Below, piece after piece: positions 1 to 64,000 of a stretch of 64,000 bases of DNA (position 1 is its first letter; every line of letters starts with the position of its first letter). Position numbers and translations under genes: made by a program. This DNA is from Polytrichum commune (Eukaryota > Streptophyta > Polytrichopsida > Polytrichales > Polytrichaceae): contig OX485805.1 in assembly GCA_950295325.1 (NCBI GenBank), positions 49,252,758-49,316,757 of the forward strand. Direction: 5' to 3'. Under the pieces are notes generated by a model, which made no database searches, was not told the DNA's origin, and saw nothing but the letters and a program-made list of their open reading frames with translations.

Positions 1-348
1 AAGCTTTTGTAGGGTTATGCTTTAACTATATATTAACTGTTCTTGAGGCTTTGCTGCATGGCAGTCTTACATTGCTTAAGGCCTATGCGAACCTCATGTG
101 AAAATTATAGTATCTTGACATCAAAAAAGCTGAAGTAGGGAAAGCTTCTTATATTTTAGTTCAGATGGACCTCATTCACAAATTGCAATGACCGATTTTT
201 TATTTTAGCATCAAGCTCCTACAAAGCTAAGATTTCTTTTTCTTTTCTTACCAAAGGTTGAGTTGATAGTTATTTACATGCTATCCAGTTGACGTTTCAA
301 GAATATTCATTCAACTGTATGATGGAACTGTCCATGCTACTTGTCTAA
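1..348. other. non-coding flank
   Basis: AT-rich sequence. I see no convincing reading frame, RNA gene or repeat in it. Confidence 0.5.
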
Positions 349-829
349 GGGCCACTGCACAGTATGGCCATCCAGGTCGAGAGGCCGTAGGATTGAATGG
401 CCAAACTTTGTTGAGAGTCGAAAGAAATGGGCTGAAAGTAGCCGATATAATTATATAAGATTTGGAGCTTTCGGCCGAGCATAGTGTGAAGCCTCGAAAG
501 GCCAAGCCCAAAGTCCAAGCCCACTTTATTCCGTACCCAAAACAACCCCTCCAATCTAACGGCCAAGATCTTGTCAGTTTTGATTTTTTTAATGAAAAAT
601 TTGGCCTCTCAACCATAGTTTGGGTTTTCATTCCTGTCCGACCCAAACTTCCTTCAAGAGTCTGTCGCCCTGGTCAAAAAGTACTGCCATGTATGCATTT
701 TGGGGAGCAATGGCCTTTGGACTTTGGCCTCTAGTGTGAAGGGTGGAGAGGCTGAATTCTTGGTTTCTTGCAATCGGATTGGTGGAAATCGACGGCCTCT
801 CGATCTTCGGCCATAGTGTGAAGCAACCC
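349..829. mobile_element. Harbinger/Tourist-like MITE, copy 1
   Basis: A 481-bp non-coding element. Its ends are imperfect inverted repeats of about 40 bp: the left reads GGGCCACTGCACAGTATGGCC and the reverse complement of the right reads GGGTTGCTTCACACTATGGCC, both running on to a GTCGAGAGGCCGT-like stretch. TAA flanks both sides (346-348 and 830-832), which fits the 3-bp TWA duplications of PIF/Harbinger MITEs. Short frames inside it are not coding. A second, rearranged copy lies at 57479-58011. The superfamily call rests on the 3-bp duplication only. Confidence 0.65.
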
Positions 830-1709
830 TAACCATGCTCTTCCAGTAATCATAAGCATCATAAACTATCGATCCAAGATAGTTTAGTAACTCCCTAGAC
901 CTTATAAGTAACCGGTTTGACGAGGTACTTAAAGGATGATGTCAAGCTACCGGTCATGGTAAGGCAGATGATGTCATCTACCGGAGAGGGACGTTACCAA
1001 GGAAGAATGGCGTGGATAAAACAATACAAGTAGCAAGGGGAGGATCTAGTAGTATCAACAATGAATGAAAATTGGTAGAGGGTCGTAATCGCAAGCATGT
1101 ATGGTAGTGTGAGGCCAAACCACCCACCCTTAAGCGTCCTAGTCCGGGTGAGGGCATGGGGATCACATTCGTGTTCATATAACTCCCTCTTACCGACTTC
1201 GTACAAATCCATTTCATTTCCCATCAACTCTTGCACACCAATTTATTCCATAATATGAGTACAAGCATTGAAAAATGCTCTTCTCTATTTATTCCCTTCC
1301 TCCTACACTAATTCACAACCCCATAATCAAATCCCTACTAAAGCTTATTCCCTTATGCCACCCTCTAAGTTATGTGAATCCAACTCCACTAATTCACTAA
1401 TGAGTTAAGCTCTTAGTTAAATCTTCCCCCCTTTTTCTAATTAAGTAGCCCCCATAATAAGTGTCCTTAGCCTCTTCCCATACCCGGCCGGCTCACAACC
1501 GGTCCCCTTGATGGTCCATACCTGGCCTCCTACCCGGTCACTAAATCCCAGCAGCTCCTAAGCTCGGAACCAGCAGTCCCCAACTGAATCCCAGCAGCTC
1601 CTAAGCTCGGGCCAGCAGTCCCAACCGAATCCCAGCAGCTCCTACCTAATTCCACTAAGCCCCCTACCTAATTCCCACATTTTTCCGAGCTCTAAGAGCT
1701 CAACTTCCT

Positions 1710-1744
<35 letters not shown>

Positions 1745-3030
1745 GAGAAGGAGAGGGCACCCAAAACCACAACCCCTTAAACTTTCTCCTACTTAGTAGG
1801 ACCTTATCCTATCCACTAAACCCTCACCCCCTAAACCAACAAGATATATCCCAATTCAAACACTTAAACCCAAGGCCCTTCCCCTTGCTTCATCAAACAC
1901 TACTCACTTAACCAAAACACTCCCTAATGCCACTAAGCTTCTAATTAACCACACAAAATAAGCCTAAGGCCTAAAACATAACTCCACACCAAGCCTCACT
2001 CTTTTTAATACTTTTAATTGTTTTAATAACAACTTCAAATGCAATTCTAAGTAAATTCTAAACCTAAAACAAATATGAGCAACCATTTTGGGCTCATAGA
2101 TAGCGGTAGTAGAAATTGGTAATGTGTAGGACCGGCAGAGGTAGTAGTGGTAGCAATATGCAATAATATCCTAGAACCAGTAGCATGGTAGGACCTAAGT
2201 TAAAAAGTAAGGTAAGGTTTATTAAAAATGACGCGGTAGAGAAAACATTCATGATTTTGTATTAGAACCAGTAGTGTAATAAGGTAATAGCATAAGGGAA
2301 TGAAGTTGAGCATTGATGGGACATGCCAATGGTTACTTGGGGTCAACAAATGCTAATTAAAAAAATATGGAAGCTAGGTTAGTGATGCATGACACATGTG
2401 ATGGCATATAGGTAGTGCTAATGTTAGTAAGTGGTGTGTTGGTTTGCGGATATATTGAGTCATATAGGGTCTGCTTCATTGGGTTAACAAGGACGGCTTT
2501 GAGCTCAATGCATGCTAGAAACGGGGACAACTGGATTGAGGTTGTGGCAACTTGATTCAAGGGTAGGACAAGTTGGGAAAAGGCTAGGTGGGGGCGATAA
2601 AGGCTATTAGGAACTTGCTTTGTAATTAGGCAATGACCTAGTCAAGGCTCCCTATATGTGGTGGAAACTGAGAAGCTAGTACATGTGGTGAGAATTTAGG
2701 CGTTGAAGAAAAAAATTGCATACTATACTTATTTGTAGTGAAGATATTTAAAATATATATTCTATAACAATGTGGTTGCATTTGCTAAGGCATACATGTC
2801 ATCTCTTATACAATTTGAATGCTATATATTATAGGCAAAATCATCCAAAGGATTGGTTCAAGCACTCTCTACCTTAGAGTTACAAACACACTTTTGAGTT
2901 AGTCAATCCTTATCATTTAAAAGCCTGCTGTAGGAATTAAAAATTACACAAAACCATATTACAACAAGAGTTCATGAAATATATGTAATGTATTGATCAC
3001 CTTGATAAGTATATCCAAAAAAAACTTTAC
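830..3030. other. non-coding region with simple repeats
   Basis: No supported gene. It holds CCGG-rich patches near 900-990 and 1490-1540, a short tandem repeat (1546-1650), a GA microsatellite at about 1711-1740, and otherwise AT-rich sequence. Confidence 0.5.
1546..1650. repeat. about 40-bp tandem repeat, 2.5 copies
   Basis: The motif AATCCCAGCAGCTCCTA, followed by AGCTCGG and CCAGCAGTCCC, is repeated with small changes. The third copy is truncated. No coding potential is visible. Confidence 0.6.
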
Positions 3031-3057
3031 TACACTCTAACCTCCGTAGTATCACAC
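3031..3057 (+). repeat. pogo-like terminal repeat, left end
   Basis: Begins TACACTCTAACCTCCGTA and continues to TATCACAC. About 21 of the first 24 bases match the reverse complement of 18927-18950. Aligned without gaps it also matches 22 of 27 bases of the left end of the pogo-like element at 40066. The leading TA fits the TA target preference of Tc1/mariner/pogo elements. I saw no partner end close by, so the best partner is the one at 18950. Confidence 0.5.
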
Positions 3058-3530
3058 CTGTGGGAACCAAAGTGCACGTGATATTACAAAGTTTTGTAGT
3101 GTTAACATGGATGCGTGGTCCTATATAGCACTATATTCGTTAATCGGAGACTTTTGAAAGTCTCAAAATAAAATATGCCCATAGTTTGGGATGCCAATAT
3201 TGTGGGCATATGGAATGTTGGGAACATCAAGAACATGACAATTTAAAAATTCGCACGTAAAGAATATTTTAATACTAAAAATAGAAAATTGCAATTATAA
3301 TGAAAACGTGAACTCCATGTGGAAAATAACAAGCGAATCTAAAAAACAAATGGTTTATGTCATTATAGAGTTTGGGGTGCGCATCCCATAAGTAAGGTTC
3401 TTATGGTTTTGGATGGCACATCCCAAACGTATATCACAATGGAGTATGACAAGTCTACTAAGTCTATTAAAAACCAAGACTACTAAGCACTAATGTTTTT
3501 CCCCGCCGTTAACTTTCACCTATGTTATGT

Positions 3531-6500
3531 TTACCCATCTCCATCTTCCGCTTCATATCCATTCTCGGCGTCATTTTCCGCAGCTACAATACGTGCCAAG
3601 TTGTCTTTGGCAAAATCTATATGTTTTTGGGGGATGGTCATTGCTTCTGTGTTGGAACCTTTGCGCGGCTTCCAAGCACAAAGTATAGTATCCGTGTTTA
3701 TCCAAACCGGTGTGTACGCTGAGTCCACTGTCCACTTAAAATTCTTTTTGGTGTCCCAACCTAAATAAGTGCGGAGCACGTTCTGGTCTTTAGTGCTTGG
3801 ACGACAATATTCCACCTCAATTTGACGAAAGTTGGGGCTAGTTCGAACAAAATTGGGTGAAGACAATGCTTTTACCAACCAAATTGGCTTGGGATGCTCC
3901 TCATCCCTTGCTCGTACGAGGATCAAATAACCTTCATGGCAATCAACACCTACACGAAACGACGGTGCCGGTCAATTGCGGGCAGGGCCAACGTAATGCT
4001 CGTCCATTGCGAACTCTTCACGAGCGTCTCCATTGCTGAAAAACATAGTATTGGACTCGACAACCGTCAAACGACTTTGTGGCCAAAATCCTTGTGTCAA
4101 AGTCGTACGGGTGTCGCCACCAAGTGTCATCAAGGCTGAGCGAATGCGATCCCAATACGCGATCAACGGTTCATGGGTATCTCTAACACGTCTTGTGATG
4201 TCCTCCTCGCACAACTCTTTCCAATATTCAATGAATCCGGATATGCCTTTGATGATTTCCGGCCCATTCCTCATGGGTTCGGGTTTGCAAGGCTTTGGTT
4301 CCCCATCCGGGACCAAACATTTCCCATCCTTGTCTTGACGCCATACGAGTATACCATCATCCGGGCCCCAATTAGGAGATGTGCACAAAAGCTTGAACTG
4401 CATGGCCGGGACACCATCATCCCTCATATAAAATCGGAATTGTTGTGCTTTGGTATGTCCCACCAAACGGTCCACTCCCTTCAACATGTATGGCTTGATG
4501 AAGGCCTTGAAATTTGGTACTTCCTCAATCATGTGCGGTATCACCGGCATATGGTCTAAATCCATATATGATTTCATAAGAAGTGGTATTGTCGGAAAAT
4601 CTTCCTCATGCAACTTCATGCTCCAACGGCCAAATGACACATCAATGTCGTCATGTGTGTGTCCCACCATCAAGAAAGACACAAACACCTCTTTGAAGAT
4701 TCATTTTGCCACGAGCAATGACCAAAAATAAAATATGTATCGACATTTGTTGTCCTTCACACAATTATCTAGTTGAACGTGGAAAGTTGGAGGCAATGGT
4801 TTTGCACAAATGGGTTCTCTAGGTGGTTCCCGTAATGATGACATACAAACCTCCCTCCCCGCAAGCACTGCCTCATAAAGGGGTGTCGTTCCACAACCAT
4901 CAAAAAGTCCACGGGAGGAATGTACCGGTGGCTGCTCAAGATCGCGCAAGAGTCTTGCAAATGAACCCACCGTGTGGTTAGCATCTCTAAGGTAAAAATC
5001 CAAACCATAATGGGTATACTTAACATCCCCATGGCCATGCGCAATCATACCTGGAAAAAACAAACGATGCGTGAACAAAATTGGATGAAATGGAATAACT
5101 ACTAAATGGATGTATGGAGTTGAACATTTGCCAAACACACTCAAGAAAATTTGATAGACTTTAAACACGTCGTTGTGATTTCATACGAACCTGTGACAAC
5201 CACGGGCAACTTGAAGAGACCATCCGTGGCCTTTATTTTGCGTGCATAACAAGGGCATGCGGTCTTAGCGTGGTCCATTTTATCATGGATAACTGTTAGA
5301 ACCTTTGTGGGCCTCATTATAGATAGAGCACGATTTTTGTAGTAATCTTGACGGTGTGCCTCTTGGTTGTTGACATGCTCAATATATTTTGTCTGGTGTC
5401 TGGTATGAGATTCAGTGCCTATGGGGTGGGCGTCTCGAAGACCTTTGTATTTTTCACACGTCGTACACCTAGCGAACTTGTCTCCGGGTCTCTTCAAAAT
5501 GTATTCCGCAAACTGTTGGTTTTTAATCACACTCAATTTGGACAAAGAAATGGGCTCACATCCCGCTATGCGACCCACTTCGTTGATGTCCGTTAATATG
5601 TTCTTCCATTTTGTGCCCGTGGGCAACACCGTTTGAACAACTTTCTCCCCTAATGACAATGTCCTCGTCTTGTGGGGCATTGCATCGGCCAATGGCACTA
5701 TGATCGTGGAGAGTGTCGCCGAGGCTTGGAGTGTAGCCTCCCGAGGTTTCTTTGTGCCCAAATTTCCATGAAATCGAGAGCGGCGACCCAACGATGAATA
5801 CTTTTGAAACCTATAAAAGTCAGACTTTGACACGGCATGGATGGTATACCACGCGGTACAACACACTTCCACATTCTCTAGTGTGACCACCTTATGCCCA
5901 TGGGTGTCAATGTGCACATTTCTGTGGACCTCGAGTTTTTTTGCCGATCTCATACGGAAATCGGCAAGCCACATCTCTTCACGAAGAGACCTAATGTTTT
6001 CGCGAGGAAAAAATTGGCAACATCTCCTCGCGCAACAGTCCTTGGCGGACATGACATGGATAGAATCGTCTCCCAATATGCGATCCCGTCGTCGCTCCTT
6101 ATCACCGCGAGACACGTGGTTAGAATCATATATGCGAAGGCCTTTGCGAGGAGGTAATTTGGCCAACAAAGCTGATTGCGTTTCTTTGTGCCGCCGCCCA
6201 TGATTCCACAAACTTACTTCTTCATGTAGAACTCGACGAAGGGGCCATCGACGCAAGGAAAATCTCCATGTCACCGGAACCTCAAGTGGAAGCAAAAAAT
6301 TCAAGATGCAAACACCAACATCGTCGTCACCGAGGGAGTTGGCATCAATACAATCACGGGGATCGGAGTTTCGACATATGTCATTTGCTACCGGTACCCC
6401 AAGGTCGTTAAGTAGAACAACATCAAGGCCTACCCATTGCTCTCTTCCAAAACCCACAGACAACGGAATGTCACCGTGGTCATCCCCGGAATGTAGAGAT

Positions 6501-6667
6501 TGTTCGAGCCCTTCAAGTGTCTGATCGGGGGATGCATCCACAGGCACCCCCACCACGTTTGTAACGTCAGTACCATCCGCCGACGTGAAAGATAGTTCGC
6601 ATTCACTATCGGCGGACGATGCATTAGTAGACAACTCCAATGAAATATCTCCCAAATGCATCTTCAT
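3531..6667 (-). pseudogene. DUF7869-like gene, interrupted by two TGA codons
   Basis: Two exons. Exon 1 runs 6667-5191, starting at ATG 6667 (or 6661); a 140-bp GT-AG intron covers 5190-5051; exon 2 runs 5050-3531. The join G|GT restores an unbroken frame of about 998 codons. Visible motifs are a zinc-ribbon-like FARCTTCEKYKGLR, then VIHDKMDHAKTACPC just before the intron, QLDNCVKDNK, and VGHTHDDIDVSFGR. This set resembles the DUF7869-type proteins of plants, animals and fungi. Spaced D...LDN...HTHDDID residues suggest an RNase H-like nuclease or transposase fold, but that is inference. TGA codons at 4703-4701 and 3974-3972 break exon 2 while the flanking frame continues cleanly; both could come from CGA by CpG decay. 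The N-terminal 250 residues are acidic and basic without a recognised domain. The next gene upstream is divergent. Confidence 0.7.
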
Positions 6668-6802
6668 TGTCCCTAAACAAACCACCAACACCTGAACAAA
6701 CAAAAACCATCGCAATGTTCAGAAGAGCGCACAAATTAGATGTCCAAATATATGGCCTAGAACTCAAACAAGGGAACTAACGGAAGGCTCCACAAAAATA
6801 GA

Positions 6803-8037
6803 CGAACGCACGTTCGAAAAGAATACCAAGACATGGAAACACTGCATGGAAATCCCATGGCAATTGACACCGGCAGCAAATTGTGATATATATCATTCGT
6901 GAAGGGTGATCATATGATTTGCACAACCATAGCGAGGATAGCACACCAACCAAGGACAGGTTAAATATACGAACGGCCGTTCGTAAGCTCTTCCCAAAAC
7001 AATATACGTAAATCACACTTGGACCCGGCGCAATTCCAATAACTCAGGCCATACGATGCCTGAAGACATGCCACCCTGTCTGTCGTGGCAAATGACAGGT
7101 ACCACATCCCGGCGTTCACTTGAAAATCAGTGAACGTCATGTTTACGAACGTGCGTCCGTAAGTTCTCTGCCGTACTGTGGGGTTACATGCAGCAATGTT
7201 TGTCTCTAAGTAAAATATCGGATGCGGCAAACATAATCCCAGGTTGTATTTACGAACGAACGTTCGGAAATTTGATGAATCTACGAGTATACGTTTGAAA
7301 TGGCCGTGAGGAGAAACGAACGTTCGTTCGCATATAACTGTCATATTGAAAGTCCAGAAACAATCAGTGATGGTGATGCCTGCGTGCACAATAATCCCAT
7401 GTGGCTTTTACGAACGCGCGTTCGTAAATACCCGTCCATCCTATATGCTTGTGGAGAGAACTGGAAAATGGTGGAATTACAGGTATACATTTGTATGAGG
7501 CTGGTGTACATATTTACGAACGCGCGTTCGTATATCAATGACATCTACAATATGAATATGTCTATCCATATGCACTGCCTGTGACTACCCATGTGCACGT
7601 GTATCTATAGGTCTCTGAAATCGGACTGCTTATACGGTACTTACGAATGTGCGTTCGTAAACTATCCACCATCATCTATCAGACCAATTTATATATGTGC
7701 CAGATCGTGTGATTTACGAACGCACGTTTGTAAATACCCGTCCATCCTATATGCTTGTGGAGAGAACTGGAAAATGGTCGAACTACAGGTATACATTTCT
7801 ATGAGGCTGGTGTACATATTTACGAACGCGCGTTCGTATATCAATGACATCTACAATATGAATATGCCTATCCATTTGCACTGCCTTTGACTACCCATGT
7901 GCACGTGTATCTATAGGTCTCTGAACTCGGACTGCTTAGACGGTACTTACGAACGTGCGTTTGTAAACTACCCATCATCATTTATCTGACCCATTTATGT
8001 ATGTGCCAGATTGTGTGCTTTACGAACGCGCATTCGT
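6803..8037. repeat. palindrome cluster 1 (12 copies)
   Basis: Twelve copies of the 16-bp inverted repeat ACGAACG-NN-CGTTCGT, with 0-1 mismatches in the arms except one short-spacer form. They lie at about 6802, 6969, 7145, 7252, 7316 (short), 7410, 7516, 7643, 7716, 7822, 7949 and 8022. Most extend to TTT on the left and AAA on the right. The two central bases vary (CG, TG, CA, AA, GC) while the arms are kept. The cluster fills the region upstream of the DUF7869-like gene. Confidence 0.9.
7405..8016 (+). repeat. 306-bp tandem duplication carrying palindromes
   Basis: About 7405-7710 and 7711-8016 are near-identical copies offset by 306 bp (for example AAATACCCGTCCATCCTATA at 7426 and 7732). 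Each copy contains three palindromes. The beginning of a third unit may follow at 8017. Frames across it that end in TNARS are palindrome translations, not genes. Confidence 0.85.
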
Positions 8038-9187
8038 AAAATCCCGGTATTTACGGCGGTATATGCGGGTGTGAAGGTTGTCGTGTACCTGGGAGGTGGG
8101 GGTTGGCGCACACGAAAATGCCTTCCGCGAGCTCCGTCGGGTCTCTGGAGCGCACCCGGCGTGTGCCGCAGAAAAGAGCTTTGCAGTGGGGGGAAGAGCT
8201 TTAAGTACTTGTCTACGATGGTTCAAAATTCCTTGGATGCTCTTAAAAAAGCCGATTCCCGCCGCCTACTTTGACCTACCAGTATGTCATTCCATCCATG
8301 CGCAATTATATATTAAATAGCATTATGTAAGGAACATGTATTGCATACACGCAACTTGATATTGAAAATATGTAAATCGGTCGCAAACCTTAGGTGTTAC
8401 CAAGGTCTCATGAATATAAATATGTATATAATAGATACATAATATCAGAATATGATGTTGGTCAATATAGAATATTAAATGATTTGCGACCAAGTTGTGA
8501 AGTCCAAGTTAATTGACAATGGAAACCTAATATATGTTATGAATGAATGTGATTGTGTGTGTATATATATATATATATATATAACTAAGGTAAACTCAAT
8601 TAAAAACAAGTTGTGGAGGCCCCTAAAATTATAGGAATGCCCATATGATTCACATCGAATCACGCCCGTAATATGCTCACAAGTGTGTGAAAACCATTAA
8701 AAAGATGGGTTAATCCATAATGGCTTGTACTAGGGTAGATTGAGGATAATATGAATCTAATCATAACTAGATGTAAGTTAGGACTAAATTCAAATGTAAC
8801 CATAGGTATAGGAATAATGAATTAAAATGGCATGTATGGAAATGTTTAATTAAGTTGGAATGATCAATATGATAGAGTAATCATAAGAAATGAAACCATA
8901 CTTATGACAAGTCACACTTAAAATTATGTGTTTTACATCCTGTCAGAAGTATGTGGATGCTTGTATTAGATAAAAGTGTTGAGTTACAGTAAAGTCTTAA
9001 GACATGCATGTTATAATGATCCCATGTTTGGATTATGTGATCAAATAGCACTGAAGAGTATTAAGGGGGAAGATGGAGCATTTCAATACTCACTTTTTGC
9101 CCAAACCAAAGCTTTCCCCGAAATCTATTAATGTTGAATCTCAAAATAACAATTGGCATGGTATAAAAAAAAATGTAGGGATGCAGG

Positions 9188-9229
9188 GTTTAGGGTTTGT
9201 GATAGTTGTGTATTAGGGTTTAGGGTTTT
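9188..9229 (+). repeat. short interstitial telomere-like motifs
   Basis: GGGTTTAGGGTTT near 9188 and AGGGTTTAGGGTTT near 9216, separated by about 15 bp, resemble the plant TTTAGGG telomere repeat. The runs are too short to mark a telomere. Confidence 0.5.
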
Positions 9230-9339
9230 GTCATTAGTACGATACATTACACACACACACAAACAATATTGACTCCTAAAAACCCGTACTGCACTAACTT
9301 AATTTATGCAAGCTCAAAGTTCATGATACCCTCTCTACA

Positions 9340-9825
9340 CAATCTCAAATTGGTCCTTTATGAATGTAATAGTGATTTGAAAAACCATGGTTCGAATTGA
9401 AAGATATTATATTGTTTACGAAAACTGTATATTATTTGAAAACATCATATACACATCCTTAGGGGTGTGTTCTTCATTGGAAACCTATTCCATACATTTG
9501 ATGCTAGCGAGATATCTGACCATATGGCTCATTGGTTAAATGCAATCCCATCATTGTTGAAAATTAAAGTTCAATGCACTGTACAAGTTTTAGTTCAAGT
9601 TGACGCCCAATTAAATGATTCAATTGACGTCCTATTGGAGATTGAATTTTCCTCCACCTCTTGTAAATAAGCGAATAGGGCCTCTAAACAATCTCAAATT
9701 GGGTCCTTTAAGTACTATGTCATATATACCTGAAGAACGATGGTTCAATCTTAAAGTTATCTCGTTCATGAAAACTCTATACTGTACAACACCATATACA
9801 CATCCTTGGGGGTGGATTCTTCATC
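9340..9825 (+). repeat. diverged direct repeat, two copies
   Basis: About 9340-9482 and 9685-9825 share the order ACAATCTCAAATTGG, a GGTTC(A/G)A motif, ATATACACATCCTT and GGATTCTTCAT. Related sequence recurs near 34750-34865 and, inverted, at 35508-35590, so this is an old dispersed repeat family of unknown class. Confidence 0.55.
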
Positions 9826-10059
9826 GCAATCGCACAAAATGCATATATTATTGTGCAATACGAATTAACTTAAGGTTGTTTTGAAAATATGTTTACAAGG
9901 AATCTAATAGTAAATGTACTAAGGGCATATGGTAATCAAAATTCATGTCTTCATACTAAGTTCTTTAAGTTAATGTGATTAATGCTTCCATTACATATAA
10001 TACATATACACATGTTTTACGCCCCCCCTTCATTACATCTACATCCATCTCCAATTGCA

Positions 10060-10260
10060 TTTCCCCCCATCCCCCCATCCCCCCATCCCCCCACGTGGAG
10101 CGTCGCCAATGAAAGGACGGCATTGGGCCGTCGCCATTGGCAGAACGCCATGTGGCAGCCAAGGGTAAACCCTAACGGCGCCGGCCACCACCCCGCGGCC
10201 CTTCCCACTTCTCCTCATTCTCAATTGGAACAGAGAGGAGGAGAGGAGAGCTTAGAATAT
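10060..10260 (+). promoter_or_regulatory. probable promoter / 5' end of the plus-strand gene
   Basis: An abrupt C-rich and CpG-rich stretch in AT-rich surroundings. It has a repeated CCCCCCAT run (about 10063-10095), CCAAT/ATTGG boxes, and a telo-box AAACCCTAA at 10167-10175, an element common near plant transcription starts. A purine-rich leader-like stretch follows (10230-10260). A good donor, GTGAGT, at 10619 and the acceptor at 11393 would make a 5' UTR exon and leader intron. Confidence 0.5.
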
Positions 10261-10618
10261 TCGAAGCGAAGCTCTGCCAGATTGTAGTCTGCCTTGTTTT
10301 ACTTTGCTTGAAGTTGTGTTTGAGTTGCATATTTCGCTTGAGAGGTGACTTATTGTGAGTAGGGAGCTTGAGGGTTGCAAGAGCGCTAGTAGACTCACCT
10401 GCAGTTTGAATATTGGGATTTGAAAGCTTGAAGCTTGAAGCTTGAAGCTGCACCAGATTAGGCGCTAGGGTTTGTACATAAAGAGTGAGGCCTTGAAAGT
10501 GTGGTGAAGGAGTGAGTGGTGCAAGAGTGCATTTCAACAACAGGCATTGTAGATTTGTGTGTTGTTGTGTGGTTTTTTCAGCAAGGGAGAACCAATTTTT
10601 GTCAAGGAACACTTCAAT

Positions 10619-11393
10619 GTGAGTACATTCCATCCAACTTGCCTCACAACCCACATCCTGAATTGGTTCATTGTAGATTTCCTTTTGCATTGTTTGAAGG
10701 GTGAGCCTTGGCAGGTTTTGCATGCAATTTGAGCTTTGCTAATCATTCTAAAGCTCAGATATGTTGTGTTTTTCATTTTTTGTTCAATTCAATCGTTCTG
10801 ACCACGCACTTGCAAGCATTCTACACATGAATAAGCACATTCTACCCTATACGTATTCGTATATATATACGAAACCGTATATATACGGACAAGATGTGAA
10901 CAGCCAAACCAACCACATTTACGAACATGCGTTCGTAAATGCGAATGCATTGCCTAACCCAACCCTTTTTACGAACGCTCGTTCGTAAATACCCCTATCC
11001 AAAGCCCATGCGAAGGAGTTTTACGAACGCGCGTTCGTAAATACCCTTCACCCACAACACAAATTCAAAACTTTACGAACGCTCGTTCGTAATATACGAT
11101 ACAAAACAACATACACCAACATACTGTCAGTGATAAACACACTAAGTGAAATCATTCAAACCAAATATCAATCTTACGAACGCACGTTCGTAAAAACGTG
11201 AAATGTAAATTAAACCGACCAAAAACTATTTACGAACGATCGTTCGTAAATATGAACAAAGGCCTCTAGATCAAATATATGAAATGTTATACAACCAAAC
11301 CAACAATGCAAACAACATTGTCTGCGGCATAGTGGTACCACTCACGAACGAACGTTCGTAAATACTTCACTAAAAGTGTACATCATTGTGCAG
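10619..11393 (+). other. predicted leader intron with palindrome cluster 2
   Basis: Donor GTGAGT at 10619 (alternative GTGAGC near 10701) and acceptor TGTGCAG ending at 11393, just before the ATG. It contains seven palindromes starting at 10921, 10971, 11023, 11075, 11176, 11232 and 11344. Six have perfect arms. The last ends 34 nt before the exon. Splicing is predicted, not shown. Confidence 0.55.
10921..11359. repeat. palindrome cluster 2 (7 copies)
   Basis: Seven copies of ACGAACG-NN-CGTTCGT at 50-110 bp spacing with unrelated sequence between them. Central dinucleotides are TG, CT, CG, CT, CA, AT and AA. One copy has a single G-to-A change at a CpG. Confidence 0.92.
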
Positions 11394-12689
11394 ATGGCTA
11401 GATCAACCAGGAGTGCCATCGAGATGTTCGCAGTGAAGGTGGACAGCCTGCCACAGTCAGTGTCGGATACAAACGACAATGACAATTACGTCCCAAAGAT
11501 CGACTTCATGGGGGAGTGGACAGCGCTGCCAGAGAAAACCGAAGACGGTCTTTTTGTCCTGCGCTTCACCTACGAGCTGGAGACGAGACCGGACCAGCCA
11601 GAACAATGGGTGCAGATGAAGACATGGGAAATAGAGTCAATAGAGGCCCAGGGGGATTACGTCATTTTGGATATGAAAAACAAGAAGGACCACATCAACC
11701 TCCTCTTGCACTACATGGAGCACTCCTTCTCCCACAATTACGCCATTCTGACCGTGGGAGAAGAGGCCAAGCATTTCAACCTGCAGAATCACTTCACAAA
11801 GTACGCTTTGAGCCAGTACTGGACAGCCAGAAAGTTAACTGCCTTGGCTTTAAACATCTCCAAGTATAAAAGTGTGGTCGCCGAGGCGAACAAGAAGAAG
11901 AAGAGTCCTAGAAAACCTTCTGTGTCCGGCGCAGGAGGTTCGAGAAGTGCACCCCGGCCTGTGCCATCCGCGAGCCGGGGGACGGACGGGCCCAGCAGAC
12001 AGTCCACGCCATCCAAAAGGACAAAGGATGACTTGGAAAAATCGGGTGTAACAGACACGGCGGAGGTGAGCTCGCCTCCCGTTATGCCAATTCCTTTGAA
12101 GAAGGGACAAAACCCGGACGCCGTGAAGGCTACCAGAATCCTGAGAGACTTCAACACTTACTCAAAGGATTGCTGGCCCATGGGGAGGCACTTTACATTC
12201 AACGTTGATTGCTTCAAGTGCGAGAAATCGCCAAACAAGTGGGTGGTGAGGTCTCGTGAGAGCGGGGGTGTCAAGTGGCAAATTAACAATTTGATGAACA
12301 ACGTCAAGTGGGACAGGCAGACCGTTTGCGTGATGCCGAAGGGCTTCACGTCCCGTCCGACTGAGAAAGATTGGCCCCGGATCCAGAATGGTGAGTTCTG
12401 GATCATAGATGGACAGCACAGCCTAGAGGCGTCGCAGCTCATCCTGAAGGACGATAACTTCCAGCATGAGCTGAAGGCGGACCTGCGCTACTGGAAGGCC
12501 TTCTTGGTGTGGTCTGACGACTGGGACAAGCTCCGAAAGATTTCAACTTTCTTGAACTCAGGCAATAAGATAAAGGCGTTTGAGGCGTCCTGGGCAGCAA
12601 ACATAGTGGCTGCACGAGATGTCTAGGTGGCACATGGTTGCCCACCAAAAGAGAGAGAGAACGCGAAGACCCAGTCTCCTCAGTGGAAG
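11394..12689 (+). pseudogene. exon A: ParB/DGQHR-like segment, internal TAG
   Basis: First coding exon of a predicted four-exon gene, 432 codons, starting with ATG 11394 directly after a CAG acceptor. Codons 1-160 are a folded-looking region I do not recognise. Codons about 165-230 are lysine/serine/proline-rich linker. Codons 320-410 hold FWIIDGQHSLEAS (D at codon 339) and ISTFLNSGNKIKAFEASW, which resemble the DGQ/H-R core and downstream N-rich helix of ParB/Srx or DGQHR domains. The usual Arg after DGQH is Ser here. A TAG at 12624-12626 (codon 411) stops the frame. The same frame then stays open for 21 codons to a strong GTATGT donor at 12690 and joins exon B in phase 0, so the stop looks like a recent nonsense change. 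A product truncated there is possible. Confidence 0.65.
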
Positions 12690-12813
12690 GTATGTTTACG
12701 AACGAACGTTCGTAAAAGTCACTGCATTTCAATTTTCTTTTTTTCATGAAGTTTCCATTTCACGAACGTGCGTTCGTATTTAGAGCAACACTGACATTTG
12801 TTTCGCATTGTAG
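12690..12813 (+). other. intron 1 with a palindrome at each end
   Basis: 124 bp, GTATGT to TTGTAG, phase 0. Palindromes occupy 12698-12713 (8 nt after the donor) and 12762-12777 (36 nt before exon B). The two copies are complementary to each other as well as to themselves, so they could fold the intron. Confidence 0.75.
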
Positions 12814-14139
12814 GCATTTTGCGATGCGATGGTGGACAAATTTTCCTCTATCGATATGAAGTCCACCACCACAAAGTCAGTACTTGAGCTGAAGGGTGAG
12901 CTCCGTCTCATCTGCTGCAACAGGGACACTTGGGAGTTGTGGACCCAATTTTTTGACGCGCACAGCTCGGGCGATCTCGTGAACCCCGACACCGAGGAGA
13001 AATACAGCTCGGACAAGACCGGAGAGGCCCCTCCACTCCTAAGGAAGTTTTTCAGGTCCCTGCAAGGACTCACGGAGTCCGAACTTCAGCGCTGCGCGGT
13101 TCATGTACTTGGGAACACAGTTGGGAGAACAATCCCATATCCCAAGATTTTTTTGAAGAGGCCCAAGCATAAGCCCGGAACATACTCCATCAAGGAATGG
13201 TGTGAGCATAGGAAGATGAAGACATCTATGATGCGAGAGCTTAGCGCTCTCGTGCCAGAGATGCACCTCTTCCTTGCCGACGGCGACATCAACTGGGCCA
13301 ATTGGAAGGTGTTCAAGTCGCGTTACAACATCAACGGGGCCTCAATGCGAAGCCTAGTGAAAGAGCACATCGCCGTTCTGAAACTCAAGGGCAATAAGAG
13401 GGCCAAGAAGACCGAGACAGAACCCGAGGAGCTGCAACGGTACATCTCCTTCTTGGAGAGGAAGCGTAACGCCACATTCGAGGGCGTTGCCAGATTTTGT
13501 GTGGTGACCACGGGGCTGGAGAGGACCACGTTTTCCAAGTGGGATGGCACCTTCAGCAGGTCCGAGGTCAGGGAGGATCGAAGGGGTTGTCCCTTCGCGG
13601 TCATCGACTTCAGAGGGATCCCCGGTGCCTCGCGACAGGGCGCGAAGGGGGAGCCTTTTTACAACCCTTTCATGGCGAAATTCATGGAGCACAAATCTCT
13701 GACCATGAGGGAGCCGCACGTATGGCTGTGGATTGTGGAGCAGGAGAAGCAATCCGACGTCATCGAATTGTATGAGAACAAGATCAAGTTCGAGTACAAC
13801 ATCTTCCACAACACATACGTGCCAGCGAAGACGGAGGGGATTGTTGCCGTAAACGAGGCCAGAGGCAACAAGCAGGTGGGAGCGGTGAGCCTCATCTTCT
13901 TGACGTACAATGCGCTTAGGAATGGGCGAGCACCCATAAAGGCGAACAACACATTCAAGAAGATATACAGCATCCCTCACCCACCTCCAAAGGATCTCTT
14001 CCAGGAGACTTTGTACACTGTCTTCCCAGCGCTGGAGCTGAGGATGGAGTTCTACATCTCCATATTGCAAGGTTTGGCGATGACTGGCGAGACTGTCTAC
14101 AACATATTTGGGGGCAGCAAATTTATGTACGCGGCCATG
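12814..14139 (+). CDS. exon B: degenerate N6/N4 DNA methyltransferase-like domain
   Basis: 442 codons, phase 0 at both ends (TTGTAG|GCA to ATG|GTAAGC), fully open. The second half has the layout of a beta-class DNA amino-methyltransferase. CPFAVIDFRGIPG (D at codon 265) sits where the DPPY catalytic motif is expected. A segment with PHVWLWIVEQ follows. About 167 codons later comes TGETVYNIFGGSKFMYAAM (F at codon 432), matching the glycine-rich SAM motif usually seen as G-D-x-V-x-D-x-F-x-G-S-G. Both motifs are altered (DFRG for DPPY, SK for SG), so catalysis is doubtful and it may be a non-catalytic reader. ParB-like plus methylase fusions are known in bacteria and phages, which supports both calls together. 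Residues 1-250 are not recognised. The assignment rests on motif order alone. Confidence 0.6.
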
Positions 14140-14327
14140 GTAAGCCATCTCACACCACTTTTTACGAACGCTTGTTCGTAAACACTACATGCTCCAAACA
14201 ATTTATCATGGGCAACCGATACTTATGATTGTTTTGTGAATTGTTTTGTTAATATTTCCTCGCTCGAAGCCTTTATGTTTACGAACGCGCGTTCGTATAT
14301 GACTGAATCTTTGCCTTTGTATCTCAG
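14140..14327 (+). other. intron 2 with a palindrome at each end
   Basis: 188 bp, GTAAGC to ATCTCAG, phase 0. Palindromes at 14164-14179 (24 nt after the donor, one C-to-T change at a CpG) and 14281-14296 (31 nt before exon C). Confidence 0.78.
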
Positions 14328-15785
14328 ATGCTGGGGCTGTGCGTGAACACATACATTGATGCCGTCGACGAGGAGGATTACAAGTTCCACAGGACAAAAG
14401 CGTCGACGATGGACCTAGCTGACATGTCCGTGCCCAGAACGGACTTCAACATGCAGGCTGACGAAGGCATGCCTCCCATGGAAACAGACGACGACGAGCC
14501 TGGCCCCTCCGTCAACGTCGATGCCATCCTCCAGGCTTTGGATGTCACCCCTCTCCGGTTGTTGGCCCCATCGGGGGAGCCTTCGGAATACCAAGGGACC
14601 CCGGCTGGATGTACTGGATCCTCGGCAGGTGCCACCCAGGATGTCCTCCCCGCAAGAGTGTCTGGTGCGGAACCCTTCGGCACGCCTGGAGGCTGCTCGA
14701 CTTCAGTGTCTCCAAGGCCCATCGTTGTTCCGAGGATGGAGACCCTCGACCTCCTCGACCAACGCTCGCGTCCATCCTTGGACCTCTTCCGAAACACGAG
14801 GAGGAGGATGAAGAAGACGCCGTACGTGGAGTTGCCTGAGGGAGCAATCATCGAGGTGTCCGACGAGGACGAGGGCGACATGGACATCATGGCGGAGCTG
14901 GGGGTCGATTACGACAAGAACAAGCGGGTGAAGGAGGAGGCGCTGACTGTTGCCGAGCTGAATGCCAAGCTAGAGCAGAAAATGAAGGAGGAAATGGCGG
15001 CTGCGGCAGAGGAAAGTGCAAGAAATATGGCCCGCATGCAGGAGGCGCTGCGGGAGTCCGCAGCAAAGACGGACGCCATATTTGAGATGCTCAAAAATAT
15101 GCAGAGCTTCTCAGCACCAGCACAACAGCCTTACCCCTTCCCCGGAGGATACCCCACCCATTCCCCCCATCCAGGCCTGTTCCCCGGAGGACCTTCGCAC
15201 CCACCAGCACCACACCCAACGCCAGCTGGGAGTCCTCCGCCCCCTCAAATGACTGCCACCCCCGCCAACTCCCACGATGCGATAAGGGCTGCCATACGCG
15301 AGGACGAAGATTTACGAACGCGCGTTCGTGAATCCTCAGGTCCTGCAGTCCTAACCCCTCCCCCTCCAAGGATAGGACTGGCCTCAGTCACGGACACCGC
15401 CTCTTTGACAGTCGTCCCGAGGGTAGTGGATAGGCAGGGCGATGAATCTGCGCAACACACTGACATGGTCATTGTGGAGGAAACGCAGGGGAGCCCCAAT
15501 GACACGGCAGCTGTCCAAGGAATGGACGTTGAGAGCCCTGACCTAGGACGACATCCATCCGCGGAGATGGAGGATGTCCGCATGGACACTCTTGACCTGG
15601 GCGGAGACGACGACGACGACGAGGCGGACCACATTGTGCAGACCCAGGCGTCACAGTCGGAGCGTGCCACAGATGCCATGGAGACAGAGGCGGCTGGCCC
15701 AATGGGGATTACGAACGCGCGTTCGTTAATCGAAGAGGAGGGAACTGCTCGGTCCAGCGCCGCTGCCCCTCCCCTCGATGACGAG
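14328..15785 (+). CDS. exon C: disordered acidic/proline-rich linker with coiled coil
   Basis: 486 codons, phase 0. It opens MLGLCVNTYIDAVDEEDY, which completes the helix after the SAM-like motif of exon B and supports the join. It then becomes low-complexity, rich in P, S, D and E. Around codons 200-260 is a heptad-like, Glu/Ala/Lys-rich stretch (VAELNAKLEQKMKEEMAAAA) that should form a coiled coil. A Pro/Gly-rich stretch follows (PYPFPGGYPTHSPHPG). Palindromes at 15314 and 15710 are read through in frame as LRTRVRES and ITNARSLI. The frame would end at 15800 if unspliced, but the GAG|GTAACT donor at 15786 lies in frame before that stop and links to the HAD exon in phase 0. Confidence 0.65.
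15314..15329. repeat. palindrome inside coding exon C
   Basis: Perfect ACGAACGCGCGTTCGT embedded in the open frame, translated as part of LRTRVRES. No usable GT donor lies just upstream, so it does not look intronic. Confidence 0.85.
15710..15725. repeat. second palindrome inside coding exon C
   Basis: Perfect ACGAACGCGCGTTCGT in the open frame, read in a different frame from the copy at 15314 (ITNARSLI). It lies in an acidic, disordered part of the protein. Confidence 0.85.
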
Positions 15786-16348
15786 GTAACTCTCCTCTGA
15801 GAATACCACTCATTTGACGAACGCGCGTTCGTAACCACTAACCCATGCGCGTTGTGTTCTTGGCGGTTCCTGTCCATCAGCATCACGAGGCGTGCGAGGA
15901 CTCTTCTCTACGTGGACCCTTAGCCCGATAAATTTTGTAGAACACGGCATGTATTTGCCATAGGAAACTGTGAAAAATTATCACGTGAGACAATTGTAAA
16001 TATTCACCGAATTAATATATGAGCATATGATCTCTGCGTCGCATCTCCCAAACTTATTGTATCGTATCGCATCTTGTATTATGTATGTTCATGCGCATCA
16101 TTACACTTTCACACCCACCTCATTAACGACCGCCCGTTCGTAAAAGGGTGCGACCATCTGTCCACCTCCTTCACGAACGAGCGTTCGTAAATGATGCGCC
16201 ACCCCAGCCTTCATTCACGAACGCTCGTTCGCAAGTCTGCACTTGACCACATTCTCCTTGCACTATTTTCCTCGCATAATCGTCTTTTCCTTAATGCAAT
16301 GTTATTTATTGGATCATAGAATTAAACTAGTCGAGTTGTTAATCACAG
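15786..16348 (+). other. intron 3 with four palindromes
   Basis: 563 bp, GTAACT to AATCACAG, phase 0, AT-rich against GC-rich exons. Palindromes start at 15817, 16126, 16173 and 16217; two carry single arm changes. The first is 31 nt after the donor, the last 116 nt before the exon. Confidence 0.65.
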
Positions 16349-17116
16349 GATCCCCCGGAGATAGGTCGGAAACCCTCGACCAGTGGACGTCTTACCCGAA
16401 ACAAACCGTTCGTCGTGTTCGACCTGAACGGGGTGTTGTGTCACACCGAACACATCCCCCGGGTCCCCACGCGTCCCTTCCGTCACCCCGACGAAAGGGA
16501 CTACGACGGAGAGCTCGACACGCTCATTAACCGCAAGGCTGTCCGCGCCCGTCCCGGCCTGCGTGACTTCCTTCGAGAGGTGCTCGATGTAGCTCACGTC
16601 ATTGTGTGGAGCTCCATGGTCATGGAGAACACCGAGCCAATCGTTGACTTCCTCTTCCGCGATCTTCCGAGGCCTTGCCTCATCCTCGGCCAAGAGGATT
16701 GCGATGAATTGCTTGACGAAAAGGGTATGCCGGTTCCAAAGTTCGGCGGTCGTGGCGGAGGACAACAATTCCTCAAGGTCCTGAGGTCAAGACTGTGGCG
16801 GGGCATCCCCCGGTTGCAGGGGGTACCCCACGGGTGGTGGCCTACCCCCGAGAACACCGTCCTCGTCGACGACAGCCCCACCAAAAGCGTCTTGAACCCC
16901 CCGGGGAACGTCATCTTCCCCGCCACTTGGACCGGCGATAGGAACGACACGTTTGTGGTCGATACGCTAGCGCCTTACCTTAGAAGGCTTGTTGTCCACG
17001 CCGGTAGCATACCATTTTTTGTTAGGTCCAACCCCATCGGCAATGTGGGTTTAAGCCCCCGTGATAATGTATTCAAGAGCATCATGAGGCTCGCCAAACT
17101 CAATAAATTGATTTGA
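16349..17116 (+). CDS. exon D: FCP1/SCP-like HAD domain
   Basis: 255 codons plus TGA, opening in phase 0 after the CACAG acceptor. It has the HAD phosphatase motif series of the FCP1/NIF group. Motif I is KPFVVFDLNGVL (D25), motif II VIVWSSM (codons 84-90), a lysine-containing QFLKVLRSRLW comes next, and motif IV is VLVDDSPTKS (codons 172-180). The family acts on phosphorylated CTD-type peptides. The second Asp of the DxDG motif is Asn here, which normally weakens or abolishes phosphatase activity. A frame from 16415 alone would lack the beta strand before motif I, so the longer start through splicing is preferred. It may be the C-terminal domain of the upstream gene or a separate gene; matching phase and the palindrome-bearing intron favour one gene. 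Confidence 0.68.
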   Translation, partial: DPPEIGRKPSTSGRLTRNKPFVVFDLNGVLCHTEHIPRVPTRPFRHPDERDYDGELDTLINRKAVRARPGLRDFLREVLDVAHVIVWSSMVMENTEPIVDFLFRDLPRPCLILGQEDCDELLDEKGMPVPKFGGRGGGQQFLKVLRSRLWRGIPRLQGVPHGWWPTPENTVLVDDSPTKSVLNPPGNVIFPATWTGDRNDTFVVDTLAPYLRRLVVHAGSIPFFVRSNPIGNVGLSPRDNVFKSIMRLAKLNKLI

Positions 17117-17229
17117 AATTCCTCCATGTCTTTGCTTGTTATCGTGTGGTTCACATATCTAATGCTTGCTCTGTTTTGGATGTCTTTTGTTGTTGTGATT
17201 GTTGTTGTTTTTGTTGTTCTTGCCCATAG

Positions 17230-18130
17230 TCTGCCCCAATATGCTACGCCCCTGTGGTCGACGGCCCTTCCCGTCCCCTCTCGCCCCCTGCCTCCCCTTC
17301 CCGCGACGTCACGGACTTCCAAATGCCATCCCTCTACCACTTTTCGGCGGTCGACGCGGCCTCGGCTGTGGATTACTCCCGTGACGTCGGCATCGACGAC
17401 GGTGTCGTCAACAGCCCGCCCCCCGCACTTGTCACCCGCGCCTACGCCCCGTCATCCTCCCCCCTCTCCAAGGAGAAACGGACGCTCGTTCGTTTGGGGC
17501 ACCTCTCGCCCTCTAGGGACGACGGCGTCTCCGCATGGACTTTGCCCCCGCCGACTCCGTTCCTCCCCCCGCAACGTCCTCCGCGATCGTGGGCCCTCCA
17601 GGCCTCGACTCCCCCCCGCCATCCAACAGTGCAATAGTTCCATCGGCTCCGGATGCTCCCGTCGACGCCCCCCTCATTCCCACCGTTCCCCGCATGGACG
17701 TCCTCAAAGCCAAGGTGCCCTCCTCAACCCTAAACCCCTTTCCCGCTTTTGCTTTGCTTGTCTTCCGTGTGCGTGCCGTTCTCTTTACGAGCGCCCATCC
17801 CAAACCGCCCTCATTATTTTCCCCACTCCATTCCCATTCTTATCTTCCTATGACGTTGTTTCGCAGGTGGCTACCCGCTCGCTTGGTGCCCGGCCCTCCT
17901 CCACGTCCTCCTTGGATAGGCACGCCCTCAAGGCCGCATCTTCCGAGTCCGATCGTTGTCTGGCCCTCCGGAGAAGCGCAAGACGTTCCCTTTCGCAAAC
18001 GCCCTCGTATTCTACTTATAATACCACCTCGTACAATTCGGGAGCGCGTCCTGAAACATGCAAGAACAACACATATTCCTGTCCAGGCAACACACAAGGA
18101 TACAGTCGTGGGCCTGAGATTTTTAGAGCC
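17230..18130 (+). other. GC-rich Pro/Ser-rich coding-like sequence, uncertain
   Basis: After a T-rich stretch ending CCCATAG (17229) comes a GC-rich segment. Its frame from 17230 reads protein-like (DFQMPSLYHFSAVDAASAVD) to about 17530, then continuity shifts to another frame. A CAAAGCCAAG|GTGCCC donor near 17718 and a TTTCGCAG acceptor ending at 17866 could bound another intron. A diverged palindrome sits at 17478-17493. The long frame 17126-18187 covers all of this but starts in intron-like, T-rich sequence. It may be further exons, a 3' UTR, or decayed coding DNA. I cannot choose between these. Confidence 0.35.
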
Positions 18131-18868
18131 ATGGAGGCCGCCAAAAAAAAGGACTTAGCCGCAAAAAAAAATAGTGGGTCGGACTAGTGTGACTAGAAGC
18201 GTACTAGTGGGACGGACTCCCTAAATGGGCTTAGGTGTAGAACATATTTAAGTGCTTACTTTCTATGCTATTCCAAGTTACTCAAGACATTGATGGTATT
18301 TCCATTATAATTGTATTTCAATCCCAATTAATTCATTCAACTTCCATTCATTCTTCGCATCTTCCCTTCCATTCATAACGAGTTGTCATTTCATACGCAA
18401 CTATTTTCATGTATGCCTCACATTTTTGTTCACTTTCATGCCTTTATGTATAATAATAGTAGCATACCATTATACATATGGGATTTTTAGTCGTCATTAC
18501 TGGTCCAATTTTGAAATGTGCATCCTTATATAGTCTCATAATCAACAAAAAGTCTCCAATTACCGAATATAGTGTTATATAATTAGTGTAGCATGTGACA
18601 CTATGGAATAACACAAAGTGCAACATTTTAATGGTGTGGTGTGGTCTGCTCCACTTGGCCTTCCCGGGCGATGTGGCATATGCATGCACCGACATTCAAC
18701 AAGTGGCATAAGAAGAAGAAAAAGAAGAAGAATAAGAAGATGACACTCCACACGTTGACACATGGCGCAATGCGAGAATGTGGGTTGACTTCTTGAATGG
18801 TCTGCATTAATGACAAAATTCATGATATAAGGAAGAGAAAGGTGACAATAAGGAGTGAGATTTGAACT
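18131..18868. other. non-coding flank
   Basis: AT-rich sequence with a GAA-rich run near 18710-18740. No gene seen. Confidence 0.5.
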
Positions 18869-18884
18869 ACGAACGTCCGTTCCC
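18869..18884. repeat. outermost palindrome copy on the right
   Basis: ACGAACGTCCGTTCCC, two changes from the consensus. It lies 42 bp inside the right pogo-like end and is the last copy in the window. Confidence 0.6.
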
Positions 18885-18926
18885 TAGGGTGTCGGGATAT
18901 TAGAGAGTGAGTGACATTATGGAGGT

Positions 18927-18950
18927 TGATATTACGGAGTTTAGGGTGTA
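18927..18950 (-). repeat. pogo-like terminal repeat, right end
   Basis: The reverse complement begins TACACCCTAAACTCCGTA and continues to ATATCA. About 21 of 24 bases match the left end at 3031. It ends in TA, as expected for a TA target. The ends of the pogo-like element at 40066-41777 are related (20 of 24 bases). Confidence 0.5.
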
Positions 18951-19022
18951 CGTACCCCAATCATAACATTGGGGCCTTCGTGTAAATGATAGTGGGGTAT
19001 GACTACATATGGTACATAAAGA

Positions 19023-19317
19023 TGGTTGTGGATATGCCTCCGATATGTTGTCGGTTTACAAATACTGAAGCAAGCCAGAAGTGGTTCATGTGCACCAGGC
19101 AGGGGTTTTCTGACGCTTATGCATGCTTGTGACACCTGGGCCAGTCCTTCCTCTGCCAAAAGTGAGAGTCTTGTCTCCTTGACCTCAAATCGCTTGATTG
19201 CATGCCTAGTAAAGCTCTGCGGAGTGTTGAGTGCATGTACGTTTGCGAGCCTGCAAGGTAGCTGGCTTTGAAGGAGATGGAAGAAGGTCTTGTTATTACT
19301 CAGGCGTTAGTGACGTA
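19023..19317 (+). repeat. dispersed repeat, copy 1 (about 295 bp)
   Basis: Closely related to 21807-22085. Both run from GGTTGTGGATATGC through GAAGCAAGCCAGAAGTG and TGCAAGGTAGCTGGCT to CTCAGGCGTTAGTGAC. Similarity continues past the end until interrupted in the other copy by a MITE at 22110. No coding potential. Confidence 0.7.
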
Positions 19318-20140
19318 CTGTCACGTGGTCAGGCGTCTCTAATTGGGGGAGAGAGAACAATATCACTGAGCGCGTATCAACACATAATAAACACTAAAGG
19401 CCCGTTTACATCATGGATAATGAAGTTGGATCATGGAAGATGGCCTTTTTTCATCGTTCGATTTCTTGAAAAATCAATAATTTACAAAGCCTTTGGGCCT
19501 TTCACTAGGTGTAAACCGAATGTGAACCAAGAGGAATGACCATGCACCAACTTCATGATCCATGGTGTAATAAGTTAACCCCTAAGAAAGTTAGTTTCAT
19601 GGAAAATTGTGAAAAATATAACATTCAATCATAATATTTTTGGAAGAAAAAGTTTAGGGTTGTAATTAACCGAAAATTTATGGACAGTGGTGGTCATGGT
19701 GGTGGTGGTGGTGGTGGTCATGATGAGGCCATCATCGAATTGTTCTTGCCTAAAATAAGATAGAGAGGAAAAAAAATCATATGTAAAAGATTTATTCTCA
19801 AAACCAACATGTGATCAAGAAAAATGTGAAGGGAGGGGGTGAGTGTAAAAAGAAGGTTAACACTTATATTGAAGATACGAACTCCCCAAAGGAACTTGGC
19901 AGCACCATTAGAGTCAAGTGGTTTGGATGGTCATGATTTGCACTATTGATAAAGGGTAAAAATCACGTGGGTTTAATGTCTACATTGGGAGGAGGGACCA
20001 TTTAGCCATTAATCCTCTACGACTTAAATGGAAATCAGGAGAGGAGTTCTTATGCTACATCTTTTGCCATTGGGAGAAACGCATTCAATCGAAAAACCCG
20101 TCACCTAAGTCATCATGACCAAGTGGCATGGTATCCTCAA
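19318..20140. other. non-coding region
   Basis: AT-rich, with a GGT-rich microsatellite near 19690-19720. No gene seen. Confidence 0.45.
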
Positions 20141-20580
20141 TCCTAGACTCAAATTGAAATGGGGGAATGTTTTGGATAGAACCCACTATTGCCAGTGTGA
20201 GATGTTTTTGGCAAGAAACTCCCCATCTCACTAGAAAATTCTCTAGAATTCAAGTTTTACTTAAAGGGACTACATTGTGGGCCATTTCGGTTGAGAGAAA
20301 CGATCTCACATTCAACAATAATAGATGGGATGTTAAAAAGATAAGCATATGATATGGCAAAGCCTCATTGAGTATGCTAGAATCACATGGGATATTGCAT
20401 GTAAAGAGGCAGGTAGGATTGTCATTTATGATGACATGATTGGTATTTACAATAATATGTGGGAAGGAAAGGAACTTCTCTACCACAAAGATAACACTAG
20501 TCTAGAACCATGCATTAGAACGCTAGAGCACCCAATGTGGGCTTAGGGTGAGTTTCCATGTAGGCCGCTTGCCCACTAGA
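20141..20580 (+). mobile_element. L1-type LINE 3' fragment
   Basis: Broken frames spell the C-terminal zf-RVT end of plant L1 LINE ORF2: LWAISVERNDLTFNNNRWDV, then, after a stop, MIWQSLIEYARITWD. Similar fragments occur near 37000, 39480, 42840, 45600 and 54950, so this is a dispersed, decayed family. Confidence 0.6.
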
Positions 20581-21090
20581 TTCTAGGTAATAATGGGTCG
20601 AAGGTGTTCGCATGTAGTTAAGCACAAGCCACCCTCCAACCACATTTTGATGGTTTGCTAGAATCTAGAGGGCCATGGGCATGGGCCACTAGACTTCCAT
20701 GTGCACACTAAAAAATCTAAAATGTACAAGTACCAAATCACCAAAGAATTAAGACCGGTTGAAGACGTAAGAGAACCAATGTTGGTCTAGAACTCCATCC
20801 TTGATTATCGGGAGGAGGAGGTTAGTAGGTGGGCCTGGATTTGAGAAGATGGGAGTAGCTAGTTGGCACACATAACCCTACCCCACCAAATTCCCTCATC
20901 AGTTAGGTTGCTTTGTCCTTATCCACATTACAATATGTTGGGCAAGCGACACCTACATGAAAACTCACCATTTGTCAATCATGTTCAGGGTGATTACAAG
21001 TTTAGGAATGTTATGGTTTTATCGGGTGCACCCAAGAGAGCTCGCCACAATGTCTCTCTAGGTCCCTAGTGACTTTGTATCAGATTCTAT
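20581..21090. other. non-coding region
   Basis: No gene seen. The stretch near 21020-21060 resembles the LINE tail (GGTGCACCCAAGAGAG). Confidence 0.4.
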
Positions 21091-21717
21091 GATTGGGGAG
21101 AACCGGCAATTAGTTGTAGATGAACCGGTTGAGTTTGAGAAATAACCGGTTGAAGTTCAAGACTGCAGGAGAATTACCGATCACTTTAGAGGAATTTATG
21201 GAATACACCCCAAATCAATATAGGAAAACCGGAGGATGTCATCAACATGTAACCACGGGTAGATCACTCCATTGTCAAGTTGAACACCACGTGCGGCCAA
21301 AAAAAATCTTCTTTTGGTAAGTTGCACCACCAAAATGGGTCAAAATTTTATCAAATTTTTTTCATGAGTAGATATACACAGTACCTATGACATAGTTAAA
21401 AGTGGTAACTAAATTTGATGATTTGTTTTTTTCATAAAACATACCATTTCTAACTAGAATGACACAGAATTGGACTAAAACAATTACTAAAAAAAATTAA
21501 GATGACTAAAAATTTCAAAAAAATATACAAAAGATACTATCAATGTAGGAAAAAATATCATAAATTTTAAAATTATATATGGCATGTAATATAGGGGTAG
21601 CAAACTTTGTCCGCACGTGGTGTCAACTTGACAATGAAGTGACCTCCCCGTGCATGTAACCAGTTGGACTTGCAAACACTAGGATCTCAACCGATTATGC
21701 CCAAAAATCTCCCCGAT
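21091..21717. mobile_element. small hAT-like MITE (GGGGAGA family), split by a nested element
   Basis: Ends are GATTGGGGAGA and TCTCCCCGATC in inverted orientation; the inside contains AACCGGTTGA-type repeats. Once the nested 21254-21652 element and its duplication are removed, the host copy is about 220 bp, matching the intact copies at 42111, 42393 and 22110. Its own target duplication is not recognisable. Confidence 0.65.
21254..21652. mobile_element. hAT-like non-autonomous element, 399 bp, nested
   Basis: Inverted ends of about 43 bp, starting CACGGGTAGATCACT and ending AAGTGACCTCCCCGTG. The 8-bp duplication CATGTAAC flanks it (21246-21253 and 21653-21660). The inside is AT-rich and non-coding. 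A larger relative with the same ends is at 55053-56577. Confidence 0.8.
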
Positions 21718-21806
21718 CACTGCTTTATATGACTTTCTTTACTTGGCATTGAAATAAAAAGGATTCAAGTGTCTCCAAAAAAGAAAAAAACCCTACAAAA
21801 AAAGTT

Positions 21807-22085
21807 GGTTGTGGATATGCTTACGTTGTGCTGTCGGTTTACAAATACTTGAAGCAAGCCAGAAGTGAATCATGTGCATGAGGCAGGGTTTCTGACAAGT
21901 ATGCCCAGTCCTCTCTCTGCCAAAGCTCAGAGTCTTGTCCCTTTGACCTCAAATCACTTGATTGCATGCCTGCCTAGCAGAGCTCTGCTGATGAGTGCAT
22001 GTACGTACGTTGGCGAGCCTGCAAGGTAGCTGGCTGCGAAGGAGATGGAAGAACTTCTTGTTAATTACTCAGGCGTTAGTGACAT
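21807..22085 (+). repeat. dispersed repeat, copy 2
   Basis: The diverged partner of 19023-19317. The homologous block continues after the MITE at 22110-22320, with GGCCTCTCTAA corresponding to the sequence after 19335. This dates the MITE as younger than the duplication. Confidence 0.7.
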
Positions 22086-22109
22086 ACATACATACGTACA
22101 GTTGGGCCT

Positions 22110-22320
22110 CAGTGTCCCAGGAGATTTTTTGGGCATAGTCGGTCCAAACCCTAATGTTTCCAAGTCCAACTGGTTACATGTGGTGATCTTTTGGTTTTTC
22201 TTTGTTTAATTAGAGGTAAATTCCATGGATTCCTCTACAATGGGTGGTAATTTTCCTGGTGTCTTGAACTTCAACAAGTTCATTTGTGACGAGTGGTCGG
22301 GTTCGGTCCTTGAATCATTG
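22110..22320 (-). mobile_element. small hAT-like MITE (GGGGAGA family)
   Basis: 211 bp, opposite orientation to the other copies. Starts CAGTGTCCCAGGAGA, ends AATCATTG, and is flanked by the perfect 8-bp duplication TTGGGCCT (22102-22109 and 22321-22328). Confidence 0.75.
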
Positions 22321-22743
22321 TTGGGCCTCTCTAAGTGAGGAAGTGAAAAATTATCACTTTGGGTGTATCAATACATGATAGACACTAGGAAAGTTTGTTT
22401 CAATATGATATTATTTGTCAACATAAGTAATTTTTAGAAGTGAAACTACATTTTGGCATTTAGAGTAGCACATTGGGATATTTGAAATGATAGTTTTGCG
22501 TTTAGCATGCAAGGGGAAGATATTATTGAGCATTCTAATGGCAAGTGTCATGTGTAGTCCATTGGTGTACACCGTTTTTGACTGGGATATGGAGTGGTTG
22601 ATCTGAGGTGGTGTAATCTAGTTTGCAAATCTGGGCAGTCGACTTGAATATTTAGGTCGATGGTCTCACCCTTATCCTCAAGGGTGAATAATTACATTGC
22701 ATTATGCTTAAATATGCTTAAATAATTTAAATGTGTATGATTA

Positions 22744-23091
22744 CTTGGGGGGGGGGGTAGTCATTGGTTGGAGTAGCAAAATACGTGCGAACAAATGATA
22801 GGGTATTTTAAAAACATGGGGGCTAAAAATTATAAATGGACTTAAGAGTAATATAGGGTATCAAAAATGGCACTGGACATCTTTAAAGTACTATAGGGTA
22901 TGGAATAATAGGTAATTTGGAATTATAAGTAATGCAAGCCATTTTTCTATTAACCCAAAGTAGAAATTTACATAATGATAGCATGTGAAAAAAAAAAAAA
23001 ATGAAAGTAATACCCCCCTATAAAATAGTGGTTGTTCACACCTATATCCTTAACTTTTTAACACACTGCCCCCCCCCCCCCCCCCCCCGAG
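22744..23091 (+). mobile_element. oligo-G-ended hAT-like MITE, copy 1
   Basis: 348 bp. Begins CTTGGGGGGGGGG and ends with a long C run and CGAG, so the ends are inverted homopolymer repeats. The perfect 8-bp duplication TATGATTA flanks it (22736-22743 and 23092-23099). The inside is AT-rich, with TAGTCATTGGTTGGAGTAGC near the left end, and non-coding. Copies 2 and 3 are at 36594 and 46362. Confidence 0.85.
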
Positions 23092-23533
23092 TATGATTAC
23101 TTATGAAAGGAGAAGTAATTAGTTTCAATATTAGAAAATGAAGCAACTAATATCAATAAATTATTTAAAGATAAAGTATAAAATGACAAAGGCCATTTCA
23201 ATGGCAAGTCACAAAATTATCACCTCATTGCTAATGAGGAATTTTCCATATTTCAAACTTCCAAGTTAAGTTAGTTACATGCTTTCTTGATGGTCTCACT
23301 TTGGGAATGAAATCCAGTCAATTGCTTATTTATGAAGTGAAAATGAACATATATTTTGGATTTTGGGCCTTGAAGAAGAATGCACTCAACATGGGCTTTG
23401 TGGGCAAGGTGGCCCTCATGAATGCAAGGATAAATTCTTTTGGAAGTCAAGCAGAGTGGGCAACGTTTTTCAATTAGGCTCAGAATAAATTATTCTCAGG
23501 TTGCCCAAGGGTTGCAAGTCATGAGCCCTAGCC
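23092..23533. other. non-coding region
   Basis: AT-rich. Nothing supported. Confidence 0.4.
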
Positions 23534-23713
23534 CTTATCCTAACATTAGACTCCTCCCCAAAAAGCTTGTTGGGGAAAGGTTAGCGTCTCTCATGAAGTA
23601 CAGTAACACATTGTCTCATTGCTCTTATCCTAACATTAGACCCCTCCCCAAAAAGCTTGTTGGGGAAAGGTTAGCGTCTCTCATGAAGTACAGTAACACA
23701 TTGTCTCATTGTT
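23534..23713 (+). repeat. 90-bp tandem duplication
   Basis: Two near-identical 90-bp units (offset 90), each containing the inverted repeat CCCCAAAAAGCTTGTTGGGG. The unit length is a multiple of three, so the 98-codon frame 23440-23736 repeats a 30-residue block. I do not regard it as a proven gene. Confidence 0.8.
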
Positions 23714-26499
23714 CAAACTTGGCCTTTCATAAATAAGAGAGAGACCAATTAAGGGGAAATGCATGTATCAAGAAAAGAATCCCTAATCACTCTTTGAAAG
23801 AATTCTCTCACCTTAGAAATGAGAATAGAAATAAAATAAAATCCTCTTATTCAATACACTTTAAGGGAGTTAGCCCACAATATTTAAATGCCTTGAAGGG
23901 GGTGCAAGCATGGTAAATTGGACTACTAATGTACTCTATGAAATTCTAACTATAGAAGATCCAAAACTCCATTAAAATTTTATATTTTTAATTTTTTCTA
24001 AAATGTACATATTCTTGAAGATTGTAGAAGCACTTGAAACTAAAAGTAACTTGCATCATGACCCCTGGGTGGTACACATGTATAATAAGCACCCAGGTCA
24101 TCCTCAAAGTAAGGCTCTTACAATTTGTAATTATAAGTTCATAATAAAGCATGGTCAAATGCTATGATAAGAGTACTAAATGTAAATCTAAGGTATGATA
24201 AGGTGTAATATGACATAATAAGATAATATAAATATTTTTTTATTTTTTTTTTGAAAATTAAAGCATTATATATATCCAAAGACCTATGCATAATAAATTC
24301 CCTTATTCTTCTTTCAAATAAGATTATATTATTCATTGGCCACAAAATATGAAGGTCAACAATGTCAAATAAGATACCACTGGATCATCTTCTTGAGTCT
24401 TTTGCAACATGACCAAATCTATTGCGAGAATAAGCATATTAATAAAAGATATTATAAATGGCATGTTGCTGTTCCAAGCTATGGCAAGCAATTTGTATAA
24501 AATTGGCTGAAAAAAATGCTTCTTCTAAATTTTCTTTCTAATGAAGCACTCATGTGCACCATGAAATTGGAAAGAAATAAATTAAAGTATTTTACTTAGG
24601 TCTTGAAGTTTGTATACAGGACTAGATATTGCCATTTGTTTGTGGATGTGTTCTTGATGATAAGATTTGACTCTTGCATACTTGTAACAACAATAGAGGG
24701 CTCCTTGAAAAAGAAAATCAATATTTAGAAGGTATGTTGATGCTAATTTGTAGCCTTGAACCAATGATTTTTTGATTTCAAGTTTCCACATTTGTGACCA
24801 ACTTTGTGGTCTAGTTTGATGTGCTTGCACCTAAAGGGTTGGAATAGAAGTAATGGGTCTTAATGACTCGCTAGTAGTGAATAGCCCTTGGCACTAGATG
24901 TAAGCATAGGAATTTTCAACCTACTATTAACATTTGCTTCCTTTAAGAGCGTAAACTCTGATTGAACATAACATTGAAACTTGACCAGTGTTAGTGTCAA
25001 CTAGAGATTATTAACAAAATAATTATGGAAGACTCATTGGAACATGAAGATGCCTACTATTGGCTTACTTAACCATGCTCATGATTTGAAGCTTCCCTAG
25101 GGTTGTGTGTTTCCACCAAATGCACCCTAGAGATTTGCCTTGCTCGTTGTTTTGGAACTTGGTGGCTTGTATGTATTTTGGCAATGAAATAAAACCTCGA
25201 TTCATTTGTCTCAAAGAAATTTAAAAAACAAATGTGGATGCATATGCGGATATTGAAATTAGACCAAATCCTAGAAGGGGGCTCCTTAACTAGACCATCA
25301 CTTGTAAAGCATATTAGGGATGAAAGGACAATCTAGATAACTGAATTTAGTGGTTTCAACTATCAGGGAATTTTGTTGAAGACATCAAGGAATTATAACT
25401 AATGTCTAATATGCCTTTGATGATGTTTGTGAACGCATTGAATAATGAGAGGCCATACTACAATTTACACTTAGCATTTGCAAGTGGATTCTTAACAGGG
25501 ACTGGAATATAGTGAAGTCTAAAACGGAGAGATCTGAAGGATGTAGAGCATTCATTAGTTAGCAAAAAATATCTCCTGGGAGCAAGCAAAACAATTTACC
25601 TTTGGTGTTAGGGTTGTGTTTATGGGCCCAACAAGAGATTCGAGAATAAAGACTTTGAATGTCAAAATCCCATGATTGCTTCATATTGAATCCCTCTCAC
25701 TACTTGTGTACTCCTCAAATAGAATCAAACTTTAGAAAGAACTAAAAAAAATTTCAAAGTTTTGTTGCCCCGAAATAGAGCAAAACAACTTCCCCTCCCC
25801 AATTCTATTTTAAGGTTACTGACACAAGTGTTGGAAGCGGTAAAATATGGGAGATTGCATAAAAAAAACTTGAGTTGATCCCCATATTTGGTCACTTTTC
25901 GGTAAACTCTATTACTTTGAAGGAAATAGAGCCATGTGTAAAGTCCCTCAAATATCGGTCACTAGTATGTTTCTTAGAAGTGTCAAATAGGACAATGGGT
26001 CCCATGCACATACCCAATTTTAAATTCTAAAATTCTCTCAAAATTAAGAGGTGGAAAAAGGAGGTCCCAAAAATATCACCCAACTTTCAAAGTAGGCTCC
26101 GGAATATCACAAAGTTAACTCTTAATAGAAAGTTTTCTCAAAGAAGGATCACTTTGAATAGCCTGACATCATTCTTTGTGTATAATAATTTAAGTATTAA
26201 GAAAACTTGGGTGACTTTGTGTTGACACTCACACACTCAACGTTTGGGACTAAACCCATGATGGTTTCATTTGCTTTACTTCACGGATAACTCTAATGTG
26301 GGTGGCTCAAACCACCTCCTTGCCTTACTTTCAATATTTTGGTAGGAGAAATCAAATCTAATTCTAACATCTAAAAGATGAATGCAAGATGCTTAGGACA
26401 ACCTGGGGTGGGTGATGCTATCACCTACATTTGGCATGAGGAATGTAACTTAGGCCAATCTTTTATCTTTAAATTCATATATTTTAACAAGTTTAAATG
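23714..26499. other. AT-rich non-coding region with LINE-tail relics
   Basis: No convincing gene. Around 25090-25220 is a LINE 3'-tail-like block (GGTTGTGTG ... CACCAAATGCACCC ... TTTTGGCAATGAAAT). Otherwise AT-rich. Confidence 0.4.
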
Positions 26500-26501
26500 T
26501 A

Positions 26502-26718
26502 TTCCCTCCGTCCCAAAATGATTGTCCTATCCCCCAAAGTTTTATGTCCCAAAAAGATTGTCCATGATCAAATGTTTATTGATTTTTTGGATGAAAAATT
26601 TGTTTGGCACACCAAATAATTTGGTAAAATTTTCTACATCAACAAAATCAATAAACATTTGATTTATTTGGGACATTAAACTCCGGGGGGTAGGACAATC
26701 ATTCTGGGATGGAGAAAG
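26502..26718. mobile_element. Stowaway-type MITE
   Basis: 217 bp with ends TTCCCTCCGTCCCAAAATG and, inverted, CTTTCTCCATCCCAGAATG. This is the classic Stowaway terminus. TA flanks both sides (26500-26501 and 26719-26720). The inside pairs as a long imperfect hairpin around AAACATTTGAT and its complement. Confidence 0.85.
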
Positions 26719-27472
26719 TAAGTGTTATTATAAATAACAAGCTAAGCTCTTGATAGTCTTGAGAGAAGATGAGGACAACCTTAGCTAGAAGATCTCCTTA
26801 TGGCCAATGCAAATTTGAAAAGTTAGCTAATCAACACCGCACTGCAAGATGTTGTTGGGGAGTGTAGAGAGAAGCTTCAACTTTTAGGTCCAAGTCTTAT
26901 GAGAACAGAGGATCCAAGTGTGTGTTGAGGGTTTGATAGACCTCCAAAGCAAATATTATGTCTAAGTAGGTGTTCCAAACATGAAACGAGCACTCTCAAT
27001 CTGCTTACTCAAAGAGTCAGAGGATGAAAATAGGGTAGTAGTAAGTGATGATGAGGGACTCAGGAAGGTGTGTACTATTGTCTACAGCAATTTGAAAACA
27101 CAACCTCATAGCACTACCTAATCTAGAGAAATGGTGGCGTCATTAACAGTCATACACTGAGAAAATTATTATAGCACGTACAAAATCAACAATAAGCAAT
27201 GTAACAATTCTATCTTCTCCATCGTAAAGCATGGCAAGCTCAAGACTATCACTATATACTGCAACTTACGAACACAAAGTACAAAACGAACAAAATAACA
27301 TCAACAATCTACTAACCTCCCAAGGAGATTGAGAGTCCGCATGTTTAACCTGTCAATCTGTAGAGTGCATAATCACCTCTTAAAAGTAGCATAGTTTAGA
27401 ATACCATTGGCCACTATCTAGGAGCTAGTATTCAAAGTTGCCAAATTTCCTGCAGTTAAGCATCATGTGTGT
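26719..27472. other. non-coding region, 3' flank of the minus-strand gene
   Basis: 27360-27472 has a related copy near 43790-43920 that continues into the pseudogene there, so it belongs to the same duplicated unit, probably 3' UTR. Confidence 0.4.
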
Positions 27473-28228
27473 CTAACGGAATAAATTGGGCTCATAGTCT
27501 TCGACCTCACCCAAGGTGTCATCGGAGTCAGTGGGGCTCGCCTGTACAGATAAACATAATGGGCAATCATAATAACTATGCTCTATCTCGGGAGACATGA
27601 TGGCGTGCCCATATCTCTCATCGGAGAGCAGAATAGGAGAGAAGAGAGGAGATACGGAACCATGTTCCGGTGGTGCTATTGCATCGTCAATTGCCGCAAG
27701 GTCCTCCGCATAGTCATCTACCGCAAGGTCCTCCGCATCGTCATTTATCACAAAGTCCTCCAGATCGTCATCTTCATGGTGGACGCGAATTGGTGGGATA
27801 ACCATTGCGGAAGAGTCCACATAAATATCCACTAGTGCCTCTTGCAGCTGGGCGGCTGGATCTTCATTTGAGGCAACAATGTTCGCTCGAGGACGATGCT
27901 GTTGTGGGGGTGGAGAATGGTATTGAGCATTGGGATGCAATGCTTGCGCCCGAGGGAGGTTGCCATTGATTCTTCGCATCATCTGTAGATAGCCTTGGAG
28001 GACATCCACGGATTGGCTTTGGCGAGGTGGTATCCCCATGCCCTCGGGACGGGGGAGCAAGAAACGCTCAACGACGTTCATTGTGTATGCACGAGGACCG
28101 ACGATGCGGCGGTGGATCTGCCCCAACTTTGGGTGTACTTTGTGATTAACGCCTTCGCTCACTGGCTGTGGAATTCTATCCACTCTTGCGTTGCGCGGTG
28201 CTCGGCGACGTATAGTGCGTGGTGCCAT
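27473..28228 (-). CDS. hypothetical protein, acidic C-terminal half
   Basis: About 251 codons. The frame extends to 28246 but its first ATG is 28228 (MAPRTIRRRAPRNARVDRI). The N-terminal 60 residues are arginine-rich; the middle has PPPQQHRPR. The C-terminal half is acidic with an internal repeat (VINDDAEDLAVDDYAEDLA). Near the end is YYDCPLCL, a short Cys pair. No known domain. The repeat is also visible in the DNA (tandem TCCTCCGCATAGTCATCTAC-like units at 27700-27770). A decayed relative of its 3' end is at 43925-44125. It may be a terminal exon of a longer gene or a transposon-derived frame. Confidence 0.45.
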   Translation of the reverse strand: MAPRTIRRRAPRNARVDRIPQPVSEGVNHKVHPKLGQIHRRIVGPRAYTMNVVERFLLPRPEGMGIPPRQSQSVDVLQGYLQMMRRINGNLPRAQALHPNAQYHSPPPQQHRPRANIVASNEDPAAQLQEALVDIYVDSSAMVIPPIRVHHEDDDLEDFVINDDAEDLAVDDYAEDLAAIDDAIAPPEHGSVSPLFSPILLSDERYGHAIMSPEIEHSYYDCPLCLSVQASPTDSDDTLGEVEDYEPNLFR

Positions 28229-28246
28229 GATGTTGCCTGTGGCCAC

Positions 28247-28779
28247 AAAGTTAAGGTCAGAAAAAGGAGTACGTGATTACATTTGTCATTCCAAAATGCT
28301 ATGGTGACGATGTACAACCCACCCAACAACCCCACCCAAACAAAGAAGATGACTTATCTACAAAAGCCGGAGCTAGATTATAGCCCAAGAACACCCATGC
28401 TAAAGACCTAAGCCCAAGAACACCCATAATAACATAATAGATTAGTCTTCTCGTTGCCTTTTTTTTGTGTGTGTGTGTGTGTGTTGGGGGGCGGGGCGCA
28501 GGGAGATAAATGAAACAAGTCTTCTCCATTTCCTGAAACCTTATTGAAGGCCACCGAGGCCGAATACAAAGAGCAAGGTATTTTCTAGTCTTTATATTGC
28601 TAGCGATTAAATTCCTAATGCAGGGCCGTATGAGAAACTACTTAGTAATGAATTTAGGTGACTTGCTTATCTGGAGCCTTGTTCTAGTTTGCAATCTAGG
28701 AAGAAATTAGTAAAATGATAGGTAGCTAGCTCTGGCATCCAGGAACTATTCTCCTACTATTTAACATTGTACTAACCCA
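28247..28779. other. non-coding region
   Basis: Contains a GT microsatellite near 28470-28490 and a first copy of a TTATCTGGAGCCTTGT motif that recurs in the 31-32 kb array. Confidence 0.4.
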
Positions 28780-28789
28780 ACATTGATTA

Positions 28790-30160
28790 AACCCTGACCT
28801 GCCAGATAGCAGAAGTAATATATCAACGCCCTTCATATCCATTATAACAATATTAATAACGATCCCGCACGACACCTTAATGTCTGGTTTTTCGAAGACA
28901 GAAGCCCAAAGGTCAACCCCAAACATTGGTAGCAAGTGCAAGTGGTGCACTAACCTCAAAAGCTTGAGCCGATGTAATCTCGCCACGAAGATAACTTTCG
29001 TGCCCTTCTGGTGTCTCTTCCGGCTTGTGCTGCGGTGTCGTAGTTGTGCAGATACCTCAGCCTTCGGAAAGGCGGCAAAAGGCGTATTGTTGTAGATCAG
29101 CACTCCTGAGTCGTCTTCAGTGCTCAAATGGTCTTGTCGTCCAGTTCCGGGAAAAGGGCTGGACGAATGTCATTGCTCATACAGCCACCGCCGGTGCACC
29201 CACGTTCAAGCTTGAGCCGATGTTATATCCCCAGACGCCTCAAGAGCAGTCTACCTTAACGACGACCAGCTATCCAGAAGGCATGGGCTGTGAAAAAGAG
29301 GAGCGTGCTTCACTGAATAGTATGAACAGGAGGGGCGGTACGCACTTCCTCAACCACAGAGAGTTACTAGCAACCAGAGTGGAAGCAATGACGGTGATCA
29401 AAGAAAGCCATCAAGAGGGGTGACATACAAAACTGCAGACGGGTATACTGGCTCAAAAAACAAAGGGAAAATGAATTAATAAATAAAAATAACCCAATAC
29501 CCTTGATCATTTTGATGAATAAGATTAAATCATGACCCACTAGGTAGCAGAAGTTATATTTGAGTACCCATATCCACTGTAACAATATCACTAACGATCC
29601 CGCAGGCCACCTTTTTCCTGTTTTTTAAAGCCATAAGCCAAAGATCAACACCAAACATTGGTAGCAGGTGCACTCACCTCAAAAGGTTGAGCCGATGTTA
29701 TCTCCCAACGAAGATGTTTTTGGTGCTCTTTTGGTGTCTCTTCCGCCTGGTGCTGCGGGGTCGTAGTTGTACAGCGGCCTCCGGCTTCGGAAAGGCGGCG
29801 AAGGCGTGTGTTGTAGAGCACTCGTGAGCCGTCCACAATGCTCAAATGTTTTCGTCGTCCAGTTCCCGCAGAAAGGCTGGATGAATGCCGTTGCTCAAAC
29901 AGCCACCGCCGGTGCATCCACCTCCAAGCTTGAGCCTTTGTTATCTCCCCAGGCGATCTGAGAACAGTCTACCTTAACGACGGTCGGCTATCCAGAAGGC
30001 ATGGGCTGCAAAATGAGGAGCGTGCTCCACTGCATAGGTACGAACACGAGGGGCAATATTCACTGACTCAACCACAGAGAGTTACGAACAACCGGAGTGG
30101 AAGCAATGATGGTGATCCGAGAAAGCAAGCAAGAAGTTTGAGAGACAAAGCTGCAAACCG
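28790..30160 (+). repeat. large tandem duplication, offset about 735 bp
   Basis: 28790-29440 and 29525-30160 are diverged copies. Shared landmarks are CCAAACATTGGTAGCA, CAAATG, TCGTCGTCCAGTTCC-like, ACAGCCACCGCCGGTGCA and CTATCCAGAAGGCATGGGCTG. It is GC-richer than its surroundings. Frames on either strand (for example 28726-29127 minus and 29025-29423 plus) are not preserved between copies, so I do not call genes. Confidence 0.75.
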
Positions 30161-30924
30161 CTACACTGGTCATTCCAGGAAGCTACTTTGACAATCTCCT
30201 ACCGACTCAACAGCCCACCCAGAGTAAGAAGATGACCCAGCACTCGACTGATGGCCAGAAAGACCCACGCTAAGGATGTAAGCCCCTTTCATCCGTTAAC
30301 CACACAATGTCTGTGTAAGGGCTGTCTATAAAGCTTCGATGAAAAACATCGACACTTCACAAATGGCGGGTTAGCACACTTACCTTTACTACGAAGGGCT
30401 CCGAAGCCAGTCGAAACTTGAGCTAGGATCTTCACCGCAGGAACTCCACACCTCTAATTCATGAACGAACAAGAAACCTTGGACACGCTGGCACAGAACA
30501 AAACGACCATAGGCTGGTCAACGACCCCGATCTACCGAGCCTCCGACCACATCCGCTGCATGACCGGAACCGGGTGGGTGATCACCGACGATCAAAGCCC
30601 GTGAGCGTGTAACAAGCTAGCATAGGAGCACTTCTCGAGCACCAAACACAAACCGCGACGAAGCAAAGCTGTGACAGAGTTCAACGCAAGGAAGGTAGTG
30701 TTGGCAGTGCGAGTTGGTCTGTCCTGGAGTCTCCCAGCCTCTTCTCCTTCCTCCTTTCCTCCCTTCCTCCCTCCCTGCCTCCCGCTCGTTCTGTCTCTCT
30801 CCTTGCCTGCAGCAATGGCGATGGATGGCATGGCAGCCTGTGATCATGAGCTGGTTATCCGGTTTAAATTGAGGATCAGAATGGCAGGCCCTTCGCTGAC
30901 CACCGGCAAACTTGGACTGAATGA
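30161..30924. other. non-coding, with CT-rich tract
   Basis: 30740-30810 is a pyrimidine-rich run (CTCCTTCCTCC...). It may be a promoter or leader of an unseen gene, but no supported frame follows. Confidence 0.35.
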
Positions 30925-32420
30925 ATGAAAATGAATGATAGAATGAATGAGGTTTGCCCAAATCCGAGCTGCAAGCAGGAGCTGCTTTGTGTTGCGTTCA
31001 GGTTGCTTGTTTCCAGGCTTGCTAATCATCATTGGTGTAACTTCAATAATCGAACAGAACATAGCAACCATTCCTGTTTTAATTGCTGGGAAACATGGAT
31101 CACTCTGTTCTGATCCAGCTTACCTTGCACTAAACTAATGCAGGGCCTGAAGTGGACAATGTCTGAGTATGAGTAAGTCTTACACATTCAAAGTTTAGGG
31201 TATGTCATAATATGGCCGTGCGCACTAGTTTACAGACCCGGGGTGAATGAATGAAGTTAGGCCAAATCCCAGTTGCAAGCAGGAGCTGCTTTATGTTGGG
31301 TTTGGGGGTGGTCGTTTCCCTTGCTGACCTTCAATGATGATGTACCTTCACTACTTGAACAAAAGATAGGAACATCTCTGAGTCTTAATTTTGCTGTAAA
31401 GCCTGGATCACTCGACTCTAACCAGCTACTTACTTTGGACTAAACTAATGCCCAGGTGTATAGCTTAGTATCATGAGAAGTTTAGGGTAATATGTGCTTA
31501 TCTGGAGCCTTGTACTAGTTCCACGATGCTAGCAACCAGGAACATTCTCCTGCTGATACTATTGTACTAACCCAGAATGGAGGCCCAGGGCAAGCAGGAG
31601 CTTGTTATGGGTTTTAGAGTGCTTATTTCCCTTGCAGGCCATCATTTATGGTCTTCTATGAATTGAGCAAAGCATACTATCATCTGGACCCCATTTTATT
31701 GCTGCAAAGGATTACTTTACCTTGGCATAATCTACCTTATGGAGGGTCTGCTCAATATCTTAGTATGAGAAATTGCTAATGAGTTTAGGTATGTGATTAC
31801 CTGGAGCCTTGTGATAGTTTGCAATCCAAGAACCATTCTCCTGATACCATTGTACTCACCCATGTTGCAGGTGCTTAACTGAATTTACTCGGGTGTTAAT
31901 AAGGTTAAGTGTAAGGATATAGAACACCTGACCCGACTAATATCACATCCTTCAATACCAGTAAAGATAACCCAGGTCCAGCTAATATTTGCATATGTAC
32001 CATGAATGCAATTTCTATGGTATTACCTTTATCACTGGACACCCTTGACCATTCTTATGAATTCTACATGAATATAGGTTCATGACCCACTAGGTAATGA
32101 ATTTTTTCTTCCAAAACTCTCTGCACTAATATACTATTAAACCAATACTCGCACAACATAGGTACTAACCTAGAATGGCCCAAGGCAACTTAAGCTTTGA
32201 TTAGGTTTCTCGGTGTTTTTCTCCCTTCGTATGGTCAAGGTTCTCAAACAACCGCCAAAGTGGCTCAATGGATGACGACAATGTTCAATATTTAAACAGA
32301 ATATGTCTCTCAACCTTTGTATTGGTGCAAAGGATGACTCTTCTATACCTAATCCCACTGTGAACTAAATTAATGCATATTTTTAGGTCACAAGCTATAA
32401 ATAAATACTAATGGGTTTAG
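30925..32420 (+). repeat. degenerate tandem array, units about 310-330 bp
   Basis: Four to five diverged units, with starts near 30930, 31240, 31575 and 32165. They share GCAAGCAGGAGCTG, a TTTCC(A/C)-rich block, TGGATCACTC, GGACTAAACTAATGC and TTATCTGGAGCCTTG. No conserved reading frame. Confidence 0.6.
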
Positions 32421-33300
32421 TGATTTGACTATTTGGTTGTACTAGTACCCTGATAGCAACTGTGGGGTCCTGACTTCAAGAACTGGAGTCATGTTTGCTA
32501 GTACTGTTGCGGCCCACTACACCATTCACTTGCACATGATTATTCGATGTCAATATGGTTTGGATTCGTTCTATTTTTTTTTTTACCTATGTTCTTCGTT
32601 TTTTTTCCAACAGTTTCTTTTTCTTCTTCTTATTGCACATGGTGGAACCAAATTAAACTACCCCTCAAAGGGCGACTTGTCTAACCATGAGACAACTACC
32701 CTACTTAACGGACTCTGACATTTCATGAGACTTTGAGGCTGGACTTGCTGCAGAGACGATGGTTGGCTCTCCATGTCTTGTCGAAGCAGAGCATGTATTA
32801 TTCTAGTAAGCTTAGAGTAGGTTTTTCTGTGAACTTACTCTCTTTGTCGCATGCGGCTCTATTATATTTGAGCAGACTCTGCCAGATCACGATTTAATTC
32901 TCCTCACGTCCCACCGACTGCCATTGAATATGATGTTGTTCCGTGCTATCCAGATTCTTAGCTTCATATTTTAAATCTCTTTCATTTTTAAAAATAATAA
33001 GTCTCTTTGTTTCAGTAAAGTTTGAGAAAATCCAAAAGTTTCAAAGTTAAGTTTCTCAAGTTGGGGCAGCTAGTGTAAATCTTGTTTTTTCTACATTTGG
33101 ATGACATGATGGATAAGACTTGCGAAACTTACTTGACACACATATTTGTGAGAATTAATTCATATGCCTATTTTAGAGGTGGTCAAATTTGAATTGATCG
33201 GTTTTGTTTGTCAAATAAAATAATACACACATTGACTAGATGATAATCTGTCCCTCACAAATGGCAATGAGCTTGAATGCTAATTTTGAAACACTTTTGG
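32421..33300. other. AT-rich non-coding region
   Basis: Poly-T and poly-A runs; no gene or recognisable repeat seen. Confidence 0.4.
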
Positions 33301-33600
33301 TTCAGGGTGTTTTCCACATAATTATTTTAGATGGATGATTGATGCGATGGGCAACTACCAACACCCCAAGCATGAGAATTTTTTCTCCTTCTGAGACAAA
33401 CAAAACTGTAATATTTGTTTCATTGCCAAAAAGCAAATCAAGGCCACTTGGACCCAAAAAGAGAGAGCAAGGAAACTCTCTTGGGTGCACCCGGTGGAGC
33501 CATGATATAGGGTATACTAGTCCATACAATATGTTGCAACATGGTCCATTTTCACTTTACACTAGGTTGATGTCCCATTAAAATTAGATTCTATAACCCA
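33301..33600 (-). mobile_element. LINE 3'-tail fragment
   Basis: On the minus strand it carries the family tail: a CCACCGGGTGCACCCAAGAGAG-type block, then TTTTTGGGTC, then TTTGGCAATGAAACAAA. No intact frame. Confidence 0.5.
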
Positions 33601-34740
33601 TGAGCCATAGTATTATAAATAACCTTTAGGTGGTTTTTAAGGACCCTTTAATTTTTGTGGTCAAGGCTTTGGGTATGTGTGTAAAGCAGCCTTTAGTGAC
33701 CTTCTAGAAACTTCAAAAAACCTCGCAACATGTCTCTCTTTCAACTTAAATCAAAACCAAGTAATTTGATTGCACCTATCTAATCTTGAGACCTAACAAA
33801 ATCTCCAATGTGCCGAGTGGGAGGGAGGAGGGGTCGAATGAAGACATGATGTGGCTCTTTGGTGGCTTCCCTTTTAAAGAGAGCCCATGGGGTTTGCCCA
33901 TGCAAGCGAGAGTTAATCAAGATGAGTTAAATGAGTTGTCATGGATCTTCAATAATTGTATTGAGACAGGGTCGTAGGCAAATATATTTCTAGCACTAGA
34001 AGAAAACTTTCCTATTTCAATCATCCTTTTGTTTATCGCAATTAAAGGGAGGAAATTGCATAAACTAATCATTTTGATTACCAACCACACATTTTTAGTT
34101 GAGTTTTTGCACAATTGATAACCAAAAACCTCTAGTTGACAACCAAAACAACTCATTTATGCATTTTCTCACCACTAGCTACAAAGACCGAATTGCAAAG
34201 AATGGTTGTAATGGATATTAAGGTTTCTTAGTGTAAGAATCCATTTCCAAGTTTTAGTTTGAGGGTATTAAACTGTAGATAACTTCAGTAGATTTTCAGT
34301 ATTTTCATTGTGAAGGTGCTATTTCAAAAGGGTCAGGGTCACATGACATTGTTGTGCAAACAGAATAGTATCAATTTTTTTTTATGTCCACACCTTGCCC
34401 TACCTTCGAAGGTGTGTTGTAGCATGTAGATATACCTTTATGCCAATCTTGGTCTACACCCTTTCCATGGATTCACCTTATCAACATGTATGATGTTGAT
34501 GTTGATGTTGGTCTCAATAATACTCACTCATGAAGATTTAAATGAGGTGGAAATGCCTAATTTGGTTACTTATCTTAATCGAACACTCATATTTGAGTGG
34601 TATGTGGTTTGGTGTGGTTCCAAGATTGCACACAAAAAGAAGACATGTGTTCAAAAGAGATTGAAATGTCTGCTTAAATTATAATAATCATTTTAGGTCA
34701 ATAACCAACATCATTGGGGGACCTATATGACCATTTATTG
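33601..34740. other. AT-rich non-coding region
   Basis: No gene seen. Confidence 0.4.
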
Positions 34741-34744
34741 TCAG

Positions 34745-35590
34745 GCTTACATCACACTTGCTATTTGACACGGACAACCATTACAACATGACCCCATTTA
34801 TATGTGTCAAGTCCAATCTACATTGGACTCGACCCCAAGGGGTGGACTCTTCATTGGAAGCCTACATGACGTGCATAGGTCATTATGAAATTAAACTCCC
34901 TATATATGCAAAGTTTATAAAGAAAACAAGTGTATACATACTGATGGTATGCTAGAAAATGGACTTATGTAAAAATACTGAGCTTTTTCAATTTAATGTG
35001 ATAAAGGCCTCCACTACATATACAAAATATAAATCATGAATAAGTATTCCTTTATTACATGTAAAATTCATATTCACTTTCTAATGAGAAAGTCATTGAA
35101 CATTTATTTCGTTCATAGCATGTAACCCAATGACTGCATCAAACCAACAAAGATAAGAGCACATAACTTAGCCGCAATCCAGAGAGAAAAACTCAAGGAA
35201 GTCCATGAGCACTCCATGAACCTCTAGTTTGTCCTAAAACCAAAATGTGCACCCTCACAAGGGAGTCATTGAGAACGTATACCATATAACAATAATGGAT
35301 GAATGTGAATTGGATGAACTAACATGTTTATTGTCAAAAAAATCACTAAACCTTAGGGCTCTGTTTTGTATAGCTACCTTTACTTCAAAAAAAAATTATA
35401 ACTTTCTTAATTGTATGCAGTATAGAAAATTAATACCTCTCCCTTATGTATAGTATGTACGCTAATGCCTCAAATAATACCCCTTCTTACACTCACGTTA
35501 ATTTGTATGTGGTATGAAGAGTCCACCCCCCGGGGACTCGACACATGTGAATGGGAACATACCACAATGACCATCCATGTCAAATGACAA
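34745..35590. repeat. inverted-repeat-bounded region (about 845 bp)
   Basis: About 34763-34860 and 35508-35590 are diverged inverted copies sharing GGGGTGGACTCTTCAT, a GTGTCAAGTCC-like block and ACATGGATGGTCATTG-like sequence. It may be a decayed element related to the 9340-9825 repeat. Confidence 0.45.
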
Positions 35591-36340
35591 GACTTTTGTT
35601 CTAGGACCACGCTTTGAAAGGATTTTTTTCAGGATTGCTCTTGAAAGTAGGCCAAGAAAAATATGCAGTAGGCCCAAGGAGTCCATCCATAGATATTAAT
35701 TAAAATTATATTCTAAATATATTCATGCTTAATTCAAAATGTGATTGTCGAAGCTACCATAACTATTCTGTAATAAATTTTCTAATATATAAAAAATTTC
35801 ATTGTGGAGTAAATGAAGTTGAATTTTCTAATTCATGCCCTATAAATAGATCTTGAATGCTCATGTTATTTTTGTTTGTGTGTGAAAGGTTGAGCAAGAG
35901 ATTCTAGAGTTAAGGCCTACTTGGTCCCACTTTGCCCTCTTGTTACCACCTTATGTTTTCTCTCTTTCTTAATGGAGGTTCTTAATTGTATGTTGTCCCT
36001 TTCATTTCCCCCTTCATTTAGACATTTAATCAAGAGGGCAAGGTGCATATATGGTTAGCTAAAGATGTATGGTAATTCCTTGAATAGATAGCTCAAGATG
36101 TCAAAAACATGTTTAGACTAGGCTTGTCTCCTTAACCAAACCTTACCTATGCTATCCCTAGAAATAGTTAACTCATTAGCTATGGGTTCAAGACCCTTAT
36201 GTGCAGAATGGCATTTCTAGGCGACTTCAAGATGCAAGACACACGGAATTACTTTATATAGCCATTTTCTTTAAGATTTATAGCAATTCATTTCATTTGT
36301 AACCTTTTTTCATTTTTCCTTTTGAGGCAAACTATACAAG
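35591..36340. other. AT-rich non-coding region
   Basis: Nothing supported. Confidence 0.4.
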
Positions 36341-37075
36341 TTTCACTATATCGTCAAAACATACACAAGGCCATAAGGCTTGAAAAAGAAGAGCGGATAA
36401 CCCCTTTTGGGTACACTTGGTGAACCACAAGACCAACTTTCAAGAAGATGTAAAAATCTAGTAAGCATGATTAAGTAAGCCAGTTTTGGGCGTCCGATTG
36501 TCCCACATGATTTAAGAATTTGACTTGTGGAAGAAAAGGTTGATGTTGTTGCCCTATGTATCATCAAATTGAGCAAGGGCAACATCATAGATTCTCGGGG
36601 GGGGGGGGGTAGTCATTGGTTGGAGTAGCAATATACGTGTGAACAAATGATAGGGTATTTTAAAAACATGGGGACAAAAAATTATAAATGAACTTAAGAG
36701 TAATATAGGGTATCAAAAATGGCACTACACATCTTTAAAGTACTATAGGGTATGGAATAATAGGTAATTTGGAATTATAAGTAATGCAAGCCATTTTTCT
36801 ATTAACCCAAAGTAGAAAATTTTATAATGATAGCATGTGAAAAAAAAAAAATTTTGAAAGTAATACCCCCTTATAAAATAGTGGTCGTTTGCACCTATAT
36901 CCTTAACTTTTTAACACATTGCCCCCCCCCCCCCCCCGAGCATAGATTGTCTCTTTTTTTCAGAGTATGAGAGTTTTTTCCCAAGCAATTTTAAGATAGT
37001 CAAGAAGACCTTGCACTAAATCACCTTGCTAGCATCCCATCTAGTGTTGCAACAACCTTGATATCATAGTATGCA
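36341..37075 (-). mobile_element. LINE 3' fragment split by a MITE
   Basis: The minus strand carries the LINE zf-RVT end (a GATGGGATGCTAGCAAGGTG block near 37040) and the tail (CACCAAGTGTACCCAAAAGG, then GGCCTTGTGTATG). It is interrupted at 36594-36940 by the oligo-G MITE. Confidence 0.5.
36594..36940 (+). mobile_element. oligo-G-ended hAT-like MITE, copy 2
   Basis: 347 bp, starting CTCGGGGGGGGG and ending CCCCCGAG. The perfect 8-bp duplication CATAGATT flanks it (36586-36593 and 36941-36948). It is nearly identical inside to copy 1. Confidence 0.9.
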
Positions 37076-38740
37076 GTTGAATGTGGACATACTATAGTTA
37101 TGTTTATATAGCACTAGAATGATATAGGTAAAATACTTGATTTTCCACATGCTATAACCAACAACATGTTTATTGGGTGGCCATAGTCTAAAGCCATAAT
37201 TTGGTAATATGTCGATGCTTTCCTCATCCTCAAGGAATTACCAAACTTGTAGTCTACCAAACATTCAGCTAAGATATTTTCTCATCATTATCAAACATGA
37301 ACAAGAGTTGTCATTGGCCAAAGAATTAAAAACTTAAAAACAAAAAATAAACGTATGTATTCTTGCACTGACATGAATATGAACCCACTTTCTCTAAGCT
37401 TGTTGGCCAAATATATTACAAATTATGAATAAATGTGAATATAGATTGGTTTTCATACCAAGGAGTCTATTGGCCAAAGAGTCCACCAAAGATTTTGATA
37501 AAGGTCAATGTCCATTTTAGTTTCACAAACATTGTAGTTTGTTCAAAGGGAGAATGTAAGGCCAACAATTCACCAATTGAATATTCTGAGAGTGCTACAC
37601 TAAATATGATATTTGGTGTCACAATGCTATACATTTTAACAATGCTATTGACGTAATTTTTTACCAAGTAAATGTTTTTATGTTCTAATGTCCAACAACC
37701 AATTTAACATTTGTTGACAAAATATGAGATTTACAATAAATAGATATAGCATTGCATAACTCCAAATAGTAAGTGACACTATATACATTATTTAATGTAC
37801 CAAGTTGAGGTCCCACAAATTTGGCTTTTCTTCTTCTTCCCATGATGTAGTAAAACAAAGAGCCCATACTTGCCAATCTACAAAGCAAATTTATGTACCA
37901 TGGAGACTTTAAAACTTAACCCTAATTTAAGTGTTTAAGAAAAATTTGGCATACACAAAAATTAAGTTAAATTCAACTAAGTATGTAAGTATGAGGCCTT
38001 GAACTAAAAGGTAATACTCCTTGGACTCAAGCTACCTTCTTACCATATTTGTTGTAGTTGGTATATAGGTGAATGCATGGTATCAATTATGGTATTAAAG
38101 AAGCCTACCCAACTAGTAAGTAATAGTAGTCAAGTACTTGATGGGTACTAGAAGATGAGAAAATCTTAGTCTGCCTAAGTCATTATTCAATGGGTCAAAG
38201 ACAAGTTTTAACAATCTCATACTCAAGCGATTTTACCTAGTTATCATGCTTTCTTAATGATATATAATTCTATCTATTGTCAAAGCCAAACATATTTTCA
38301 CATATGCATACCCTAATAAAAATAAAAAATCCTTATTACAAATTTCAAAATTCATTTTAGAACGTCAAGTATGTATTTGTCGGTGTAGTTGATCATGCTT
38401 AGGTGTCACCATGGGGAGGTCACTTTCAAAATTTTATTAAACCACATGAGAAAAAATATAGGGTACTTTCAATTCAAGGGAGAAGAAATTCATGTCAAAT
38501 TTCTCATATTTGATAAATGCTACAATATACAAACAAAATAGAGTTTATAAAATAAATTCATGGTGTAATTACATTTACGTGAAGGGTCTTTAAATATTCT
38601 TCAACGTACCATTTCTATACTAATAGGTTGCCAATTACTCAAGAAATTTAGATAAATGTCCCATCTTAAATAAACCCCTGACATCACATGATTTACATAA
38701 GTGTATAGATTGTGATATCCCCAGGGATATCATACATTTA
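37076..38740. other. AT-rich non-coding region
   Basis: No gene seen; short frames only. Confidence 0.4.
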
Positions 38741-39640
38741 GATTGTTTGGTTTCAGCATGTGCACCCTAAAGAATTGCCCTCTCATTGCCCTTTGTGTTC
38801 GTGGCCTTCCATATGTTTTGGCAATGAAACAAAGTATTTAATTCATAATATTATATATTTATATATTGATTTTGAAATCCCCTCCTTTCCTTTTTGGGGT
38901 CTTGGTGGCCTTGTATGTTATCTAGCAATTGAATTAAAAACATGTTTGATTTTTTCTCCACTATTTAAATCATTAATACTTAAATAAATAAATAAGACCC
39001 CAAAATTCCTCATCATATATACATGCAAGATATCAATAAAACAGGTAATATTTACCCAACACTGGTTCTAACTTCTCTCCTCTTTCTTTTTTGAGATAAC
39101 AAAACAAGTTCATTTGAATGCCAAAAACAATACTAGGATGTCGGGACCCAACATGGAGAGAGGGGCATCTCTCGAGAGTGCGCATGTTGGAACCAAACCA
39201 CCCAAAGAACAACTCAAGAAGTGTCAACATACACCAAGTAAACGTAATTAACTACACCAACATCCAGCACGTGAATATACCAAAAGATTTTAGAGTCCGT
39301 ATGGAAGTAGAGAAGGACATATTCTCCCCACAAAGTGTCAAACGCATTCATTGTCTCCCCATAGCCCTCGACCTCTTCAACCTTCTTAACTAAACGTCTT
39401 GATTGACTCCGCTCTCACATATTCAAGAAGCCTTTGCCAAATTGTTTGATGTACCTTTGTGTTATCCCACCTAGTGCTATTGAAGGTGAGATCATTACAC
39501 TTGCTCAAAATGGTCCATATATAAGGTCATCCCTCTTACGATAAAATCAACAAAATTCCCCAAGTAATATAATCAATCCCAAAACCGCCATGGCATTACG
39601 GTAGACACTATTTAAGAGCGAAAAAGTCTGAAAAGTTGAT
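38741..39640. mobile_element. LINE 3' fragments, both strands
   Basis: 38755-38840 (plus) carries the tail block ending TTTTGGCAATGAAACAAA. 39070-39560 (minus) carries a tail-like and zf-RVT-like block (ACAATTTGGCAAAGGCTTCT, with codons for IWQRLLEY). Both are frame-broken. Confidence 0.45.
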
Positions 39641-40065
39641 ACTACCTCTAACATGAACCCACTACACTAAACATTGTAGTAAGCGTCACTTACGATACGA
39701 AATCACGCTAAGCTATAATTACTTACCCTACAATATCTCATTTTTCTCACCAACAAAGGTCAAACTAGTTGTTCGGACATGATTATAGAACATTCGCATC
39801 TTCCACTTGGTTAAAGATTACATTTAACGGTCAAAAGATTTAGCATTGTGTAACCCCGAATTAGTAAGTGACGGTAAATACAATTATAATTAGTGTAGAA
39901 TTCTAGAGTCGCAAGCCCAATTGCCAACTAGGTACTAGGGAAGGTTGGTGCAATCTTATAAATGGGAACATGCAAGTTACCGCATTCGTGACTATAAAGG
40001 TAGATATATAGTGCTCTAGATATATAGTTGATCTTTAAAGGTGGGTAACAATTTCTTGGTGCCTG
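39641..40065. other. non-coding region
   Basis: Nothing supported. Confidence 0.4.
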
Positions 40066-41777
40066 TACACCCTAACCTTGATAATATCACACTTGTTAAT
40101 AGAACACCTTGATATTGTCACCTAAAAGTTTGAAACCGATTTCCATAGTGTAAAACTCCCTCGTTATTATCACTATCACCCTTGATAATGTCACATTTTT
40201 TTTTCAAAATTTGTAGTGTAAGTGTGATAATAACAAGTAACATGGATGAAAAAAGGCCGGATGGACAACAAATTCTATGGATGACAAATTCTACAGACGG
40301 AGTCGGAGTTGCATTGGCCATGGCAAAGATCCCATTCATATTGAAGAAATATGATCCAGAAGACATCTTCAATTTTGATGAGACAGGTTTGTATTATAGA
40401 GCCTCTCCTTATAAGACTTTGAATATTGGGAAGGCGAAAGGAAATAAGAAAAAGAAGGACCGTGTGACATTGGGGCTTTGCACTAATATCTCAGGGAAGG
40501 AGCGATTGAAGCTTGTTTTCATTCACAAAGCAGCGCGTCCCAGATGTTTTCCTCAGAATTTTGATCCAAATAGGACAGTACACTATTATTCTAACAATTC
40601 AGCCTGGATGAATGGTGATGTTTTTACACATTGGGTGAAGAGTGAGAACCGAAGAATGGCATTGAAAGACAAAAATATTTGCATTATTATGGATAATGCA
40701 GGAAGCCATGATATTCATGGTGAGGTCAAGAAAGTTATAGATGGGTTTAATGCTTTTGTACTCTCCCATATCACTATATTGTTCCTTCCACCAAATGTGA
40801 CTTAAGTTGTTCAGCCTTTGGATCAAGGAGTGATTGTAGCATTCAAAATGTGCTATAAGCGCAAGCTTGTTGCCTGGACTTTGCAACAAATTGATAACAA
40901 CTCAAATGAAGATTTGGGGAAATTGAATGTTGATGTATTTCAAGCTATGCTATGGTGTGTGGCGGCATGGCATGAATTAGATGATCAAACCATTAGAAAT
41001 TGTTGGAGAAAGTTTGCCATATTGCCTACAAAGTGGAATGCAGATATAAACAATCTTGATGAACGTATGAAGTCCAAAATAAAGGAAGCAACTTTGGAAT
41101 TGGGTAGACTCATCGCCGCATTAAATTTGGGTTTGGATGTTGAAGGCAAGCCTGTAGAAAAGCTTTGTCCTTTGGAGTACATAAACATGGAAGGTGAAGA
41201 TGATTTTGAGGTGGAATTTTCTACTGAGGAGCTTGTGCAATTAGTGCAAGATGGCGAACATGTTCTTGATTCCATGGAAGTGGACCCATTGATTGTTGAT
41301 AGCAGTGATGATGAGTCTAAAGTAGTGAAGCTAAGCGATGCACAAAATATATGCTAAAGATATTTTGAATTTTATGGCTAGCCAAGGTTCTCAGATTTTC
41401 AGCACTCATGAGTTGTTAGAAATGGAAAAAATCCATGACAAACTCATTAGAATTGGTGTTGCACATTTAACATCAACAAAACAATGTGACATTAGAAGCT
41501 TCTTTGTCTCTAGTGAGAGGTCTTTACCTGATCTCAATGACACATTATGATGTGCTCTTGTTGTTATTCACAATTTTGAATTAGATTTTACATTCAAAAA
41601 CATTGAAGTCTCGTATTTGTTATTTTTTTAAAATTGTTATTATATTTTGATTTTCTACATATTTTTTGATAATATCACATTATGCACAAAATGTGACATT
41701 ATCAAGTATGTCACACCTTGTTTATATCACACTTTTTGGTGAAACGGAGGGTGTGACATTATCAAGGTTAGGGTGTA
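40066..41777 (+). mobile_element. pogo/Tigger-like DNA transposon, decayed
   Basis: 1.71 kb bounded by TA. The left end is TACACCCTAACCTTGATAAT and the right end reads the same on the other strand for over 20 bases. Related TTGATAATGTCAC motifs recur inside each end (40115, 40185, 41685, 41745), as expected of transposase binding sites. It holds a broken DDD transposase. The element looks short for an autonomous pogo transposon because the N-terminal coding region is missing. Confidence 0.85.
40182..41550 (+). pseudogene. pogo/Tigger transposase, N-terminally truncated
   Basis: DDE_1-family catalytic core. First Asp in IFNFDETGLYYR, second in IIMDNAGSH, third in VVQPLDQGVI, preceded by LFLPPNVT. 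The usual N-terminal CENP-B/Tc5-type HTH domains are absent, since the frame begins close to the catalytic core. A TAA at 40803-40805 sits between NVT and VVQPLDQ, where CAA or a Ser codon is expected; the same frame continues after it. A frameshift near 41340-41357 moves the C-terminus (IYAKDILNFMASQG) to another frame that ends at 41550. It cannot make a working transposase. Confidence 0.85.
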
Positions 41778-42110
41778 TGAAAGTTAGTTATATAACTGCC
41801 ACCTTTCTGAACTTAAGGCTTTATGTCAGCAGACATTCCCCACGTATGATGTGTAATCAATTAATCACACGTACACTTGTAACAGCTTTGGACAAAAAGG
41901 CTCTCGGGCCCGATTGGGATCGTTCAATCTAATCTGCATGGCAGTTATTTTCTCGTTGCGTGTTGATTGGACAGCAGCTTCTCATCTGCATGGGGCGTGT
42001 GAGATTGGAGTTCATCTGGGCCGTCCGATTTCAGGGTTCATGCGAGCGCACCCATTGGTTGTTATTTGCATGGGCCACTAAGCTTGGGTGATTTCTTAAA
42101 ACCTTCAGTG
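41778..42110. other. non-coding region
   Basis: Nothing supported. Confidence 0.4.
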
Positions 42111-42340
42111 TGATGAATGGGGAGACCTGGCTGCTAGTTGCAGATGACCCGGTTGAGGTTGAGAAATAATCGGGTCTAGTTCAAGATTTCAGGAAAATTG
42201 ACGAATCGTTTTAGAAGAATTCTAATCGAGTCGACCTCAAATTAGTGAAACAAAGACCGAAAGGTCGCAACAAGTAACCGGTTGGACTTGGAAACACTAG
42301 GATTTTGATCGATCATGCGTAAAAACCTCCTCGGATGTTG
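42111..42340 (+). mobile_element. small hAT-like MITE (GGGGAGA family)
   Basis: 230 bp, start TGATGAATGGGGAGA, end CTCCTCGGATGTTG. It is flanked by CTTCAGTG and CTTCAATG, an 8-bp duplication with one change. Confidence 0.65.
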
Positions 42341-42392
42341 CTTCAATGTGTTCTTATTTGGAGACACACAAAACGAGTTTAATATTCCAATC

Positions 42393-42625
42393 CAATGATC
42401 GGGGAGAACCGGCAGTTAGTTATAAATGAACCGGTTGAGTTTGAAAAATAACCGGTTGAAGTTCAAGACTGCAGGAAAATTGCCGATCGTTTTAGAGGAA
42501 TTTATAGAATATACCCCCAACTTAATAAAGGAAAACCGAAGGATGTCAACATGTAACCGGTTGGACTTGGTCAAACACTAGGATCTCAACCGATTATGCA
42601 TGCCCAAAAATCTCCCCGATTACTG
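42393..42625 (+). mobile_element. small hAT-like MITE (GGGGAGA family), best copy
   Basis: 233 bp. CAATGATCGGGGAGA at the left and TCTCCCCGATTACTG at the right are inverted. The perfect 8-bp duplication TTCCAATC flanks it (42385-42392 and 42626-42633). It lies about 50 bp from another family member. Confidence 0.8.
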
Positions 42626-42639
42626 TTCCAATCATCAAG

Positions 42640-43260
42640 GAGCATACCATGTCATTGGGATAGAAAGAAAAAGAGTAGAGGACCTCTTTTGGGTGCACCT
42701 AGTGGAACCACACAACTCCAAGATGGAAAAGTAAACTAAGCATGATCAATTAATGAACCAACGTCAAGCGTCATTATAGTATTGTAAGGATTTTCTTAGT
42801 ATTTGATGTATGTCGTAAATTTATGTCTTGTCCCACACAATGCGAGCATAATCAAGGAGACCTTGCCAAATGTTTTGGTGACCTTTCTTCACATCCCATC
42901 TTGTGTTGTTGGAGGTAGGGTGATTCCAAATAGTCACACAAGGTGATCCCCCTAAAGAGTAACCAAATTCTAGTATATTTGCTATGAGATGAGGGGATAT
43001 TCTTCGCAAAGATCCCATGGAGTCCGTTAAGGGCTCATTTTGATTAGGTCTAGCCTTCATGGAATTAAGAATGCTAGCCTGAACTCTTTTAGCATTCCCC
43101 AAAACCAATGTGCAATGGTTTTCCAAGATATCACATGCGCACATGGGACACTTGTCATTAGTATGAGTATATTTGGCTATCCAAGACTTGATGGCCACTG
43201 CTTTGTGCCAAAGGACCCATGTGAAGACCCCCTTTAAACATATGCTATAGTACAACCTAC
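42640..43260 (-). mobile_element. L1-type LINE 3' fragment with zf-RVT domain
   Basis: The minus-strand frame 43255-42821 encodes a reverse-transcriptase zinc-binding region: HKAVAIKSWIAKYTHTND, KCPMCACDILEN, then NTRWDVKKGHQNIWQGLLDY. The conserved Cys residues and the W-rich end match plant L1 LINE ORF2 C-termini. The tail block (42660-42720) follows. The reverse transcriptase itself is missing. Confidence 0.7.
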
Positions 43261-43754
43261 TTTTTTAGGTCAAAAGACTAACTTTTGTAACAAATATAAT
43301 GTGCTATTTTTCTTTTGTCTCCCACAACCTCTAATGATAGGGTCGATGAAGATGTTATTCATTGTGATATTAAGGTGCATTCAAATAGAAGTCATGAAAA
43401 AAATATGCCCAAACAAATACCCTCTTAATACACATGTATACTACAAAAAAACTGAGTGTCCACTTTAAGTGGACGTTGGCTTCAAAATGTTGCATACTAA
43501 GGTCCTAAGGATCATGTATTTTTAGCCAATTAAAAAAAAAATCCACGTGGTTTCTCTTTAATTTGTAAATAAGGTCTTAACCATTTAAAAAAATCCAAAC
43601 GGGAGTATACATCATGTTGAGATGTTGTTATTTCCTTCAAAGAGAGAGACTTGTCTTGGTGGGTTTTTGGCTTAAAGATTACAATTTCAACCTTAATATT
43701 GCTACACATTTGCCATATAGTACATGAACAATAAATATCACCACTCTACTAGTC
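43261..43754. other. non-coding region
   Basis: AT-rich; nothing supported. Confidence 0.4.
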
Positions 43755-44125
43755 TCTTGGAGGAATTAGTGGTATGTTGGTTCATGTGCCAATATGCGGA
43801 GTGCATCGTCAACTCTCATAGGTATTATAGTTTAGATGACCATTGGCTACTAGCTAGGAGCTAAGACTATAATGCAAACTTGTTGTTGTTAAGCATCATG
43901 TGTGTTTAACATAATATATTGGCCTCATAGTCTTGGTCATCAAGTTGACCTCGGATTTGGTGGAGCTCACCTCCACACATAAACCCCATGTAAATGGAAG
44001 GGGCAATCATCAATAATATGCTCTATCTTGGGGCCATCTCGGGAGCCATATGGCATGCACGTGTCCCTCATCAAAGGAGCTAATGTGAGACAATAGAGGA
44101 GATCCATAACCATGTTATGGTGGCA
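43755..44125 (-). pseudogene. decayed relative of the 28228-27473 gene (3' part)
   Basis: Runs parallel to 27330-27665. Shared landmarks are AAGCATCATGTGTGT, CTCATAGTCTT, GGGCAATCAT, ATGCTCTATCT and GGAGATCCATAACCATGTT-like sequence. Indels and stops destroy the frame; only the 3' end is present. Confidence 0.6.
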
Positions 44126-45579
44126 AACACTAAAGTTTTACATGACGCTTCTAGAGTTAGGGCCTTCACTAAGTAGGAGATGGGGATTAGGAGCAAGTCA
44201 TCCCCCCACCCATTTCTCTAAAATAGTCTTATAAGAGAGTTACAACAAAAGGGGGATAGATTTTGTCAATTCTCTTGCAACATATGAAGGTAAATAAAAT
44301 GAATGGTTCTAGTATGAAATATCTTTGAAGTTGTGTAGGGCAATTATGTGGTCCATGACTCCATGAAGCTCCAAGTCCGATTATACCCAACAAGTAACTC
44401 CTCATGTTGGTATGCCACCACCATTACATGTAGTGAAGCATAACATGATGGTAAATTTATCTTGAACGCCATCATAACGTCACTTATAGGATTTTGTTAC
44501 TTTGGTATCTTTGGTCATTGTTAATTGTGTGTAGCTATTGTTGGCCTTTGGTCTATTTTTCAATGATAGAAAATAATTTGGCTTTGGATAGATGACCTAT
44601 AATCAAAACAATGTAAACAATAGATGACAATTGTTTATGGCATGTCAAAAGGCCTCGTATGAGTTTGACCTCAATGCAGTAATTGAAGAGGGGGGGGGGG
44701 GGGGTAACAAGTGTTCCACTAGAATACACCATGATGCTACTTACACGTTTGTATCCTAGGCATAAGCCATACTATTGGTTACTATATACAATTGAAACTA
44801 GAATTTTTGGTAGGTTAACTTTTGTGAATCTTGTCAACTACACTAAATTGGTGTCATGTTGGTGTGGGTGGAGAGTTTATGTGGAAAGACTAATGTGGGC
44901 AATTCTAAGGACCGTGTTTTATATTATGGTCCAAGTTCAAGAAACTTGGGATCCAAAACACCCCTTGAATGGACCCTACTTTTGGATTAGAGGTTGGACT
45001 TAAGCTTGAAGATTTGTTTCTCAAGCTAAGAGGAGTATTAGTTTTTGGGTGAGAGTTGTGGAGATGGTGATGCCATAGTTGTATCACTTCATTTTGTCAT
45101 GACTTTGGACTTAGACCCTAATGTAAACTCCTTGGGTCTCAAGTTTTGCTCTTGACTAAGTAGGATCACTTGATTTCGGAGTTTTTGGGGTCTTGGACCC
45201 AAGTAAGGAAATCCACTCCAAATGTCTAGGTATTTAAATTCACAATTAAAGTGGAGTGGTACACTAAAGTTGGTAAATATTGTGGGAAAAATCTACACTG
45301 TGATTTACCACATGCACCTTAATAGTGCATTGGTCCACAATAATACATGTTCTAAAGAGAAACAGTGTGTAATTGATATATGATATCTTTAATAGTAAAT
45401 ATCAATTCACATTCTACAATCTACAATTGACATCACATGCTAAATATCGGGCGTTGAGAAATCTGGTGAACACCCACAAAGTATTCGCCAAAGGTTATAG
45501 TATGGGAAAAAATCTTAATATTGTGGCCCACATATTTATTATTTTTAGCACATAAGTTAGTAAAATACTACTATAATAT
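44126..45579. other. AT-rich non-coding region
   Basis: Holds a G run at 44690-44705. A 107-codon frame at 44683-45003 has no recognisable domain and I do not call it. Confidence 0.4.
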
Positions 45580-46050
45580 CCATGTCTTGGGTGAGTCTCT
45601 AGATTGGATGCTAGTAAGGTGAAGCAAATGATATGGCAAGGTTGTCTTGACTATATTAGAAATGCAAGTGAATCATTTTTGCAAAGATTCAAAGAGGAAG
45701 GCTATCTATGTCGACATCATCCTTGCTAAATTTGACACTACGTGGGGCGAAAACAATCTCCCTTATCTTTTTTTTTTTTTTTTTTTTGAGACAGAAAGCC
45801 AACCGGGTCAACGCCAAAAACAATCTCCCTTATCATAAGTCAAATTGTAGGATTATGTGGAACAATCGGGTCTCCAATGTTGACTTAGTCATTCATACTT
45901 TAATTAGTTCACCTTTCTTGAGGTTTTGTGATACCATCGGGTGCATCCAAGAGATCCCCAACTCTCTATTCTCAATTTTACGGTGGCCTTGTATATTCTT
46001 TAACAATAAACTGTGGCTTGTTTCCTTGATCTCTAAAGATTTCAAAAACA
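45580..46050 (+). mobile_element. LINE 3' fragment interrupted by poly-T
   Basis: Begins with a zf-RVT remnant (GATTGGATGCTAGTAAGGTG, ATATGGCAAGGTTGTCTTGA) and ends with the tail CATCGGGTGCATCCAAGAGA, GTGGCCTTGTATATTC. A T run of about 18 bases (45770-45787) and the duplicated phrase AACAATCTCCCTTATC on either side (45753 and 45820) suggest a short retro-insert at 45769-45820. Confidence 0.5.
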
Positions 46051-46054
46051 ATCA

Positions 46055-46086
<32 letters not shown>

Positions 46087-46361
46087 ACACAAACGTCACT
46101 TGGGATCCATGTAGTAATGTGAATGCTACAAAGCTAACTTAATCATTGAAGACTGATGCATCCAAGAATGACATTTTATTGTGTAATCTAAAATAATATA
46201 CAAAAATCAAAACTATTAAGGACATGACCATACATGGGATGTTTTTAAAGAACCTTGCATTTTTGTGGCAATGCAATGAACTTGTTTCATTTGCCTCCAA
46301 GTCTACAAGTCTTTTTACAAATAGAAAGAAAGCATATGCCATAGACACATGGCTTTCCAAC
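46051..46361. other. non-coding, C run and CA microsatellite
   Basis: A C run followed by a CA repeat at about 46056-46093; otherwise AT-rich. Confidence 0.45.
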
Positions 46362-46706
46362 CTCGGGGGGGGGGGGGGGGGCAATGTGTTAAAAAATTAA
46401 GGATATAGGTGCGAACAACCACTATTTTATAGGGGGGTATTACTTTCAATTCTCTTCTTTTTTTGCACATGCTATCATTATGTGATTTTCTACTTTGGGT
46501 TAATAGAAAAATAGCTTGCATTACTTATAAGTCCAAATTACCTATTATTCCATACCCTATAGTACTTTAAAGATGTCCAGTGCCATTTTTGATACCCTAT
46601 ATTACTCTTAAGTCCATTTATAAAAAATTTCCCCCATGTTTTAAAAATACCCTATCATTTGTTCGCACGTATATTGCTACTCCAACCAATGACTTACCCC
46701 CCCGAG
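46362..46706 (-). mobile_element. oligo-G-ended hAT-like MITE, copy 3
   Basis: 345 bp, inverted relative to copies 1 and 2. CTCGGGGG at the left and CCCCCGAG at the right. Flanked by TTTCCAAC and CTTCCAAC, an 8-bp duplication with one mismatch. Confidence 0.82.
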
Positions 46707-47348
46707 CTTCCAACCCCAACAAGTGTCCCACCTTCATCCATCCTCTCCACCATCATTTTCCATCCACACCTAGCTAAGCCTCTCTACCCATGTGTCATTT
46801 TGGGAGGGTGGCCATTATAAAACACTTTTTTAGTGTTCAAGTAAATGCAAGTTCTTCATATTAAGTAAAAGAAGCTTATTTCCTAGAGGCACTACCTTCC
46901 AGCCCCAACAGGTGGCCCACCTTCACCAATACCCTCCACCACCAATTTTCATCCACACCTTGATCAATTCTACCTACATAGCCTTGTTGTACTCATGCAT
47001 TATCTGGGGAGGGACATTATGAGATATTTTTTCAATGTTTAGATATATTTGTACATGTTTTTAACAAATAAAAGAAAGTATATGCCAAAGAGGCATGACC
47101 TTCCAACCCCATTAGGCACCACACCGTCACCCATAACCTCCACCATTTTTTTTCATCCACACCTAGCTAGCCTCTCTGCATGTGCGTCATTTAAGGAGGG
47201 GGGATTTTGGAATGAATTTTCAAAGTTCAAGTAACTATTTACATGTTCTTTCAAAAAAGAAAAGAAAAAGGAAAAACCGATTATGTGCCAAAGAAATAAA
47301 ATTGAATTTAAAATCTGGGAAACCAAAATATCGATAACTGGGAGTCGG
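46707..47348. other. non-coding with a degenerate repeat
   Basis: A block of about 200 bp repeats three times (near 46705, 46895, 47095) with CTTCCA(A/G)CCCCA, CACCTTCACC, CCTCCACCA and CATCCACACCTAGCTA. No gene. Confidence 0.5.
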
Positions 47349-47556
47349 GACCAATGAACGGGGAGAACGAGCTGCAAGTTACATATGAACCGGTTGAAGT
47401 TAAAAGACTTAAAGAAATTTACCCATCATTTTAGAATAATTTACAGAATATGCCTCAAATTAACAAAGAAAAACCAAAAGATCACAACATGTAACTAGTT
47501 GGACTATTAAGGATTTGACCAATTGTGCCCAAAAACCTCTCCTATCACGAATCCTG
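47349..47556 (+). mobile_element. small hAT-like MITE (GGGGAGA family), decayed
   Basis: Starts near CCAATGAACGGGGAGA and ends near CCTCTCCTATCACG. Internal landmarks ATGAACCGGTTGAAGTT and CATGTAACTAGTTGGAC match the other copies. The flanking duplication is not clear. Confidence 0.55.
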
Positions 47557-49700
47557 ACTCGTAAGGACGTGGCAGAATAATAAGTAAATTCCAAACTTGA
47601 TGGCAGTGACAGTTATACCTCGGATGATCAGAACTTTTAAGGCTAATACGTACAGTCACACCCAACACCTGATACTTTTAGAGACTAGCATGTTAGTTAA
47701 AATGTAACTGCCATCCCTTTGACTCTGGCTTTTGTCACTCCAACATTCTTGGGAAATCGTTACCTTGACTCACAGTCTCAGACACAACTTACAAGTACTG
47801 TATTAAAGTTCCCATGTTATGTATTTTGAATCCATGCAAACGCATGCAAAATGCTCATCTGCATGGCTCCTACAGCAATCAACGGAGAGAACTGTGAGCT
47901 CACTTGATCACTATATATGCTTACTTCTTTATCTTCGATTGGTGAATCATGGAAATGCTTCAATTATTTCCTTGAAATATTATTACTCAGAATATAATTT
48001 TCTTTGGAAATTTGTACAATTTGCTTCTTAGAAATTAGATTTTGAATAGGTAATTTGAGAGGAAATGAACCACTTGATCTGTAACTAGTACCCGGTTTTC
48101 CTTGCTTATTGTTTTGGATGTCATTTGCATACGCCATTGGGGAATTCTGATTCTAGTCAAGGGTGGTCCTTGGTTATGATTGATGTCATATACTAGCTTC
48201 GACCCCTTCTGTCCCGGCTTGTTGCACCTATACAAGTGAATTAATCTTCCAAAAAATTTGTCCATTTCGATTTCGCACTGTTGCACCTGTGCATATGATT
48301 TAATATATAGTGTAAACCCAACCCAATATGTCATGCAACCATTTGTCCATGTGCCTATATGCTCCCTATGCCTATGCATACATGCTATATGCATGTATGC
48401 CATGCCCATACTCCTAAATCCCCATGTCCCGCCATCATGCACCCTCCCTTCCATACAATGCATGCCCAAGTTTTTCCCACCTTACCCACCTTTTGGTGCA
48501 CTTGTAGTCCTTCCACCTTTTCATATTTGTTTCTCAATATTTGTTTTATCTCATGTTTGTTTTAAGAGGAGGAACTTTGACATGTGACCCTTTTCTTTAG
48601 GAAACCTTTTTGGGTTTTTTGGCAAGAGCGGTGGGAAATGGCAAAGCAATTGTCTCACCACCACCACCATTTCGTCTCTTGTATGTAGATATCTTGTACA
48701 AATTGTTAGGAAGAATGTCATGCCAATGTCTTTCATCATGTACATGCAACTATACTATAGGTAATGTATATGCCTTTGTTTTTTGTTTTTTTTAAAAAAA
48801 AATTTAATAAAATTTTAGACAGAAGGCTAACAAAGCCAAAATGCCTAATGAATGTCCACTTCCATTGAAAGGAATCAACCCCAGCTTGGTTTATTACTTG
48901 TTTTATTATGCCAAAGTACAACCAATTCGTCCTAGTTGATTGTGAGAGACCTTACATCCTTTATCATTTGAAGGTGGTTAACCATATGGTGGGCCTCCTT
49001 AACACGCTTGAGGAGTTCCGCATCGCCTTCAAACATGCATGTCTTCCTTTGTTTGCACTTTAATGGTCTTTGTCTTAAAAACAAAAAAAAACCAATCTTG
49101 TAATGAGGTATGGAGACACACCTAAATCGTCTATGATCTATAATGTCCAACTATCACAACCCTTGCTAGTGCCCCTTAACTATCTTGATCATTTGTCAAT
49201 TCTAGCAAGGTCATGAGCGCTAACCCTTAGTATTTCACCATGCGAATGGTTAGATCCCCATATCACGGACCTCTTTAGCACATAGGTAGGGGACCAACCC
49301 TCCTACACTTGCATTTGGGACTCTCCCCTTGATAGGTTACCAATGACTAGTTGTGGACTTCCATTCATGGAAATCCAATCTTTAGTTGATCATCGTGTTG
49401 CTAGAGAAACACTACAACAACCCGAACCATACTAGGCAACTATGGCCCCACGTTGGCCCAATACCCGTGGAAGCTGCACAATTTGGCCTCGGGTGGGTTT
49501 AGCCGATCATGCCGCCTCACCCATATAAGTCTAAGACTTTGGGCAAGGCCCTCTACCCCGTCATTAAGAAACCTTTTGTCTCTTAGACTCCTAAGAGTTG
49601 GGGCCAAGTAGACATTTTCCCTTAGCTGTTGGTGTTGGAAGCTGTGGTACAACTTTTTGGTCTCAGAATAGTCATTTTAGGATTTTGATAGGATGTGAAT
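47557..49700. other. non-coding region
   Basis: No supported gene. Frames at 48035-48600 and 49440-49650 have no recognisable domain. 48800-48900 resembles a retro-insert end (A-rich, then AGACAGAAGGCTAACAAAGCC). Confidence 0.4.
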
Positions 49701-52600
49701 TCATATCGACACTTGCAATGTGAAATGGACACTAAAGTAAGTTATTAGTGATCAATTATCCAAAATGAGCTAAGGGTGAGACATTTAGTTCATATGAAAC
49801 AGTTCCAAGAGGAAGAGTCTTTTGGGCAGGGCAATAGACATGTGACCAAGTCGAAGAGACTTATGAAATCTGGCCCCAAGAGGCAAGGAAGCTAGTTCAG
49901 GGGATATAGAGGAGAAGAGGGGGGGGGGAGAAGTTAGTTCCTCTCGAAAAGAGAGTCTCCCTCGTCTTGCAGTTTTTGAGCGAGTCTAACTTGGGTGTGA
50001 AGCCCTTTTAAATGTACATTTTACTCTACATAATATAAGCGTGAAGCTATTTTGTCAATTCTATGTGAGAAGATTGAATTTGTTGTGTGGGTATACGTTG
50101 TGAATTAATTGAGTCAGAGTATATTTCCTGGTTTCGGGAAGAATCCAGAGTGAAGTTGCGACGTCTTACTTCTGTGAAAGAAGTAAATTAATTGTCGTGT
50201 GATTTCAATGGTGAAAGTCTATCAGTCACCGGGTTTGAATGTGAAATTCCAACGTGACTGATTGGTAGTGGTCCTCTCGGGAAGGGAGAGACAATCTCTC
50301 TACAGTTGCTGGAGTCTACCTTGTTTAATTACTCTTGGCGTGAAGCCTATTGAAGATTGTAAATCGTGTCTTATGATTCACTCCCGGTAATGGAAATGTA
50401 AGTTCGCATTGTGAACTCATCATGTCGTCATCGGGTGAATGTGAAATTTGTCCCTTCAGTGTGTATTCGGCCATGAGAATTGATTGGATTAATCCCACTC
50501 TATCTGATGTGAATTCAGGGTAGAAGTTTGAGAAACATCCTGTCTTCTCTTTGGAAATTCCTATACAGGTGCAAGTTGAAATCAAACATCGGTGAAAGAA
50601 GTGAATTCTATTTACCTTTGTCTTGTGATTGTCTGAGGTGAAACTGTGCGAAGCAGTTTAACCATATTATATCCTTTGGGCTTATCTATGTGCATGAGTG
50701 GAATGAGGAATGTGAAATTCCGTGAGAGCCACTTTATGTCTTAATTCTGTAAATTTAATCAGGAGACTCCAAGCCAAATAAGTAAGTGTGTCTGGACGCC
50801 TGAGGTGATAAGTGTCTTAATTGAATGCAAGAACTTATTTCAGTGAGCAAACCCCCTTCCTTTCATGGTTGTGATGGTCGTGGTTAACTTACCGTGAATG
50901 ATTGAAGTCGAACTCTCGATCAGAATGAAAATCCAGTGTCGAAAACTCATCAGCCAAAGGGAAGAGAGTAGTGGAGATTACTCGAGATGAATTCAGTATA
51001 GAAGATATCTTGAAGTCGAATCCTTAGATAACATACTCATTTGATAACTAAGGTGCTATTTGAGTGAAGGAAAATACCTGTCCACACAAAGTTTGTCTGT
51101 AACTCCAAACGGATAACAACGTTATGTTTTCAGAGTAGAGATTCGTCGGTGGAAATCACTACTGAATTAAGTGTCGAGTGAGCAGGTGTAATGAGGCTCT
51201 GAAATTTTGCCGCGATGGAGTTTGCTAAGTGGTAGTAGCAATTATCACCTTGAGAGAGAGTGCGAAGATTGTTCTGTCGAAGCACTTTGTCTGATGCACG
51301 GAATCGGTGTAGTGATTACTCACCATAATGATGTGGATAAGCTCAAATGCATTCAAAGGAAGAAGTGTTGCTGTGATAAACTTGTCGCCAATTGCGAAGA
51401 GGGGGAACGAAAAGCGTAGATGTGGCCGATCGGAGAGGAAGTCGCGCGCGCGGGAGTGAAGACTGAAAAGGAAGGAGTCGCGGGAGAAGCGTGGGTATTT
51501 AACCCATATCGTTAGGGGGAGCACTCAAAGGCAAGCATAAAAGGAGGAGCAGCCTGCTCCTTAGCCGAGAACAAGACGCTGACTTGGTTACTGGTTACTA
51601 GTTACTGGCTACTTGTTACTGGTTACTGGATACTAAGACTATGGCCCTCTCTATGAGACGTGACTTGACACTGGTTACTTGTGATTGTTATTGGTGACTA
51701 GACTATGGCCGTGCCGTGCAGACTATGGTCCTACCGATTAGACTCTTACGGTCCCGGTCCGGTTCAGTTCGCTTCGCTTAGACTCGGTCACTAGGTTTCT
51801 GTCACACGTTAGACTTTTGTTAATTTTAATAATTTATTTTAATGCATTCAATTCCACTGAGATAGTGTTAAGTCTAAAACTGACTAAGGAAATAATTCAT
51901 TACTGTGGTCTATAACTAATTTAATTAAATCCATCACTTAACCATAGGAGGAGTCAATTGTGAACATAATATCCTTACTGACTGTGGTGTGGCCTTTCGA
52001 TACTTGGCTACTTTACTGAAGAGACTATGGTTCACCTCAAGGAGTTTTTGCCTTGGGTTTCTGAGACTATGGCGTACTCAAATGTCTATGGCTGAGCTGT
52101 GACTCCCTGAATTGCAAAACACATTATAAGAGTGATGTTACTGATGAGAGTGGGTTGTGAGGGAGTGACTGATCAATTGCATGTACTGCTGTGAGTGACC
52201 CTCAACCTTAATTAAATCAATCCTAAAACTCATTCTAGAAGTCTTTTTCCCTGTGTTTGTTGTCCTAAATACATCTTAATTCTCTTGTAATCTATCAATT
52301 AACTCAATGGTGATCCCTAGATGCAACACCTGACACTCATTTGGCCTTCCCTGTGTGGTTTTCTTAATTGGAACCCAATCTAAAAACCTATCTACAGAAG
52401 CCCCCAATAGCTTTAGACCATCATTACTTCTTGGTATGATATTATTTGATATTATCAAGAAACCACTCTATCAGTATGTAATCTTTGCGTAGATTCCGAT
52501 GGACCCCTTATTTTTCCCATTCAAGCAAGTATTGAGGAAGTTATGGCTATTCAAACCTAGGCAGTCCCGGGCGCCACTCCCAGGTCACTGTTGTCCTAGG
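49701..52600. other. GC-moderate region, possibly an old LTR or leader
   Basis: Few open frames. 50000-51200 repeatedly shows GTGAA(G/A)-rich text; 51576-51640 is a GGTTACT-type short tandem repeat. I could not find LTR pairs or a primer-binding site, so the class is unknown. Confidence 0.3.
51576..51640 (+). repeat. TTACTGG-type short tandem repeat
   Basis: About eight imperfect 7-8 bp units (TTACTGG, TTACTAG, CTACTTG). Confidence 0.65.
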
Positions 52601-54879
52601 GCGTCGTTCCTAGGTAGCGCCCCATTCAAATTGCCATATCTCCTAGCTCACACTTTTTGTTAATTTAATTAAGTGTTCTTGAGCATTCTAGAATCAAGAT
52701 GCTTTAAGCTACTCAAAGCTCATGGCCTTACCCTCATGACTCCTAGTCTCCGTGGGTGGGAGGCGTTCCCAACATTTGGGGCCTTCACCCACAGTAGGAT
52801 CACTTGGGCCCTCCCACCAATGGCGCCACAAGTCCTGGGTGTCCCTCTTGTGCCCATGGTGTTTTGGGCACTTCTCATGGACAGTTGCGCGACACCAACC
52901 CACCTATTGAACTTTTACTAGTAAAAATCAAACTTCTGAGTAAGACCTTATTGCATTGCGTAACTCCAAATAGTAACATGCACTAATTGAGATAATCAGT
53001 TTAGAGTTTATTGGGTCAATTGTTGCGCCTAGCTTAAGCATGGTGAACTCACCCTTATTGGTCCTAACATTGCCACCCATGCCTCCTAACAAAGTGGGTA
53101 ATCAAAGGGTTTGATGGTGGTGTCTCTAAAGTTGCACCTTCTAATTAGTGCAGTGGACGGACAGAGCCAATAAGTGGCATGTGGGGCCGTGGTGGATAAT
53201 TCTTAAGAAACAATTTCCTATCCAAAGGCCTGACATATGGAATAGGAATAGCAAGGTTTGAAATAACATTCTTGAATATGTTATCAATCTACTACCTAGT
53301 GATTGGTTTTACATCTTGTTCTCCTACCTATGATGGCTTTGTAATTTAGATTTTGGATATAACAAAACCTAGGGAAACTCTTAGGGAGACTTAAAAGGTG
53401 TTTTGTGTGTCATCTAGGTGTTTCAAATAAATTTAATTGGGACAAACATAAAGTTATTTAAGGTTATTTGGGATTTAGGTTGATAATCCATTCATTTATT
53501 CAAACAAAAGGTTATGGGATATCTCTTAATCTTAGTACATGCATTTGTGATTACTAGACACATCACTTTATTTACCTAGTCAATAGCTTGGCAGTGGATT
53601 CATTCGACTTGGACCTTGTGTGGTGGGCAAAGATAAGCACACCATATAATTGCATAAAATAACCCATTTTAGTATCTTTCCCAAAAGCCAAGGGCACTTT
53701 GGTGTAGCCAATTGTCTTAGATTAATTAATCATTTTTTATGTGATTTGAAATGTTGGTATAGGTACTCACTCAGGATGAATAGTGTTTCCTCGGTTAATC
53801 TTTTATCATGTATGAGTTTATTGTCCAACTATAGTCTTTTGTTGAGTTACAACCACAACTTCCATGCTTGTCCCAAAGATCACTATAATCCAACACATCA
53901 TCAAAGTTAGAAGACCATGAACTTCTTCTTTGGAGTACACTCTTGGTTCTTAGGTGTAAACTATAATTTTTCCTTCTGAATTTAATATTTCAACTAAGCA
54001 AATGTAACATTTATTTCCTATGATTTAGATTATCCATGTTTTAGAAGTAACTACCCATTCAAAGTAAATAAATCTCATCAGTATGGAAGAACAATTTAGA
54101 AACATCTAATATTACATATTAAAGTTTCAAACCTTAGCTCTTAAGCACTTAGTTCACTTGAAGTGCCATTATTAGTCATACTCTCCAAGTTTTCATTTTG
54201 TTCAGTTATCATTTCCCCTTGGTTGCGTGACACAATTTTGGTACACCTTATAATGGTTGTACCCGCCTACCCTTTCTCATATCCTTGCCTTGGATGATCT
54301 AGGACCCCATGTAGCAACTCCAAATCGAGGTGGTTTAGGGTGGTTAAAGTGGGTAGAATTTAAAGAAGCCTCAAAGAAAAAAACGTTTGACCTCTACCCA
54401 AAGAGAAGTGATTCTATTCATGTCAACCCACAAAGATTAAAATGGGCATGTGGTGAAGGATTTTTGACTCACACTTAACCATTGGATGCAATTTTTTGCA
54501 ACGTAAGAACCCTCTTCCTAAAACCATTCATGTTAACTGGCTTGAGATGCTTATGCCTTCACTCAAGCTCAAATGAGGAAATGTTTGGGATAAAATGAGG
54601 AGTAAGAAGAGAGGGGCCTTCATCTAGTCCCTGTGGCATAAGGTAGTGGCCATTAACTCTTGGAGAGCTAGGTTCATTATCGAGATTGATGAAAAATGCC
54701 TCATGTTTGCATTTGACATCTTGAGATCATTGCACACAAGTTTTGAGATTGTAGAATTCTGAGGATAGCCTCATACTTTACCTTTGGCATCATGGTAAGT
54801 CCATGAAAGATCACAAGGAAGGTCCAAGTGGAGAGCCTTTCGCTAGTAACATAGTTTTTTTGGAAAAAAACACCTGACC
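52601..54879. other. AT-rich non-coding region
   Basis: No gene seen. Short frames such as 52673-52921 lack domains. Confidence 0.4.
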
Positions 54880-56860
54880 TCTCTTAGCAAAGTACTCTAG
54901 AATTTGGCTCCTTCTTAGAGGCATTAAATACGTAATTACATTGTGGACCATTTGGATTGAGAGGGAATGATCTTGCCTTCAACAACAATAGAAACCTAGT
55001 AAGGTGATGCAAACAATCATAATAGTAAGGTCTTCTTGACCACTCTTGATTGCATGGGGAGGTCACTCAGTAGGGTTTTTGTGTACCACGTGCGGCGGAG
55101 GGGTATTTGTTTAGGGGCTATTTACCTCCAAGGCACGAATTAAAAGCTCCCTATAATTACATAATATTCTAAAATGGCCTATTTTTTGTACCCTACCATT
55201 ACTTATAATGCCATGTCATTGAAATTTTTTGTAGTCTATATTCCTTTTAATTAAAAAAACTGAATTTAAGAATGTATGCAATGCAAAAGTGATGGGAAAA
55301 GCATGGCAACAAAAAAATATAAAAATTACGTACCATTGTAAAAATCAAGTACAAAAACTTAAAGTGAAAATACAAAAAAAAGACTTAGGATGAAACACAA
55401 CATGATTGAGTATGTGTTTACAAACACAACAAGATTGTGTGTGTGTTCACAAACACAACACCCGCTCCATAAAAATCCTTTATTCAAAATCACTTTACAT
55501 GCTAGTGAAGACCAAAACCATATAGTGTGAAACACTTTAAGCTTGGTCATGAATCTTATATAGTTCGTTCTGTCACAAACTTGGACAGTTGCTCTGAATC
55601 ATTCCTATCAAGAGTGTACACCTCATTTGTAGAATTGTAGCTCATGGTTATCATAGATATAATGCAATCTAACGGAGAGAGAGAGAAAGAGAGGAAATTG
55701 CAACAGGTGCTCCCCAAGCAGGCGGAAGAGAAAGGAGAGGGACTGATGAGAGGGAGGGCCGGGGCGTCAGTGATTGAAGGGCCAAAAAACGCAAACTCAA
55801 GTATTGAAGGTAATCACTACTCTCCTTTACAAAAGTGGGAGGGTGAGGCAAGCAAGCTTTCGCATCATAAAATTCAGCCTAGTGAAAATATCGACACAAG
55901 ATTGGAGAATAGGAGGACAACAAGCAACGTGATATTGGTACTCTCTGCCTGCGCTATGCTTATATAGTTCCTGCAAAGCTTGGGAGCAAAAACTGACTAA
56001 CAATCAGAATAACCACGACACTCAATGATCACTAATCTCTGTGGATCGTTTTAGACCTGCTCTTCAAGGTTTCCGCATCAGATCACACAGCCTGGCTAAA
56101 AAACTCTACACAAGATTGGAGAAGAGGATGACGACAAGCAATCCTAAACCCTAAACACAACGGTGAGGCTCAAATGTTGTGCACAAACGGGCGCCCTACA
56201 ATCGGGTTGAAGAGTTTCAAAAGAGAAGGGGAGAAAAACCACCAAGAGAAGCCGGGCATAGAGTTAGGCTTCCAATTTCATCCATTTTTGGATGAATGAT
56301 GAGTATTTTTTCATCCATCCCTCGTGAGGCATGCGTACGAAATTGATTCTACTAAACATACATCCTAAGATCCTTATTTTTAGCCCCTATATTATTTTTA
56401 CTAAAAGGGAATGGCCCATATTTTATACCTATTTATTTTACTTGTAATGGGCTTATGTACTTTTAATGGTCCCTTCATTATTTGGAATTCTTTTATAATT
56501 TTTATGTCAAATGATTTTAATCCTCCCTATATTATGCCGCACGTCGTTTTTAAAATGCACTAAGTGACCTCCCCGTGCTTGATTGCATGGGAAAAACTCT
56601 CAAAGACTTGAAGAGGAAGGCCATTTGTGACAATGTCCATGTCAAGTTTGATGCTAAGTGAGGTGGCAACATCCTCTACCATAGGTTGAATTCCAAAATC
56701 ATGTGGAATTATAGTTCGCCTAATAATGGTTTGGTTAATCATGCTTTAAGGTTGTTCACCCTTCTTGGGGTTTTGTGGTTCCACCAAGTTCACCCAAGAA
56801 AGTTTCCCTACTATCTTTTTGGGTCATAGTGACCTTATATGTTTGTTCGCAATGAGATAA
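54880..56860 (+). mobile_element. LINE 3' fragment split by a hAT-like element
   Basis: The left part (54940-55052) has the zf-RVT remnant TGGACCATTTGGATTGAGAG, AACAATAGAAAC. The right part (56578-56860) continues with AAGAGGAAGGCCATTTGTG and the tail TTTTGTGGTTCCACCAAG. The 1.5-kb insert at 55053-56577 lies between. Confidence 0.6.
55053..56577. mobile_element. hAT-like non-autonomous element, 1,525 bp
   Basis: Ends CATGGGGAGGTCACT and AGTGACCTCCCCGTG are inverted, each followed inward by a GTGCGGC / GCCGCAC block. The perfect 8-bp duplication CTTGATTG flanks it (55045-55052 and 56578-56585). The same family as 21254-21652, but with about 1.1 kb of unrelated cargo. No transposase frame is visible. 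Confidence 0.8.
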
Positions 56861-57478
56861 TCTCACGGAATGTCAAGTTCTTGCTTGTTGACTTAGTAGG
56901 TCATGCATAGCTATAAACGTACTCTTCTTGCTTAAAGTTGCTTTGGGGTTTCATAAGGGGTTGTGAGGGGTACCCTTTAAAGTAGCTGGATAGAAACGAT
57001 AAGTGCTCCATGTATGATCGATGTTAGTGTGGAAAAATTCCTATAAATTACAACTTTGAGTGACACACTATATTTGGCTAGATTAGTTATAGAACCAATA
57101 TCACACACCGTTTAAACTAATGGTTTTCATTTCCCATACATTACCAAGGCCAGGAATACCAAATGCTCATTAGAGTTCTGGTCCACATACTATTTGGCAT
57201 CCTATATCTATGAGGGTTTCCCACTAAATTTTGTAAAAGCAGGATGTAAGTGATAATAGTGGGTTCATGTTGAAGAGTTCTATTGCCTACACCTGCACCT
57301 ACAATGGACCAGGTGCCAAACATGACTATGTGTCAACAACTGTGACTTCTTTTTTGTAACAAATGAAATAACTTAGTTTAATTGCCAATTGATTACCAAA
57401 TCACATACAAGACTAGTGTGCTTTGACTAAGTTGATCTCACCTCAAAGTGCACTATTATGTCAAAAAGCGGACATTCC
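56861..57478. other. AT-rich non-coding region
   Basis: Nothing supported. Confidence 0.4.
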
Positions 57479-58011
57479 AATGGCCGCTTCACACTATAAT
57501 GGCCATCCAAGTCGAGAGGCCATGGGATTGAATGGCCAAACTTTGTTGAGTCCAAAGAAATGGGTTGAAAATAGTCAAAAAAATATAGGAATTGGAGCCT
57601 TCGACCATGCACAGTGTGAAGCCTCCAAAGGTCAAGCTCAAAGTTCAAACCTTTGGCTATGCTCTCACGGCCTCTCGACTTGGACATGCACAGTGTGAAG
57701 CCTCCAAAGGCCAAGCCCAAAGTTCAAAAGAAGAAGGAGCCATCCCACTTTATTCCTTGCCCAAAGCAACCCCTCCATTCTAACAACCAAGATCTTGTCA
57801 ATGTTTATTTTTTAATGAAAAAAATTTGATGGCCTCTCGACCATAGTTTGGGTTCCCACTCCTATCCAACCCAAACTTCCGTCGAGAGTCCGTCGCCTTG
57901 GTCAAAAAGTACTGCCACGTAGGCGTTTTGAACTGCGACAACCTTTGGACTTTGGCTCTAGTGTGAAGAGTCGAGAGGCCGAATTCTCGGTTTCTTGCAA
58001 TCCAACCGTCC
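57479..58011. mobile_element. Harbinger/Tourist-like MITE, copy 2 (rearranged)
   Basis: Follows copy 1 (349-829) closely: CTTCACACTATAATGGCC, GTCGAGAGGCC, GGCCAAACTTTGTTGAG, CCAAGATCTTGTCA, GGTCAAAAAGTACTGCCA. It has an internal duplication of about 70 bp near 57640-57720 and lacks the right terminal repeat. Confidence 0.65.
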
Positions 58012-58690
58012 GCTTTTGATTAAAAATTACACAAAACTTTGTGCAAATTGTCACGTATCACATATAAACACACCCCTGGACCTCCTTTACATATTAGATA
58101 ACCATCAAAAGGAGAATGGATGACTCATCCACCTCCTCAAACCGGTTACTGGTCATAACCAATCAGCTCATGGACAAGACCTTGGAATTATGGATGATAT
58201 GACGCCCACATGGATGAAAGAGCAGGACGAGTTCTGTCAACCCTTCCGCTGTTGGATGAGCGAGCGGTTATTAATAAAATGGGCTAATGGTGGGGCTGGC
58301 CAACATGATTCACTAACGGTGCCATGTGCATGATCGTGCCTTGCAATAAAGAAGCGGAGTCGACATTAAGCAGGCAACGAGCCAAGTGTAAGAAACTCTT
58401 GAAGTTCGCACGGAAAGGTGTGGGTTTGGGGCCTCCATCGCTTGCTTTACTCCGTCGTGTGCCTTTTGAGAGAGCCTAGAGAGATTCTCTTGTTCGCTAA
58501 AGGTTGGTGGATGCGTCTGCGTGGAAATTGTGTTGGACCTAGCTACTCCCGAGTCCCTGTGTACAAACTAACAGCGATGGATTACTGCTCACAAGCGGTT
58601 CCAAGTTTGACCCAGCGCTGACGACGATCTCTAAACTCGACGATTCCAAGTTCGTTTACGAAGGCTTGGAGTAACTCGGTATTTATGTTC
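58012..58690. other. non-coding region upstream of the hairpin array
   Basis: Mixed composition with no supported gene. It could hold the distal promoter of the F-box gene. Confidence 0.35.
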
Positions 58691-59690
58691 AAGTAAGTTT
58701 TGTTCTGGAAGCCCTCAGGGTGAGGAGGTTGCATCCGAAACACAAACGGAGTCCTCCATGGAGGAGCTGTTGTGTTTCTGAACTCGAGTTCCATGCTAAG
58801 TTCGTACTCTCAGACTTGGAGTGAGGTGTTCATGTGAGTAATTTTTAATTTGTTCTTGAAGCCCTCAGGCTGAGGAGGTTGCATCGATCACAAGCGTCCT
58901 CCATGGAGGTGTTTCTGAACTCCAGAATGCTAAGCTCGTAGACTTAGGCTTGGAGTTAAGGTATTCGTGTGAGTAAGTTTGTTCTCAATGCCCTCAGGGT
59001 GAGGAGGTTGATTCGGTCACAAACTTCCTCCATGGAGGAGGTGCTATGTTTATGAACTCGAGAATGATAAGTTTCGTATAGTGCCTAGATTTGGAGTAAG
59101 GTATTCATGTGAGGAAGTTTGTTCTCGAATCCCTCAGGAGGAGGAGGTAACAACAATCACACACCTCCTGCACGGAGAAGCTGCTGTGTGGCTGAACTCC
59201 ACAATCATAAGTTTGTATATTGAGGCTTGGAGAAAGGTATTCATGTGAGTATGTTTGTTCTGGAATCCCTCAGAGTGAGGAGGTTTCATCGTCACAAACC
59301 TCCTCCATGGAGGAGCTGGTGTGTTTCTAAACTCCCGAAAATGAGCCTAAGTTCGTATCCTTCAGACTTGGAGTAAGGTATGGATGTTGAGTAGGTTTGT
59401 TCTCGCGTTGCTGTTTCACTTATCTCACCAAAAAAACAAAAAAAGAATCTCAAAACCCTCAGGGTACAGAGGTTGCATGGATCACAAACCCCCTCCATGG
59501 AGGAGTTCCTGAGTTTGCATACTTAGACTTAGAATAACGTATGGATGTAAGTAAGTTTGTTCTCCAACTGTTGCATTTGTCTTGGAAAAATAAGAATACA
59601 ATAAAAAGATGTTCTAGAGGCCCTCATGGTGAGGAGGTTGCATCGATTACGAACCTCCTCCATGGAGGAACTTCTGTGTAATTCCCATTA
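58691..59690 (+). repeat. tandem array of hairpin-forming units
   Basis: Seven diverged units at about 58711, 58861, 58990, 59131, 59267, 59455 and 59621, with spacing 129-189 bp; an eighth lies at 60115. Each reads CCCTCAGGGTGAGGAGGTT, a loop, then AACCTCCTCCATGGAGGAG. Two inverted repeats overlap: GAGGAGGTT with AACCTCCTC, and the palindrome CTCCTCCATGGAGGAG. Between units lies GGAGTAAGGTATTCATGTG. No conserved reading frame. Confidence 0.85.
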
Positions 59691-60970
59691 GGAACTAAAT
59701 TGCTTTCTCATTTCACTGGACATGGATTTTGCCGTACTTTCGTGACCGCCGCAAAAACGTAGTGACTGCATGTGTGGAGGACTTGAAGGTGCTGGATTGG
59801 AATGGTTTCGTGACTTGTGGTAAACTGAGGTTCCGTGTTTTGTTGCGAATTACAGGTCGATTGGATTCAGGGGATAGTCTTGGCTGACAGACTGAAGTGG
59901 TTGCGGTGACATCACTCTGCTGCCAAGGAAAGGAGTCCAGGAGTGAAATTTATTGACTTGGGAAAGTTGTGGAAACACACTCTTGTAAGGTATGTATGAA
60001 TGTCTCACACTAGGCTTAACTTTGCATCTTGCATAAGTTTGTTCTCAAACAGGTGTATGTGTCTATAAAAATTAATTTAAAAAATATTAAAAGGGGAAGA
60101 AGAAGAAGTTCTCAAAGCCCTCATGGTGAGGAGGTTGCATCAATTCACATCTATGGAGGAACTGTTGTGTTTCATTTTGGAACTAAATCTGCACTCATTT
60201 CACTAGACATGGATTTCGCCATACATTCGTCACCACAGTGGAAACTTAATACCTGCATGTGTGGATCACTTAATGGCAACGTATGTTAGATTAAATGAAC
60301 TTCTATTCCTAATGAAGGTGACTTAAAGTCTTATGATTACATTTTGAAGAATTTTTTTTGAAAGTACACAAGAAATCCAATAGGGTGATTTTTTTGTTTA
60401 AAAATAAGAAGAGTATGCTTTTTTTAGCAATGATTGATGAGTGGATGATAACAAAATCAAAAAGTGGGTATGTGCATATAGGGCCTGGATAAATTTCAAC
60501 TCATAATCATAAGAGAAAATACAATATAATATAAGATAAGATAGTACATTTCATGATTATGGACCTGTAAGAAAGATTTGGGATCACGTGAAATCATCAC
60601 AGAGGCATGCAACGTGATGTGGATGGTTTTCATATTATAACTATTAACATAATATACCCATTTGACCTCTTATCAATAAAGTGAAACCCCCCGAAATATG
60701 ACAAACGCACAATTAGGTCCAAATCTTGATTAGTATTTGCACACCCTTGTGAATTATTAAGGAATTGTCACCCTGGGTAAGCGACGATTATAATGGTTTC
60801 CTGACTTGTGGTAAGTTAATATTTTGTACTTTGTTCTGGATTACAAGTTGATCAGATGTTGCCAAGGAAAGGAGTGTAGTAGTGAACTTTGTTGACTTGG
60901 AAAAGTTATGGTGAGAACGCTCTTGTAAGGTATGGATGAATGTCTCATATTAGGAATAACTCGCCATCTT
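59690..60970 (+). repeat. duplicated leader-like segment
   Basis: 59690-60010 recurs in two parts at 60115-60290 and 60785-60965. Shared landmarks are CATTTCACT(G/A)GACATGGATTT, CTGCATGTGTGGA, GACTTGTGGTAA, GCCAAGGAAAGGAGT and CTCTTGTAAGGTATG. The CTTGTAAG|GTATG junctions look like splice donors, so these may be alternative 5' UTR exons of the F-box gene. Confidence 0.5.
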
Positions 60971-61190
60971 GGTGTGAAGAGTCACAAAAATGTGCTTCAT
61001 ACCAAACTTGGTTCTGCAACATGCCTTCTAATTTGATTAATATAGTATTTTTGATTGCCAGTAGATGTCAATATGACACCTTTAACTTTTGTTCCTTTGA
61101 TTTTTTTATGTAGTCGTAAAGAACTGTGTTTGACATGGTGCAGGTGTGGTCAAAAGGAAGAGGAAGAGGAACTGCAACCTAATAGTTTGA

Positions 61191-63731
61191 ATGGAGGCTG
61201 ATTCTTCTAAGCAGAGTAAGTCAAGAGTAAATTTTCAAGCATTGCTTCATGATAGACTTGTTGTAGCTTACTATTGTTCATAGATGTGAATTACAAACAT
61301 AATTGTAGTCTAAAGTCTAGAATGTAACAAGGGTGCAAGCACAATAAAGTGGAGGAAAAAAATGCTTTGGTATCCTAAAACCATATTTTTTGGGGTCAAA
61401 CACCTAAAAGTAGTAGCACAATGTTATTTGAATTGAATTGTTTTTCATGGTGACCTTTTTTGTTGTGTCAAGTACTCATATGTTGAATACCAAGGTGAGA
61501 TCTTCAAAACTTATCAAAAATTAATGCTCCAAACAAATGCCTAGATCTTGTTTTGGACGTCAATTTCATGACCTTAACTATTTTGAACTTGATTATTTTC
61601 TTCGAATTCCTCAAATTCATTATACACTTGAAGTCAACATCAAATATTTTTGTAGAATATCATCAATTCAATAATTTTATTATATTTAAAAACTATTTTG
61701 ACAACATGTTCAATATCACCACTTGCACATCCACTTGTATCGTATGCTGAAATATGTAGACTTTGTTTACATTGTTTTTTTCAACATAAATTGCTTGGCT
61801 TTGTAGATACATTTCTTAAATGTTTACAATCTTTTTTGTCAAAAAAATCAAAGTTAGTACATTAATTTGAACTCTGACATTTAAACCTATGCAAGGATCA
61901 AGAGCTATCCACTTTACTGTGCTTGCACCCACAAGTCTTGCATTATGATAGTTTTGCACATTTAGTGATTTATGTACATTGTGACTTATGAAGAATTGAG
62001 TCAAGGTCCAACCATGATAAGGTGTGCCACTAAGGACTAAATAACAAAGAGTCCTCACATTTCATAAGGATACATGTTGGAGGCAATATTAATTATAAAC
62101 TGTACCAATCATTCACCAACAAGTATGGTGATCCTCATTATAATTATGCTATGTCTTGACATAAACTTATGTAAATTCAAGAATAAAAGCATGACACCTA
62201 GTATGCAAAGTGCCAAGTATTCTGAAGAAAGGGTAATGCATGACACAATTTTGGTACACCTTATCATGGTCAGACCCATCATTGAAAATCGTTATGATGT
62301 ATGAGTCATATTCAAAAGTCCAATTTATCAAGCTTTGGAAATGATGTTTTATGTGCAGATGCGCCCATTATGGACTTGAGAAGTTCTTGCAATACACAAG
62401 TTGCCACGTGGCACAATCTCCCCGAGCTCCCACAGGACCTTGTCAAGAAATGTTTGTGCTACATGCCCAAGTTCAAAATGGTGGGGATTCTCCCTTGCCT
62501 GAACAAATTCTGGAAGGAGTTTGTCGAGACGGGAAGGATTTTGGAGCAACACGGACACGGCGATAATATCAAATCGTCTTTCGGGTTCCTCATGTATGAA
62601 ATGGCATTTTCGCAAGATTTCATACTCAAAACATATACACTGGAGCACGAAAGTTTCCGTTGGGAGCAAGCGCCTCATCTGTGGCTCCGTCAATCCAGAT
62701 ATGTAGGTATCAGGGACGATGGCAGGTTGGAGTCCACGAGTGATGGGTATCTGATGGCCAGCATCTGGACATCGGATTTCATGGTGGCAAATATACTCAC
62801 CGCATTCTACGTGTGGAATCCCCTTCTGCCAACCTCGCCACACGAGGTGAAACTACAATCACCAGAAATGTGCTACGAGCAATCGATCAACATGGTGGAT
62901 GCTCACTTGACAGTGGACAAGGAATCGGCGCCCTCCACCTTCAAGGTAGTCATGTTCAATCGGGACGCGAGGAATGGAGGGTGGATTTATTCATCTTCCA
63001 CTCATCAATGGACGACACCGGAGGTGAATATATATCACATATTTGAGCAGAGGGATATAGAGCGTTTGGATTTAGTGAACCCCCGTGCATTACGAGTGTC
63101 CACCGGTGGATGCATCTACATTGCGGCACAGAACCATGTCAACGCAGTGGAGTTCGGAGTATTGTGCTTTGATACCCGAGAGTGCACATGGAACACCATG
63201 ATGGTCCTCAACCATGTGGGCTCCACGGTATCGTCGCAACACTTCATCGTGCGCTTCACCGAAGCTCTTCTGGTGTTACCTGGGCCGACCTTATACATGA
63301 TTGTACTGTATCGAACGCAGTCACCGGGTACTTTTGTGTACTCGGAAATAGAAGGCTCATGGTCTACTTGCTCCAGCAAACACTCGGAGATCAGGCACAT
63401 TTGGGCATTGGATGTGGGGAAGCCTGCAGGATCCACCGCGCAAAAATGGAGATATGTTGGGTGTGGCCCAGAGGGAGCAAATTGTCGCATTGGTGGAAAG
63501 ATGGTGAAGTGGTACGCATGCGTGGTGAAAGGTGCCAACTACATCTGTGCGCTTGTATCAGCGAGGACCGTTCTACAACCCAAGGATGTTTCGATATTGA
63601 TGTATAATATCGAACGCAACACTTGGAAAAATGTAGGATTGGCGGAAGCTTTCCGCGTCCTCCCTCCGGGATGGAAGACCATGTTTGAGCACGACAGATT
63701 CATGCCAAACTACTACCCTCGTTGGGTTTAA
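61191..63731 (+). CDS. F-box protein
   Basis: Predicted as two coding exons: 61191-61215 (MEADSSKQ plus one base) and 62359-63731. The donor CAGA|GTAAGT and acceptor TGTGCAG are strong, and both sides are phase 1, so the join restores the frame (about 466 aa, ending TAA). An unspliced start at 62301 would add an unrelated leader. After a short N-terminus comes an F-box, LPELPQDLVKKCLCYMP, running through NKFWKEFVETGRI. The remainder (about 380 aa) has repeated W-containing strands (FYVWNPLLPTSP, STHQWTTPEV) typical of F-box/kelch-like proteins. Such proteins carry substrates to SCF ubiquitin ligases through SKP1. No frame damage is visible; an upstream acceptor at 61143 implies 5' UTR splicing. 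Confidence 0.8.
61216..62358 (+). other. predicted intron of the F-box gene
   Basis: 1,143 bp, GTAAGT to TGTGCAG, AT-rich with long T runs. Short frames inside have no domains. Confidence 0.65.
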
Positions 63732-64000
63732 GTGCTTCCCACGTCGCGAGCCTGGTTCCAAAGTTGACGACACTGTGTGCTTCGATCCGTCTCCAGATCC
63801 AAAGTGCTACCAATATATTGGAGGCCATAAGAAGCTTAGGGCCACTTCACACACGAGACTGAGAGCCCGTGACCATCACACTTCAAGCACTCGCATTGGT
63901 GGAAAAGGCGGAGCCAGTCCAAGTTGGCTTCACACTATGCTTGAGGGACCAACGGAGTATGTGAATGCAAGATGGATGGAAAGTCTACATGGATTCCTAC
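63732..64000. other. 3' flank with possible MITE start
   Basis: Likely 3' UTR at first. From about 63836, TTAGGGCCACTTCACAC resembles the left end of the Harbinger-like MITE, and GGCTTCACACTATGC near 63927 matches its terminal motif. It runs off the window, so I only suggest it. Confidence 0.35.

Follow-up and report, generated by a model that had tools for sequence, protein, structure and literature searches.

A two-gene transposon with CACTA-type ends

The window, by which we mean the whole 64-kb stretch of DNA that was analysed, contains a DNA transposon of about 15.4 kb, which carries two divergent genes and whose inverted ends are of the CACTA type (Table 1). The transposon encloses 30 of the 31 copies of a CpG-rich 16-bp palindrome. 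Its two terminal repeats match at 31 of 34 nt, with an alignment score of 53 (maximum in 200 shuffles: 28) and a seed-extension score of 25 (next best pair: 14), and were the sole strong inverted repeat surrounding the sites in the stretches compared. The terminal inverted repeats proper begin with CACTA, are 27 nt long (CACTATATTCG...), and agree at 25 of 27 positions. No third copy of this end was found in the window at up to 8 mismatches. CACTA (EnSpm) elements make a 3-bp target-site duplication. A clear target-site duplication was not found at the flanks of the present element, which read TAG on the left and TTA on the right; TATATA occurs on both sides, but is self-complementary and therefore uninformative.

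Table 1. Features annotated in and around the transposon (window coordinates).
Feature	Position	Strand	Remarks
Left inverted repeat	3122..3155	+	Element end is CACTATATTCGTTAATCGGAGACTTTT, from 3129
Left gene, open frames with DUF7869	3531..6718	-	PF25273, E 1.6e-16 and 3.2e-12 on two frames
12 palindromes upstream of left gene	6802..8037	.	6802, 6969, 7145, 7252, 7316, 7410, 7516, 7643, 7716, 7822, 7949, 8022
306-bp tandem duplication	7407..8040	.	Multiplied four palindromes upstream of left gene
7 palindromes directly upstream of right gene	10921..11359	.	10921, 10971, 11023, 11075, 11176, 11232, 11344
Exon 1	11394..12689	+	PH-like fold (weak) followed by ParB-like fold (residues ~265-396); internal stop codon 411
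Intron 1 (predicted)	12690..12813	+	Sites 12698 (8 nt after GT), 12762
Exon 2	12814..14139	+	Helical region, then Rossmann methyltransferase-like domain (weak matches)
Intron 2 (predicted)	14140..14327	+	Sites 14164, 14281
Exon 3	14328..15785	+	Two perfect palindromes in frame, 15314 and 15711
Intron 3 (predicted)	15786..16348	+	Sites 15817, 16126, 16173, 16217
Exon 4	16349..17116	+	NLI-interacting-factor-like phosphatase domain, DLNG at catalytic motif
One-mismatch palindrome, downstream open frame	17478..17493	.	Motif scan
Right inverted repeat	18548..18581	-	Element end at 18574
Two-mismatch palindrome outside strong inverted repeat	18869..18884	.	Doubtful

A weaker inverted repeat (3028-3059 / 18923-18954) lies beyond the CACTA-type ends, with an alignment score of 37 against a shuffle maximum of 28 in 200 for a slightly larger comparison. 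It perhaps represents an older element that received the present insertion. TTTAGGG-like runs occur near 9200; together with the general appearance of the DNA they suggest a plant host, and the predicted GT-AG introns of the element point to a eukaryote. Elsewhere in the window, a DDE_1 transposase domain is split across two adjacent frames (40182-41357), probably in a separate element that is presumably related to pogo/Tigger. Direct repeats at 19018-19207 and 21801-21971 are about 88% alike and lie 2.8 kb apart, and a 140-bp tandem repeat is present in about five copies at 58692-59405.

DUF7869 was the sole domain match in the left gene with respect to a CACTA transposase, and we infer that the product is a putative transposase. 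The right gene, which encodes what we refer to as the accessory protein, is divided into four exons by three predicted GT-AG introns (124, 188 and 563 bp), for a total of 1616 codons including the stop. The reading frame is interrupted by one premature stop, at codon 411. Aligned relatives read through this position with the exception of P0009, which ends nearby. Given this stop, the present copy may depend on other copies.

The accessory protein contains a predicted ParB N-terminal domain fold, with KorB among the fold matches. ParB carries a CTP-binding GERRxRA motif. This motif is absent from the window protein, which has DGQHS in its place, with GQ invariant in 25 aligned rows. In ParB, the HTH domain reads parS. 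The region after the ParB-like fold of the accessory protein is helical, but the structure matches are confined to residues 217-427 and barely reach it. The Rossmann methyltransferase-like domain also rests on weak matches. DNA amino-methyltransferases carry a [DNS]PP[YFW] catalytic motif, which is absent here: at the expected place, judged by strand order and by the layout usual in these enzymes, DFR is invariant in 18 of 18 rows. Without the motif, the domain may read DNA or methylation rather than write it. Exon 3 matched no Pfam families. Exon 4 matched PF03031 (E 4.5e-14) and TIGR02251 (E 5.4e-08, below the TIGR02251 cut-off). The transposon protein seems to end in a fused NIF-type phosphatase domain.

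Within the window, the palindrome is confined to the element and mostly noncoding

A scan of the 64-kb window for ACGAACGNNCGTTCGT with up to 3 mismatches gave 35 matches, all within 6802-18884, and no match in the remainder of the window. Dinucleotide shuffles (n = 100) gave 0.83 matches on average and 4 at most. Once register-shifted overlaps were dropped, 31 sites with up to 2 mismatches remained, 17 of them perfect, 13 with one mismatch and 1 with two. The first-pass annotation had reported about 30 copies, 17 of them with perfect arms, with no full copy elsewhere in the window and with four to five CpGs per copy. These statements were borne out, the last for the perfect copies by counting from the letters, except that the range begins one base earlier, at 6802. 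The same annotation described the surroundings of most copies as unrelated, which is correct, but four copies are accounted for by the 306-bp tandem duplication. The palindrome itself is real, but the symmetric motif is longer than had been stated. Symmetry extends past 16 bp, with flanks that prefer TTT...AAA (T at -2 in 26 of 30 sites, A at +16 in 27 of 30), giving TTTACGAACG-NN-CGTTCGTAAA.

Paired changes in both arms were not found among window copies with up to 3 mismatches. Because such changes are lacking, the letters themselves seem to be recognised, rather than pairing alone. CpG transitions account for 6 of the 13 one-mismatch copies (P = 0.024 if every change is equally probable), suggesting that the sites are perhaps methylated at times.

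The 30 sites of the element are distributed over the upstream regions of the left gene (12) and the right gene (7), the introns of the right gene (8, with 2, 2 and 4 in predicted introns 1, 2 and 3), exon 3 (2) and a downstream frame (1). Palindromes were found neither within the left gene nor in the 2.9-kb spacer at 8040-10920. Altogether 27 of the 30 sites are noncoding, even though approximate coding frames occupy 8509 of 15446 bp (P = 3e-7). With the four tandem copies dropped, the count is 23 of 26 (P = 5e-6). The other 3 fall within open frames. The two in the coding frame of exon 3 (15314-15329 and 15711-15726) are perfect palindromes. The copy at 18869 falls between the right-hand members of the strong and the weak inverted repeats and may be due to chance or may be a remnant.

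Half-sites in the protein tails of relatives

Three protein searches (sources ena, jgi, lgn, ncbi and src) identified 147 relatives, a number that counts exon-1 and exon-2 matches separately and hence exceeds the number of elements. The predicted proteins of these relatives often overrun splice sites and end or begin in translated intron. Because they read on into introns, the letters of such tails constrain the intron DNA. The tails of close relatives often contain YERxFV, LRTxVRK or FTNxRS, which are the palindrome read in three frames.

In order to avoid assuming a motif, all 16,384 possible 7-base half-sites were compared with tails of at least 6 residues. In clade A, defined by at least 60% identity to the window protein (50 proteins, 37 with tails), the best half-site was ACGAACG, in 30 of 37 tails. 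In clade B it was ACGGACG, in 12 of 20 tails, and in 13 of 21 (33 proteins) after two later finds had joined; the variant ACGGCCG was found in 3 tails. In clade C it was TGGGTCG, in 17 of 36 tails (35 tails of 62 proteins once P0112 was set apart), with the variants TCGGTCG in 4 and TCGGGCG in 3. When the tails were shuffled, once per clade, no half-site was found in more than one protein.

A recount with the half-sites of each protein's own clade gave 30 of 37 tails for A, 16 of 21 for B and 23 of 35 for C (P0108 of clade C has two kinds), leaving 7, 5 and 12 tails, respectively, without a perfect own-clade site; these counts are read from protein letters and cover related, hence non-independent, proteins. 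Clade C half-sites occurred in none of the 58 tails of clades A and B, and A and B half-sites in none of the 35 tails of clade C. The LRTxVRK reading fits A and B alike, so that matches of this kind, present in 18 A and 5 B proteins, do not tell these two clades apart. Tails with a match that fits just one of the six half-sites numbered 22 (A), 13 (B) and 23 (C). In the coding cores (159,633 nt), matches were found in two proteins, P0136 and P0035, the latter actually an unrecognised tail. As inferred from the protein letters, both arms change together between clades, and CG-NN-CG and the 16-bp frame stay constant.

The median distance from the first site to the V codon holding the GT was 20, 36 and 12 nt in clades A, B and C (28, 16 and 22 tails), a nearness to the splice site that is partly a viewing effect, since only the stretch before the first stop is visible, and to which shared descent adds.

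A quick IQ-TREE analysis of the exon-1 protein (54 rows) was used to compare half-sites with descent. Labels were available for 36 rows from C-terminal tails (for the window from its own DNA), and the 4 ambiguous rows and the 14 without a perfect match were dropped. The six half-site labels require 6 changes on this tree, where the minimum is 5. When the unlabelled rows were counted as separate groups, the tree needed 20 changes, compared with a shuffle mean of 33.5, and none of 200 shuffles was as low. The pair of TCGGTCG rows in clade C did not group together, and the program gave a warning about long branches meeting between A+B and C. Taken from the tails, related elements appear to carry a symmetric variant of the palindrome that tracks the protein clade. 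The earlier suggestion of a self-spreading palindromic element is not supported by these data: copies are absent from the rest of the window, and the motif is clade-specific in relatives, matching the encoded protein.

A candidate recognition site of the accessory protein

The first-pass annotation had also proposed a site bound by a dimer. This proposal is supported within the window, where the arms are kept, the centre varies and paired arm changes (up to 3 mismatches) are lacking, and between clades, where the protein letters indicate that both arms change together. We consider it probable, on the basis of sequence comparison, that the ParB-like/methyltransferase-like accessory protein of the same transposon recognises the palindrome, and that binding would serve anti-silencing of its own family. 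As a dimer or multimer, the protein would bind many palindromes and would coat or occupy promoters and introns. Host silencing (CpG methylation) would be kept off the protein's own family only, expression and movement of the element would continue, and the element-specific site would keep host genes out of reach of this effect. The high ratio of observed to expected CpG in the element (0.94, as opposed to 0.46 outside it; its noncoding DNA with the sites removed gives 0.72) may fit protection from methylation, as would a young, coding-rich insertion. We infer a mode of action like that of VANC on VANDAL elements, exerted by a protein of another fold.

The ParB fold hints at loading and spreading along DNA, but the CTP motif is missing. 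Taken to its full extent, this would mean a eukaryotic transposon with its own ParB/parS-like system, in which the protein loads at palindromes, spreads, and insulates the whole element from silencing, while protein and site diversify into mutually exclusive specificities. We regard this extended version as unlikely.

Autoregulation without anti-silencing, in which the protein would act as a repressor or activator of its own promoters and of transcription across the introns, in the manner of the repressor KorB, seems rather doubtful to us. It would account for the clusters of palindromes upstream of both divergent genes and for their nearness to 5' splice sites at the medians given above, and is supported by KorB among the fold matches. 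However, thirty sites spread over some 10.7 kb, in introns and exons as well, would go far beyond the need of a simple operator.

The palindromes could also act as RNA, in the form of pre-mRNA stem-loops (8-9 bp and a 4-nt loop) that control splicing from beside the splice sites. Four such hairpin sequences have predicted folding energies of -9.4 to -11.1 kcal/mol, palindromes follow shortly after 5' splice sites, and the arms change jointly between clades. Nevertheless, this explanation is quite improbable: the letters seem to matter, given that window copies with up to 3 mismatches lack paired arm changes, CG-NN-CG is constant in three clades even though the loop includes its inner G and C, and 19 of the 30 sites are placed ahead of the coding frame of one or the other gene, in DNA that may not be transcribed.

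That a transposase binds the palindromes during excision and integration, in line with the transposase subterminal sites considered in the first-pass annotation, is scarcely credible despite the many short TnpA-type repeats of CACTA elements, since none lies less than 3.6 kb from the left end or less than 1.0 kb from the right end, and the palindromes are found upstream of genes and in introns instead.

Relation to known systems

The preferred reading, recognition by the accessory protein with anti-silencing of its own family, has partial parallels. In ParB/parS partition, parS is a 16-bp palindrome. The present element resembles this system in the ParB N-domain fold and in its clustered 16-bp palindromic sites, and differs from it by the missing GERRxRA CTP motif and by the presence of dozens of sites inside a eukaryotic transposon. 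TnpA is a CACTA-element protein whose sites are subterminal and not palindromic. Unlike the TnpA sites of Spm, the present palindromes are internal. According to the available part of one report, maize Spm TnpA activates its element, and this correlates with demethylation (PMC10398659).

VANC proteins of Arabidopsis VANDAL elements are described, in the accessible parts of two reports, as acting on motifs that are specific to the element and lie in its noncoding DNA, introns among it, with motifs that differ between VANC21 and VANC6, and VANC expression leads to loss of methylation (PMC5735166, PMC10398659). As far as these parts go, the present element shares with VANC/VANDAL a transposon-encoded protein, many short noncoding motifs in introns and upstream regions, tandem repeats of motifs, and a motif that differs among related elements along with the protein (here judged from protein letters). 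By the same accounts, it differs from VANDAL in having a CpG-rich 16-bp two-fold palindrome whose copies are for the most part scattered and not arrayed in tandem, and in its ParB/methyltransferase-like protein and CACTA-type ends.

The Sola1-1 transposon of Ectocarpus encodes a ParB-methyltransferase accessory protein for which, in the portion of the report at hand, binding to its own transposon is suggested and a resemblance to transposon proteins of green and red algae is stated (PMC12477816). By domain content, the Sola1-1 protein and the present one share ParB-like and, on weak matches here, methyltransferase-like domains. The methyltransferase of Sola1-1 is predicted in that portion (PMC12477816), which names no binding sites, to make N4mC or N6mA, whereas the corresponding motif of the present element is altered. 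Compared with Sola1-1 as described there, the present element adds a NIF phosphatase domain and has CACTA-type ends.

Judging from the same portion, it is already known that algal transposons have ParB-methyltransferase accessory genes, which have been suggested to bind and modify their own element (PMC12477816). We found no report in the open-licence literature that names the cognate sites of ParB-methyltransferase transposon proteins. What is new here is a concrete candidate site with at least three clade-specific versions, by which the binding idea becomes testable. If the interpretation is true, sequence-specific anti-silencing would have been invented independently once more, and a ParB fold would be at work on palindromic sites in a eukaryote.
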